The translations under genes and the position numbers were made by a program. Under the pieces are notes generated by a model. That model made no database searches. It was not told the DNA's origin and saw only the letters and a program-made list of their open reading frames with translations. From the IMG/VR virus record IMGVR_UViG_3300028388_001549, positions 1-44,833 of that record: a stretch of 44,833 bases of DNA; one strand, written 5' to 3'. Below, piece by piece: positions 1 through 44,833 of this stretch; position 1 is the first letter of the stretch, and each line of letters begins with the position of its first letter. This DNA comes from a virus.

Positions 1-99
1 CGAACAGCGTCTTCAGATTGTACCCATTATCTATCAGGACGGGCAGTTCGTCAACGAGACGTGGAAGCAATTCAGAAAAAGAGCCATTGCCGAGATTCA
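1..99. repeat. Terminal 99-bp direct repeat, left copy (circular overlap)
   Basis: Bases 1-99 match 44735-44833 exactly. The repeat lies inside one open reading frame that continues correctly across the joint, so it behaves as duplicated sequence at the ends of a circular assembly. An odd length such as 99 is typical of an assembler k-mer. A true phage direct terminal repeat is less likely because it would cut a gene. Confidence 0.9.
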
Positions 100-205
100 G
101 GAAGACAGAGCCAGAAGACACGCAATGTTGAAGGCTACTGATGAAGTTTGGTATCAGAAACATTCAAACCATCAGTCGGGAATCGCTTGGAATAAAAAAA
201 TGTGA
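1..205 (+). CDS. Membrane-anchored hypothetical protein, C-terminal part (starts at 44388)
   Basis: This is the end of the gene that begins at 44388. The frame enters with codons starting at base 2 and reaches TGA at 203-205. Internal ATGs exist, but a start inside this segment would cut a continuous frame, so I treat it as the C-terminal half of a 183-residue protein. The tail is rich in Arg, Lys and His (for example RARRHAMLKATDEVWYQKH). Downstream lies an untranslated stretch with repeated TGTGA motifs and a promoter for the next gene. Confidence 0.8.
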   Translation, partial: EQRLQIVPIIYQDGQFVNETWKQFRKRAIAEIQEDRARRHAMLKATDEVWYQKHSNHQSGIAWNKKM

Positions 206-256
206 TAAAATTATTTCATTTTGTGACAAAATAGTTGCGCCGTATTGTGATAGAAT
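201..256. repeat. Three TTGTGA(T/C)A(A/G)AAT operator-like repeats
   Basis: TGTGATAAAAT (201-211), TTTTGTGACAAAA (219-231) and ATTGTGATAGAAT (244-256) are near-copies of one motif around the promoter of the gene at 298. The middle copy is a perfect 13-bp dyad (TTTTGT-G-ACAAAA). Similar TTGTnACAA or TTTGTGATA motifs recur near the promoters at 3078, 13977 and 41671 and near 5585. This pattern suggests binding sites for one phage regulator; that is inference. Confidence 0.55.
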
Positions 257-265
257 GTATATTTG
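235..265 (+). promoter_or_regulatory. Bacteroidota-type promoter for the 298 gene
   Basis: TTG at 235-237 is followed after exactly 20 bases by TATATTTG at 258-265, matching the -7 consensus TAnnTTTG. The next ATG in a strong leader context is at 298. The same 20-base gap recurs at five other sites in the window. Confidence 0.65.
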
Positions 266-287
266 CATCATATTCATTCACACAATA

Positions 288-294
288 ATCGACA
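288..294 (+). promoter_or_regulatory. ATCGACA leader motif before the 298 start
   Basis: ATCGACA sits three bases before the ATG at 298. It is a short form of the TTTAAATCGACA leader seen in front of many genes here and supports the choice of this start. Confidence 0.55.
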
Positions 295-297
295 ACA

Positions 298-741
298 ATG
301 CTTCAAACAGTTTCAACAGCAACAATTTCAAGCCCACGGGCTGCAATAATTTCAACTTTAAATCTTCAGGTTTCAAAAGTCTATCGTCAGACTGACCACC
401 GTGAATTGACACACAGACAGCGTTCACGAATGTCGGCAACGTTAGCACGTCAATTGATGAAGGCTGACAAAGAATTGTCATTGGGCGATGCGATGCGTCG
501 TGCATGGAAGGAAATCAAAGCTGACGAAAAGCGTTTCATCTTCGTCGAATATCGTCAAGTATCAGGCAAGGTTGTTCGCAAAGTTATCATGTCAGGACAC
601 ATCAGCGAATATTTCACGCCAAAAGGGACTGGTCGCAAACTCAAAGACGGTCAAAAATTATACATCGACGCTGGTTGTCATTTGCTTGGCAAATATGCCA
701 TTCGCAGCTACTACACCGACAGCATCAGCGCAAAATTTTAA
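298..741 (+). CDS. SH3-like (WYL_2/DUF2693-type) small protein
   Basis: The product has 147 residues. Residues about 65-147 resemble the small beta-barrel family once called DUF2693 (WYL_2): a helix with AMRRAWKEIK, then strands with FIFVEYRQVSGKVVRK, a YFTPKGTGRKL loop and a C-terminal YIDAGCHLLGKYAIRSYY. Such proteins are frequent in Bacteroidota phages and mobile elements, and their function is not settled. The N-terminal 50 residues are low in recognisable features and rich in Ser, Thr and Arg. The start is chosen because ATCGACA lies just upstream and a promoter ends at 265. A UUCG-loop hairpin at 764 follows, so the gene may be its own transcription unit. Confidence 0.7.
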   Translation: MLQTVSTATISSPRAAIISTLNLQVSKVYRQTDHRELTHRQRSRMSATLARQLMKADKELSLGDAMRRAWKEIKADEKRFIFVEYRQVSGKVVRKVIMSGHISEYFTPKGTGRKLKDGQKLYIDAGCHLLGKYAIRSYYTDSISAKF

Positions 742-763
742 CTCATAGTTTTGTTTTTCAATC

Positions 764-793
764 GGGTGACGCTTCGGTGTCACCTACTTTTTA
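764..793 (+). terminator. Intrinsic terminator-like hairpin with UUCG loop
   Basis: GGTGACGC (765-772), loop TTCG, GTGTCACC (777-784) form an 8-bp stem with one G-U pair, followed by TACTTTTT. It lies between the 298 gene and the next start at 817, with no room for a full promoter after it. It may therefore act as a partial terminator or attenuator. Confidence 0.75.
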
Positions 794-797
794 TCAC

Positions 798-810
798 TTT
801 TAAATCGACA
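798..810 (+). promoter_or_regulatory. Leader motif TTTTAAATCGACA deciding the 817 start
   Basis: The motif ends six bases before the ATG at 817. The open frame begins earlier, at 751, but the upstream part overlaps the terminator hairpin, so the motif marks 817 as the real start. Confidence 0.65.
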
Positions 811-816
811 ATTACA

Positions 817-1374
817 ATGATTACAGAAGCAATCAAAAACAAGTTTTCAAAACTCAAATCACTTTACGGTATTCTTGACCGTCAGTATCGTCAAGAATGC
901 TTGGAACTTATTCAAGCGAATGAAGGCATCACCGTCACCGAAATTTATGTCAAATTGAAGTGCGAACAATCGCTGGCATCACAGGCATTGGCTGAACTTC
1001 GTGAAAAAGATTTGGTCACGGCTGTTCGTGACGGGAAGTTTAGAAAGTATTACCCGAATAAAGCGAACATCAAAGCGTTGTTTTGCGAAGAATTGCCAAA
1101 AGGCGAAACATCATCAGTCATTCAAGTTCACGCCGTGATGAATTTCTTCTTCGCTGACCACAATATCAGCAAATACAATCTGATTCGTCAGGCGTTCCCA
1201 GACATTGATATTCGTGACGTTCATCATTTGGAAGAAAGACTGGAAGAATGCAATCACAGTCTGTTTCGCTTCATCGAAAAGATTGACGAAGAAAAGCGAG
1301 GTCGTTTAATTCGTTACATCATGGAGAATTATAACGGTGTATCTGTTCAGACAATTCAAAAACGTTATTTCTAA
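817..1374 (+). CDS. Winged-helix transcription regulator
   Basis: The product has 185 residues from the ATG at 817. Residues about 20-80 have the pattern of an ArsR/MarR-like winged helix: RQECLELIQANEGITVTEIY, then a recognition helix region with QSLASQALAELREKDLV, and a wing with VRDGKFRKYYPN. The C-terminal half is helical and acidic with no recognised domain. The protein is a candidate for the factor that binds the TTGTnACAA-type repeats near the promoters, because it is encoded beside a cluster of them, but nothing in the sequence proves this. A long hairpin at 1379-1435 follows the stop. Confidence 0.75.
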   Translation: MITEAIKNKFSKLKSLYGILDRQYRQECLELIQANEGITVTEIYVKLKCEQSLASQALAELREKDLVTAVRDGKFRKYYPNKANIKALFCEELPKGETSSVIQVHAVMNFFFADHNISKYNLIRQAFPDIDIRDVHHLEERLEECNHSLFRFIEKIDEEKRGRLIRYIMENYNGVSVQTIQKRYF

Positions 1375-1378
1375 TTTT

Positions 1379-1435
1379 GAAAGCATCTGTCAGAAAACGA
1401 TACATTGCAACTCTATCTGACAGGCTTTCTTTTTC
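1379..1435 (+). terminator. Terminator-like long hairpin
   Basis: GAAAGC (1379-1384) and CTGTCAGA (1387-1394) pair with TCTGACAG (1416-1423) and GCTTTC (1424-1429), leaving a 2-nt bulge and a 21-nt loop, followed by TTTTTC. It lies just before the leader of the DUF932 gene, with no obvious promoter between. Confidence 0.75.
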
Positions 1436-1454
1436 AATAAATTTTCATCATTTT

Positions 1455-1466
1455 TTTAAATCGACA
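1455..1466 (+). promoter_or_regulatory. Leader motif TTTAAATCGACA before 1471
   Basis: Exact 12-base motif ending four bases before the ATG at 1471. The preceding bases TTCATCATTTT match the extended leader TTCATCACTTTAAATCGACA. Confidence 0.65.
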
Positions 1467-1470
1467 ATTC

Positions 1471-2673
1471 ATGTTAAATCAATTAAATCAAATCAGTACA
1501 ACTTTTGAAAACGCTACTTTGGAAGAAGCGATTCGCAACCTTCAGAACTTGAAAGCACGTCGTCGTGACTTCGTTGTTCCAGTTCAATCAATGAAGATGA
1601 CAGACGGTGTTCAAGTGCTTATCGACGGCATTGGCGACACTAAATTCGGAAGCGACGGTTCACACGTCGTCATCAAACCAAATGACGTGGCGCATCGTCA
1701 AATTGCGAACCGCTTCAAAATACCAGCGCAATATTGGCGAAGAATGGTTTCTGACCACCCTGAATTGGCTGCAAAGAATTTCAACGGCTGGATAAATCAG
1801 GAAGTTGCAGTCAAAGGCGAAAGCAAAGCACGTCGAATGTTGGTTCGTTCTTATATGAATATGCCAGGCGGAAACATGGGGACGTTTCGTGCCTTACTTT
1901 CTGACAAATACTTGGTTTATGATAACCTTGATATTTTGGCAGTTGCATTGAAAGCCGTGAAGTCAGCGAATGACCGACATGGTTTGAACATCAGCGTTGA
2001 CAAATGTGACCTGACTGATACGAAGATGTTTGTTCGCTTTACTTGCAAAGATATTGAGCAACAAGCACCGTCAGCATTGACGAACTATCGTGACCCTGAT
2101 AATGGTGCAAACGGTGGTTTGGGTATCAGCAACGGCATCATCACGGGTTTTGTATTATCGAACAGCGAAGTTGGTCAAGGTTCATTGAGTATTGCACCAC
2201 GGGCGATTGTTCTTGCTTGTAAAAACGGTATGATTTGGCACGACGAAGGTTTCAAGCGTACACATTTGGGCGCAAAGTTGTCTGAAGGTGAAGCGGTTTG
2301 GAAAGACGACACTAAACGTGCAAATGTCATTTTGGTTGAAAAGCAGCTTCGTGATATGATTGAAAAGTATGTCAGTCCTGATTTTTTGGCGCAACGTGTC
2401 GCTGACATCGAGGAAATGGCAGCACGTCAATTGTCACATCCTGTTGAATGCTGCAAAAATATGTGTGAAGCAATCGGAATGAATGAATCAGAGCGTGACG
2501 ACGTTTTTGAATACTTCGTGAAGCAAGGGGACACATCAAGCGTGTTCAGCGTTGCACAAGCAATGACCAGCTTCGCCCATACTTGCAACCCTGACAGACG
2601 CTTTCAGATTGAGAAAGAAGCAACAGGTCTTTTGAATATTGCCAACAAATGCGATATTGCAAAACAGAACTGA
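1471..2673 (+). CDS. DUF932 family phage/plasmid-like protein
   Basis: The 400-residue product fits the DUF932 (phage/plasmid-like TIGR03299) family. Typical blocks are RALLSDKYLVYDNLDIL near residue 150, GFVLSNSEVGQGSLSIAP near 230 and LACKNGMIWHDEGF shortly after. The family is common in phages and plasmids and usually sits in early or recombination regions; its biochemical role is unknown to me. Length is ordinary for the family. The gene lies between two terminator-like hairpins (1379 and 2709) and carries the standard TTTAAATCGACA leader, so it may be expressed as a single-gene unit. Confidence 0.85.
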   Translation: MLNQLNQISTTFENATLEEAIRNLQNLKARRRDFVVPVQSMKMTDGVQVLIDGIGDTKFGSDGSHVVIKPNDVAHRQIANRFKIPAQYWRRMVSDHPELAAKNFNGWINQEVAVKGESKARRMLVRSYMNMPGGNMGTFRALLSDKYLVYDNLDILAVALKAVKSANDRHGLNISVDKCDLTDTKMFVRFTCKDIEQQAPSALTNYRDPDNGANGGLGISNGIITGFVLSNSEVGQGSLSIAPRAIVLACKNGMIWHDEGFKRTHLGAKLSEGEAVWKDDTKRANVILVEKQLRDMIEKYVSPDFLAQRVADIEEMAARQLSHPVECCKNMCEAIGMNESERDDVFEYFVKQGDTSSVFSVAQAMTSFAHTCNPDRRFQIEKEATGLLNIANKCDIAKQN

Positions 2674-2708
2674 TGACAGTTTGAAGATATTTGTTTATGG
2701 GATTTTTG

Positions 2709-2750
2709 AACCCGTCGTCACCTACCCCCGACGATGGGTTCTTTGTTCCT
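2709..2750 (+). terminator. Terminator-like hairpin
   Basis: AACCCGTCGTC (2709-2719) pairs with GACGATGGGTT (2730-2740) over 11 bp with one G-U pair and a 10-nt loop, followed by CTTTGTTCCTTT. It lies between the DUF932 gene and the small gene at 2765. Confidence 0.75.
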
Positions 2751-2764
2751 TTAAATTTGAAATC

Positions 2765-3040
2765 ATGCCAACAGAAACAATTGTATTTGAGACGAACCAG
2801 CAATCACCGTCAGGCTTGCTTCATCCTTTTGAAATTGAAGCCACTATCGACACAGACACAAATCAAGTCACAGCGACGACCTATCGCAGTAATGGGGCAG
2901 AATTTACACCAACAGACCAAGCGAAAATCGACGACTGGACAAATCGCATCAATTATGTTCGTCAGCGAAAGACCGATTTGGGCGGCTCACTTCCGCAGCG
3001 TGACGAATCAGTTGTAATTGACGAACCAGCGGAACAATAA
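2765..3040 (+). CDS. Hypothetical acidic protein, 91 residues
   Basis: The frame is open from 2639, but the start is placed at 2765 because upstream codons overlap the hairpin at 2709-2740 and because TTTAAATTTGAAATC, a variant of the phage leader, sits directly before this ATG. The protein has no Cys and no hydrophobic segment, is rich in Thr, Asp and Glu, and ends in an acidic tail. I recognise no family. A promoter at 3054-3085 begins the next unit, so this gene is probably transcribed by readthrough from upstream. Confidence 0.65.
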   Translation: MPTETIVFETNQQSPSGLLHPFEIEATIDTDTNQVTATTYRSNGAEFTPTDQAKIDDWTNRINYVRQRKTDLGGSLPQRDESVVIDEPAEQ

Positions 3041-3053
3041 TTTAATCACATTA

Positions 3054-3085
3054 TTTGTGAATTTGTGATAAATAGATTACTTTTG
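3054..3085 (+). promoter_or_regulatory. Bacteroidota-type promoter with overlapping TTGTCACAA operator
   Basis: TTTG (3054-3057), a gap of exactly 20 bases, then TACTTTTG (3078-3085) match TTTG / TAnnTTTG. TTTTGTCACAA (3081-3091) overlaps the -7 box and TTTGTGATAAAT lies in the spacer, so a repressor binding there would block it. It would drive 3121 onwards, through recT and the exonuclease. Confidence 0.75.
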
Positions 3086-3105
3086 TCACAACTTCAGTTC
3101 ATCAC

Positions 3106-3117
3106 TTTAAATCGACA
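3106..3117 (+). promoter_or_regulatory. Leader motif TTTAAATCGACA before 3121
   Basis: Exact 12-base motif preceded by TTCATCAC, ending three bases before the ATG at 3121. This is one of the best matches to the 20-base consensus leader. Confidence 0.7.
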
Positions 3118-3120
3118 CAA

Positions 3121-3489
3121 ATGAAAGTATGCGCCAAAGTATGCAAAGAATGTCCTTTCCGTAAAGATTCGCTTCGTGGTTGGCTTGGTCATCATTCTAT
3201 TGATGAAATATTGGATTCCATTCAATGGGAAATTCCGTTCAGTTGTCACATGACCAGAACAGATGAAACGACCAACGAAGACATCATCGAGGGACGAACA
3301 CCAATCTGTCGTGGATTCATCGCATCTGCCAATAAATCGTGCAAGATGTTCGGTCAGAATCCGCAATTCCCACAACTTCGAGAACTGCAAAAACAAGTGA
3401 AGTCAGAAGCCAAAAAAGACGCATCAGAAGTCTTGGAAAAGTGGGAGTTCAGAAAACATCACGACTTGTTAAAAATTTATCATCAATAA
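3121..3489 (+). CDS. Cys-rich metal-binding-type protein (DUF6283-like)
   Basis: The 122-residue product starts with CxxxCxxCPFRK (Cys4, Cys8, Cys11), followed by a GWLG block, then PFSCHMT (Cys42), PICRGF (Cys63) and SCKMF (Cys74). This Cys spacing and the CPFR...GWLG pattern match small phage proteins assigned to DUF6283, likely to bind zinc or an Fe-S cluster; the function is not known to me. The second half is helical and charged. It is the first gene after the promoter at 3054-3085, upstream of recT and the exonuclease, which hints at a recombination or DNA-handling role by position only. Confidence 0.7.
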   Translation: MKVCAKVCKECPFRKDSLRGWLGHHSIDEILDSIQWEIPFSCHMTRTDETTNEDIIEGRTPICRGFIASANKSCKMFGQNPQFPQLRELQKQVKSEAKKDASEVLEKWEFRKHHDLLKIYHQ

Positions 3490-3500
3490 ATCATCAGAGT

Positions 3501-3728
3501 ATGTCCACGTACGATATGGAAGAATTGCTTCAGGAAGAAAGCAAAGGGTCACGATTGCAAATTCCGCTTTCGTTGCTCGATAAAATCACCGCTTATCAAA
3601 AAGCGTACAAACTAAAGCACAATCGCAAAATCAGCCGTGAACACGTCATCGTCAAAATGATGATGTTCGGAACGGCTCAACTTGACAACGAGGCTTTGCA
3701 ACTCAAAGCCGACGTTCTCAACTCATAG
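3501..3728 (+). CDS. Hypothetical 75-residue protein
   Basis: The ATG at 3501 is preferred over the longer open frame from 3339, which runs inside the upstream gene. The product is helical and basic in the second half (ITAYQKAYKLKHNRKISREH) and looks like a small DNA-binding or adaptor protein similar to ribbon-helix-helix or HTH modules, although I cannot assign it firmly. It lies 12 bases after the Cys-rich gene and 27 bases before recT, in one transcription unit. Confidence 0.6.
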   Translation: MSTYDMEELLQEESKGSRLQIPLSLLDKITAYQKAYKLKHNRKISREHVIVKMMMFGTAQLDNEALQLKADVLNS

Positions 3729-3739
3729 TAATTCATCAC

Positions 3740-3751
3740 TTTAAATCGACA
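3740..3751 (+). promoter_or_regulatory. Leader motif TTTAAATCGACA before recT
   Basis: Exact motif preceded by TTCATCAC and ending four bases before the ATG at 3756. Confidence 0.7.
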
Positions 3752-3755
3752 CATC

Positions 3756-4649
3756 ATGTCAAATCAAAACAAGCCGCAACAAGCGGTATCAGTCAAAACG
3801 CTGTTCAGTCGCAATGATATACAGCGTCGATTTGAAGAACTGTTGGGCAAAAAGGCGCAAGGCTTCATGTCATCGGTTCTTCAGATTGTCGGCAACAATC
3901 GGTTGCTTTCCAAATCAGACCCCGTGACGGTGCTGAATGCGGCAGCGACAGCCGCCAGTCTTGACCTTCCTATCAATCAGTCGTTGGGCTTTGCTTGGAT
4001 TGTCCCCTACAAAGGACAGGCACAGTTTCAATTGGGCTGGAAAGGATTCGTTCAACTTGCCCAGCGAACAGGTCAATATCACCGAATCAACGTCGTCAAT
4101 GTGTACGAAAACCAGTTCAAGGGGTACAACGCATTGACTGAAGACCTTGACGCTGACTTTTCAGAAGTTGGTTCAGGAAAGGTCGTTGGTTACGCTGCCT
4201 ATTTTCGTCTGGTCAATGGCTTTGAAAAGCTGGTATATTGGGACAGAGAAAAGGTCTTGGCACACGCCAAGAAATACAGCAAGTCGTTCGGTTCTTCTCA
4301 TTCCCCATGGAGTGACGAAGACCAGTTCGACGCAATGGCTAAAAAAACCGTTCTGAAGAACACGTTGTCAAAATGGGGCATCATGTCAATTGAGATTCAG
4401 ACAGCCGTGATTGCTGACCAGTCTGTTCAGAGCAAGGAAGGTCAATATCAGTACATCGACAATCAATCAGGTCTGGACATTCAGGCAGTTGATGAAGAAA
4501 AGGAAGCCCAGCGCATCAAAGAACACATCGACAACGCCGAGACGCTGGAAGAACTGGCACAGGTTCACGGATTGGTCAGTCAATACAATTTGGCTGATGA
4601 ATACGGCGAGAAAGCCGAAGAATTGAAGAACGCAAAATCATCTAACTAA
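3756..4649 (+). CDS. recT: RecT family single-strand annealing protein
   Basis: The 297-residue product is a clear RecT. Typical blocks include FMSSVLQIVGNNRLLSKSDP, SVLNAA-like VTVLNAAATAASLDLPINQS, PYKGQAQFQLGWKGFVQLAQR and the later MAKKTVLKNTLSKWGIMS. RecT binds single-stranded ends and anneals them to complementary strands; it works with a 5'-3' exonuclease, which here is the next gene (stop and start overlap, TAATGG). Length is normal for the family. The C-terminal 70 residues are charged and helical. Its position after the promoter at 3054 suggests early expression. Confidence 0.95.
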   Translation: MSNQNKPQQAVSVKTLFSRNDIQRRFEELLGKKAQGFMSSVLQIVGNNRLLSKSDPVTVLNAAATAASLDLPINQSLGFAWIVPYKGQAQFQLGWKGFVQLAQRTGQYHRINVVNVYENQFKGYNALTEDLDADFSEVGSGKVVGYAAYFRLVNGFEKLVYWDREKVLAHAKKYSKSFGSSHSPWSDEDQFDAMAKKTVLKNTLSKWGIMSIEIQTAVIADQSVQSKEGQYQYIDNQSGLDIQAVDEEKEAQRIKEHIDNAETLEELAQVHGLVSQYNLADEYGEKAEELKNAKSSN

Positions 4650-5509
4650 TGGCAGACAAGAACATAACCTTCAGAGCGTCAGCCATTGGAAGCCTGATGG
4701 TTGGCGGCAACCGAATCACCGACAAACAACTGGCTGAACTTGATGCTTTGCAACTTCGTAAAGAGCAAGCAGCATCGGAAACGCTTATTGACGGAAAGCT
4801 GGTCAAGCCGCTGACGTACAACATGGAAAAGAAGCTGACTGAATTGATTGCAAAACGTGACGCACCATTTGAGTTTGGAGAATCTTCAAAACGATTCATC
4901 GAAAAAGAATGGCTTCGCAAAGAATACGGATATGACGAACCGCTGGTCACGAAAGAAATGCTGAAAGGGCATTTGTGCGAACAAGACAGCATCGGTTTGG
5001 TGGCAAAGTTGTACCCCTCGAAGCAATTCAGAGCTAAGAACAAAAAGCGACAGCGCAACGACTGGTTTTCTGGTCATTGCGATATTGATTTGGACAGCGA
5101 AGACATCATCGAAGACGTGAAGACAAGCTGGGACATCAGAACGTTTTTTGAAACACGGTCTTTCCCTGAACTATATTACGCACAAGGGCAAGTTTACATG
5201 GACTTGTATGGGCGTTCAAAGTTTCGTCTTCATTACTGTTTGGTTGATACCCCAGAAGAATTGATTCTGGAAGAAGAAAAGCGGTTCTGGTTCAAATTCG
5301 GATGCGATGACCAGAATCCCAACTACATCGAATGTTCAGAGAAAATCAGACGCAATCACAAGGTTGACGGTGTTGTTCCGATTGAACAGCGAATCAAAAC
5401 CTTTGAATTTGAGCGTGACGAAGAATATCTGACCGAACTGAAGAAGCGTGTTGAATTGGCACGTATTTACTACCAATCGTTGACGCTTATCAGTAACGTC
5501 AAAGAATAA
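4649..5509 (+). CDS. PD-(D/E)XK exonuclease, RecT partner (YqaJ/RecE-like)
   Basis: The 286-residue product carries a PD-(D/E)XK nuclease core: a Glu in GHLCEQDSIG (Glu111), GHCDID (Asp145), then EDVKTSW with the D-x-K pair at 156-158, and the Gln/Tyr helix YYAQGQVYMDLYG after it. This order is typical of YqaJ, lambda-exonuclease and RecE-type enzymes that resect double-strand ends for RecT. The start codon overlaps the recT stop. A strong terminator follows at 5522-5592, closing the recombination unit. Confidence 0.85.
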   Translation: MADKNITFRASAIGSLMVGGNRITDKQLAELDALQLRKEQAASETLIDGKLVKPLTYNMEKKLTELIAKRDAPFEFGESSKRFIEKEWLRKEYGYDEPLVTKEMLKGHLCEQDSIGLVAKLYPSKQFRAKNKKRQRNDWFSGHCDIDLDSEDIIEDVKTSWDIRTFFETRSFPELYYAQGQVYMDLYGRSKFRLHYCLVDTPEELILEEEKRFWFKFGCDDQNPNYIECSEKIRRNHKVDGVVPIEQRIKTFEFERDEEYLTELKKRVELARIYYQSLTLISNVKE

Positions 5510-5521
5510 CTGTTTGAATCG

Positions 5522-5592
5522 GGCTGCCGTCGTTCCTACTATGCGAAGACGATGCAATAAACCGAACGTGAACGACGTGCAGCCTTTTTTTT
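5522..5592 (+). terminator. Strong intrinsic terminator with a 34-nt apical loop
   Basis: GGCTGC-CGTCGTTC (5522-5535) pairs with GAACGACG-T-GCAGCC (5570-5584), a 14-bp stem with one bulged base, followed by eight T residues (5585-5592). The large loop is unusual for a terminator. TTTTGTGACA begins in the T-tract, so the tail overlaps an operator-like motif. Confidence 0.85.
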
Positions 5593-5628
5593 GTGACAGA
5601 ATTACCGTAAATTGCGGCATTGACTTTA

Positions 5629-5636
5629 TAATTTTG
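5629..5636 (+). promoter_or_regulatory. Possible -7 box of the replication operon
   Basis: TAATTTTG matches TAnnTTTG and is the same octamer as the promoter at 21135. No TTG occurs 20 bases upstream, so the -33 part is missing or weak. It lies after the terminator at 5522-5592 and before the replication genes, where a promoter is needed. Confidence 0.45.
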
Positions 5637-5665
5637 TGAACAGTTGACGCATTTTGGCGACATCA

Positions 5666-5687
5666 GAGCGAAGAAAAGTTCTCGCTC
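5666..5687 (+). promoter_or_regulatory. Leader hairpin upstream of the replication genes
   Basis: GAGCGA, one bulged A, GAA, loop AAG, TTC, TCGCTC form a 9-bp stem in the untranslated region between the possible promoter at 5629 and the first ATG at 5745. No T-tract follows, so it is not a terminator. It may stabilise the message or hold a regulatory site. Confidence 0.4.
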
Positions 5688-5744
5688 GATGATTCCGTCG
5701 AAAACAAACAGAACCATCGCCAGCGTCAGGTAAACCCGTGAACT

Positions 5745-5816
5745 ATGCTTGTTTTAGTAATTGGTCTTTTGTTCGTCACCACAGGCTACATTCTGAACGA
5801 CGAACAAAACAGATAA
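5745..5816 (+). CDS. Tiny single-span membrane peptide, 23 residues
   Basis: ATG at 5745 to TAA at 5814-5816 encodes 23 residues: a hydrophobic stretch (LVLVIGLLFVTTGYIL) and a short polar tail NDEQNR. Its stop codon is embedded in the leader of the next gene (GATAAAATCGACA). A second tiny gene at 12246 has the same build and a similar end (WILSEDQN versus YILNDEQN). The likeness of sequence and position makes chance less likely. The role is unknown; membrane peptides of this size can act in lysis, superinfection exclusion or as leader peptides. Confidence 0.5.
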   Translation: MLVLVIGLLFVTTGYILNDEQNR

Positions 5817-5824
5817 AATCGACA
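5812..5824 (+). promoter_or_regulatory. Leader motif GATAAAATCGACA deciding the 5828 start
   Basis: The motif ends three bases before the ATG at 5828 and shows that the open frame beginning at 5738 should be trimmed to 5828. Confidence 0.65.
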
Positions 5825-5827
5825 ATC

Positions 5828-6202
5828 ATGCAAGAATCGACAAATCAAAAAGTAAAGATTGTTTTTCAGGCAATCATCCCACATTCAGACCCCGACATTG
5901 ACCGACTGATGAATCAGGTTGGGGTGAATTTCAGAATATCAGAAGCCCGTGAAAAATTACGAAGCATGGTCGGCACGAATAACGACCATCTATCCGCTTT
6001 TGATTATCACCTTCACATCTGCAACGAATTTGAATCGCTTCTGAAATATCTGTCAGGTTGCGATTTTCCGCTTCACCCTGGCACCGAATTATCAATCAGA
6101 AACGACACCATTAAAGCGAAGATTGACCGCTTCAGGTATGACCACTACCCGATGGAATGGACGATTGTAGTCAAATGTTTTCTTCAACGCATAAATCATT
6201 AA
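5828..6202 (+). CDS. Hypothetical protein, 124 residues
   Basis: The start is placed at 5828 because of the leader motif at 5812-5824. The protein has mixed alpha/beta character, starts with a strand (VKIVFQAIIP), and holds no recognised motif or membrane segment. It is the first larger gene of the replication cluster, five bases upstream of a winged-helix protein gene, so a role in replication or its control is possible by context only. Confidence 0.6.
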   Translation: MQESTNQKVKIVFQAIIPHSDPDIDRLMNQVGVNFRISEAREKLRSMVGTNNDHLSAFDYHLHICNEFESLLKYLSGCDFPLHPGTELSIRNDTIKAKIDRFRYDHYPMEWTIVVKCFLQRINH

Positions 6203-6207
6203 ATCCC

Positions 6208-6531
6208 ATGAATGCAAATCACATTGATTTGAGTGTAAGCGTAGATTTAGCAATAAGTCTAAAAAGCATCAAAGCCGCCTATCTGTTTGCGGCATTGAAA
6301 GACCATTACAGATTGGTCGTTTTACATGAAAAAGAATCAGTCGTCGTCGATGACAACTATTGGTTCAGTTGTACTTCAGAGCATATCAAATCACAATACG
6401 GTATGTCGTACAAAGAGCAAACGAAGTGTATTTCTTTATTGAAGCAAGCAAATTTGATTGAAACAAAATTGATTGGAGTTCCAGCGAAGAAACACTTCAC
6501 TTTTATTAAATCTGAAAATCCCACGAAATGA
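6208..6531 (+). CDS. Winged-helix protein of the replication cluster
   Basis: The 107-residue product starts at the ATG at 6208, preceded by CATTAAATCCC, a weak form of the phage leader. Residues about 15-90 look like a helix-turn-helix module of the replisome-organizer type: SIKAAYLFAALKDHYRL, then FSCTSEHIKSQYGMSYKEQTK, and LLKQANLIETKLIG with a short wing (AKKHFTFI). The stop overlaps the start of the replisome organizer (AAATGA), and the two share domain style, so they may act together at the origin. Confidence 0.65.
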   Translation: MNANHIDLSVSVDLAISLKSIKAAYLFAALKDHYRLVVLHEKESVVVDDNYWFSCTSEHIKSQYGMSYKEQTKCISLLKQANLIETKLIGVPAKKHFTFIKSENPTK

Positions 6532-7427
6532 ACAAAAGAGACTTCAAAGGAATCTGGATACCCGCTGAAATATGGCTGGACACTAAAATGACGATGCAAG
6601 AAAAGTTCTTCTTCGTAGAAATTGACAGCCTTGACGGTGATGACGGATGCTTTGCTTCAAACGAATATTTCAGTAACTTTTTTGGTATCAGCAAAACACG
6701 GGTGTCAATCGTCATCACTTCGTTGGTTGAAAAAGGCTACGTGAAGCGAACGTTGATTTGCAAAGAGGGTACTAAACAAATATTAAAGAGGGTATTAAAC
6801 ATTTGTTATAGACCCCCTTTAATAAAAGTTAAACACCCCTCTTTAAGGAAAGTTATAGACCCTCCCCATGAAAAGTTAAAGGTTAATAATACAGTTAATA
6901 ATACATTAACTAATAATACAATTGATATAAATGGAAATTCTGACGAATTACCGTTTGTTCAAGTTGATGACATTGATGATTTAAAAGCGACTGAAGAAAA
7001 AGAAAAAACTTCCGCCAAAAAAGAAAAGGAAGATTTGCTGAATGCTGATGCGGTGGCGATTGTTGAGTTGTTGAACAAGTTTGCCGAACGGGACTTCTCG
7101 ACAGCTTTGACGGGGCGTGGTTCAGATAATGTCAAGCACGTCAAATCGCTTTTAAAGAAGAAGTACACCCGTGAAGAAATTGAACTGATGGTCATGTTCA
7201 AGATATGGGAATGGAAGGACAGCCCCAAAATGGCGAAGCATCTGAAGCCCGTGACTTTATTCAAGCGACACGGGACAGAATACATCGAAGACGCTTTGAT
7301 GGCGAGAGATAATCCAGCTTTTCAAAAAGCATTGAAGGAAGCGAAGCAAGCGGAATCGAAGAACGGCACAAAATTAACTGGTGGCACAATCACAAGAAAT
7401 GCCGCTGAATCACTTGCAAACTGGTAA
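6528..7427 (+). CDS. Phage replisome organizer / replication initiation protein
   Basis: The 299-residue product has an N-terminal helix-turn-helix domain (FKGIWIPAEIWLD, then SNEYFSNFFGISKTRVS and SLVEKGYVKR) as in phage replisome organizers. A low-complexity Asn/Thr and charged linker follows. The C-terminal block ARED-like VKSLLKKKYTREEIELM ... KPVTLFKRHGTEYIEDAL matches the conserved tail of DnaD-like phage initiators (Phg_2220_C). These proteins bind the origin and bring in the host helicase. The linker-coding DNA (6762-6920) carries direct repeats and an AT-rich tract, as in phages whose origin lies inside the initiator gene. Confidence 0.8.
   Translation: MNKRDFKGIWIPAEIWLDTKMTMQEKFFFVEIDSLDGDDGCFASNEYFSNFFGISKTRVSIVITSLVEKGYVKRTLICKEGTKQILKRVLNICYRPPLIKVKHPSLRKVIDPPHEKLKVNNTVNNTLTNNTIDINGNSDELPFVQVDDIDDLKATEEKEKTSAKKEKEDLLNADAVAIVELLNKFAERDFSTALTGRGSDNVKHVKSLLKKKYTREEIELMVMFKIWEWKDSPKMAKHLKPVTLFKRHGTEYIEDALMARDNPAFQKALKEAKQAESKNGTKLTGGTITRNAAESLANW
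6762..6920. other. Candidate replication origin inside the initiator gene
   Basis: The tract holds AAAGAGGGTAYTAAACA twice (6762-6778 and 6785-6801), GTTATAGACCC twice (6805 and 6852), AAAAGTTAAA twice (6824 and 6871), the last two pairs both 47 bases apart, and then GTTAATAATACA in tandem (6882-6893 and 6894-6905) followed by TTAACTAATAATACA. TTAAAGAGG (6783) and CCTCTTTAA (6838) form an inverted pair. Iterons followed by an AT-rich easily melted stretch inside an initiator gene is the known lambda-O-like arrangement. Confidence 0.6.
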
Positions 7428-7430
7428 ATT

Positions 7431-8297
7431 ATGAGTTCTGAAAACGCACTTATTAAAGTAGAAAACCAGCAAATCAGCATATTGGGAAAATCATTGCTGG
7501 AAGACCTTCGCAGCGCATGGGGAAAACGGGAGATTGAACGAGAAGTGAGCGCAAAAGATGAAGAAACTGGCGAACTGGTGTTCGTCAAAAAGAAGTTTAT
7601 TGTTGACAGCCCAATCAAGCGAATGAACGCTGGTGTTCCAGCTACGGTTTTTTATCGCTTTGTTGAAATGGTAAAGCCTGAAGAAGCGGAACACATTCAG
7701 TCGTTGATTCAGGCTGGGACGTTTGAAGTCGAAAAAGCAATTCAGGCTTTTGAACGTGCGCCAATGGTGGTCATGGACAAGAAAATCAAACCAACCACAT
7801 GGGAGCAAGCGCAAGCCCTGAACACACCTTCAATCGCAACGCTGGTCAAATACAAAGGCGAAAACAAAGCTGAAGACCTTGTTCACCTGATGGTCATGGC
7901 ATTTGCTCGAAAATTTGGTCGTCGAAACGATATGTCTGAAGAAGAAATTCGAGAACTGGCGCAAGACATCGTGATTCATTACCGTCATCTGACGATTGCT
8001 GATTTGAAAATGATTTTGACGAACACGTTGAAGGTGTCAAAGAATCGGTATAATCTGGACTATCAAGGAATGATGGCACTTTTGGAAGAATCATTTCACG
8101 AAAAATTGGAGAACGCCGCACAACAGGCGCATCGTGAACACATGGAAATGACGCATCAGGAAAAAGGTACACGCACACGAAAAGAACCGACGCTTTCAGG
8201 TGACGGAATGACCATCGCCGAGCAAGCGGACTACATCAAGCGTCAAGCAGAATGGGAAGCAAAAGTCAAAGCTGAAAATCAGCAAACAGAAGAATAA
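7431..8297 (+). CDS. Putative replication partner protein (possible helicase loader)
   Basis: The 288-residue product starts three bases after the replisome organizer stops, so the two are co-expressed. It has a conserved-looking core near residues 120-235: TLVKYKGENKAEDLVHLM, then EEEIRELAQDIVIHYRHLTIAD-like helices and a MMALLEESFHEKLE segment. This resembles proteins found beside initiators in Bacteroidota plasmids and phages (DUF6633-like). The C-terminal tail is charged and helical. I see no Walker A motif, so it is not a DnaC-type ATPase. A loader or adaptor role is inferred from position only. Confidence 0.6.
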   Translation: MSSENALIKVENQQISILGKSLLEDLRSAWGKREIEREVSAKDEETGELVFVKKKFIVDSPIKRMNAGVPATVFYRFVEMVKPEEAEHIQSLIQAGTFEVEKAIQAFERAPMVVMDKKIKPTTWEQAQALNTPSIATLVKYKGENKAEDLVHLMVMAFARKFGRRNDMSEEEIRELAQDIVIHYRHLTIADLKMILTNTLKVSKNRYNLDYQGMMALLEESFHEKLENAAQQAHREHMEMTHQEKGTRTRKEPTLSGDGMTIAEQADYIKRQAEWEAKVKAENQQTEE

Positions 8298-8313
8298 TCA
8301 AATCAATCATCAC

Positions 8314-8325
8314 TTTAAATCGACA
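8314..8325 (+). promoter_or_regulatory. Leader motif TTTAAATCGACA before 8329
   Basis: Exact motif preceded by ATCATCAC and ending three bases before the ATG at 8329. Confidence 0.7.
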
Positions 8326-8328
8326 ATC

Positions 8329-9216
8329 ATGCAACGCACAAATGATGAATTCACAAGGTCGTGGATAATAGAAAAATCCATTGAAATTTGTGATCGTTAC
8401 GAATACGGAGTTTTGACGCTTCGTGCTTTACACTATCAATTGGTTTCTATTGGAATGACCAATTCCATGAAGCATTACAAACGTGTCGTCGGCGCAATGA
8501 TAAAAGCCCGATGGGACGGTGACATCGCTTTTGAGCAATTCAGCGACCATGACAGGGGTGTTCTTGGTTCAACAGACTTTGAATCGGTATCGCTCGAAGA
8601 TTCTATTGAGAACGCAAAGCGACAGGTTGAAGCATGGATGACCAGTTTTTATCGAAACCGCTGGGAGCAACAACCATACGTCCCAGAAGTATGGATTGAG
8701 AAGAAAGCATTGCAGGGGGTTTTTCAGACTGTTTGCAACTCAAAGGGCGTTGCACTTGCACCATGTAAAGGGTACCCATCATTGACATTTCTGAACGAAG
8801 CGACTGAACGTTTTCAAAATGTAGCCAGCGAAGGTAAAACGCCAATCATTCTTTATTTTGGCGATTACGATGCTACTGGTGAAGACATCCCACGGAGCAT
8901 TGAAGAAAATCTGGAAAAGCTGGGGCAGTATGTCGAAGTCAAGCGAATTGCATTGATGGAAGAACAAGTCATTGAACTGAAGCTACCGCCAGCACCAACA
9001 AAATCAACTGATAGTCGTGCCGCAAATTGGGATGGCTTGGGTCAAGTTGAATTGGATGCTGTTGAACCGAATCTTCTGAAAAAAATGTGTGAAGATGCTA
9101 TCGACGAATATTTTGACGAAGACATTTATCAGGAAATGCGTGACAAGCTGGAAGAAGAACGAATCGAATATCGAGCGCAACTGAAGAAGTTTGTCAATGA
9201 AGAAATCAAAGACTGA
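8329..9216 (+). CDS. Spo11/TopoVI-A-like Toprim protein (mini-A type)
   Basis: The 295-residue product joins an N-terminal winged-helix region (LTLRALHYQLVS, residues 29-40, with Tyr36 where TopoVI-A and Spo11 carry their active tyrosine) to a Toprim domain. The Toprim signs are EVWIEKKAL (Glu124) and LYFGDYDATGEDI (Asp179, Asp181). A helical acidic tail follows. Full TopoVI-A is longer; short forms called mini-A are known from mobile elements. It could nick or bind DNA during replication or packaging. No B subunit (GHKL ATPase) is visible in this window. Whether Tyr36 is catalytic is unproven. Confidence 0.75.
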   Translation: MQRTNDEFTRSWIIEKSIEICDRYEYGVLTLRALHYQLVSIGMTNSMKHYKRVVGAMIKARWDGDIAFEQFSDHDRGVLGSTDFESVSLEDSIENAKRQVEAWMTSFYRNRWEQQPYVPEVWIEKKALQGVFQTVCNSKGVALAPCKGYPSLTFLNEATERFQNVASEGKTPIILYFGDYDATGEDIPRSIEENLEKLGQYVEVKRIALMEEQVIELKLPPAPTKSTDSRAANWDGLGQVELDAVEPNLLKKMCEDAIDEYFDEDIYQEMRDKLEEERIEYRAQLKKFVNEEIKD

Positions 9217-9539
9217 TGACATTCAACCGATACCGCAGTCGAAGAAGACGTGTAAAGCCCAAACCGACCATCATCAAGCGGTTTCGCATCAATAGCACCG
9301 AAGAACAAGGAATGACGGTCAAAGCGGTTCGTCTCAATATGGTCAAAACGGGATGCAATATGGTCATCACTTGCGACGAAGATGGGTTCACAGACGGTTG
9401 GCAATTCAGAGTTTTTGTAAATAGCAGGGGCATTGACTGGAAAGAAGGTCATTTTTGGGTGAAGCGTTTCTTCAATCAAAATGTGACTGAAAAGATATTG
9501 AAGTTGGTCAGTGATTACGAAGACCAGCTTCCATTTTGA
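9216..9539 (+). CDS. Hypothetical basic protein, 107 residues
   Basis: The ATG at 9216 overlaps the TGA of the Toprim gene (CTGATGAC), which indicates coupling. The N-terminus is strongly basic (RYRSRRRRVKPKP) and could contact nucleic acid. The rest has short strands and aromatic residues (GWQFRVFVNSRGIDW). I do not recognise the family. Confidence 0.6.
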   Translation: MTFNRYRSRRRRVKPKPTIIKRFRINSTEEQGMTVKAVRLNMVKTGCNMVITCDEDGFTDGWQFRVFVNSRGIDWKEGHFWVKRFFNQNVTEKILKLVSDYEDQLPF

Positions 9540-9571
9540 ATCAATTTTTTTCATCTTAAAAACATCGAACG

Positions 9572-9931
9572 ATGGCTTTAAAAAAGACGGATTACACCGT
9601 AAATCGGGGCATTGAGAAACTCCAATATCAACGTGGGGTGAAAATCAATGACAAATCGACCAACTTGACCGTTGTGCTGGTCAAGAACTACAAAAAAGGG
9701 TTTTACCACATTGAAATCAAGTGGAACGCCGAGCAAATCACAGAAAACAACGTTGACGACCAAGCGACGATGAAGACGCTGACCGACCTTGCTTTGGTGG
9801 CTGCAAAAGACGGGGCGAAGTGGAAGAAAGAATGGCACGAAAATCAACCCATCGACCCAGCGCAAACAGAAATGTTTGAAGGTTCTGACGACGACACGCT
9901 GGACATGGGGTTCGCCGCTGAAGGTTCGTAA
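9572..9931 (+). CDS. Hypothetical protein, 119 residues
   Basis: The start is preceded by TTCATCTTAAAAACATCGAACG, a degenerate copy of the phage leader, which supports it. The protein is soluble, beta-rich at first (LTVVLVKNYKKGFYHIEIKW) and ends in an acidic tail (FEGSDDDTLDMG). No family recognised. A hairpin terminator follows at 9947-9990, so this gene ends a transcription unit that may begin upstream of 5745. Confidence 0.6.
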   Translation: MALKKTDYTVNRGIEKLQYQRGVKINDKSTNLTVVLVKNYKKGFYHIEIKWNAEQITENNVDDQATMKTLTDLALVAAKDGAKWKKEWHENQPIDPAQTEMFEGSDDDTLDMGFAAEGS

Positions 9932-9946
9932 ACAATTTCATCACAT

Positions 9947-9990
9947 GAAGAACGACAGTTGACTTTTGATTGATTGTCGTTCTTCTTCTC
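9947..9990 (+). terminator. Intrinsic terminator-like hairpin
   Basis: GAAGAACGACA (9947-9957) pairs perfectly with TGTCGTTCTTC (9975-9985), an 11-bp stem with a 17-nt loop, followed by TTCTC. The next gene starts at 10003. Confidence 0.75.
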
Positions 9991-10002
9991 AAATTATCGA
10001 CA
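9991..10002 (+). promoter_or_regulatory. Leader motif AAATTATCGACA deciding the 10003 start
   Basis: The motif directly abuts the ATG at 10003. The frame is open from 9970, but that part overlaps the terminator arm. Confidence 0.55.
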
Positions 10003-10239
10003 ATGCCAAAATTCAATTACAAAAAACTGTTTGACGATATGACAGCGACATTCGAGTTCGGTGACACCTATAAGGGGAAAGCATCAGACATCGGCATCAC
10101 TTACAACGACTTTGTGAAGATGCGAAAGAATGAACCCGTGTCGCTTGAATGCGTGATGGCGTGTGCTGAATACATGATTCCATTCACAGATGAAACCGAG
10201 AACATCGGCGAATCTATTCAAAACTACATTGAACAATGA
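10003..10239 (+). CDS. Small Cro/XRE-like HTH protein
   Basis: The 78-residue product has a pattern like a small helix-turn-helix regulator: KASDIGITYNDFVKMRKNE, then PVSLECVMACAEYMI, resembling the scaffold and recognition helices of Cro/CI-like proteins. The N-terminus (FNYKKLFDDM) and acidic C-terminus flank it. It could be a second phage regulator beside the winged-helix protein at 817. It overlaps the next gene by four bases. The assignment is moderate, since the family is short and diverse. Confidence 0.55.
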   Translation: MPKFNYKKLFDDMTATFEFGDTYKGKASDIGITYNDFVKMRKNEPVSLECVMACAEYMIPFTDETENIGESIQNYIEQ

Positions 10240-10790
10240 TACTATCCTTTAAGCGTGAAACCCCATGGGGAGAACCGACCGACTTTAAACTAAAAATTCA
10301 AGCGGGCATCAAGAAACACACATTCAGACTTGGCGACCGTTGGAAAGCTGGCAACGTGATTGACTTTTGGGAGGAAAACCCACGAAATGTCACGATGAAC
10401 CCAGCACCGTTTTTTTTGAAAGACTACAATCTGGCTGACCAATGGAAGACCGTCGAGAAAGACGGCGAGACAATCAACAAACCGCTGGCATTTGCAATTG
10501 AACGATTCTGGATGAAGTTTGAAGATGCACCCAATTTGGAGGGCATCAAAGACAACTTTCTTTTTCAACTGAAGATTGGCGATTTGTGGATTGACCGAAT
10601 GGAAATGCTGAACATGGTTGCAATGGCTGACGGTCTTGACACTTATCAGAATTTGACGGGGTGGTTCAATGTCATCAGGAAGAAGCGCAAAAAGCAAGTA
10701 TTGACGGGTCAGGTGATTCATTGGACGGGTGCATCAGTCTATGATTGGGACACCGCAGAAGTTATCGACGGGAAGAAATTACCGTATTAA
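10236..10790 (+). CDS. Putative ASCH/PUA-like phage protein
   Basis: The 184-residue product opens with MILSFKRETPWGEPTDF, then IQAGIKKHTFRLGDRWKAGN and VIDFWEENPRN. This beginning resembles ASCH-like phage proteins that start with an ILSFK strand followed by a KxHT(I/F)R motif and an RW.xG block. ASCH domains bind RNA or modified bases. The ending HWTGASVYDWDTAEVIDGK is also typical of phage paralogs. It contains an eight-T run at about 10409-10416 that the frame reads through normally. Function is inferred from resemblance only. Confidence 0.55.
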   Translation: MILSFKRETPWGEPTDFKLKIQAGIKKHTFRLGDRWKAGNVIDFWEENPRNVTMNPAPFFLKDYNLADQWKTVEKDGETINKPLAFAIERFWMKFEDAPNLEGIKDNFLFQLKIGDLWIDRMEMLNMVAMADGLDTYQNLTGWFNVIRKKRKKQVLTGQVIHWTGASVYDWDTAEVIDGKKLPY

Positions 10791-10800
10791 ATCATCATCA

Positions 10801-10813
10801 AAATAAATCGACA
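10801..10813 (+). promoter_or_regulatory. Leader motif AAATAAATCGACA before 10815
   Basis: The motif, preceded by ATCATCATCA, ends one base before the ATG at 10815. Confidence 0.6.
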
Positions 10814-10814
10814 A

Positions 10815-11072
10815 ATGAAATTCGTATCACTCAACGGGTACATTGACGACCAGAGTTCGTTCATATCCATAACCATTGAAGGGGGCAATAATTCAGACAG
10901 CATCGGCGACCAAATATGGATAAATAAAGAAGGGACAGAAATGCAAGTTCTTGACTATGCTGATGCTGATGTCTTGAAGGAAACTGAAGAATTATTCCAA
11001 GGTGGAAGTCAGCACGGTTCGCATCGTCGAGCATTCAGGGGCGCAATGCGTCGAATGGGAATCACTTACTAA
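10815..11072 (+). CDS. Hypothetical protein, 85 residues
   Basis: The start has the standard leader (10801-10813). The product is soluble: an acidic first half with strands (MKFVSLNGYIDD, SSFISITIEGG) and a basic end (SHRRAFRGAMRRMGITY). The stop overlaps the start of the GIY-YIG gene (TAATGA). No family recognised. Confidence 0.55.
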   Translation: MKFVSLNGYIDDQSSFISITIEGGNNSDSIGDQIWINKEGTEMQVLDYADADVLKETEELFQGGSQHGSHRRAFRGAMRRMGITY

Positions 11073-11542
11073 TGATTTGGTCAAAGAAGAAGCGACGCAC
11101 GAAGCGAAAGAAGCGTCGCCCGATGCGTCGTTCTGTTTACTTGATGGAGCGCAAGACCAATCGAACATGGCGTTCAATACTGACTGGCAAACGTGAAATC
11201 AAAATCGGCATCGCCAAGAACAGCGAAGAACGTCATCAGTCTGTTGACAATGGAATACCTGGGCGTGTGGTCATCATCGCTGAATATCGAGTTGACAGAG
11301 CATCGAGCATTGAAGCCCAGCTTCACAGAAAGTACAAGTCAGACAATTTCACGGTCAAAAATGCGAAACGTGGTGCTGGCTCAACAGAGTTCTTCAGATT
11401 GACCAATTCTGAAGTCAGAGACATCAAACGGTTTCTTCGGAAAAAATCAGGGCAGCAAGCCGAAGGAAGCGTCATCGTGTGGATTTTTATTTTATCAATT
11501 CTTGCTGTTTACCTCATTCACAAATTCAATATTTTACAATGA
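11072..11542 (+). CDS. GIY-YIG (T5orf172-like) nuclease with C-terminal membrane segment
   Basis: The 156-residue product has a strongly basic start (KKKRRTKRKKRRPMRR), then a T5orf172/Mug113-type GIY-YIG core: SVYLMERKTN, EIKIGIAKNSEER, RVVIIAEYRVDRASSIEAQLH in pieces, and a terminal EFFRLTNSEV. Residues about 130-152 form a hydrophobic span (SVIVWIFILSILAVYLIH). GIY-YIG domains cut or nick DNA; a membrane-tethered form is unusual. The start at 11072 overlaps the preceding stop, and its own stop overlaps the next start (ATGA), so it sits in a tight operon. Confidence 0.7.
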   Translation: MIWSKKKRRTKRKKRRPMRRSVYLMERKTNRTWRSILTGKREIKIGIAKNSEERHQSVDNGIPGRVVIIAEYRVDRASSIEAQLHRKYKSDNFTVKNAKRGAGSTEFFRLTNSEVRDIKRFLRKKSGQQAEGSVIVWIFILSILAVYLIHKFNILQ

Positions 11543-12249
11543 AAGGACTGGACAACCGAACGATTCTATTGGGGATAGACCCTTCATTTGTCAATTGTGG
11601 CGTGTGCATTTACAACCCCAAAGGCAAGTCGATGAACATGAAAACGGGTGATATGATGTCAATGGTCAAGTGGATTCAAACGCAATGCAAGCTGAAGAAC
11701 ATCATTGCAATTGTTGAGAACCCAGCATTGGACAGCACCACGTTCGGAATGTGGGGCATGGTCAAAGCCAAAATTGACGGCATGATGAATTACAACAAAC
11801 AGCGATTCAATAAAATCGTCAAGAAAGTGTCAATGGCTGATATACAGTCGTCTTTCTCAATAGCGATGAACTACGCACAAAAAGTGGGTGAAAACAAAGC
11901 AGCCGCAAAGCAAATGATTCTGATGCTTCGTCATGCGAACGTTCCAGTCATTGAGGTTGCACCGTCATCGAGGGACAAAGCATTTACCAAAAAATCAGGG
12001 AAAACGGTTCGTCGTGATGTCAAGTTTCTGAAGATGCCCACCAAAACCACACAAGCACAATTCAAAGAGTTGACAGAACATGAAGGGAGAACATCAGAAC
12101 ACGCCAGAGACGCAGCCACGTTGGTTTGGGGGCGAACCGCAGTTTGGGCAAGGAATCAGGTTGCAATTGAACTGGCACGTCAAGAACGACAACCATCAAG
12201 ACCCAGCACGACAAACGGGAATTACTTTATCTTAAATTCGACAACATGA
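11539..12249 (+). CDS. RuvC-like Holliday junction resolvase
   Basis: The 236-residue product starts at 11539, overlapping the upstream stop; the longer frame from 11479 is not needed. It shows the RNase H-fold acidic set of RuvC-type resolvases: Asp14 in LLGIDPSFVNCGV, Glu60 in AIVENPAL, and the terminal helix EHARDAATL with His188 and Asp191. RuvC cuts four-way junctions, which fits the RecT recombination system and packaging of branched DNA. Its stop codon overlaps a tiny membrane-peptide gene at 12246. Confidence 0.8.
   Translation: MKGLDNRTILLGIDPSFVNCGVCIYNPKGKSMNMKTGDMMSMVKWIQTQCKLKNIIAIVENPALDSTTFGMWGMVKAKIDGMMNYNKQRFNKIVKKVSMADIQSSFSIAMNYAQKVGENKAAAKQMILMLRHANVPVIEVAPSSRDKAFTKKSGKTVRRDVKFLKMPTKTTQAQFKELTEHEGRTSEHARDAATLVWGRTAVWARNQVAIELARQERQPSRPSTTNGNYFILNSTT
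12232..12243 (+). promoter_or_regulatory. Leader-like TTAAATTCGACA before the 12246 peptide
   Basis: This variant ends two bases before the ATG at 12246 even though it lies inside the end of the RuvC-like gene. It supports translation of the tiny gene. Confidence 0.5.
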
Positions 12250-12332
12250 TTCTAAAAATCATCATCGTCATCGGTATTTGCTGGATTCTTTCTGAAGACC
12301 AAAACGCCAATCAAGATGAACGACCTGACTGA
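12246..12332 (+). CDS. Tiny single-span membrane peptide, 28 residues
   Basis: ATG at 12246 (overlapping the RuvC-like stop) to TGA at 12330-12332 encodes 28 residues: a hydrophobic segment (ILKIIIVIGICWIL) and a polar tail (SEDQNANQDERPD). The next gene starts inside it at 12316 in another frame. The end of the hydrophobic part and the tail start, WILSEDQN, resemble YILNDEQN of the 23-residue peptide at 5745, and both contain VIG. Together they look like a small family. Function unknown. Confidence 0.5.
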   Translation: MILKIIIVIGICWILSEDQNANQDERPD

Positions 12333-12522
12333 TAAACAACGGGCAGTTTATGACGCATTCAAAAAGCACGGTCGGTCACGCCCAGACTTTATCGCCAAAC
12401 AGATGGGGTTCACTGAAAGTGCGTACATCTACGGAGGAATAAAGGCGTTGGTCAGAAAAGGATATTTGAAGCGATGCGACGGTCAAAGTTTAAAATTTGT
12501 TCACTACGAAATCATAAAATGA
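12316..12522 (+). CDS. Small winged-helix DNA-binding protein
   Basis: The 68-residue product fits a single winged helix: LTDKQRAVYDAFKKHG, then RPDFIAKQMGFTESAYIYGGI as helix-turn-helix and ALVRKGYLKRCDG leading into a short wing. Proteins of this size often act as transcription or excision regulators. The gene overlaps the end of the 28-residue peptide gene and ends two bases before the HNH-like gene. Confidence 0.65.
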   Translation: MNDLTDKQRAVYDAFKKHGRSRPDFIAKQMGFTESAYIYGGIKALVRKGYLKRCDGQSLKFVHYEIIK

Positions 12523-12523
12523 T

Positions 12524-12883
12524 ATGCCAAAATATCCCACTTCAGAAGGAAAAATGATTGATAAAAAAGTCATTGACCGCAAAGTTGCGAAAGCGAAACA
12601 AAGCTATGTTCAGAATTTTTATGATGAACACGGGTATCACTTTTGCGAAAGAACCAATCGTTCAGATTTGCCGCTGGATTGTAGTCACATCATATCGGTC
12701 AGAATGTGTCAGGCGACTGGAAGAAGTGAATTGGCATGGAACGAACAAAACATCGAATTGCTGAATCGTCATGCACACATGGAGATTGAACGCTGGTCAA
12801 ATGATAAGCGTGAATCGTGGTATCATGCACGAAAAGACGGCAGAACGTTCGATGAATTTATCATCAATCAAAATCAACAATAA
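12524..12883 (+). CDS. HNH-like (His-Me finger) protein
   Basis: The 119-residue product holds a candidate HNH core: FCERTN (Cys41), DCSHIISV (Cys53, His55), then WNEQNIELLNRHAHMEIE with Asn76, His83 and His85. The order DCSHI ... W..NIELL...H matches phage HNH and NinG/recombination-endonuclease-like proteins. The second pair of metal-binding Cys usual in larger HNH enzymes is not seen (NRHAH replaces CxxC-H), so activity is uncertain. The stop overlaps the next start (TAATGG). Confidence 0.6.
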   Translation: MPKYPTSEGKMIDKKVIDRKVAKAKQSYVQNFYDEHGYHFCERTNRSDLPLDCSHIISVRMCQATGRSELAWNEQNIELLNRHAHMEIERWSNDKRESWYHARKDGRTFDEFIINQNQQ

Positions 12884-13281
12884 TGGAAATCATCATTTCG
12901 ATGTTAGCACTTATTTTATTTACGGTATCGGATGCGATGTCTGATGCGTGGATGTTCAGAGACTTCAGAAATTGTCAGCGAGATTTGGAAGCCAACAAGC
13001 GGTGGCACCGATGGCAGTTTGTTCGACAATCAGCTTTGATTTTGACTGTCGCTTTCTTCGCAGGGAAGTGGCAGTTGGTCATTTTCGGGGCTTCTTTATT
13101 TTGGGTCATTCACGATGGTATTGTCAACATCATCGGTCTTCAAAAGCCGTTCTTTTACGTCGGTCAGACCGCAGCGATTGACAAATTCTTCAGACGCTTC
13201 AATCAGCCAGAATTGATGATGGCTATTGCAAAAATTATCATGGTGGCGGTGTCCGTCACTCTTTATTTCATCTTTAAATAA
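12883..13281 (+). CDS. Multi-pass membrane protein, 132 residues
   Basis: The product has hydrophobic segments at its start (IIISMLALILFTVSDAM), in the middle (ALILTVAFFAG, LVIFGASLFWVIHDGIVNI) and at the end (AIAKIIMVAVSVTLYFIF), predicting three or four membrane spans. Between them is a conserved-looking loop with DAWMFRDFR and WHRWQFVRQ. Similar small membrane proteins occur in Bacteroidota phages; the role is unknown. It could take part in lysis, but it is 0.7 kb away from the amidase with an exonuclease gene between. Confidence 0.6.
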   Translation: MEIIISMLALILFTVSDAMSDAWMFRDFRNCQRDLEANKRWHRWQFVRQSALILTVAFFAGKWQLVIFGASLFWVIHDGIVNIIGLQKPFFYVGQTAAIDKFFRRFNQPELMMAIAKIIMVAVSVTLYFIFK

Positions 13282-13290
13282 ATCGAAACA

Positions 13291-13968
13291 ATGAAATTAG
13301 TATTCGACATTGAAACGGTACGTCAGCACAAAGCATGGAGCGAATGCCCAGAGAACGTGAAAGCCGCATGGGAGTATGTGGCAAAGTCTAAGTTCCCAGA
13401 ACTTGAAGCGGGTGTTGCTTATCACGAAAAAGCCGCATTATTCCCAGAGTTCGGAAAAATCGTTGTCATCAGCGCAATGAGTAGCAAAACCAAAGAAATT
13501 GAAAGTTTTACGGGAATGGAGTTTGGCGGCGCAAACGCTGAATTTACGCTTTTGAAGAACTTCAAAGATCGCATCGAGCGTGGTGACTGGCGTGGTTCTC
13601 AACTCATTGGTCACTACATCAAAGGGTTTGACATACCGTACATCGTGACACGCATGGCAGCGCATTCAATCGAGATACCGCAGTTGTTCAAACTGTATGG
13701 TCAGAAGCCATGGGAAATGACGCTGATTGACACGAAGGATGTTTGGAAGCAAGGTATTTATCAGACATCGCAAGCCGCATCACTTATCGCCATTTGTTTG
13801 ACGCTTGGTGTTGAATCGCCAAAGCAAGATATTTCGGGCGGCGACGTGGGTGAAGTCTATTATTCAGACGACGAAGATGCTGTCGAGCGAATCAAAAACT
13901 ATTGTGAAGCTGATGTCAGAGCAACCGCACAAGTATTCAACAAGATGTTCAAATTGAAAATGACATAG
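13291..13968 (+). CDS. DnaQ/PolB-like 3'-5' exonuclease
   Basis: The 225-residue product has the DEDD exonuclease set: LVFDIETV (Asp6, Glu8) at the start, GHYIKGFDIPYI (Asp114) in the middle and NYCEADVRAT (Asp208) near the end, as in the predicted PolB-like exonuclease family. It would remove nucleotides from 3' ends during repair, recombination or replication. No polymerase domain is attached or encoded nearby. The leader TTTAAATAAATCGAAACA before the ATG is a variant of the phage leader. Confidence 0.8.
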   Translation: MKLVFDIETVRQHKAWSECPENVKAAWEYVAKSKFPELEAGVAYHEKAALFPEFGKIVVISAMSSKTKEIESFTGMEFGGANAEFTLLKNFKDRIERGDWRGSQLIGHYIKGFDIPYIVTRMAAHSIEIPQLFKLYGQKPWEMTLIDTKDVWKQGIYQTSQAASLIAICLTLGVESPKQDISGGDVGEVYYSDDEDAVERIKNYCEADVRATAQVFNKMFKLKMT

Positions 13969-13984
13969 ATTTTTTGGATATTTG
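13953..13984 (+). promoter_or_regulatory. Promoter for the endolysin gene
   Basis: ATTG (13953-13956), exactly 20 bases, then GATATTTG (13977-13984), one mismatch from TAnnTTTG. TTTGTGATATAATT follows and resembles the operator-like repeats at 201-256. The amidase ATG is at 14003. Confidence 0.6.
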
Positions 13985-14002
13985 TGATATAATTAGTAAG
14001 CA

Positions 14003-14647
14003 ATGATTAAAATTCCGATTCTTGATGCTGGTCATGGTGGCTGGGATGCTAAAGCAGGAAAGTACACCACCGAACCCGATAAAATGTTCGCTCACCAGAA
14101 GGGGCAATTTCATAACGACCGAACGTTTCTGGAAGGGGTGTTCAATCGAACCGTGACGCATCGAGTTTCGGAAATGCTGTCAAAGCGTGGCATTCATCAT
14201 CTTCACACGATACCGTTCAGCGAATTACACGCTGACATCAGTTTGAAGCGTCGTGTTGAGTTTGCCAATCACATTCATAGTCCAGCAAAGGGCGTTTTCT
14301 GTTTGTTCATCAGCAATCACGCCAACGCTTTCAATGCAAAGGTTCGAGGGTTTGAGGTTTACACCAGCCCGAATGATACGGAAGCCGACAAGTGGGCTGA
14401 ACGTCTTTACAAGCACACAGAATCGCTTCTGGGCCATAAAATCAGAATGCGACCAGACTTGTCAGACGGCGACCACGACAAAGAAGAACGGTTTTACGTG
14501 TTGACCAAGACGCAAATGCCAGCGATATTGGTTGAACACCTGTTTTTCGACAATTACGAAGATGCTATTCTTTTGATGAATCCCGACATCGTTGGTTTGT
14601 TCGCAGAAGCGCAATGTCGAACCATCGAAGAATGGATGTTGACCTGA
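14003..14647 (+). CDS. N-acetylmuramoyl-L-alanine amidase (Amidase_3), endolysin
   Basis: The 214-residue product carries the Amidase_3 zinc site: DAGHGG (His11), FLEGVFN (Glu44), SNHANA (His106) and the catalytic Glu in ILVEHLFFDN (Glu178). It would cut the bond between N-acetylmuramic acid and the stem peptide in the cell wall and serve as the phage endolysin. It has no signal peptide or separate wall-binding domain, so release to the periplasm would need a holin. It has its own promoter just upstream, consistent with timed lysis expression. Confidence 0.85.
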   Translation: MIKIPILDAGHGGWDAKAGKYTTEPDKMFAHQKGQFHNDRTFLEGVFNRTVTHRVSEMLSKRGIHHLHTIPFSELHADISLKRRVEFANHIHSPAKGVFCLFISNHANAFNAKVRGFEVYTSPNDTEADKWAERLYKHTESLLGHKIRMRPDLSDGDHDKEERFYVLTKTQMPAILVEHLFFDNYEDAILLMNPDIVGLFAEAQCRTIEEWMLT

Positions 14648-14679
14648 ATTATTTTTTCATCACTAAAATAAATTGACAA

Positions 14680-15297
14680 ATGGCTTTAAACTCACATATT
14701 CAATGGACGGACGCAACATGGAACGTCGCCATTGGATGCAGTAAAGTAAGCGAAGGTTGTAAATTCTGTTACATGATGCGAGACTTTGGCGAAGGCTCAT
14801 TCAAAGGAGGTGGCAGAAAAGACGAAAACGGTGAACAGATACCCGTCAACGGGACTGTCACCAGAACAAAACCATCGACATTCAACAAACCATTGGTTTG
14901 GCAGCGTCAAGGGAAAACGTGTGTTGACGGCTCACCGCTGAAAGTCTTCACTTCGTCTTTGACCGATGTATTTCACAAACAAATTGACAGCTATCGTGAC
15001 GAAATCTGGGACATCATCAGACAATGCCCTGATTTGATTTTTCAGATATTGACAAAGCGACCAGAACGAATCGCTGACCATCTTCCAGATGATTGGGGCG
15101 ATGGATGGGACAACGTTTGGATTGGGTGTACCATTGAGAATCAAAAGAACATTGACCGACTTGCTTGGTTTGAGACATTCAGCGCAAAGGTTAAGTTCGT
15201 CAGCTTTGACCGTCACGGGGGCAACATTCTTGATTTGCCTGAAGAATACAATTTTTTGAAGATTCGTCAATTTCCTGAATATGAGCGTCAAGTATAA
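14680..15297 (+). CDS. DUF5131 (Gp37/Gp68) radical-SAM-like protein, short C-terminus
   Basis: The 205-residue product is a clear DUF5131 protein: IQWTDATWNVAIGCSKVSEG, then a CX6CX2C cluster (Cys20, Cys27, Cys30) of the kind that can hold an Fe-S cluster, KVFTSSLTDVFHK, FQILTKRPERI and NVWIGCTIENQ. Family members usually continue into a FLSCEPLLGP-like strand and a GGESG block. Here VKFVSFDRHGGNI is followed by a short tail, and the next gene begins 17 bases before the stop, so the end appears cut down. The function of the family is not established to me. The leader TTCATCACTAAAATAAATTG is a variant of the common one. Confidence 0.75.
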   Translation: MALNSHIQWTDATWNVAIGCSKVSEGCKFCYMMRDFGEGSFKGGGRKDENGEQIPVNGTVTRTKPSTFNKPLVWQRQGKTCVDGSPLKVFTSSLTDVFHKQIDSYRDEIWDIIRQCPDLIFQILTKRPERIADHLPDDWGDGWDNVWIGCTIENQKNIDRLAWFETFSAKVKFVSFDRHGGNILDLPEEYNFLKIRQFPEYERQV

Positions 15298-15853
15298 ACC
15301 ATACAAGCACAACCCCCGAAAAATCAACAACAAGCAATTGAAGCAACTGGAAGACACGCTTCGACGCTTGGGTGATTTGTCTGGCATCATTTACAATCGA
15401 CGTTCCAAATCATTCATCGGGGGCAACCAGCGTTCAAAGACAATTGACTTTGATAAGTGTGAACGTCAGATAATTGAAGAACTGAAGAAGCCCGATGGTC
15501 AGGGAACGGTTGCATGGGGGTTCGTTATCTGGGGAGGTCACAAGTACAATTATCGGGAAGTAAGCTGGACACCGAAAATCGAGAAAGAAGCCAACATCGT
15601 CGCCAACAAGGGCGGCGGTGATTGGGATTTTGAAATACTGAAGGAACACTTCAAAGAAGACGACCTTTTGAAATGGGGATTCAAGCAATCAGAACTGACG
15701 TGGGTTGAAGGCGAAGCAAAGCAGTCATCAGCATCGGCAAGCGTTGAACCAATTTATCAGGTGGTCATCGACTGTTCAGACCTTTCGGAACAGGAACGAG
15801 CGTTCAACGAAGTCCAAAAATTAGGATTCAAATGCCGAGTTTTGAGTTTATAA
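15281..15853 (+). CDS. ParB-like nuclease-domain protein
   Basis: The 190-residue product has an N-terminal ParB domain: NPRKINNKQLKQLEDTLRRL, then GDLSGIIYNRR and FIGGNQRSK, the equivalent of the GxxRxxA/GGHQR motif. In phages such domains are often fused to a DNA methyltransferase; here none is present. The C-terminal piece YQVVIDCSDLSEQERAF ... GFKCRVLSL is typical of phage ParB proteins. It starts inside the DUF5131 gene end and overlaps the ATPase start, so these genes are coupled. Confidence 0.7.
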   Translation: MSVKYKPYKHNPRKINNKQLKQLEDTLRRLGDLSGIIYNRRSKSFIGGNQRSKTIDFDKCERQIIEELKKPDGQGTVAWGFVIWGGHKYNYREVSWTPKIEKEANIVANKGGGDWDFEILKEHFKEDDLLKWGFKQSELTWVEGEAKQSSASASVEPIYQVVIDCSDLSEQERAFNEVQKLGFKCRVLSL

Positions 15854-16515
15854 AATCCAGCACGATTGACCAGTCGTTCAGAAATGAATTGGTAAAGGGA
15901 CGATTCGACCTTGACATCAGCGAAGTCAAAGAGACGTTCAGCGGTTCAATCGACATCGAGAACAAAGAATGGAAAATCGGTGCCATCGTCGGAGCATCAG
16001 GAACAGGGAAGTCACAAATTGCGAATCATTGCTTTGGCGACTTATTCATCAATTCACGATTCGGTAAAAAGTCGGTCATTGACGAAATGCCGAAAGATGC
16101 TGACGTTGATGTGATACTGAAGAACTTCAGTCTGGTCGGGTTTGCTTCACCACCATCATGGTTGAAACCTTACAAGGTGTTAAGCCAGGGCGAACAGATG
16201 CGTGTTCAATTGGCGTATGCTTTGAGCCTTGACCGTGAATGCTTCATCTTCGACGAATTTACATCGGTCGTTGATAGAAATGTCGCAAAGACCGCCTGTT
16301 TGGCACTCAACAAAGCCATCAACAAGTCAGAAAAGCAATTCATCGCCGTCACTTGTCATCGTGACATACTGAAATGGCTGCAACCTGATTGGGTGTATGA
16401 CACCGACGAACAACGCTTTTTTTTTGCCAACACGAAAGACCAGTCATCGACCTTCATATCTATTCAGGCGCAAATCACGCTGTTTGGGAATTATTCAGGA
16501 AGTATCACTATCTGA
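15832..16515 (+). CDS. ABC-type ATPase, N-terminal part of an ABC-GNAT protein
   Basis: The 227-residue frame encodes a soluble ABC ATPase: Walker A GASGTGKS (54-61), signature VLSQGEQMRVQLA (116-128), Walker B CFIFDE (137-142), D-loop VVD and H-loop His176 in AVTCHRD. This is the phage/bacterial ABC family that normally runs on into a GNAT acetyltransferase in one chain. Here the frame reads FFF at a nine-T run (16417-16425), then drifts to an unrelated tail and stops. The GNAT sequence continues in the -1 frame. A -1 slip at the T run would give about 356 residues. A homopolymer error or mutation could produce the same picture. Confidence 0.8.
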   Translation: MPSFEFIKSSTIDQSFRNELVKGRFDLDISEVKETFSGSIDIENKEWKIGAIVGASGTGKSQIANHCFGDLFINSRFGKKSVIDEMPKDADVDVILKNFSLVGFASPPSWLKPYKVLSQGEQMRVQLAYALSLDRECFIFDEFTSVVDRNVAKTACLALNKAINKSEKQFIAVTCHRDILKWLQPDWVYDTDEQRFFFANTKDQSSTFISIQAQITLFGNYSGSITI

Positions 16516-16901
16516 ATCACACGCATCATAAAGCGGCGAACATCTATCTGGCGACGCTCAACGACCAACCCGTTGGGTTCTGTTCGGTGCTTCACTTCCC
16601 ACATCCAACGAAGAAGAAACACAAACGGATTCATCGACTGGTGGTGCTTCCAGATTATCAGGGAATTGGTGTTGGTAAATCGCTGTTGAATTACGTAGCT
16701 GAAGATTATCGAAAGCAAGGGTTCACCGTCTCAATCGTCACATCAGCGTTCAATCTGGTAATGGCATTGCAGAATAGCCCAAATTGGAATTGCATCAGAA
16801 AGGGAAGAACAGCCATCGGCAGGGGGACGGTACACAATACATCAAATCGGGCATCATCAGGGAACAGACGCATCACCGTCAGTTTTGAATACAAACTGTA
16901 A
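16401..16901 (+). CDS. GNAT acetyltransferase domain, -1 frame continuation of the ATPase
   Basis: This frame is open from 16401 (stop TGA at 16398-16400) to 16901 and has no ATG near its start. Reading on from the T9 run it gives ERPVIDLHIYSG, WELFRKYHYL, PVGFCSVLHFPHP, then the acetyl-CoA loop RLVVLPDYQGIGVGKSLL and the end RRITVSFEYKL, which match the acetyltransferase half of known ABC-GNAT proteins along its whole length. The first usable start, GTG at 16587, would remove the first part of the fold. Expression by -1 frameshifting from the ATPase is therefore the simplest explanation for an intact product. Confidence 0.7.
   Translation, partial: HRRTTLFFCQHERPVIDLHIYSGANHAVWELFRKYHYLNHTHHKAANIYLATLNDQPVGFCSVLHFPHPTKKKHKRIHRLVVLPDYQGIGVGKSLLNYVAEDYRKQGFTVSIVTSAFNLVMALQNSPNWNCIRKGRTAIGRGTVHNTSNRASSGNRRITVSFEYKL
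16417..16425 (+). other. U9 slippery run, candidate -1 frameshift site
   Basis: Nine T residues read as TTT TTT TTT in the ATPase frame and contain the heptamer U UUU UUU. The two frames overlap from 16401 to 16515, so a slip must occur in this window, and the run is the only good slippery site I see there. I did not find a convincing downstream pseudoknot by eye. Confidence 0.55.
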
Positions 16902-16904
16902 ACC

Positions 16905-17165
16905 ATGAACAATGAGAAAGACGAAAACTTCAGAAAATGGAATCACACGGGCAACATGGAGAAGCTGGGCGATGAATTGTCGAGATATTTGACACTCAAA
17001 GACCTATGTGAGAAGCAAAACGTTCTGATAAAGTCATTGTATCTGGAAATTGGATATTTAAAAAGCGAACTTGCAGAATCAGAAGACATGAAGGAGATGT
17101 GGAGAAGCAAGTATTTAAAGACAATTGAAAATGAAGATTTGGGAGAATTTCAAGACCTTGACTGA
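16905..17165 (+). CDS. Small coiled-coil hypothetical protein, 86 residues
   Basis: The start lies three bases after the GNAT stop. The product is almost wholly helical with heptad-like hydrophobic spacing (LTLKDLCEKQNVLIKSLY, LEIGYLKSELAESED), suggesting a coiled-coil dimer. No family recognised. It overlaps the following Cys-rich gene by about 35 bases. Confidence 0.55.
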   Translation: MNNEKDENFRKWNHTGNMEKLGDELSRYLTLKDLCEKQNVLIKSLYLEIGYLKSELAESEDMKEMWRSKYLKTIENEDLGEFQDLD

Positions 17166-17349
17166 AGCACGTTCATCATTGCAAAGACGCAATTGTTGGG
17201 TGTGTTGCGACCATTGCAAAAAGAAGTGGTCAGAGACGAACACGACGAATGTTCACATGACCGTCAGAATGGTTCAGAGTTCATCCGTCACACGCTTTGT
17301 TTGCGATACGTGTCTTCCTGAAGTAAAAGCAAAGAACAACGTCGAATGA
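17131..17349 (+). CDS. Small zinc-ribbon-like protein, 72 residues
   Basis: The ATG at 17131 is used rather than a TTG at 17125. The product has CWVCCDHCKKKW and later FVCDTCLPE, two Cys pairs about 35 residues apart, a layout expected for a zinc ribbon. Its function is unknown. The stop lies inside a compact hairpin followed by seven T (17339-17360), which ends the transcription unit. Confidence 0.6.
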   Translation: MKIWENFKTLTEARSSLQRRNCWVCCDHCKKKWSETNTTNVHMTVRMVQSSSVTRFVCDTCLPEVKAKNNVE

Positions 17350-17360
17350 CGTATTTTTTT
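17339..17360 (+). terminator. Short intrinsic terminator overlapping a stop codon
   Basis: ACGTC-GAAT-GACGT (17339-17352) followed by ATTTTTTT forms a small stem with a T-tract. The stop codon TGA at 17347-17349 is inside it. Confidence 0.65.
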
Positions 17361-17379
17361 AATCATCAATAAATTACAA

Positions 17380-18516
17380 ATGATGAAACGACTTTTTTCA
17401 ATTTTACCACTTTTGTTGTTGCTGACATTTTCAATGCTGGCACAGCAACCAAGCGCACCACCTGATGAAACTGGTGACATCCATCTGATTCAACCTATCA
17501 TTGAAACGCCACCGATGTCGCAACGTCAGGCGAACAATTTTCGATGGTTGCAGACCTATCGAAATTGGGGCATCAAAAAGCTGGGCATCGACACCATCAA
17601 GCAGAATTACACAGGGCGAGGAATCAAAGTGTGTGTTTGCGATACGGGTGAACCGACACATTCATTATTGAAGCCTAAAACAACCGCATCAGCAAACTTC
17701 AGCTTCGACCAATCGGTCATCGACGGCAATGGTCATTCAACACACGTCGGCGGTATCATCAACGAGATTGCGCCAAGTGCTGACCTTTTGTGGGCGAAGG
17801 TGTTATCGAACAGCGGTTCAGGAAGCAATTCAGGCGTTGCCAATGGCATCAACTGGTGTCGCCAGCAAGGGGCAGACATCATCAACCTGTCATTGGGTGG
17901 TTCGCAGCCGTCATCGGCTATCAAAAGCGCAATTGACGCAAGCATCGCAGACAGCATCATCGTCATCGCAGCGGCAGGAAATTCAGGTCAAAGCGACACG
18001 GAAGACCGCATGGGCTATCCAGCGAAGTATGATGAAGTGATTGCCATTGGCTCAATCAATCGTGATTTGCTTGTCAGTTGGTTCAGTTCATCAGGCGACA
18101 ACGGTGATGTGGTCGCACCGGGCGAAATGATTCTTTCAACATGGCTGAACAACGAGTTCATTGTTTTATCAGGAACATCAATGGCAACACCATTCATTGC
18201 AGGGATGACCGCACTTCTTTTGGAGAAGAAAAACGAGCGCAACGGAATTGAACCGAAGTTCGAGCAATCAGCCAGCGACATCGCACCAACGGGGTATGAC
18301 CGATTTTCTTTTCACGGAATAGCAACGCCGAGGGTTTACGATGTCGTTCAGGACACCACCATCGTCGATGAACCAGACGACCCGATTGATGAACCAGATG
18401 AACCCGTTGTTGAGATACCGACCGAATGGCTGAAGAACAACTGGTATTTCTTGGTGATTGGTGTAGTCGTCATCATTGGTGGCGTTTTATTCTTTCGTTC
18501 ACGTAAAAAACAGTAA
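17380..18516 (+). CDS. Secreted, membrane-anchored subtilisin-like serine protease
   Basis: The 378-residue product has a signal peptide (MMKRLFSILPLLLLLTFSML), a subtilase S8 domain with Asp88 in VCVCDTGEP, His119 in GNGHSTHVGG, Asn201 in AAAGNSG and the nucleophile Ser267 in LSGTSMATP. An acidic Pro-rich linker follows (DEPDDPIDEPDEP), then a membrane span (FLVIGVVVIIGGVLFF) and a basic stop-transfer end RSRKKQ. The catalytic set is complete. The protease would face the periplasm or exterior, held by its tail. It is not near the capsid genes as maturation proteases are and has an export signal, so it more likely acts on host envelope proteins. Confidence 0.85.
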   Translation: MMKRLFSILPLLLLLTFSMLAQQPSAPPDETGDIHLIQPIIETPPMSQRQANNFRWLQTYRNWGIKKLGIDTIKQNYTGRGIKVCVCDTGEPTHSLLKPKTTASANFSFDQSVIDGNGHSTHVGGIINEIAPSADLLWAKVLSNSGSGSNSGVANGINWCRQQGADIINLSLGGSQPSSAIKSAIDASIADSIIVIAAAGNSGQSDTEDRMGYPAKYDEVIAIGSINRDLLVSWFSSSGDNGDVVAPGEMILSTWLNNEFIVLSGTSMATPFIAGMTALLLEKKNERNGIEPKFEQSASDIAPTGYDRFSFHGIATPRVYDVVQDTTIVDEPDDPIDEPDEPVVEIPTEWLKNNWYFLVIGVVVIIGGVLFFRSRKKQ

Positions 18517-18519
18517 CCC

Positions 18520-18783
18520 ATGAAACCAACCGAATTTGAAGGTCAGAACGTAGTCTTTGCAAAAGACCAACCAGAATATCAACCGCTACCAGCTTACAAG
18601 GAAGACGCACCCGAAGGGCGTGTCGTTCATTGCTGGGAATTGTCAGACGAAGAACTGGAACAGGTTATCAACACGAAGCGAATTTGGGTCATGCAAATGA
18701 CGTTCAACCAGCCGCTTCAACCTGTTCTGGTTTCATCTGAACCATTGGTCACAAATCAACCGATTGCTGATGAAGAAGAATGA
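18520..18783 (+). CDS. Conserved phage small protein (VVFAKDQPEY family)
   Basis: The 87-residue product matches a short family I know from Bacteroidota phages: NVVFAKDQPEYQPLPA near the start, then GRVVHCWELSDEEL and KRIWVMQMTFNQPLQP. Its role is not known; relatives often lie near packaging or head genes. It follows the protease by three bases and overlaps the next gene. Confidence 0.7.
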   Translation: MKPTEFEGQNVVFAKDQPEYQPLPAYKEDAPEGRVVHCWELSDEELEQVINTKRIWVMQMTFNQPLQPVLVSSEPLVTNQPIADEEE

Positions 18784-19039
18784 ACAGACAATTGAGTTGA
18801 AGAAGTACGGTCAAACCATCGAACTGGAAGACGTGCTGACGGGAGAAGTCACACGAGGCATCGTCAAAGAGCGCATCAGCAAAAACAAAGTGCTGATTGA
18901 AACGCCAGACGGTCAACAGAAGGTGGTTGACTTACTTCAATTCATCGTGACGATTATTCCACTACTGGACACCATCATCACATGGATTGGTCAAAAAATA
19001 TCACGTCTATTCAAAAAGAAGCGTCGTGAATCATCGTAA
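18770..19039 (+). CDS. Hypothetical protein with amphipathic or membrane C-terminal segment
   Basis: The ATG at 18770 is chosen over the TTG at 18764. The 89-residue product has a soluble beta-rich N-terminal half (QTIELEDVLTGEVTRGIV) and a hydrophobic stretch (LLQFIVTIIPLLDTIITWIG) before a very basic tail (RLFKKKRRESS). This layout suggests peripheral or integral membrane association. No family recognised. It ends 25 bases before the small terminase. Confidence 0.55.
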   Translation: MKKNEQTIELKKYGQTIELEDVLTGEVTRGIVKERISKNKVLIETPDGQQKVVDLLQFIVTIIPLLDTIITWIGQKISRLFKKKRRESS

Positions 19040-19064
19040 ACAGTAAATCAAAACGGGGGTGTCT

Positions 19065-19646
19065 ATGGGACGGACAACAGACAACAAGCGCAATCGACAG
19101 CGCATTCAATATCACAAGGTAGAATGGGACGGCGAGACGTACCGATTGGCGAAGCCGTCAAAAGGGCGTGACATCCCCACGGAAGAAAAGGTCAAGATTG
19201 CAAAGGTCATTTGTCTGATGTACGAGACAGATGACTTTGCACTTGATGAATGCTGCAAATCGACCGATATAAATGTGAAGACTTTCTTCAATTGGCGACG
19301 TGATATTCCCGAAATTGCCGACTTATATCTTGAAGCGGACAAAGAGAAGGAACAAATCTATCGTCACAAGCTACGACAGAGAGCGAGAACGAACGCTGAA
19401 CGCTTGATGGATGGATATACTGTCGAACTCACAGAACGTGAGGCAGAGCCAACGACAGACAGCGAGGGGAACGTCACAATGAGGACGACCAGAGTGAGGC
19501 GAAAGGAAGTGTTTATTCGCCCATCGGTAAAACTGACAGAAACCGTTCTTTACAACACGGATGCACGAATGTTCGAGAAGAACCCGAAGCCGATTGAAAA
19601 AATCAATCAAGACGTGGACATACCGCCAATTGATTGGGTCGAATGA
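19065..19646 (+). CDS. Terminase small subunit
   Basis: The 193-residue product lies directly upstream of the large terminase and overlaps its start. Residues about 40-90 form a helix-turn-helix typical of DNA-recognition terminase subunits: VKIAKVICLMYETDD, ALDECCKSTDINVKTFFNWR. A long helix follows (EADKEKEQIYRHKLRQRAR), suitable for oligomerisation, and the tail is acidic. A GTG six bases upstream (19059), after GGGGG, is an alternative start. The role is to recognise phage DNA for packaging. Confidence 0.75.
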   Translation: MGRTTDNKRNRQRIQYHKVEWDGETYRLAKPSKGRDIPTEEKVKIAKVICLMYETDDFALDECCKSTDINVKTFFNWRRDIPEIADLYLEADKEKEQIYRHKLRQRARTNAERLMDGYTVELTEREAEPTTDSEGNVTMRTTRVRRKEVFIRPSVKLTETVLYNTDARMFEKNPKPIEKINQDVDIPPIDWVE

Positions 19647-21103
19647 TAGTCGGGTTAAAACAGTCATATCGACCACAACTGACGGTTGTTCACAAGAAAG
19701 TTTTTTCGCTCAAAAACTCAACAGCAACCGCAAAAGCGACGATTCAGGCACGACCAGCGAATCATCAGGCGAAGCGTGTTTCAATCAATAAGCTATACAA
19801 GCCGCTTTACACTTCTGACAAGCGGTATTACCTCATTACTGGCGGTCGTGGGTCACTCAAATCATCGACTGTTCACGACTTTATTGCCCGGCTCACCTAT
19901 CAACGAGGTCATGGCATTCTGTTCACTCGATACACAATGGCATCGGCTGAACTGTCAATCATTCCTGAACTTAAAATCACGCTTGACCGTCTTGGTATTA
20001 GTGATGACTTTCACATCACCAAACAGGTCATCACCAACAAGCGGACAGGTTCATTCATTTACTTCAGCGGAATCAAGACATCATCGGGCGACCAGACTGC
20101 AAAGTTGAAATCAATCGCTGGCATCACCACATGGGTTATCGAGGAAGGCGAAGACTTCAAAGATGAAAAAGCGTTCGACACCATTGACGACAGCATCAGA
20201 ACGACATCGCTTCAGAACCGTGTCATCTGGATTCAGAACCCGACAACCCGTGAACACTTCATTTATAAGCGATGGATTGAAAAGCACAGCAAGCAGATTG
20301 ATGTCGAAAACTTTAAAGTGACGGTCAGTAGTCATCCACAGGTCGAACACATTCACACGACGTACAAGATTGCCGAGCGTCAGGGGTATTTGTCGAAAGA
20401 CTGGCTTCAGAAAGCAGAAAACGCAAAACAGGCTGTTCGTGACAAGATTGAACAGACACGCATCACATGGACGAAATCAGCCGAAGAACTGAAGCTGGAA
20501 ATCAGAAAGATTTGGCATTCGTCATACTACTATTACAACTACATCGGGGGATGGCTCGAACGTGCTGAAGGGGTCATCTTTGATAATTGGATTGAAGGCG
20601 AATTTGATGAAAGTCTTCCATTTGTTCGTGGGCTGGATTATGGATATTCACCAGACCCGTTGGCGATGGTTCGTGTGGCTGTCGATAAGCGAAAAAAACG
20701 AATTTACGTCGATGAAGAAATTTACGAAACACATCTTGACGACATCGTTGGTCGTCTTGACTTACTGGGAGTGCTGAAGCACCAGTTGATTATTTGCGAC
20801 ACGAATGAACCGAGGACAACCCAGCGCATCAGAAAGGCGAAATATAACATTCAGGAAGTACGCAAAACGCAAGCCACCGAGAAAGAAAGCGGTATATCAC
20901 AGGACATCAGGGAGATTAAAAAATGGTTGATTGTTGTCACACCACGCTCAAAGAACGTAAAAACAGAGTTGAACAACTACGTGTGGAACGACAAGAAATC
21001 GAGTATTCCGATTGGCGAGTTCAATCACGCTATGGATGCCCTTCGATACGCATTCGGGCGACTGATTCAATCTGGTCGAAAGGGGGTTCGCCGTCGCAAC
21101 TAA
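19643..21103 (+). CDS. terL: Terminase large subunit (PBSX-type)
   Basis: The 486-residue product starts at the ATG overlapping the stop of the small subunit. It has the packaging ATPase Walker A GGRGSLKS (67-74), Walker B TTWVIEEGED with Glu167/168, and a C-terminal RNase H-like nuclease with FVRGLDYGYSPDP, IICDTNEP and a final FNHAMDALRYAFGR. This order is that of Terminase_3/PBSX-type proteins. It powers DNA into the prohead and cuts the concatemer. Length is normal. Confidence 0.92.
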   Translation: MIVGLKQSYRPQLTVVHKKVFSLKNSTATAKATIQARPANHQAKRVSINKLYKPLYTSDKRYYLITGGRGSLKSSTVHDFIARLTYQRGHGILFTRYTMASAELSIIPELKITLDRLGISDDFHITKQVITNKRTGSFIYFSGIKTSSGDQTAKLKSIAGITTWVIEEGEDFKDEKAFDTIDDSIRTTSLQNRVIWIQNPTTREHFIYKRWIEKHSKQIDVENFKVTVSSHPQVEHIHTTYKIAERQGYLSKDWLQKAENAKQAVRDKIEQTRITWTKSAEELKLEIRKIWHSSYYYYNYIGGWLERAEGVIFDNWIEGEFDESLPFVRGLDYGYSPDPLAMVRVAVDKRKKRIYVDEEIYETHLDDIVGRLDLLGVLKHQLIICDTNEPRTTQRIRKAKYNIQEVRKTQATEKESGISQDIREIKKWLIVVTPRSKNVKTELNNYVWNDKKSSIPIGEFNHAMDALRYAFGRLIQSGRKGVRRRN

Positions 21104-21111
21104 TGAAAAGA

Positions 21112-21142
21112 TTGGAATTATCCAAATGTTTTTATAATTTTG
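21112..21142 (+). promoter_or_regulatory. Promoter for the structural genes
   Basis: TTG (21112-21114), exactly 20 bases, then TAATTTTG (21135-21142) match the Bacteroidota pattern. It lies between the terminase stop and the gene at 21226, leaving an 80-base leader. It is the likely start of head and tail expression. Confidence 0.7.
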
Positions 21143-21225
21143 CATCAATCAAATTAGTTTTATATTCGACTATTATCGCCCACGGGACAGGCAGCAAAGT
21201 CAATTAACATCTTAAATTTATCATC

Positions 21226-21858
21226 ATGGCTTTACTTTGCGGATGTCCCCCAGATGCTCAAATTCCAACGATTCCCACCGATGAATGCTTGGAGCGTCTT
21301 GGGCAGATTCAAAAATTTGGTATTCAGCGCACCAAAGACGGCGCAACGGTGAATGAAATTACCATTGCAACCAGCAACCCAAATCTATTGGCAACGTGGA
21401 CGGCTTTGAAAGCTGCCACCGACAATACAAAAGTTCAGTTCTCGCCTTACATTCAAGAACCAGTCAATGAAGCTGGTGAAGCCCGTGAGTACGGAGGGGG
21501 CAACCAAACTTTGGGCGGCATACCAATCACCATCGGTCGAAATCCTTCCACGTTTGAAGCGGCGTTCATCGACATCAAACAGAAGATCATCAAGGAATTG
21601 AAAAAGTACGAATGTGAAAAAGAACTTTCCATCGTCTTAATCAACGAACATGGTCAACTGATTGGCGTGACTGATGACCCAGACACACCAACCATTTTCA
21701 AGGGTATTCCAATTCGTTCTTTCTTCGTTTCTGATAAGCGAATGGGGATGTATGAAGAAGTGGACAAGAACATGGTCAAATGGTCATTCTTGCCAAACTG
21801 GTCAGACAACCTTCACATCGTCACACCGTCAGACTTTGACGCATTGACGCAACTGTAA
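21226..21858 (+). CDS. Conserved virion-type protein (tail-tube-like candidate)
   Basis: The 210-residue product belongs to a family I associate with structural genes of Bacteroidota siphophages: CLERLGQIQKFGIQR, ITIATSNPNLLATWTALKAA, a glycine-rich EYGGGNQTLGGIPITIG and SIVLINEHGQLIGV near the middle, ending with a beta-rich segment. It lies first after the structural promoter and before the portal. The size and beta-rich character suit a tail tube or a head decoration protein, but the exact role is open. The leader TTAACATCTTAAATTTATCATC is of the second type seen before head genes. Confidence 0.55.
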   Translation: MALLCGCPPDAQIPTIPTDECLERLGQIQKFGIQRTKDGATVNEITIATSNPNLLATWTALKAATDNTKVQFSPYIQEPVNEAGEAREYGGGNQTLGGIPITIGRNPSTFEAAFIDIKQKIIKELKKYECEKELSIVLINEHGQLIGVTDDPDTPTIFKGIPIRSFFVSDKRMGMYEEVDKNMVKWSFLPNWSDNLHIVTPSDFDALTQL

Positions 21859-21870
21859 TTTGCATCAGCA

Positions 21871-22131
21871 ATGAACGAAGAAAAAAGAATCAGACTTCAG
21901 CACCCGTTGTTGGGTGTTCGTGAATTTGGCGAACAACACGCCAAAAACATCATGTCGATACCAGCGTCCAGTCGTGGAGGTTGGGAATACGCCGACGACG
22001 ATGATGCTGAAGTCGTTAATCAATCAAACGAATCGGATGCCGCTGACCATAGCAGAAATTCAGGAAATCCTGAAGCGGAAGCCAAGCGCAAATCGGGTCG
22101 CAATACCAAAAGCGGTAAAACAAGAAAATAG
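21871..22131 (+). CDS. Small pre-portal protein, 86 residues
   Basis: The product has a structured start (RIRLQHPLLGVREFGEQHA, then KNIMSIPASSRGGWEYAD) and a low-complexity acidic-to-basic tail ending in KSGKTRK. Its last 95 bases overlap the portal start in another frame. The patterned N-terminus suggests a real protein rather than a shadow. No function known; by position it may be a head-assembly accessory. Confidence 0.55.
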   Translation: MNEEKRIRLQHPLLGVREFGEQHAKNIMSIPASSRGGWEYADDDDAEVVNQSNESDAADHSRNSGNPEAEAKRKSGRNTKSGKTRK

Positions 22132-23800
22132 GCTAAAACTTCATTGTGAAGCCACTATTTCAGAGCATGAAGCAAGTGCCGCCGTTACCGATTTTTTTCA
22201 GCTTGTCAAAACGCTTCTTCCAGATGACAAATACAGGATGTTTTTGTCGCTGTTCAGATACCCCGTTCAGACGGTAACGCTGACAGAACGCATCTTCACG
22301 GCTTTGGAAAAGCTGTTCGACGGACGCAATCCTGTTTTTAAATACGAATTTCTGTCACCCGAAGACGCTGACGATTGGGAGTATTACCGAACCAAAGTGC
22401 TGAAGACGTTGAGACGTTGGAAGACTGAAGGTTTTGAAACGATGAAGACGGCAATCAACTCGATTGTCGTTGTTGATTTACCAGAACAGCAGAACGGAGA
22501 ACAGCCAGAACCGTATTTCTATTATTTGCCCGTTGGTTCAGTCATTGATTTTAATGTCGTTGACCATGTTCAATTTGACTGGATTATCTTTAGGCAGGGC
22601 ATGAACCGAATTGCTGTTTTTGACGACGGTTTTTATCGAGTGTTCAATATCAAAGAAGGTTCGTATCTGGAAGTTGACGCAACGCCAGCGATTGAGAACG
22701 AACATGGGCTGGGCTACTGTCCAGCACGTTTTTTCTGGACGACACCACTTTCATACAAGCAACCACAAATCAAGCGTTCACCGCTTTCGACGGTGCTTTC
22801 AAAACTTGATATGTTGTTGTTCTTCATAGTGTCGAATGAACACCTGAATTTGTATGGTCGCTACCCGATTTATTCCGCTTTTGCGACGGATTGTGACTAT
22901 CAGCACGACGAGACGGGCGAGTGGTGCGACAACGGTTTTTTGAAGACCCGTGACGGGTATCACCTTTTGCAGTCGGGTTCACCCAAGCCATGCCCTGTTT
23001 GTCAGAAGCGTCGTTTGGATGGTGCTGGTTCATTCATCGAGATTGACCCACCATCGCCAGCGAATGAAGGTGCTGACCTTCGCAATCCAGTTCAAATCAC
23101 GAAGATTGACCGTGATTCGCTCGATTACAATAATGAAGACATTGACCGTCGAGAAGCGGAAGTTTACACGGCAGTCACGGGGTATCAGGGAATGTCCATC
23201 AACGACAAAGCGGTGAACGAAAAGCAAGTCGTCGCCATTTTTGAAAGTCTCGAAGCGGCATTGAAAACGCCACAACAGAACTTTGAAGCGGTGATGGCAT
23301 GGACAGATGAAACCATTTGTCGTCTTCGATATGGGACTGAAAGTTTTGTTTCCGCTTCCATCAGCTTGGGGACGGAACACTACATAATGACACCGACGCA
23401 ATTGCTGACCATGTATCAGGAAGCAAAGAAAGCAGCGTTCAGCGTGTCAACACTCGATATGTTGGAAGACCGCTATTATGAAACCGAGTTCAGAAACAAT
23501 CCTGAACAATTACAGCGGCAACGCATCTTGAACAACCTTGACCCATTCAGACACAAATCAGATGATGAAGTCTCGAAGATGTACGGTGCAGGGCGTATCG
23601 AGTATCACGATTACATGGTGAAGCTGAATTTCAGTTCTTTCATCATGCGATTTGAAAGAGAGGTCATGCCAATAACCGAATACGGGTTGAACTCAACCTT
23701 TGAACAACGAATCAAGTCAATCAAAGAACAGTTGATTGAGTATGCAAAAGAAATGAAGCCAGATTCTTCAACAATTATTGAACCAATAAATCAAAATTAA
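22037..23800 (+). CDS. Portal protein
   Basis: The 587-residue product starts at the ATG at 22037 (MPLTIAEIQEILK); the frame is open from 21914, but those extra codons lie inside the preceding gene. Portal-like features are the size, the position between terminase and scaffold, the helical stem-like C-terminal half (EAALKTPQQNFEAVMAWTDE, then TPTQLLTMYQEAKKAAFS) and the wing-like beta-rich centre. A Cys cluster at about residues 286-322 (DCDYQHD, EWCDNG, PCPVCQKR) could bind zinc and is an unusual insertion. It forms the DNA entry ring. Confidence 0.75.
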   Translation: MPLTIAEIQEILKRKPSANRVAIPKAVKQENRLKLHCEATISEHEASAAVTDFFQLVKTLLPDDKYRMFLSLFRYPVQTVTLTERIFTALEKLFDGRNPVFKYEFLSPEDADDWEYYRTKVLKTLRRWKTEGFETMKTAINSIVVVDLPEQQNGEQPEPYFYYLPVGSVIDFNVVDHVQFDWIIFRQGMNRIAVFDDGFYRVFNIKEGSYLEVDATPAIENEHGLGYCPARFFWTTPLSYKQPQIKRSPLSTVLSKLDMLLFFIVSNEHLNLYGRYPIYSAFATDCDYQHDETGEWCDNGFLKTRDGYHLLQSGSPKPCPVCQKRRLDGAGSFIEIDPPSPANEGADLRNPVQITKIDRDSLDYNNEDIDRREAEVYTAVTGYQGMSINDKAVNEKQVVAIFESLEAALKTPQQNFEAVMAWTDETICRLRYGTESFVSASISLGTEHYIMTPTQLLTMYQEAKKAAFSVSTLDMLEDRYYETEFRNNPEQLQRQRILNNLDPFRHKSDDEVSKMYGAGRIEYHDYMVKLNFSSFIMRFEREVMPITEYGLNSTFEQRIKSIKEQLIEYAKEMKPDSSTIIEPINQN

Positions 23801-23802
23801 TT

Positions 23803-24315
23803 ATGGAAGGCTACAATTGGAATGTATCAAAATATGACCGATTCTTTTTTAATGCTATTGAGGTAACAGATAGACTTGATTTAAACAACGTTACTGACAG
23901 AAATCTTCAGTCAGAATTGTACCCCGTGATTCCATATGCAAAAAAAATGACGGCTTTGTGGATGCGGAATTGTGATTGGCAAGGCTCAAATTTTTCATCG
24001 TTGAAATTGGAAGATGTTTCAGAAACATTGATTCAATGCTGGTTTGATAATGGGTCAAATATGCCAGTTGATATTCCATTGTCTTGGGCGGCTTGCACAA
24101 AATTGGGATTGTTAAAATTCCCTTCAGCAAATTTTGATGTCAACGAAATAAATTTATTGCTGCAAAATTCATTGGCAGCAATCCAAGCCGGAATGGGGTC
24201 TGAAGCCACAGGCACAAAAAAAATACAAATCAACGGAACAAACGCTATTCCTACCGACACCGCAACTATCACCGCTTTAGAAAGTGCGGGTTGGGTAATT
24301 GAGCGAAATTCATAA
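23803..24315 (+). CDS. AT-rich hypothetical protein between portal and scaffold
   Basis: The 170-residue product has no portal or scaffold features. Its codons are visibly richer in A and T than its neighbours (many AAT, TTT, ATT). It contains short repeats of leucine/asparagine spacing (MTALWMRNCDWQGSNFSSLK, CTKLGLLKFPSANFDV) and ends with IQINGTNAIPTDTATITALE, which resembles the end of leucine-rich surface-type phage proteins. This looks like a late insertion (moron) in the head module. The assignment is weak. Confidence 0.55.
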   Translation: MEGYNWNVSKYDRFFFNAIEVTDRLDLNNVTDRNLQSELYPVIPYAKKMTALWMRNCDWQGSNFSSLKLEDVSETLIQCWFDNGSNMPVDIPLSWAACTKLGLLKFPSANFDVNEINLLLQNSLAAIQAGMGSEATGTKKIQINGTNAIPTDTATITALESAGWVIERNS

Positions 24316-24342
24316 TTATTAACCTCTAAATTTTGAACTCTT

Positions 24343-24852
24343 ATGTCTAAGCAAGAAAGACGGGATTTGATTGATAAATTGGTTGCTGACGGGCAGTTGT
24401 CCGCAGACGAAATCATCAATCAGGTCGCACAAGAAAGCGGCGTTCAGCCAGCAACCGTTCGCAAAGATGTCAGCGAACTTTATCCGAATCTATTGACCGA
24501 AGGTTACGACACGTCTGAAGCGTCGGCAGATGAAACCCCTGAAGCTAAGGTTGTCGAATTTGAATCGACTGGAAACCCAGAAATGGACAAAGGTCGTGTG
24601 ACTTCGTACACGGTGCCAGAAGGGGAAGAAAATATCGTTCACGCTGAAATCGAAAAGGTGTCGTTTGCTCGTTCAGGTGCTACCGCAGGGCGCAAGACTT
24701 CACGACCAACGGTTCAGAAGTTCGACATTCGTGCATGGAACAATTTCAGAAAGAACGCCCGAAATCTGGGCTATTCTTACGTCAAGGTTCTTCATGCCCC
24801 AGAAGGAGTTGACACCAGCGTTGTTGAACAGAAAGCCGTCGAACAAAAGTAA
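24343..24852 (+). CDS. Hypothetical head-module protein, 169 residues
   Basis: The N-terminal 55 residues are helical with a possible helix-turn-helix (LVADGQLSADEIINQVAQES, TVRKDVSELYP), the middle is acidic and disordered, and the end (FDIRAWNNFRKNARNLGYSY) is basic. No family recognised. The leader TTAACCTCTAAATTTTGAAC is of the second type. By position it may assist head assembly. Confidence 0.55.
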   Translation: MSKQERRDLIDKLVADGQLSADEIINQVAQESGVQPATVRKDVSELYPNLLTEGYDTSEASADETPEAKVVEFESTGNPEMDKGRVTSYTVPEGEENIVHAEIEKVSFARSGATAGRKTSRPTVQKFDIRAWNNFRKNARNLGYSYVKVLHAPEGVDTSVVEQKAVEQK

Positions 24853-24898
24853 TTCATTAACCCCACAATTTTCAAACTCTTAAAACAAGGGACGTTTT

Positions 24899-25900
24899 AT
24901 GCTAACGAAAGAACTTTTAAAATCGGACGCAAAGCTGGCGGGTCTTACCGACGAACAGCTAACCGTAATTGAAACTTTGTCACGCAATGATGAAGACCAA
25001 GTAATTGGTCAGAAAACCAAAGAAATTTGGGATTCTGTTGATACTGACTTGAAACAACTGACTGGAAAAGAGAAGCCAGGGGGGGTCAAATCATACGACC
25101 ACCTGAAAACAGTTGTTACCGAACTGAAGAAAACGGCAGACAGCGCAGGGGATGTCAAGAAACTGACTGACCAAATCAAGACGCTGGAAAACGAAAAAGC
25201 TGACCTTCAGGACAAGTTGAAGAAGGGCAGCAACGACGAAGCGTTGAAGACACAAATCGCATCACTTGAACAACGGGTCAAGGACAAGGAAAGCGAATTG
25301 ACGAAAGTGAAATCAACGCTGGAAGAAGAAAAGACCGCATTGACGAAGAAGCTGGAAACCCAGCAAGCACAAGCGGTTGAACTTCAACTGAACCATGCTT
25401 TCGATGCTCACTTGGTTGACAATAAAATCAAGTTCAAAGGGACTATTCCTGAAGACTTGCTGAAAGAGACGTTGACCAATCGAAAAGCACAACTGATGCA
25501 GACATTGAAGCCCGATTGGGTGGACGACGGAAGCGGCGGTCGAACTTTAGTGTTCCGTGATGACAAAGGGGAAATCATGCGAAACAAAGAAAACGGTCTG
25601 AATCCGTTTACGGCTGGCGAACTCTTTGTTCAAAAAATTGGTGACTTGATTGATGGAGGTCAGCAGCAAAGGGGCGGCGGCACGAAACCACCAGCAGGTG
25701 GCGGCGGTGGCGGCACTCCGACGAATCTTGATTTATCAGGGGTTAAAAATCAGATTCAAGCCGATGAACTCATTGTCAGTCACATTTTGACGAACGAGAA
25801 GATTGCCAAGACAGACCCACAATTCGCCGAACGTCAAAAAGCCATTCGGGAGGAATATAAAGTCGCTGAACTTCCCATTCGTGGTGAAGGCGGCGAATAG
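24899..25900 (+). CDS. Capsid scaffolding protein
   Basis: The 333-residue product lies directly before the major capsid gene. Residues about 90-165 form a long coiled coil (KKLTDQIKTLENEKADLQDK, ASLEQRVKDKESELTKVKST). The C-terminal part has a Gly-rich linker (GGGGGGTP) and a charged helical tail that would contact the capsid. Scaffold proteins guide prohead assembly and then leave. Length and composition fit the phage scaffold family. Confidence 0.75.
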   Translation: MLTKELLKSDAKLAGLTDEQLTVIETLSRNDEDQVIGQKTKEIWDSVDTDLKQLTGKEKPGGVKSYDHLKTVVTELKKTADSAGDVKKLTDQIKTLENEKADLQDKLKKGSNDEALKTQIASLEQRVKDKESELTKVKSTLEEEKTALTKKLETQQAQAVELQLNHAFDAHLVDNKIKFKGTIPEDLLKETLTNRKAQLMQTLKPDWVDDGSGGRTLVFRDDKGEIMRNKENGLNPFTAGELFVQKIGDLIDGGQQQRGGGTKPPAGGGGGGTPTNLDLSGVKNQIQADELIVSHILTNEKIAKTDPQFAERQKAIREEYKVAELPIRGEGGE

Positions 25901-25962
25901 CTTTTTAACCACAGCGACACGGGACGTTGCTATTCATTTTTAACCATTTTTAATTCAGTAAC

Positions 25963-27009
25963 ATGAGTTTGATTAACACACGCCTTCAGGCGTTTCGGGC
26001 AGGAAGCCCACTCGACAAATGGGAAACCCGTGCTTCTCGCTGGGGTTTTCTCGATGCTTTCAAAGCACAAACAGATGACCCAGCAGGCATCATCACCGAA
26101 GATTTGAAGCAAAAGGCGATTGCCGCCGCTGGTTCTCAATTACAAGCACCCGTCATTGACTACGATTCGGGCGTTCAGGTTCAAAACCAAACGATTCCGC
26201 TGGCTATTACGGGCAGTCCATCCACGTCACAATTGGTTGACATCACCTTCACGCACTACTATTGGGGCTTTTTGATTCACCCAGCACAGCATTTCAACAA
26301 CGAAATCAGTATGCAACGGGAGTTCAACGAGCAGATGCGTAAACACATTTACAAGTTCATGGACTTGCTCGATGTCGCCGGTGGTGCTGCAATGGAAGCC
26401 GATAAAACGCAAGTTCTTCAGGATGATTTGGGTGGTCGATACTCGCTGACAGGAAACGTTGTTGTTGCGCCGTTGAGCGAACAGGATGCCGTCGTCGGTG
26501 ACATCAATCCGTTGTTTTCTGGGAATGACTTTTTCGGTCCCGTTCATGTAGTCGCCAACGGTTCAATGGAATCGCACGTTCGTAACCGCTTACTGGAAAA
26601 GGGACAGTTCAACAGCGAGGACAAAACGTACCAGTACAATGACAAGATTTTCCACTTTAGTAACAATCTGGCGAACGGTGCTGGTCACAAAGCGACAGCG
26701 TTTGCACTTCAAGCAGGGGCGGTCGGAATGCTTCAGCAATTTGCACCAGATTGTGTCATGGCGAATCGCACACACAAGCACTTGTGGGACATTGAGACGC
26801 TTCCAATTGCGAACCTTCCGATTGGTGTGTACCAGTACGATGATGCGGTGAACGGTTCTGCTTTGGGTGGTGCAGCGACGGCGCATTTGACGGCGACGAA
26901 AGCTGAAGCGTATGGATTCCATACCGCCGTGGCATTCTTGACACCGTACAACAGCGACCCAGCGACACGTCCATCGTCTATTATGAAAGTGGCAATTGCT
27001 TCCACATAA
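25963..27009 (+). CDS. Major capsid protein
   Basis: The 348-residue product follows the scaffold gene and is followed by a terminator. It has HK97-type character: an N-terminal arm, beta strands (VDITFTHYYWGFLIHPAQHF), a long spine-like helix (MQREFNEQMRKHIYKFMDLL), and a C-terminal A-domain with PVHVVANGSMESHVRN, AFALQAGAVGMLQQFAP and LTATKAEAYGFHTAVAFL. Small residues and balanced charge fit an abundant structural protein. The leader with two TTTTTAAC-like tracts suggests strong translation. Confidence 0.85.
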   Translation: MSLINTRLQAFRAGSPLDKWETRASRWGFLDAFKAQTDDPAGIITEDLKQKAIAAAGSQLQAPVIDYDSGVQVQNQTIPLAITGSPSTSQLVDITFTHYYWGFLIHPAQHFNNEISMQREFNEQMRKHIYKFMDLLDVAGGAAMEADKTQVLQDDLGGRYSLTGNVVVAPLSEQDAVVGDINPLFSGNDFFGPVHVVANGSMESHVRNRLLEKGQFNSEDKTYQYNDKIFHFSNNLANGAGHKATAFALQAGAVGMLQQFAPDCVMANRTHKHLWDIETLPIANLPIGVYQYDDAVNGSALGGAATAHLTATKAEAYGFHTAVAFLTPYNSDPATRPSSIMKVAIAST

Positions 27010-27061
27010 GATGCGGTTGGTGTTCTGACACACCTTCACGTTCGGTTTTTTGGGGTTAATG

Positions 27062-27100
27062 ATGGGGCGGCTGTCCATTTGCGAACGGTCGTCCCATTTC
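27062..27100 (+). terminator. Terminator-like hairpin after the capsid gene
   Basis: ATGGGGCGGC (27062-27071) pairs with GTCGTCCCAT (27088-27097) over 10 bp with two G-U pairs and a 16-nt loop, followed by TTTC. A smaller GGTGT...ACACC stem and a T6 tract lie just upstream (27015-27053). Together they would cut transcription after the capsid gene. Confidence 0.6.
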
Positions 27101-27119
27101 AATATAAAACCATTCAATC

Positions 27120-28256
27120 ATGTATGATGCAGCGCAAATAAAGGCGGAATTACTGGGACTTGTCGGATGGCGGCAAAATCCTGATTCAGACGGTTGGCAG
27201 TTGACCGACATGACCACTTCTTCAACTGGTCTTTGGTTCAACTCGATTCATCCGTTGTTGTCGATTGACAACCTTATCAGTATTTGCCCAGAGTTCGACC
27301 GCATTCACAGCGACCAGTCGGCTATCAATACAGCGTTCACAGCATGGTTGAAGGAGAAAACAGAAGATGCTATCGTCCAAGCAATCGAAGCATGGATTGA
27401 TGAAAAATTTGAAAAGAAGACAGCCAGCAACTTATTGGAGCGTGACAAACTGTTTTCGGTTACAGGTAATTTTGACGATTTGGAATTGTCATCAGGAAAA
27501 GTTGTCGGCATCGAGGTTGTGCCAGCACGTAGTCGGTCGCTATTGACAGAAGTGACGCAAATTGGGGTTCAGTTCAACACGAATCAAATAATTGGCGTAC
27601 ATCTATTCAAAAGCGGTCAGAAAGCACCCGTTCAAACTCAATTGGTCGATTATCAGGGCGACGGTTCTGTTCAATGGGTCAACGTATCATGGAAGCTGGA
27701 CGGAGAAGGCGCATATTTCATCGGGTACGACCAGCGCACCATCACGGGAAATGCCATCAATGGCGTTCGTGATTATACGTGGGACAGACGTGGACTGACA
27801 TCATATCCAACGGGCAGATATTTCAAAGCGACAGCGTTCACGGCTGACGTGCCTGACATCAACAATCTTTGGGACTTGAAAAAGACACATTATTCGGTGT
27901 CCACTAATTACGGATTGAATTTGTGTCTGAATGCTCGATGTGATTACACGTCGTTCATCACCGACCAAAAGAATCTGTTCAAAAGCGTCATTGCCTATCA
28001 GGTAGGAATCAACTTGCTTCGTGAATTGGCTTTCAATCCCGAAAGTCGTGTGAACAGAAACGAAGCGAATGTCGAACGTTCACAAATACTGTATGAAATC
28101 GACGGGGACACGCAAGGTCGAAACGATTCAACGCTTCACGGTCGATACAAAAAGGCGTTGAAGTCAGTATCATTTGACGATTCAGGAATTGACAAAATTT
28201 GCCTTCCATGTCGAAGAAGAAGCATTCGTTTTGGCAGTATCGGCCCAGGGCGATAG
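27120..28256 (+). CDS. Hypothetical virion or connector protein, 378 residues
   Basis: The product lies after the capsid gene. It has helical segments at the start (TAWLKEKTEDAIVQAIEAWI), a beta-rich centre, and a conserved-looking end with SGIDKICLPCRRRSIRFG, including a CLPC pair that I have seen at the end of similar proteins of Bacteroidota phages. The function is unknown; by position it is probably a head-completion or neck component. A 52-residue membrane gene overlaps its last 49 bases. Confidence 0.65.
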   Translation: MYDAAQIKAELLGLVGWRQNPDSDGWQLTDMTTSSTGLWFNSIHPLLSIDNLISICPEFDRIHSDQSAINTAFTAWLKEKTEDAIVQAIEAWIDEKFEKKTASNLLERDKLFSVTGNFDDLELSSGKVVGIEVVPARSRSLLTEVTQIGVQFNTNQIIGVHLFKSGQKAPVQTQLVDYQGDGSVQWVNVSWKLDGEGAYFIGYDQRTITGNAINGVRDYTWDRRGLTSYPTGRYFKATAFTADVPDINNLWDLKKTHYSVSTNYGLNLCLNARCDYTSFITDQKNLFKSVIAYQVGINLLRELAFNPESRVNRNEANVERSQILYEIDGDTQGRNDSTLHGRYKKALKSVSFDDSGIDKICLPCRRRSIRFGSIGPGR

Positions 28257-28366
28257 TCTGGGTTTTCGTCGGTAGCGTTTTCCTTTGGTTTTCGTTCCCG
28301 ATTCAGATGATGCAATTTGTCATCATCCTATGCGTCGCACTATTATTGACATTTTTGATAAAGTAG
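28208..28366 (+). CDS. Hidden 52-residue membrane protein
   Basis: ATG at 28208 (inside the previous gene) to TAG at 28364-28366 encodes a basic start (MSKKKHSFWQYRPR) and two hydrophobic segments (AIVWVFVGSVFLWFSF and FVIILCVALLLTFLI) with a short polar join and a Lys end. The next gene starts one base after its stop, so it fits perfectly between two genes and fills an otherwise empty 111-base gap. It could be a holin-like or assembly-linked membrane protein; nothing more can be said. Confidence 0.6.
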   Translation: MSKKKHSFWQYRPRAIVWVFVGSVFLWFSFPIQMMQFVIILCVALLLTFLIK

Positions 28367-28367
28367 A

Positions 28368-28808
28368 ATGATAACAGCTATCCAAAATATGATTGATGAC
28401 ATCGTTGAAGTTGAGCGTTCAACAGATGCAATCATTTTGGATTTAGTGAAAGACCGTGAACGGGAAGTGATACGCATGAATGTTGATGACCAGCTTTACA
28501 ATGGGTTCAACGCTGACGGGCAACAAATCAGTCCACCGTATCGACCAGCGACCATCAGGAAGAAGCGTCGAAAGGGGCAACCATACGACCGAGTGACTTT
28601 AAAAGACGAAGGCGATTTTCACGCTTCGTTTTTTGTCGTTTACGGAGGTGATGAATTTACATTGAATGCAAAAGACCAGAAGAAAGTCTGGCTGGAACGA
28701 CGATATGGTTCTTCCATTTTTGGATTGACTGAAGAACACATTGACCAATTGCGTGAAATGATTCGTGAACCATTGACTGAAGAACTGAAAAAAAGAATTT
28801 TGACATGA
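28368..28808 (+). CDS. Putative head-tail connector or tail-completion protein, 146 residues
   Basis: The product begins with a helical segment (DIVEVERSTDAIILDLVKDR) and has a central KxxRRxG-type basic loop (TIRKKRRKGQPYDRV), a strand region (FHASFFVVYGGDEFTL) and a terminal helix (QLREMIREPLTEELK). Size and position, two genes after the capsid and before another neck-type gene, match minor connector proteins. It overlaps the next start (TGATT). The assignment rests mainly on context. Confidence 0.55.
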   Translation: MITAIQNMIDDIVEVERSTDAIILDLVKDREREVIRMNVDDQLYNGFNADGQQISPPYRPATIRKKRRKGQPYDRVTLKDEGDFHASFFVVYGGDEFTLNAKDQKKVWLERRYGSSIFGLTEEHIDQLREMIREPLTEELKKRILT

Positions 28809-29380
28809 TTAAAATGCCGACGATACCACAGCCAGTTGACCCAAAATTGATTGATGTTGCATTGCTCGAAATTCAAACGGCATTGACATCAAAATTGTCA
28901 TGGTTGAATCATGCGTTCGGAAAGGCTCAAAAGCTGGTTGAATTGAAAGAAAAACGTCAGGTCAAATTCCCAGCCGTTTACATCGGCAAAGAAGATTATC
29001 TGAAGATGTTTCCTGACAGTCATATCGGAAACTTCACATTCTTCGACATCGAAGACGGTCAAGACATCGCACACATGGGACGACGTGTTCAAGACTATCG
29101 AACAAAAGGCGGTCTGATTGTGTGGTTTGATTTTAGAACTGTTTATCCTAATGACTGGCAACAGCGAACGATTGAGAATGTGAAGTTCGATGTCATTGAA
29201 GCAATCAAAGACACAACGCTGGTTCAGTCGCAAATCAGAATGTCGAAGTCATGGGAACGTGCTGAAGCAATTTACAAAGGATATACTGACAAAGAAATCG
29301 ACAATCAATTTCTGATGCGTCCCTTCGGTGGATTCAGAATTGATTTTGACATCAAATATTTTGACCGTTTAAAATGTTAA
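28805..29380 (+). CDS. Putative tail-completion (neck) protein, 191 residues
   Basis: The product is mixed alpha/beta with strands FPAVYIGKEDYL, GLIVWFDFRTVY and FRIDFDIKYF, resembling tail terminator-type proteins found between connectors and tail genes. The start overlaps the previous stop. No specific family recognised by eye. Confidence 0.55.
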   Translation: MIKMPTIPQPVDPKLIDVALLEIQTALTSKLSWLNHAFGKAQKLVELKEKRQVKFPAVYIGKEDYLKMFPDSHIGNFTFFDIEDGQDIAHMGRRVQDYRTKGGLIVWFDFRTVYPNDWQQRTIENVKFDVIEAIKDTTLVQSQIRMSKSWERAEAIYKGYTDKEIDNQFLMRPFGGFRIDFDIKYFDRLKC

Positions 29381-29383
29381 TTT

Positions 29384-29743
29384 ATGCCAATATTAAAAAG
29401 AGTTGAAATCCGTCGTCGAGGTGGGACAAATACAAATTCTTGGTTTCAATATTTTGAGCCTGAAGTTTATAATTCAGATATGTATGACGACACAAATTTT
29501 GAAATCATTGGAACACCGACAGATGAAGAAGTGACATATCCAACAAGTCCAGTTGTTCCAATAGAGCCAAGCGGTGACGGTGCTGGTGCGACCCGTGTTG
29601 CTGATATTGCTGAACGTGATTCGCTTGACACATCAAATTTTATCAATGGTCATCGTGTTATTTATCCGAACGGTGATGTTGAATATTGGTATGATGATTC
29701 TTGGTCAACAGATGCTGGAATTGGAGATTTACAAATTCAATAA
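29384..29743 (+). CDS. AT-rich virion-type protein with VADIAERDSL motif, 119 residues
   Basis: The product ends with RVADIAERDSLDTSNFINGH, RVIYPNGDVEYWYDDSW, a short domain that recurs in phage tail and virion proteins as VADIAARDAL...Y. Its DNA is visibly more AT-rich than neighbours, so it may have been acquired separately. It sits between the tail-completion and pre-tape-measure genes. Function unknown; a minor tail protein is plausible. Confidence 0.55.
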   Translation: MPILKRVEIRRRGGTNTNSWFQYFEPEVYNSDMYDDTNFEIIGTPTDEEVTYPTSPVVPIEPSGDGAGATRVADIAERDSLDTSNFINGHRVIYPNGDVEYWYDDSWSTDAGIGDLQIQ

Positions 29744-29746
29744 ATT

Positions 29747-30514
29747 ATGACATTAAAATTCAACGGTCACGTTCTCGAAATGTACGACAGTATTCAAGAA
29801 CTTCCAATCACACGCTTTCAGTCGTACAATTTGAATCTGTTGATTGACGGGGGCATCGGGTCAGACCTTGACGCATTCGACAAACACATCAATTCAATTC
29901 GTCAGCTTGTCGTTCGTGATGCAAATGCAGCACAAACGGAATTGACCAACCTTCAGCAAAACATTCGATTTATCATGTCGAAGACGAATCCAAAGCTGAA
30001 CAGTTTTGTCGTAATGATTCGGAAGATTGACGGTCGTGAAATCAAAGACGCTGATTTGACTGAAGATGGTATCGAAGCAATACTGAATGAACTTGGCAAA
30101 AAGAAACTGCCATTCATCAGCGCACGACGGTTTTTGAATGCTATTAAAAAAAAACTTGATACTGAATTTGAGTTCTTTTTTCCGAAGGTAGTGGACAGCG
30201 CAACGACCAAAGAGTTTTACACGCAACTGAAGCGACGAACGATATTGATACTTCAGTCGATAACCGAGAAGCGAGACTTCACAAAAGAGATTGCAGCGAT
30301 TGACGAATTTTTGATGTCTCGATTGAAGCCCAAGAACTATCACGGACGGGAAGGGCTGGAAGTCAAAATGATAAAAGGGTTTGAACAGACGTGTGTTCTT
30401 TTGAAGCAATACAACGTGTCGAACGAGCCAAGAAAGATGACGACGCTTGCCTATTATCAGGCATTGGAAGTCGTGAAAGAACAATTGAAAAAACAGTCTA
30501 AAAACAGACGTTAA
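29747..30514 (+). CDS. Pre-tape-measure protein (tail assembly chaperone position)
   Basis: The 255-residue product matches the family found directly before tape measure genes in Bacteroidota siphophages: LKFNGHVLEMYDSIQELPIT at the start, then SYNLNLLIDGGIGSDLDA. It is helical and charged later on. The position is that of tail assembly chaperones, which help wind the tape measure. A nine-A run (30146-30154) reads KKK in frame; slipping there would give a short product. The next gene follows at once. Confidence 0.6.
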   Translation: MTLKFNGHVLEMYDSIQELPITRFQSYNLNLLIDGGIGSDLDAFDKHINSIRQLVVRDANAAQTELTNLQQNIRFIMSKTNPKLNSFVVMIRKIDGREIKDADLTEDGIEAILNELGKKKLPFISARRFLNAIKKKLDTEFEFFFPKVVDSATTKEFYTQLKRRTILILQSITEKRDFTKEIAAIDEFLMSRLKPKNYHGREGLEVKMIKGFEQTCVLLKQYNVSNEPRKMTTLAYYQALEVVKEQLKKQSKNRR

Positions 30515-33500
30515 ATGGCGAATCCAATCAAAACGTCCGACTTATATCAGGACGACGGGGCATTGAAAAAACTGATTGCTGAACTTGAAGAAGTCAACAG
30601 CAAGTTGGAAGGATTACGCCAGAATGAAGCACAAAACGCCTCACGCCTTGAAGCACAAATCAAAAAGCTGAACGCCACCACATCATCGCAGCGTGACGAA
30701 ATCGAAGCCACATCGAAACAAGCTGATGAAATCAATCGACGTTATCAGAAGTACACCGAATCATTGTCTGATAATGCGGTCAAGATTGCGGCGTTGAAGA
30801 ATGCTCAACGAACGCTGAATCAGGTCAATAAGCTGGAAGCCAAACTTCTCACCGAAAAAGAGGGGTCGTACAATCGTTTGTCGGCTCAATATTCAATCAA
30901 TAAAATCAGGCTGAACCAGATGTCAGCCGAAGAACGCAAGAACACCAAAGAAGGGCAAGAACTGGTAAAGACGACGAATGCGATTTATCAGGAAATGAAG
31001 CAATTGCAGGAAGAAACGGGCAAACACACGCTGTCCGTTGGTGATTACACCAAGTCCATTCGTGACGCATCGAAAGACCAGCAGCGATTGGCAAAAGAAT
31101 TGGAAGAAACGGTTGCACAATACAAAGCGGCACAAAAGTCAACGAAGTTGACGACGGAAGTGACCGAAGCCTATGAAACCAAGATCCAGGAGTTGACCGA
31201 CCAAATTGACAATCTTGGCACTATCACGGGCAAAACATCAGAAGACTTTGAATCAGGGTTCACCGATTCACTATTGGAAAGCGAAGGCGCATTGGGAGAC
31301 GTTGCCCGTGGTGTTCAGGGCGTTGGTCGTTCATTCAAAGCATTGCTGTCGAACCCGATTGTTTTGGTTCTGGCGACACTTGCTGGCGTTCTGATAACTT
31401 TGTTCAATGCGTTCACGAAAAGCGAAAAGGGGGCGCAACTGATGGCGAAGGTGACAGGAATCGTCAATGGTGTGATGTCTCAATTGGTTGATATAGCGGT
31501 CAAGGTCGCTGAAGGGATTGAATGGGCGTTCAGCAACCCACAGGAAGCGTTGCGTTCATTCGGTAAACTACTGATTGACCAAGTGGTGAACCGATTGAAA
31601 GGGGTCATTGATTTGGCAATTGCTGTCGGGGAAACCATTTATCAGTCCATCACTTTCAATTTTGATGAAGCTGAAAAAGCAGCCAAACGAGCAGGGACGG
31701 CATTCACGCAAGTTCTGACGGGTCTTGATGCTCAACAACAGAATGAGTTTGCAGAAGCGGTCAGAGAAGCCACAAAAGAAATCGTCGAAGAAACGAACGC
31801 CTTTATTAAGCTGGAAGAAGCAAAGCGTTCTGTTCGTCGTGCCAATCGTGCGTTGGTTCGTTCAATTGAAGAACTGACGACCGCTGAAGAAGTAAGTCAA
31901 GCAATCGCAGATGATACGACCAAATCCTTCAAAGAGCGTGAAGAAGCGGCAGAACGTGCCAGACAAGCAACGGAGCAAAGAGCCGCTAAAGAAATTCAGT
32001 TGGCGAAAAATAGTCTTTCGCTTCTCAATACGGAAATCGACCTAAGACGTGCCAACGGTGAACAGGTCGAAGACTTACTGGATAGACAACTGGACGCTTA
32101 TCGAGAAGTGGCAGCGGCAGAACGAAACCTTCTGGTCACTCGCATCAATAACGAACGAACGCTGGCTGAACTTCAGCAAGACCGTTTGGAACGTGACTTG
32201 GATATTCTCATTGATGGGTTTGACAATCAGAAGACCATCAACGAACGTCGATTGAACGACGAACGGCTGACGCTGGCTGAACGAAGAAACATTTTTGAAG
32301 AAACTGTTCGCCTTTCTGATGATAGCTTCGCAAAACAGATTGAAACGATTCAGCAGTTCACGGGGATTCAGGTCAACGCCAATGAATTGATTGCCGAAAG
32401 TGATGCTGTCGCACTCAATCAAAAGATTCGTTCATTGGGTCTTTCTGAAATCATCGAAGGTCGTCTTCTGGAAATCGTCAGAGAACGACGCATTGCTGTT
32501 CAGGATTTATCGGACGCTGAAATCGAACTGGCAGAAAAACAGCGTGACGCACGAATGAAAGCGTTGGAGCAAGCGCAATCAATCGCAAAGTCTGATTTTG
32601 AGTTGACGCAAAGAACGGAAGAAGAAAAAGCGGAACTGGTGCTTCAGCAAAAACGAGATATGTTGGCGCAAGTTCAACAACTCAATTCACAGTTCAGCGA
32701 CACGTTGCCGCCGATAGACACTTCGCAACTGGAAGCATCCATCAGAACGTTGGAATCAGAGTTGTCGCAAGCACGTAAAGCGACAGCACTTGAATCGTTT
32801 GACCAACAACAATCGCTGGCGCAATCTGAATTTGATTTGCTTCGCACATCAGAGCGCAAGAAAACAGAATTTCGTCTGAACGCTGAAAAAGAACGTCTTC
32901 AGAAGATTTTGCAATTGAATGAACAATTTGGTTCAGACCTGACGGAATCACAACTTCAGACTATTAAGAACCAAATTGCTCGAATTGACACGGAACTGAA
33001 CCGAGCAAGCAGCCAAGTCAATGACATTTATGATGTTTTCGGTTTCGACTTGGATGATGAAACACGGTCGGCACTCAACGAATCGGTCGGCTATGCGAAA
33101 GAACTGATTGGAGAACTGACCGCAGCACGTCAGGAAGCGGCGAATCAAGCCGTACAAGCAGCCAACGAACAAGTGGCGGCATCACAGCGAGCATTGGACA
33201 TCGAGATTCAAAACCGAAATGCTGGCTATGCTCACAGCGTCGAGACGGCAGAAAACGAACTGGCATCAGCGAAGCGGAATCAGGAACGAGCATTGAAAGA
33301 ACAGCGCAAGGCACAACGAGCGCAAAACGCCATTCAAACGCTTGAACAAACATCGAATCTTGTGACCGCTTCGGCGAAGATTTGGTCTTCATTTGCGGGA
33401 CTTGGGCCAGCAGGGCCATTCTTGGCAATCGGAGCAATTGCCGCCATGTGGGGGTCGTTCGTAGCTGCTAAAATCAGAGCGTCACAATTGGCGAAAAAAC

Positions 33501-33919
33501 AGTTTGGCGAAGGTGGTCTGGAAATTCTTGGCGGTGGTTCACACGCATCAGGAAACGACACTTATCTGGGATTCCAGTCAGAAGGTCGCCCAGCATTCGG
33601 GCAAAAAGGCGAAGCGGTTGCCATCATCCCAACGAAGCAAACACGGAAGTATCGAAAGGTGTTGCCCGACTTGGTTAATTCACTACGTCGTGGAACATTT
33701 GAACATCAATACGGGAAGATAAATGGTCAGGCTTCATCAGATAGTGAAGTCATGGTCGTCGGTGCGGCTGGAAGTCAATCGTCATCAGCCGACATCAGTA
33801 ATTTGGAAAGCGATGTTTCTGCAATTCGCAAGCAAGGTGAAAAGCAATATCATCGAGACGAAAAAGGCAATTTGGTTGAGCGTTACAAAAACCTGACAAG
33901 AATTTATGTCCAAAGTTGA
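30515..33919 (+). CDS. Tape measure protein
   Basis: The 1134-residue product is the longest in the genome and mostly coiled coil (for example EELEEVNSKLEGLRQ-like repeats, AQRTLNQVNKLEAKLLTEKE, EYKxx-type heptads). It has a hydrophobic segment near residue 285 (NPIVLVLATLAGVLITLFNA) and another near 955-985 (GPAGPFLAIGAIAAMWGSF), as usual for tape measures. Its length sets tail length; at roughly 1.5 angstrom per residue a tail near 170 nm is expected, which is inference. The end overlaps the next gene by 14 bases. Confidence 0.85.
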   Translation: MANPIKTSDLYQDDGALKKLIAELEEVNSKLEGLRQNEAQNASRLEAQIKKLNATTSSQRDEIEATSKQADEINRRYQKYTESLSDNAVKIAALKNAQRTLNQVNKLEAKLLTEKEGSYNRLSAQYSINKIRLNQMSAEERKNTKEGQELVKTTNAIYQEMKQLQEETGKHTLSVGDYTKSIRDASKDQQRLAKELEETVAQYKAAQKSTKLTTEVTEAYETKIQELTDQIDNLGTITGKTSEDFESGFTDSLLESEGALGDVARGVQGVGRSFKALLSNPIVLVLATLAGVLITLFNAFTKSEKGAQLMAKVTGIVNGVMSQLVDIAVKVAEGIEWAFSNPQEALRSFGKLLIDQVVNRLKGVIDLAIAVGETIYQSITFNFDEAEKAAKRAGTAFTQVLTGLDAQQQNEFAEAVREATKEIVEETNAFIKLEEAKRSVRRANRALVRSIEELTTAEEVSQAIADDTTKSFKEREEAAERARQATEQRAAKEIQLAKNSLSLLNTEIDLRRANGEQVEDLLDRQLDAYREVAAAERNLLVTRINNERTLAELQQDRLERDLDILIDGFDNQKTINERRLNDERLTLAERRNIFEETVRLSDDSFAKQIETIQQFTGIQVNANELIAESDAVALNQKIRSLGLSEIIEGRLLEIVRERRIAVQDLSDAEIELAEKQRDARMKALEQAQSIAKSDFELTQRTEEEKAELVLQQKRDMLAQVQQLNSQFSDTLPPIDTSQLEASIRTLESELSQARKATALESFDQQQSLAQSEFDLLRTSERKKTEFRLNAEKERLQKILQLNEQFGSDLTESQLQTIKNQIARIDTELNRASSQVNDIYDVFGFDLDDETRSALNESVGYAKELIGELTAARQEAANQAVQAANEQVAASQRALDIEIQNRNAGYAHSVETAENELASAKRNQERALKEQRKAQRAQNAIQTLEQTSNLVTASAKIWSSFAGLGPAGPFLAIGAIAAMWGSFVAAKIRASQLAKKQFGEGGLEILGGGSHASGNDTYLGFQSEGRPAFGQKGEAVAIIPTKQTRKYRKVLPDLVNSLRRGTFEHQYGKINGQASSDSEVMVVGAAGSQSSSADISNLESDVSAIRKQGEKQYHRDEKGNLVERYKNLTRIYVQS

Positions 33920-36407
33920 TTACAGATTCAGAGTTGAAACCGACACGACGACGGTTGAAATGACACCGTTGTACGGAAGCGACCTGTCCAAAGAAGTGGA
34001 ACGGGAAGCGAATCAGGTGTTTTTCCGTGAAAAGCTATCGGGAAAGCTGACCTTCGTGCGTGGTGACTTTGACTTGATTGACGCATCATCGTTCGGGCAT
34101 GAATTTGTGGTTCACATTGACAGGAAGCCAAGAAATCAGCCATGGGAACTTGATTGGTGGGTCGGCACTTTCACAAAGACTGATTGCGAGTTCGACGAAG
34201 ACAACAAGACCGTTGAAGCGGAAATCGAACCCCTTGACCGATATAAAAAGGTCATGGATGCGATGGACAAAGAATTTGACCTGATTGAAGCTGCCCCAGA
34301 GACGGCAGAAGTGTTGCTGAAGGTGCAACCGTTGGTTCAGGTTTACATCTTGGGTTCAAATGTGGTGACGAATATCATGTCGGGCGTTCATTGGGAACAG
34401 CCGATTCAAGACCCGACGATATTGCAAGACCCATTCTTGTCGCTAAAGCTGGTCAATGATTACTTCTTCGCCACTAAATTGACGATGGCATACATCCCCG
34501 GCACAACCGCAAACGGGGGGACGCTGGACCCCGATGTGTCTGGTTCGTACAATTACCCACAGTATGACCGTGCTGATGGTCGTTATCAGTTCATCACGGT
34601 TGGTGCGGCGAACTTCCCTGGGCTTGGTTCTCAACCTACTGATGACCCACAAGGCAATGCGGAATCCATGTTTGTCGTGTCGGCTGTCCCACTCGATGAA
34701 TGGGATGACTTTCTTTCTATCTGGCAAGCTGGAAACGGAAATCAATTTGAGTACATCGGTTCACAACCGCAACCTGGCACCAGTAATTTCCAGATGCACT
34801 TCAGAGGATTGAACGGAGATTCAGCACCGTCATCAGGAACGTTGACACACGTATCAGGGGCAGTCAATACAGGTGCTATCACATACACGGCATATCAAAA
34901 CAACTGGCTGTTTTGGCGAAATGCGTTGTATGACCAGAATCCACCAATTCCATTGATTCAGCGGTACGTTTATGTGGCTCAATACGCTTTCGGTTCTGCC
35001 GCTGGAACAGGTACGCACAATCATTCAGGTGAACCCATGCGGTCGCTCGATGACCCAAATTCACAGGTTCGTTTGTTTAGTGCGGCGATGTACGTTCGCT
35101 ACCTGACCAATGAAACCGTTGTCAATGGCAGCAACACGCAACCAATTCCAGAAAATGACATCGTGACTTCTTCATCGAGGTACGAACGAGTGATTGGATT
35201 GTTGTATGATGCTTTTATTCCGTATGACGGGAACAGTGCAACGCCTGACAGATGGGGTCGCTATGCGTCAAATGCGGTCAACTTCGCTGGCAATTACTTC
35301 ACGCAATTCATCGCAGCACCGTCATCAGGGATTGGGCAAACATACCCCATCGCAAAATCAGAATGGACGGAATGGTCAATCTGGTTTTATTACACGTCTG
35401 GTCTTCGTCTTCTTCAGGAAAACGGCGGCACTCAATACACGCTGAAAAATGCAATGAAGTTTGGTGACTCCATCAACTCATTGCTGAAGTTGATTGACCC
35501 AACGGTGACGCATCTGGAAGACCAAGACCATTCGCAATTTTTGTATGGCTCAAACTCGATTCGTGGTGGCGTAAAATATCCGTTGATTAGCCCGAAATCA
35601 AATGTCATCGTTGGTGAGTACGACAAACCAGCGCAAAAGGCACGGGTTCGATTGGCTGACTTTCTTAATTTCTGTCGTGACTTTTATCAACTTGCTTGGT
35701 ACATTGACGACAATAATCGTTTGGTTTTGGAACACATTCAGTTTTTTGAAAATGGAATGACCTATTCTGGGACTGATGTTGATTTGGACTTGACAACTTT
35801 GCTTGAACCCAAGACGGGGAAACCATGGGCGTATCGAACGAAGAAGTACAAGTTCGACAAAGTGGATATGCCAGAACAGATTCGTCACAAATGGATGGAC
35901 GACAGTTCTGAACCGTTTGAAGGATTCCCGATTGAAGTGTTGTCGCCGTATGTTCAGAAAGGGAATTTGAGCGAAAAGAATCTTTCACTTTTCACGTCTG
36001 ACGTTGACCTGATTCATGCGAACAGCGACCAGATTGCACAAGATGGGTTCGTGTTCATGGAAGCAATCATCAACGGCGACGGAGAATTTGAACTTCCATT
36101 CGTCACCATCACTTTGACATATCCATTGGAATACAAGATTCAAAACGGGTATGCGGCAATGGTTTACGCTCACAATCAATACTGGCGGTATTTACTGCCA
36201 GCATCATCGGTCGAAATGAATCTGGATGCAATTACAGCATTGAGCGTCAAGAAAAACCGAGTTCAGGAAATCGACTACCCATCACCTGTCGAACCTGACC
36301 CAATGAAACTTATTACCACGTCTTTGGGTGATGGGCGTGTGACAAAAATGACGATAAACCTGTCATCGGGTGCCGTCAAAATAACTTTGAAGCATGGCAC
36401 AGAATAA
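33906..36407 (+). CDS. Tail tip / baseplate protein (Dit-Tal type)
   Basis: The 833-residue product follows the tape measure. It starts with VDYRFRVETDTTTVEMTPLY and EKLSGKLTFVRGDFDLIDAS, typical of the Dit-like N-terminal domain of tail tip proteins in Bacteroidota phages, then has a large beta-rich body with no recognised enzyme motif. It likely forms the hub where fibres attach. Start and stop overlap neighbouring genes by 14 bases each, in a tail operon. Confidence 0.65.
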   Translation: MSKVDYRFRVETDTTTVEMTPLYGSDLSKEVEREANQVFFREKLSGKLTFVRGDFDLIDASSFGHEFVVHIDRKPRNQPWELDWWVGTFTKTDCEFDEDNKTVEAEIEPLDRYKKVMDAMDKEFDLIEAAPETAEVLLKVQPLVQVYILGSNVVTNIMSGVHWEQPIQDPTILQDPFLSLKLVNDYFFATKLTMAYIPGTTANGGTLDPDVSGSYNYPQYDRADGRYQFITVGAANFPGLGSQPTDDPQGNAESMFVVSAVPLDEWDDFLSIWQAGNGNQFEYIGSQPQPGTSNFQMHFRGLNGDSAPSSGTLTHVSGAVNTGAITYTAYQNNWLFWRNALYDQNPPIPLIQRYVYVAQYAFGSAAGTGTHNHSGEPMRSLDDPNSQVRLFSAAMYVRYLTNETVVNGSNTQPIPENDIVTSSSRYERVIGLLYDAFIPYDGNSATPDRWGRYASNAVNFAGNYFTQFIAAPSSGIGQTYPIAKSEWTEWSIWFYYTSGLRLLQENGGTQYTLKNAMKFGDSINSLLKLIDPTVTHLEDQDHSQFLYGSNSIRGGVKYPLISPKSNVIVGEYDKPAQKARVRLADFLNFCRDFYQLAWYIDDNNRLVLEHIQFFENGMTYSGTDVDLDLTTLLEPKTGKPWAYRTKKYKFDKVDMPEQIRHKWMDDSSEPFEGFPIEVLSPYVQKGNLSEKNLSLFTSDVDLIHANSDQIAQDGFVFMEAIINGDGEFELPFVTITLTYPLEYKIQNGYAAMVYAHNQYWRYLLPASSVEMNLDAITALSVKKNRVQEIDYPSPVEPDPMKLITTSLGDGRVTKMTINLSSGAVKITLKHGTE

Positions 36408-37782
36408 ACAGTTGAACATACTGGCTTGGTACGATGACATTCAAAAGCAGAATCATCGCAAATGGTGGGCGTTCGACCGTGTGTTCTCGCTGATTACAGG
36501 TCTTGACACATTGCCACCGTTTCAAATGGTCAGAGCGCAAACAGGGGCAGCAATTACAGAACTGAAGCTGATTGATTTTCAGTCGGGAGTTGAAACCGAT
36601 ATTTTGAACAGCGCATTGGCGACAGGGCTTGAAGTAGCGACGTTCACCGATTATGACTTGGTGATTTATCCGTCTGTTCTTCCTTTACAAATTGTCGATG
36701 TTCAAACTGGTCATTATTATCTGAAGATGTCCGATGCGTCGAACACTTGGTTCAGCGAGGTTTTCAATATGTCTGATGATTTGTCAGACTTTATCAAAAT
36801 TGAATATTGGCACGGCGAAGATTTTGTTTTTCCGAACGGTCATATTCGATACAGATTCCCGTTCAAAAACAGGGTTTACATTCCTTCGGATATTGGTAAA
36901 CCGTCGTATGAGTACGAAGAACAGGTTGTCAAGCGTGACGGATATAATTTTCCTACTCAACAAATCAGTTATAAATTGCACCGATTTGTGATGCTTGCGC
37001 CCGAATTTCTCATTGATGCAATGCGTGTGATTCGGATGCACGACTTCGTTGAAATCTTTTATCAAGGGTATGAACACGAAGTTGATGAACTGTTGATGAA
37101 TGACCCACGATGGCAAACACAAGGCGATTTGGCTGAAGTTGAAGTCGAGTTCAAAACCGATACTGTTGTTGTCACAAACGGTCGTGGTCTTACCTCAACG
37201 GAATATCTGGTCGCTGATGACGAGTGTATCACATCAGACCGTGTTGCGGTTGCTCGATTGACTGAAGGTTCGGCAGAATACACGGGCTTTTACTACAATC
37301 AGGGTGGCAACCAAGTCGATTTGGAAACGGGTGACATTATTCTGAAAGTCGAAACGAGCGGCGATATTGTTGCCGAGCAATACAACGGGTCTGGATATAG
37401 CGCACTATCAACCAGCGATGGTGGCACAGCATACGACCAACGAGGTGATAAATACTATGTATTTTATGATGGGACGTATGGCGACCCACTTATTGATGGG
37501 TTCAATAATACAGGAAACGGTGTACTTTTGACGGGGAGAAGTTTCCCGAATACAATAGTTGACATTTATGTTGAAAATACCAGCGGCGACCAGATAAAAA
37601 CAGGGTCAGGTTCGTCCGCAGATTTTGCAACAATAGGAATCGCTTATACAAGTGTCATCGGGTATAACAGGGTTCGAGTTAAAGCGACATCAATCAATTG
37701 TTCAGGATTTGAACAATCTAATTTTATAGAATTTTTTGGCGTTGGTTCAGGAGTTATCGGCTCATCCTTCGCAATTGGTTAA
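36394..37782 (+). CDS. Tail protein, 462 residues
   Basis: The product has a beta-rich N-terminal part with LNILAWYDDIQKQNHRKWW and GHYYLKMSDASNTWFSEVF, and a C-terminal part of Ig-like strands (YDGTYGDPLIDGFNNTG, RVRVKATSINCSGFEQSNF). Such proteins in Bacteroidota phages connect the tail tip and the fibre. There is no enzymatic motif. From its position, a minor tail or adhesin role is likely. Confidence 0.6.
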   Translation: MAQNKQLNILAWYDDIQKQNHRKWWAFDRVFSLITGLDTLPPFQMVRAQTGAAITELKLIDFQSGVETDILNSALATGLEVATFTDYDLVIYPSVLPLQIVDVQTGHYYLKMSDASNTWFSEVFNMSDDLSDFIKIEYWHGEDFVFPNGHIRYRFPFKNRVYIPSDIGKPSYEYEEQVVKRDGYNFPTQQISYKLHRFVMLAPEFLIDAMRVIRMHDFVEIFYQGYEHEVDELLMNDPRWQTQGDLAEVEVEFKTDTVVVTNGRGLTSTEYLVADDECITSDRVAVARLTEGSAEYTGFYYNQGGNQVDLETGDIILKVETSGDIVAEQYNGSGYSALSTSDGGTAYDQRGDKYYVFYDGTYGDPLIDGFNNTGNGVLLTGRSFPNTIVDIYVENTSGDQIKTGSGSSADFATIGIAYTSVIGYNRVRVKATSINCSGFEQSNFIEFFGVGSGVIGSSFAIG

Positions 37783-37800
37783 ACCGTAAAAAATGCAATC

Positions 37801-40266
37801 ATGGCAGTTGAATCAAAAACACAAATAAAAACTTATTTCGAGACGGGGGATATTCCAACGCAAGCACAGTTTGAAAATCTGATTGATTCGTTGGCACACG
37901 AACAATCGGTCAAAAAACTAAATCCGACAATCAGCGACAAGCCACATCGGTTTTTTGCTGGAAAAGCTGACAATTTCGCATTTCAACAAGGTAGCTGGAC
38001 TGTTTTGAACAATGTCTTCACAATGCAGACTGATGCCCGTTTCTGGTGGAATGTTTCTGCAATTGGACTACAATCAGGAGACATTTATACTTTGTATGTT
38101 AAAATGGATTCTGGCGGCGAAGATATTATTGTGACCATTGGCGGGACAGTAGCGAGTAAAATTGAAATCAGCGGAACAATTTATCATGTAGTTTCACAGC
38201 AATACACATCAGGGCAAATTGAAGTCAGATTTGATAACAGGTCAAATTCGGTTGCGGCTGTTTTTAGCAACATGATTCATGTTGTCAAAGGTGTTTTTCT
38301 TAACCCTGTTGAAATTGATGGCGTTGAGAATGACCGAATGAATGTATTCAAACGTTCACGGTTTCAAAATGATGATTTGAATTTTTATCGTGTCATCACT
38401 TCGGGCAGTTCTTATTCTTTTGAATCTGATGCTTTTTTAGGCAACAAATTAGTTATTCAAAATACAACTTCAAGCACCACGGGAACATCTGATATTTATT
38501 TTGTCAACACACCCTTGATAAAAGAGGGTCTTCAGTATCAATTGAAGATAAACGTTGAATCTGTAACGGGCAAACACGTCTTTGAATTTGGGAAAGGGAT
38601 TGACAACTTTACCACATTTCTTGTCTCTTACAAAAAAGAAATTTTAGGTGCAGGGGAATTTGTAGTCAATATGCCGTTGACTGATGCAACCAGAAACTAC
38701 ATGGTTTTGCGAGTTTCTTCAATCAATGAAGGAACAGCAACGGAAATAAAGATAAAAAGCATTCAAATTTTACCAATCGACAACACGGTTGGGGATTATT
38801 TGACGACAGTTGTTGAGGAAGTTTCTAAAACTGAAATCAATAAATCTGTAAAAACTATCCGATATGTGTCTTCAACAGGGTCAGACACAAATCTTGGCAT
38901 TTATCCAGAAGCTCCCGCAGTTGGAGGAGGAAGAAACCCTTTAGAGGGACCATACGCTACAATTCAACGAGCGTTGCAGGATAGACCAGAAATAATATAT
39001 TTGGTGGCTGGAACATACGAAAATGAACCAGACTTGGATATTCCATCAGATTTGAGTGTCAAAATAATCGCACCAAACGGCAGAGCAATTTTCTATCAAG
39101 GTGGCAAAGTTGACGGCGATTCAATGACACAAAATGCGTTGCCAACGGCTTATCAGATAGCTAATTCAGACACGGTTGAAGAACTGTTTCAGAACGATGA
39201 AGGGTTGTTGCTTTCTGAACAAACGTCAATTGCCAATGTAGCGGCAAACGAAGGAACTTGGTTTCACGATGGTTCGACGCTTTACGTTAATCCTCAAGGG
39301 GCGGCGAATCCTTCTGGAATGTTTTTTTATTACACCAAGAATAAAGGATTCACAACCACATCGACAAACACGCCTGGCACATCTTCACCGTACAATTCGC
39401 CACACGTAGAAATATCAGGCGTTGAAGTTAGGTATGGGAAAGGTGCTTTTATTCTGTCAAAGTGTTCTTTTTTGTTGACTGATTGCCACGCTTTTGGATG
39501 TGTTGTAAACGGCTTCGGGTTTCAGTATGCAATTGGTCGTTGTGTGAAATGTTCTGCCAACCATAATATCAGAGATGGGTTCAATGTGTTTTGGGAAGCA
39601 ACCATTCACTTAGAAGATTGTGAAGCATTTTTTAACAAAGGGAATAATGACGGATATTCATATCATAAAACTTCAAAAGGAGCATTGATAAGATGTGAAG
39701 CTGGGGGAAATTCCAAGTACGATTTTGTTGACATCGACGCAACAGAAGTCGAATGGATTGATTGTGTTTCATACGGGGCAATGGGGATAACGGGACGTTC
39801 TGGCGATGCCACTTTTGTCAATGGCAATGTGGAATATTCAGGGCAAACATTCAAGCGTAAAATAATCGGTGGAAGATACCCCAGTCTGATTGTCAATAAT
39901 TCAGGAGGTTCAACGCTTGAATTGGAAATGAACAACGTTTTTGTGGAGGGAGAATTATTTGTCGCAAATTCAGTCTTAGCAAAATTAGACCGTGTTTCAT
40001 GTTCTTCGCTTAGAACGTCGGCTTCTGACGTTGAAATCAAAAGATGTAAAATGAACAACGGCACAATTGGTCTTCGTCAAGATTCAGGAGTGGTGAACAT
40101 AGAAGAATCGACAATCATAAATTGCGATGAAGGCATTCAAAAAAACGGAGGAACTTTGACTGTTGGAACGGCAAACAACTTGTATAACAACACATCAGAT
40201 TATACAGGTTCTAATCCTGTTGCCACATCAGAACAAAATAAAAATTTATCTTTCGCATCTGTTTAA
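37801..40266 (+). CDS. Tail fibre with beta-helix domain
   Basis: The 821-residue product starts with the short fibre head motif IKTYFETGDIPTQAQFENLI, common at the N-terminus of Bacteroidota phage fibres. The middle has jelly-roll-like regions, and from about residue 355 a right-handed beta-helix: IRYVSSTGSDTNLG, GPYATIQRALQD, YLVAGTYENEPDLDI, then repeated short strands with Asn and Gly turns. The domain resembles pectate-lyase folds that bind or cut surface glycans. Its coding DNA is AT-richer, as expected for a fast-evolving receptor gene. Confidence 0.8.
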   Translation: MAVESKTQIKTYFETGDIPTQAQFENLIDSLAHEQSVKKLNPTISDKPHRFFAGKADNFAFQQGSWTVLNNVFTMQTDARFWWNVSAIGLQSGDIYTLYVKMDSGGEDIIVTIGGTVASKIEISGTIYHVVSQQYTSGQIEVRFDNRSNSVAAVFSNMIHVVKGVFLNPVEIDGVENDRMNVFKRSRFQNDDLNFYRVITSGSSYSFESDAFLGNKLVIQNTTSSTTGTSDIYFVNTPLIKEGLQYQLKINVESVTGKHVFEFGKGIDNFTTFLVSYKKEILGAGEFVVNMPLTDATRNYMVLRVSSINEGTATEIKIKSIQILPIDNTVGDYLTTVVEEVSKTEINKSVKTIRYVSSTGSDTNLGIYPEAPAVGGGRNPLEGPYATIQRALQDRPEIIYLVAGTYENEPDLDIPSDLSVKIIAPNGRAIFYQGGKVDGDSMTQNALPTAYQIANSDTVEELFQNDEGLLLSEQTSIANVAANEGTWFHDGSTLYVNPQGAANPSGMFFYYTKNKGFTTTSTNTPGTSSPYNSPHVEISGVEVRYGKGAFILSKCSFLLTDCHAFGCVVNGFGFQYAIGRCVKCSANHNIRDGFNVFWEATIHLEDCEAFFNKGNNDGYSYHKTSKGALIRCEAGGNSKYDFVDIDATEVEWIDCVSYGAMGITGRSGDATFVNGNVEYSGQTFKRKIIGGRYPSLIVNNSGGSTLELEMNNVFVEGELFVANSVLAKLDRVSCSSLRTSASDVEIKRCKMNNGTIGLRQDSGVVNIEESTIINCDEGIQKNGGTLTVGTANNLYNNTSDYTGSNPVATSEQNKNLSFASV

Positions 40267-40276
40267 AAGTTATCCC

Positions 40277-40555
40277 ATGAATGAATTTTTAGAAATCGCA
40301 AAGCAGTTTTGGGCATTCATTGTCGCTATTGGCGGCGGTGTTGCTGCTTACTTTCGTTGGAAATCGACACGTCGTAAAAGTACGACGATGCTTTATGATG
40401 AATTGGAAAAGCTGAAGCAAAAAGTCATTCTTCAGGTTAGTCGTGAGGTGGAACAAGCGTCGGAGTTAGCGGAAAAAAACCGCATCATTGAGGAATTTAA
40501 AATTCATTGCCCTGACTGTTACGCATCATTCATTGATAAACAAACCGAACTATGA
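40277..40555 (+). CDS. Holin/spanin-like protein with one membrane span and coiled coil
   Basis: The start at 40277 is used rather than 40163, which lies inside the fibre gene. The 92-residue product has an N-terminal span (FWAFIVAIGGGVAAYF), a basic stop (RWKSTRRKS) and a long charged helix (LEKLKQKVILQVSREVEQAS). Phages of this group often carry such a protein after the fibre, where holins lie. The type of holin or spanin cannot be decided by eye. It overlaps the cupin start by four bases. Confidence 0.55.
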   Translation: MNEFLEIAKQFWAFIVAIGGGVAAYFRWKSTRRKSTTMLYDELEKLKQKVILQVSREVEQASELAEKNRIIEEFKIHCPDCYASFIDKQTEL

Positions 40556-40938
40556 AAATGCAAAAAGTTGAAAATCTTATTCAGGAAATCAACGATTTGG
40601 TTGACCTGAAATTTGACAGTCTTCAGTCGTGGAGTGTGTTAAAAAAATGGGCTGTTGGTGAAAGCAGAAAATTGAGCAACACCATAAGCACCAAAGTCAT
40701 TGATTCTGATGACCACATTCGATTCGTGACGCAAATTCCCCCGGATGAAGAATTTGAGAACCATTGGCACGATTGCGCTGAAATATGCACGGTCTTAGCT
40801 GGTCAACTCAAAGACAAGGTGACGGGGAAAATCTGGAATGTAAATGACAAAGCTGTTTTCAGCAAAGGTCAGAAGCACGTCCCGATGAACCCGTCGTCAA
40901 TTGTACCGTGTTTTATTATTGTGGACTTCCATCGGTAA
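40552..40938 (+). CDS. Cupin-fold protein
   Basis: The 128-residue product has a clear cupin metal site: HWHDCAEIC with His71, His73 and Glu77, a GQLKDKVTGKIW turn and a second His in GQKHVPMNP (His109). Small cupins of this kind occur in phages near the fibre or lysis genes; substrates are unknown. It could bind a small molecule or modify a surface polymer. Confidence 0.65.
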   Translation: MKMQKVENLIQEINDLVDLKFDSLQSWSVLKKWAVGESRKLSNTISTKVIDSDDHIRFVTQIPPDEEFENHWHDCAEICTVLAGQLKDKVTGKIWNVNDKAVFSKGQKHVPMNPSSIVPCFIIVDFHR

Positions 40939-40944
40939 TTATCT

Positions 40945-40952
40945 TACCTTTG
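40945..40952 (+). promoter_or_regulatory. Possible -7 box before the 40988 gene
   Basis: TACCTTTG is an exact TAnnTTTG. The nearest TTG upstream is at 40919-40921, with a gap of 23 instead of 20. The gene starts at 40988 with the TTAACCTTTAATTT leader. Confidence 0.5.
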
Positions 40953-40987
40953 AAGTGAATATTCATTAACCTTTAATTTATTTAGTC

Positions 40988-41431
40988 ATGGCTAAACAAC
41001 AACTGAACATCATCATTCCAGCAAATGCGGAATATGGTGAGGTGGTGGACAGCATCGGCGATGCTGTGGAAGCGGGTATTATCATTGAAGAAACGTTGGA
41101 AGACGGATTCCAATTTCAAGACCTTTTGGCAGCACTTCAGGTGCAACCCAAGGTAAACGAAATCATCAATGACGTTCCTGTTTTCTTGGAACAATTTGTT
41201 CAACTGAACGCTGACACCGCAAAAGCTGCCGTTGTCGAAGCACGTAACCGAATTTTGGCGCAAGGTAAACCCATGGGGAAAGTGACCAACTTCATCATCA
41301 AATTCCTTTACGTCGCTGCCAACAATTACGGGTTCGCTTTACAAACCTACCAGAACGGTCAAACGCAATATTTGCTTTGGCAGTCGCTCATCAATGGCGG
41401 TGAGGTGTTCCCAGATACGGGACAGGTGTAA
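40988..41431 (+). CDS. Hypothetical protein, 147 residues
   Basis: The product is helical and acidic (YGEVVDSIGDAVEAGIIIEE, then FQFQDLLAALQVQPKV, FLYVAANNYGFALQTYQN). It shows no Cys and no signal peptide. A possible promoter and the second-type leader TTAACCTTTAATTTATT precede it, and a strong terminator follows at 41464, so it can be expressed alone. This may mean high expression, as for a virion or late protein. No family recognised. Confidence 0.65.
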   Translation: MAKQQLNIIIPANAEYGEVVDSIGDAVEAGIIIEETLEDGFQFQDLLAALQVQPKVNEIINDVPVFLEQFVQLNADTAKAAVVEARNRILAQGKPMGKVTNFIIKFLYVAANNYGFALQTYQNGQTQYLLWQSLINGGEVFPDTGQV

Positions 41432-41463
41432 TTCTTGTTTATGGGATTATAATTTGTTAAGAG

Positions 41464-41496
41464 GCGGTTGGTATCGTGATGATGCCAGCCGCTTTT
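41464..41496 (+). terminator. Intrinsic terminator
   Basis: GCGGTTGG (41464-41471) pairs with CCAGCCGC (41485-41492) over 8 bp with one G-U pair and a 13-nt loop, followed by TTTT. It ends the late unit before the divergent promoter region. Confidence 0.75.
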
Positions 41497-41578
41497 GTAT
41501 TGATGAGTGTCAGAAAACGAAGAAGCCCAAGACGACAGAACATCGTTTGGACTTCTCGCAATGCGGAATTTTCATCAC

Positions 41579-41591
41579 GCAATAAATCGAC
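41579..41591 (+). repeat. Orphan copy of the leader motif
   Basis: GCAATAAATCGACA at about 41578-41591 nearly duplicates GCAATAAAATCGACA at 41694-41708 in front of the HTH-membrane gene, but no ATG follows it. It overlaps the start region of the possible leftward transcript. Confidence 0.5.
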
Positions 41592-41596
41592 AGTAG

Positions 41597-41627
41597 CAAA
41601 TATAGCCTGAATTTTTGGGGCAAACAA
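41597..41627 (-). promoter_or_regulatory. Possible leftward promoter
   Basis: On the minus strand TTG (complement of 41625-41627) is followed after exactly 20 bases by TATATTTG (complement of 41597-41604). This is the only promoter of this type I see on that strand and would drive RNA towards the terminator at 41464. No convincing protein is encoded, so a small RNA is possible. Confidence 0.4.
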
Positions 41628-41647
41628 TCACAAGTAGTGGTCAAATA

Positions 41648-41678
41648 TTGATTTTCCCGATTTGTTGTGTTAAATTTG
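41648..41678 (+). promoter_or_regulatory. Rightward promoter with TTGTCACAA operator
   Basis: TTG (41648-41650), exactly 20 bases, then TAAATTTG (41671-41678). TTGTCACAA at about 41685-41693 lies at the likely start of transcription. The gene it drives starts at 41712. Confidence 0.65.
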
Positions 41679-41695
41679 CCAATATTGTCACAAGC

Positions 41696-41708
41696 AATAA
41701 AATCGACA
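41696..41708 (+). promoter_or_regulatory. Leader motif AATAAAATCGACA deciding the 41712 start
   Basis: The motif ends three bases before the ATG at 41712 and trims the open frame that begins at 41667, which would overlap the promoter. Confidence 0.6.
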
Positions 41709-41711
41709 CAC

Positions 41712-42365
41712 ATGACATCGACAATCAAGACCTTTGCCGAAAAGGCAGGAAAAAGCAACCGTACCATTCAGCGATGGATTGAATCGTACAACAAGAAAAA
41801 CGACACCGACTTCGCAACGGGTGTCAATGCGGTAATTGAAGACGAAAATCTTCTTTCTTTCCTCAATTCTAAGTTTTCACCAGAAGAGCCAGTCGAAAAA
41901 TCAATCGTGAGCGCATCAGATGACGCACCAGCGGCGATTGAAGTAAAAGACGCACCAATCATCAAGAAAGCAGAGAAACGCCCACAGCGTTCAAAAGATC
42001 GTCAAATTTCAACGCTTCAGGAAAGATTGTCGGCTGACTGGTTGATTGTCGTCGTGCTTTTGGTCATTCTTTGGGCTGATATGTTCGCATTCGGAAGCAT
42101 CGGTCATCACGAATTTGGGGACAAAATCAAATATTCGGCTGTTGTCTTCAGTATCATCGGGCTTGCAACTGGCATCGGGTCAGTCGTGACGTACAACAGA
42201 ATCAAGAACGTCAAGACCGCCGAGATATGGAAGTGGTGTTTCGGTGTCCTTCAGTTCGCAGTTTTTTCACTTGCCATCAACGAACAATGGGTCATTGCTG
42301 AAATGGTGATGACATCAATGTTTGTGTTGGTGTTTATCGGGGTTCAACGCTCCATCAAAAAGTAA
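41712..42365 (+). CDS. HTH protein with four membrane spans
   Basis: The 217-residue product has an N-terminal helix-turn-helix-like start (IKTFAEKAGKSNRTIQRWIE), an acidic and basic linker (residues 40-105), then four hydrophobic segments: DWLIVVVLLVILWADMFA, IKYSAVVFSIIGLATGIG, WCFGVLQFAVFSLAI and MVMTSMFVLVFIGV. A DNA-binding module joined to a membrane domain is uncommon in phages. It is the first gene after a divergent promoter pair with operator-like motifs. It could tether phage DNA to the membrane or sense membrane state. No known family. Confidence 0.65.
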   Translation: MTSTIKTFAEKAGKSNRTIQRWIESYNKKNDTDFATGVNAVIEDENLLSFLNSKFSPEEPVEKSIVSASDDAPAAIEVKDAPIIKKAEKRPQRSKDRQISTLQERLSADWLIVVVLLVILWADMFAFGSIGHHEFGDKIKYSAVVFSIIGLATGIGSVVTYNRIKNVKTAEIWKWCFGVLQFAVFSLAINEQWVIAEMVMTSMFVLVFIGVQRSIKK

Positions 42366-42368
42366 CGC

Positions 42369-42827
42369 ATGAACAAGCAAAGATCAAAAGCATTGAAACA
42401 ACTTGCTGAAATGTTGCCACCAGCATACATCACCAGACCGCACACCGAGACGGGGCGGCTGTCTGAATTGTATCGACTGAAAGACGAAGGGCATCAGTTC
42501 ACGAATGAGTTGCCACCGCTGACAGAAGAAAACGCCGACCAGATGTTTTCAATCAAGTATGAAGCGATGGAAGTGCTGAATCATCATAAGCGTCTGAAAC
42601 GTGTATGGAAGCAAAAAGGCACAAAGGGCATTCAAGAATATTTGGTTTGGCTGAAAAACCACAATGAACAGTTTGCCAAGCGCATGAAAGACATGGAGAT
42701 TGAGCAGCTTGACCCGAAGCTGTTTGAAATCGCCAAAATGAAAGTGGGAAGTTTCTGGAAATCGCTGATTGCTTTTCTGGTATCGTTCGCACTATTTTTC
42801 AAAACCGATAAAGCTGAAGAAGAATGA
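42369..42827 (+). CDS. Hypothetical protein with C-terminal membrane segment, 152 residues
   Basis: The product is basic and helical through most of its length (AMEVLNHHKRLKRVWKQKG, MKDMEIEQLDPKLFEIAK) with a C-terminal span (SLIAFLVSFALFF) and an acidic end (KTDKAEEE). A tail-anchored topology is predicted. It follows the HTH-membrane gene by three bases and overlaps the next start. Function unknown. Confidence 0.55.
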   Translation: MNKQRSKALKQLAEMLPPAYITRPHTETGRLSELYRLKDEGHQFTNELPPLTEENADQMFSIKYEAMEVLNHHKRLKRVWKQKGTKGIQEYLVWLKNHNEQFAKRMKDMEIEQLDPKLFEIAKMKVGSFWKSLIAFLVSFALFFKTDKAEEE

Positions 42828-43246
42828 TTGAAGTGTTTCGACAATTGACATCGCTGTTCGTTGACAAGCCAATTGACCATCCATTTACCCCAACAGTCAA
42901 AGCAAAAGTGACAACGCCAGCAGAACCGAAACCTGACAACTTGGTGTATTCGGCTGGTCGTGCTTTTGTCAGAACAGAAACCGAAAGCGGATTTGAAGAA
43001 GAAATTTGGTCAGGCGCATCAGGACAGCGTTCTGAAAAACTGACACCAGATGACATGACAATCATCGCTGAACGTCGATTGAAAGAAACCAAGTATGTCA
43101 AACTGAAACCATACTGGGCGGCTGAATATAGTGCCGCACAAGTAGCACGGGAGTTCAGGGGACAGCGTGGATTCAGTCAGCGTACTATTGAACAATACTG
43201 GGCGGCGATGAATGCTGCCTTTACCCCCTCCCCTGCCATACGATAG
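42824..43246 (+). CDS. Hypothetical protein with possible C-terminal HTH, 140 residues
   Basis: The product starts with a short helix, then a Pro- and Thr-rich stretch (FTPTVKAKVTTPAEPKPDN), a middle segment and an end (YSAAQVAREFRGQRGFSQRT) that could form a helix-turn-helix with a charged tail. No family recognised. The stop lies six bases before a region dense with repeats and dyads at 43253-43322. Confidence 0.5.
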   Translation: MIEVFRQLTSLFVDKPIDHPFTPTVKAKVTTPAEPKPDNLVYSAGRAFVRTETESGFEEEIWSGASGQRSEKLTPDDMTIIAERRLKETKYVKLKPYWAAEYSAAQVAREFRGQRGFSQRTIEQYWAAMNAAFTPSPAIR

Positions 43247-43252
43247 GGGATG

Positions 43253-43382
43253 CACCGCAAAAAGACCGCAGAAATTGAGTTTTGCGGATTGCGGTGTTGA
43301 TAATCAATGTTTTATGTAAAACCGAACTACGATGTACCAACCGCAGAAATCCCGCAAAAGAGCCGCAGAAAATACCGCTGAA
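43253..43382. repeat. 11-bp phased CCGCARAAR repeats with two perfect dyads
   Basis: CCGCAAAAA (43255) and CCGCAGAAA (43266) are 11 bases apart, and CCGCAGAAA (43341), CCGCAAAAG (43352) and CCGCAGAAA (43363) are again 11 apart, with CCGCTGAAT at 43375. An inverted copy lies at 43280-43287. Between the groups are the perfect dyads TTGAT-A-ATCAA (43297-43307) and GTTTTA-TG-TAAAAC (43309-43322). The 11-base phase is not a multiple of three, so codons cannot explain it. It resembles iterons or an operator array. Confidence 0.65.
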
Positions 43383-43844
43383 TGGGTGTTGCTCGATGCG
43401 AACAAAACCGAGATAGCACGGTCACAACCCGTGATTGAAGATGTAATTTATGAACCTGTCATTAACGACGATGGTCAGACAGAACAAGAATGGCGACGTG
43501 ATTTGCGTCGTCGTGAAATGGAAGAAGTGTTTGGGCAAACCATGTTGACGATTGGTGCTGGGTTGTCAATGGCAGCGTCGGTCGGTGTCAAATACTCATT
43601 GATCGGTGTCGGATATACTGTCAAGTATTCAGTCATCGCCATTTATCACGTTGTCGTGTTTACTGTCAAGATGATTGGTGCATTGGCTGTCATGCTATGG
43701 AATGCAATACCTGACACACCTGACCACGATTGGGACTGGAACGAGCCTGTCAAGTCGAAGCCCCGTGTCGATGTCGAAACCAATATCTTTGTTTCTGGCG
43801 ATGCTGATGTCAACGTCAAAACCAATATTCACGTAAATCAATAA
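43332..43844 (+). CDS. Membrane protein, 170 residues
   Basis: The product has a polar N-terminus (RKRAAENTAEWVLLDANKTE, then acidic), two hydrophobic regions (LTIGAGLSMAASVGVKY and IAIYHVVVFTVKMIGALAVM) and a C-terminal repeat-like tail (VETNIFVSGDADVNVKTNI). Its first codons overlap the 11-bp repeat array. No family recognised. A membrane-bound structural or lysis-related role is possible. Confidence 0.55.
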   Translation: MYQPQKSRKRAAENTAEWVLLDANKTEIARSQPVIEDVIYEPVINDDGQTEQEWRRDLRRREMEEVFGQTMLTIGAGLSMAASVGVKYSLIGVGYTVKYSVIAIYHVVVFTVKMIGALAVMLWNAIPDTPDHDWDWNEPVKSKPRVDVETNIFVSGDADVNVKTNIHVNQ

Positions 43845-43855
43845 ATTTCAATATC

Positions 43856-44062
43856 ATGGAAAAACTCACAGACACATCAACCATTTGGTTCGGCAAGCAC
43901 AAAGGGAAGAAGCTGGAAAACGTGCCAGCCGATTACTTGATTTGGTTATTTGACAATAACAAATGTCCAAACAGCTTGCGTCAGTATATCATCGAAAACC
44001 GTGACGTTCTCGATAAAGAAGCCAGCGAAGCGAAGCAACAACGAAAAACCGATTTGCGATGA
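43856..44062 (+). CDS. DUF3820 family protein
   Basis: The 68-residue product matches DUF3820: WFGKHKGKKLENVPADYLIW, then a short helix RQYIIENRDVLDKEA. Such domains occur alone or at the end of exonuclease X and are common in phages, where their role is unknown; the fold suggests nucleic acid handling. It overlaps the next gene by four bases. Confidence 0.75.
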   Translation: MEKLTDTSTIWFGKHKGKKLENVPADYLIWLFDNNKCPNSLRQYIIENRDVLDKEASEAKQQRKTDLR

Positions 44063-44391
44063 ATCCACAAATCGAGTTGACGCAAGAACGTTCGGAAGAA
44101 CTGGCACAGCAAATTGAATTGATGAAGTTGACACTTCTTCAGATAGATGTCCCATATTTGAAGGCGTTGTCAGAAGCGTTTGTCGAACAGGCAAGTCGTG
44201 AAGACACGCTTTCAATTTTGTCATCACAGCGATATGACCACACACGGTCAGCACTTCTTCGTGAGCAAGCCAACGCCATGAAGACCATTTTGAAATTGAT
44301 TCGGTCTTTGCAAACGTGCGATGAAATCAAACGCAAGATTGAGCGACACAAGTTGGCATTTTCTCAAATCGACAAATTATTCATACCATGA
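44059..44391 (+). CDS. Hypothetical helical protein, 110 residues
   Basis: The product is fully helical and hydrophilic with heptad-like spacing (ERSEELAQQIELMKLTLLQI, LREQANAMKTILKLIRSLQ) and no membrane span. No family recognised. Its start overlaps the DUF3820 stop and its stop overlaps the membrane gene that crosses the contig joint. Confidence 0.6.
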   Translation: MNPQIELTQERSEELAQQIELMKLTLLQIDVPYLKALSEAFVEQASREDTLSILSSQRYDHTRSALLREQANAMKTILKLIRSLQTCDEIKRKIERHKLAFSQIDKLFIP

Positions 44392-44833
44392 AAAAACTGG
44401 TTTCTTTCTTCGCTTTCGCATTGTGTGTCATTCTCATTTGGAAGTTCGGTATCGTCTTCGGTGGCTTTGCGTCATTGTTTACCATCGTCGGGGCTGTTCT
44501 GTTGGTCAACCGTATCGAATACATTATGACCATCAACGAGTATTCCAAAGAGTATGAAAATATTTACGTCATCAGTAATCATCCAAAGAGTGATGAAGAA
44601 ATTGTTTTGCCTGATGACATTTCTGAACTCGCTGTTCGATGTTCTTACAAAGAAGTGTTCAAGACTATTGATGAACAAAAACACTGGCTCACAGAAGCCC
44701 AGAACCCATTCTTTGTTGATGAAAAGCTGAAAGACGAACAGCGTCTTCAGATTGTACCCATTATCTATCAGGACGGGCAGTTCGTCAACGAGACGTGGAA
44801 GCAATTCAGAAAAAGAGCCATTGCCGAGATTCA
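44388..44833 (+). CDS. Membrane-anchored hypothetical protein, N-terminal part (continues at 1-205)
   Basis: The ATG at 44388 overlaps the stop of the preceding gene (ATGA), so the two are translationally coupled. The reading frame is open to the end of the window and, once the 99-bp overlap is collapsed, continues to the TGA at 203-205, giving a protein of about 183 residues. Residues 1-42 hold a positively charged start (MKK) and one or two hydrophobic segments (VSFFAFALCVILIW and FGGFASLFTIVGAVLLV). The rest is soluble, acidic in the middle and basic at the end. I recognise no family. It closes a run of small membrane-protein genes, so a role at the cell envelope is a reasonable inference only. 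Confidence 0.8.
   Translation, partial: MKKLVSFFAFALCVILIWKFGIVFGGFASLFTIVGAVLLVNRIEYIMTINEYSKEYENIYVISNHPKSDEEIVLPDDISELAVRCSYKEVFKTIDEQKHWLTEAQNPFFVDEKLKDEQRLQIVPIIYQDGQFVNETWKQFRKRAIAEI
44735..44833. repeat. Terminal 99-bp direct repeat, right copy (circular overlap)
   Basis: Exact copy of bases 1-99. Removing one copy gives a circle of 44,734 bp in which the gene starting at 44388 is complete and stops at 205. Confidence 0.9.

Follow-up and report, generated by a model that had tools for sequence, protein, structure and literature searches.

The window analysed here is the whole 44,833-nt stretch of the IMG/VR virus record IMGVR_UViG_3300028388_001549, a record that carries terminase, portal and tape measure genes. 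Downstream of a DUF5131 gene and a ParB-like gene, the window encodes an ABC ATPase and a GNAT acetyltransferase domain in two different frames of the same strand (Table 1). The ATPase ORF matched ABC_tran (1.4e-9) and the -1 frame matched Acetyltransf_1 (GNAT; 2.2e-13) in Pfam. A single PHROG family, phrog_11143 (357 positions), spanned both halves in order, its positions 7-198 corresponding to the ATPase frame (9.7e-54) and its positions 196-348 to the -1 frame (2.7e-33) in the profile matches. The ORF positions and the Pfam and PHROG matches thus confirmed what an earlier note had proposed from the letters, namely an ATPase in frame 0 and a GNAT domain in -1 across a T9 run.

Table 1. Features of the ATPase-GNAT locus and its upstream neighbours (positions in the window)
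Feature	Position	Strand	Basis or remark
DUF5131 gene, 17-nt overlap with the next gene	14680..15297	+	Pfam PF07505, 1.4e-39
ParB-like gene, 22-nt overlap with the ATPase start	15281..15853	+	phrog_620, 2.8e-14; phrog_9353, 4.5e-15
ABC ATPase ORF, frame-0 short form, 227 aa including a 29-residue tail	15832..16515	+	Pfam and PHROG matches
-1-frame TGA, bounding a slip on the upstream side	16398..16400	+	Sequence
GNAT acetyltransferase domain, -1 frame, no usable start	16401..16901	+	Pfam and PHROG matches
Predicted T9 slip site	16417-16425	+	ATPase frame CGC TTT TTT TTT GCC, at the domain junction
Dual-coding stretch: short-form tail in frame 0, GNAT start (RP..YHYL) in frame -1	16426..16512	+	
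Frame-0 stop TGA	16513-16515	+	Inside the codons of the conserved GNAT motif YHYL, as in relatives

The -1 frame was searched for ATG, GTG and TTG, and none was found before a GTG at 16587. The stop at 16398 and the lack of an ATG, both recorded in the earlier note, were thereby upheld and the lack extended to the other two start codons. Because this GTG is the first start, a separately initiated GNAT would lose about one third of the domain. The window GNAT contained no further stop or frame break, and the product sizes given earlier (227 aa for the ATPase-only protein, 356 aa for the read-through ATPase-GNAT product) were reproduced. T9 by itself is no rare motif, with two occurrences in the window against 6.8 expected; what goes beyond chance is its position at the domain junction and the slip sites kept there in relatives.

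Relatives were collected from IMG/VR, GTDB genome contigs and named phages, and the frames of their domains were tested with profile HMMs. Both domains were found in 235 unique loci (window included); they lay in one frame in 171, while GNAT was in -1 in 60 and in +1 in four. The earlier statement that the family usually forms one fused chain was only partly borne out, as recoding signals turned up at this joint in fused members too (see below). Members of the -1 group included Lactococcus phage P335, Oenococcus and Streptococcus phages, Alicyclobacillus, many IMG/VR contigs and Bathyarchaeota-binned contigs. The bias of 60 to 4 would not be expected from random breakage. Rare A11 (one) or A8 (two) runs with GNAT in +1 were seen in L051, L097 and L171; these may be indel variants or reflect errors in sequencing. 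For the window's GNAT only two closely related loci were found, the one analysed belonging to the A10 class described below, and phylum-wide genome searches added few further members. Two loci (L286 and L289) aligned without the ATPase-GNAT junction, and L287 gave no ATPase-profile match on the + strand.

The longest run at the joint in the -1 group was T9 in 11 loci, T7 in 6, A9 in 14, A7 in 13, A10 in 1 and A6 in 2. Apart from the window, T9 or T7 stood at the matching position in 16 loci of this group, and no T8 or T10 was found at the joint among its 17 T-run loci. The comparison with sister phages that the earlier note had suggested thus showed relatives keeping both the T run and GNAT in -1. 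An A or T run of at least seven was present at the joint in 46 of the 60 -1 members, as against a mean of 17.9 and a maximum of 26 under a synonymous null in which codons were drawn randomly from each gene's own synonymous usage and shared ancestry was ignored. Slip sites other than runs also occurred in the -1 group, with GGTTTTTC in six members, TTTTCTTTT in three and GCA AAA AAG at the joint of Enterococcus phage 9184. Existing annotations of L006, L007, L172-L176 and L183 name a 'putative ABC iron siderophore transporter' or an ABC transporter followed by a truncated downstream protein, and drop the GNAT N-terminus.

Unexpectedly, two further signals were found at the joint of the fused members. 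An A10 run was present in 58 of the 171, mostly as CAA AAA AAA AAT followed by AGA or AAR, and a -1 slip in this class hits a stop immediately (51 of the 52 loci examined). Among the 113 fused members lacking A10, 79 carried GGAGG/GGGGG-NNN-CTT/GTT, the layout of the RF2 (prfB) +1 site (mean 0.78 and maximum 4 in 2000 draws under the same synonymous null). Across these 79 loci the leucine codon at the site was CTT in 63/63 (8.8 expected) and the valine codon GTT in 16/16 (1.5 expected), and the amino acids preceding CTT/GTT varied (RR, WR, RG, TRG). In a hold-out set, a later separate scan that had no part in defining the pattern, SD-NNN-CTT/GTT was present in 63 of 75 unique loci (null 0.53) and the leucine codon was CTT in 58/58. 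When the remaining 34 fused loci outside A10 and the strict pattern were inspected by eye, 18 had CTT but no strict SD, and 10 had the SD with a different codon. At the window's own junction the prfB-like SD-NNN-CTT/GTT pattern was absent.

A tail frame, which is +1 relative to GNAT, was open from the joint and stopped inside the YHYL codons in every class. It was open in 223/223 loci (about 122 expected) and ended at the YHYL stop in 221/223 (about 168 expected). In the non-redundant set, internal stops were found in 0/195 loci for the tail frame and in 159/195 for the third frame. The tail frame is the default reading in the -1 class; in the SD-CTT class a +1 shift would lead into it, and in the A10 class the loss of one A can do so. 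We infer that a short protein of ATPase plus tail has been conserved as a product of the gene. Beyond openness and length the tail sequence is not clearly conserved: its identity exceeded the synonymous null, but the third frame showed a partly similar excess, and a constraint on the tail peptide is not claimed.

In the textbook division, ribosomal frameshifting uses a slippery heptamer with a downstream structure, and polymerase slippage a run of at least nine A or T. At short runs and TTTTCTTTT sites the downstream structure was more stable than that of shuffled sequences (mean z -1.65, n=21), whereas runs of at least nine had a mean z of +0.15 (n=23; Mann-Whitney P=7e-5 against the short runs, ancestry ignored) and the A10 class had no excess structure (mean z -0.13). 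T7 and A7 relatives combined the heptamer with a hairpin a few bases downstream, and P335 and the Streptococcus phages combined GGTTTTTC with CCCCCAC, pairable with GTGGGGG further on. In the Bathyarchaeota-binned set the A7 copies carried an invariant stem (GGCCGCCC...GGTGCGGC) and the A9 copies had none; covariation of this hairpin is uninformative because the outer stem is invariant. The contrast between short and long runs in these sequences matches the textbook division. Downstream of the window's T9 no hairpin was found (z +1.5 to +1.7).

From these observations, we consider it probable (roughly 0.87) that programmed recoding at T9 yields two proteins from the gene at 15832-16901. The case is built on features of the sequence, namely the layout, the missing GNAT start, the slip sites conserved at the junction and the conserved open tail frame with its stop, and with signals in hundreds of relatives the frame change at the joint looks deliberate. 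The default reading would give the short protein of ABC ATPase plus tail, and a one-base slip into -1 would give the ATPase-GNAT fusion. Programmed slippage yielding both products, as first put forward in the earlier note, is therefore strongly supported by the slip sites that relatives keep at the joint.

Two mechanisms had been offered for the shift. The hairpin of the shorter runs is missing at runs of at least nine; RNA polymerase slippage is therefore more likely in the window than a ribosomal -1 shift, and the slip would consist mainly of the polymerase adding one U to give a U10 mRNA. Nine A or T is the usual threshold, a length at which many bacterial polymerases slip and at which Thermus dnaX does so (PMC1088944), and the window's run is of this length. 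The ribosomal alternative, in which two tRNA-Phe re-pair one base back on U UUU UUU without any polymerase slippage, appears possible but rather unlikely. A heptamer of the form X XXY YYZ does sit in frame within T9 (T TTT TTT at 16419-16425), the T7, A7, P335 and Streptococcus sites with their pairing partners have the form of ribosomal signals, and U9 could act as a ribosomal slip site without a hairpin, which counts against the polymerase route. The absence of a hairpin in the window and in the other T9, A9 and A10 members, together with the run length, speaks for polymerase slippage.

Readings without programmed recoding fare much worse. The run length in the window comes from one assembly, with the nearest relative only 53% identical, and homopolymers are error-prone; the outliers L097 (A8) and L051 (A11) look like variants that arose in this way. 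An error hiding a T8 or T10, and with it a single open frame, is nevertheless very improbable, since the same frame relation and in-phase run lengths recur in many independent contigs, the split is also present in isolate phages (P335, Oenococcus, Streptococcus), its direction is biased 60 to 4 and the fused members carry independent signals. Changes of T-run length in the DNA that toggle the fusion within a population have a small chance of being the explanation: nine T's can mutate at a high rate and one A11 and two A8 variants occur among relatives, but T8 and T10 are missing from the T-run loci, and neither the hairpins of the short runs nor the SD-CTT sites are expected under DNA switching.

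Independent initiation of GNAT near the ATPase stop by translational coupling would agree with the P335 and Oenococcus annotations, which start a separate ORF with a 4-nt overlap with that stop. Such starts lose the conserved N-terminal part of GNAT and the first usual start in the window is the GTG at 16587, which makes coupling hardly credible. A decayed gene, in which a chance frameshift killed the GNAT half, would suit annotations that list the two halves separately or overlook GNAT. It can be practically dismissed, as conservation of GNAT in the -1 frame extends to the junction itself, ahead of the frame-0 stop, and the window's GNAT has no other stop or frame break. The sequencing error or broken gene that the earlier note had held out as the alternative is thus very unlikely, with relatives sharing the split and the slip sites at the joint.

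A FastTree phylogeny was built from 173 non-redundant loci with the junction left out. SD-CTT members were found in both of its main parts, and A10 members fell mostly in one cluster near -1 members with A runs. Parsimony required at least 11 changes between -1 and the rest, a rough count in which some forks are weak and a few rows assigned to other -1 sites are doubtful. It is fairly likely that this phage and mobile-element family keeps an output of ATPase-plus-tail and ATPase-GNAT and swaps the decoding at one joint, between a ribosomal -1 shift with hairpin, polymerase slippage at runs of at least nine and an RF2-like SD-CTT +1 shift, with the default product reversed between classes.

Bathyarchaeota-binned loci (L095-L099, L111-L128, L160) were nearly all split -1, with A7 plus a hairpin or A9 without one, and their genomes held many copies each (15 domain matches in G006). 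Their archaeal assignment rests on binning; if truly archaeal, they would join the very few known archaeal -1 cases (PMC8211752).

The gene immediately upstream was ParB-like in 246 of 283 family loci, and it is so in the window. The AlphaFold model of the fused relative L004 (pLDDT 86.9, pTM 0.76) contained an ABC nucleotide-binding domain, with the best Z score of 15.0 to MJ0796, and a GNAT fold (1y9k, Z 14.2). The GNAT fold of Mom-type DNA acyl modification was thus found both in the window, by Pfam, and in the L004 model. A comparative study (PMC7824862) names ABC ATPase-coupled GNAT, exemplified by pT24, as a system predicted by Iyer, Aravind and colleagues to acyl-modify DNA bases, and a DNA-modification role of the family is accordingly a published prediction. 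The domain pair is identical, pT24 is in our locus set and the ParB-like neighbour is present in most loci; by way of difference, the excerpted text of that paper makes no mention of recoding. The complex would acylate a base of the phage's DNA and make contact with that DNA through the ParB-like protein encoded upstream, and the short form may set the number of GNAT domains in the ATPase dimer, by analogy with tau and gamma of DnaX. In Tenacibaculum phage pT24 an in-frame TGA (L009:3236-3238) lies inside GNAT, and the annotation treats the parts on either side as two genes. A formyltransferase-like gene is located beside or near the ABC-GNAT gene in L179, L181 and L288 (in L288 by reading of the protein sequence), which might be relevant to the acyl group.

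Elsewhere in the window, the gene at 29747-30514, immediately preceding the tape measure gene (phrog_8914), contains an A9 run at 30146-30154. Its -1 reading stops after one codon and its +1 reading after 11, and A10 stands at the matching place in L370 (63% aa identity), the sole relative found; a slippage-made short form in the tail-chaperone slot is a candidate. The window also encodes, at 17380-18516, a subtilisin-like protease (phrog_3677), which is unusual in a phage; its sequence has an apparent signal peptide and, at the C-terminal end, a hydrophobic helix.

We found no description of recoding in the ABC ATPase-GNAT family in the literature, our coverage of which was incomplete. To our knowledge, few bacterial and phage genes need recoding, and SD-CUU +1 shifting is known mainly from prfB. 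Hundreds of mostly phage loci with recoding signals at one domain joint, and several mechanisms exchanged there, offer a natural experiment in which ribosomal and polymerase slippage replace each other. Recoding would explain the mis-annotation of members as split ORFs or iron transporters, and it suggests that the proportion between ATPase and GNAT is important to an enzyme predicted to modify DNA.

The closest parallel is dnaX, in which one gene gives a short ATPase and a long ATPase-plus-domain form (gamma and tau); E. coli achieves this with a ribosomal -1 shift, and Thermus with polymerase slippage at A9 (PMC1088944, PMC5009743). It differs in that the window gene is a phage ABC ATPase-GNAT, that RF2-like +1 sites also occur in its family and that the default reading in the window is the short form. 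The fused relatives, not the window, resemble prfB in the order SD, 3 nt, CUU, as in GGGGG TAT CTT TGG of L302. The prfB site itself reads AGGGGG TAT CTT TGA; the fused relatives have a sense codon (TGG, CGG, AGG) in place of the stop and their +1 product is the shorter protein. Unlike for prfB, we know of no autoregulation for them. In tail assembly chaperones the direction of the frameshift varies between phages. Like these chaperones (gpG/gpGT), the family is a phage gene with a conserved frameshift that would yield a short and an extended protein (PMC5009743). ABC ATPase-GNAT differs in being an enzyme gene rather than a structural one, and in using several signal types at one joint.
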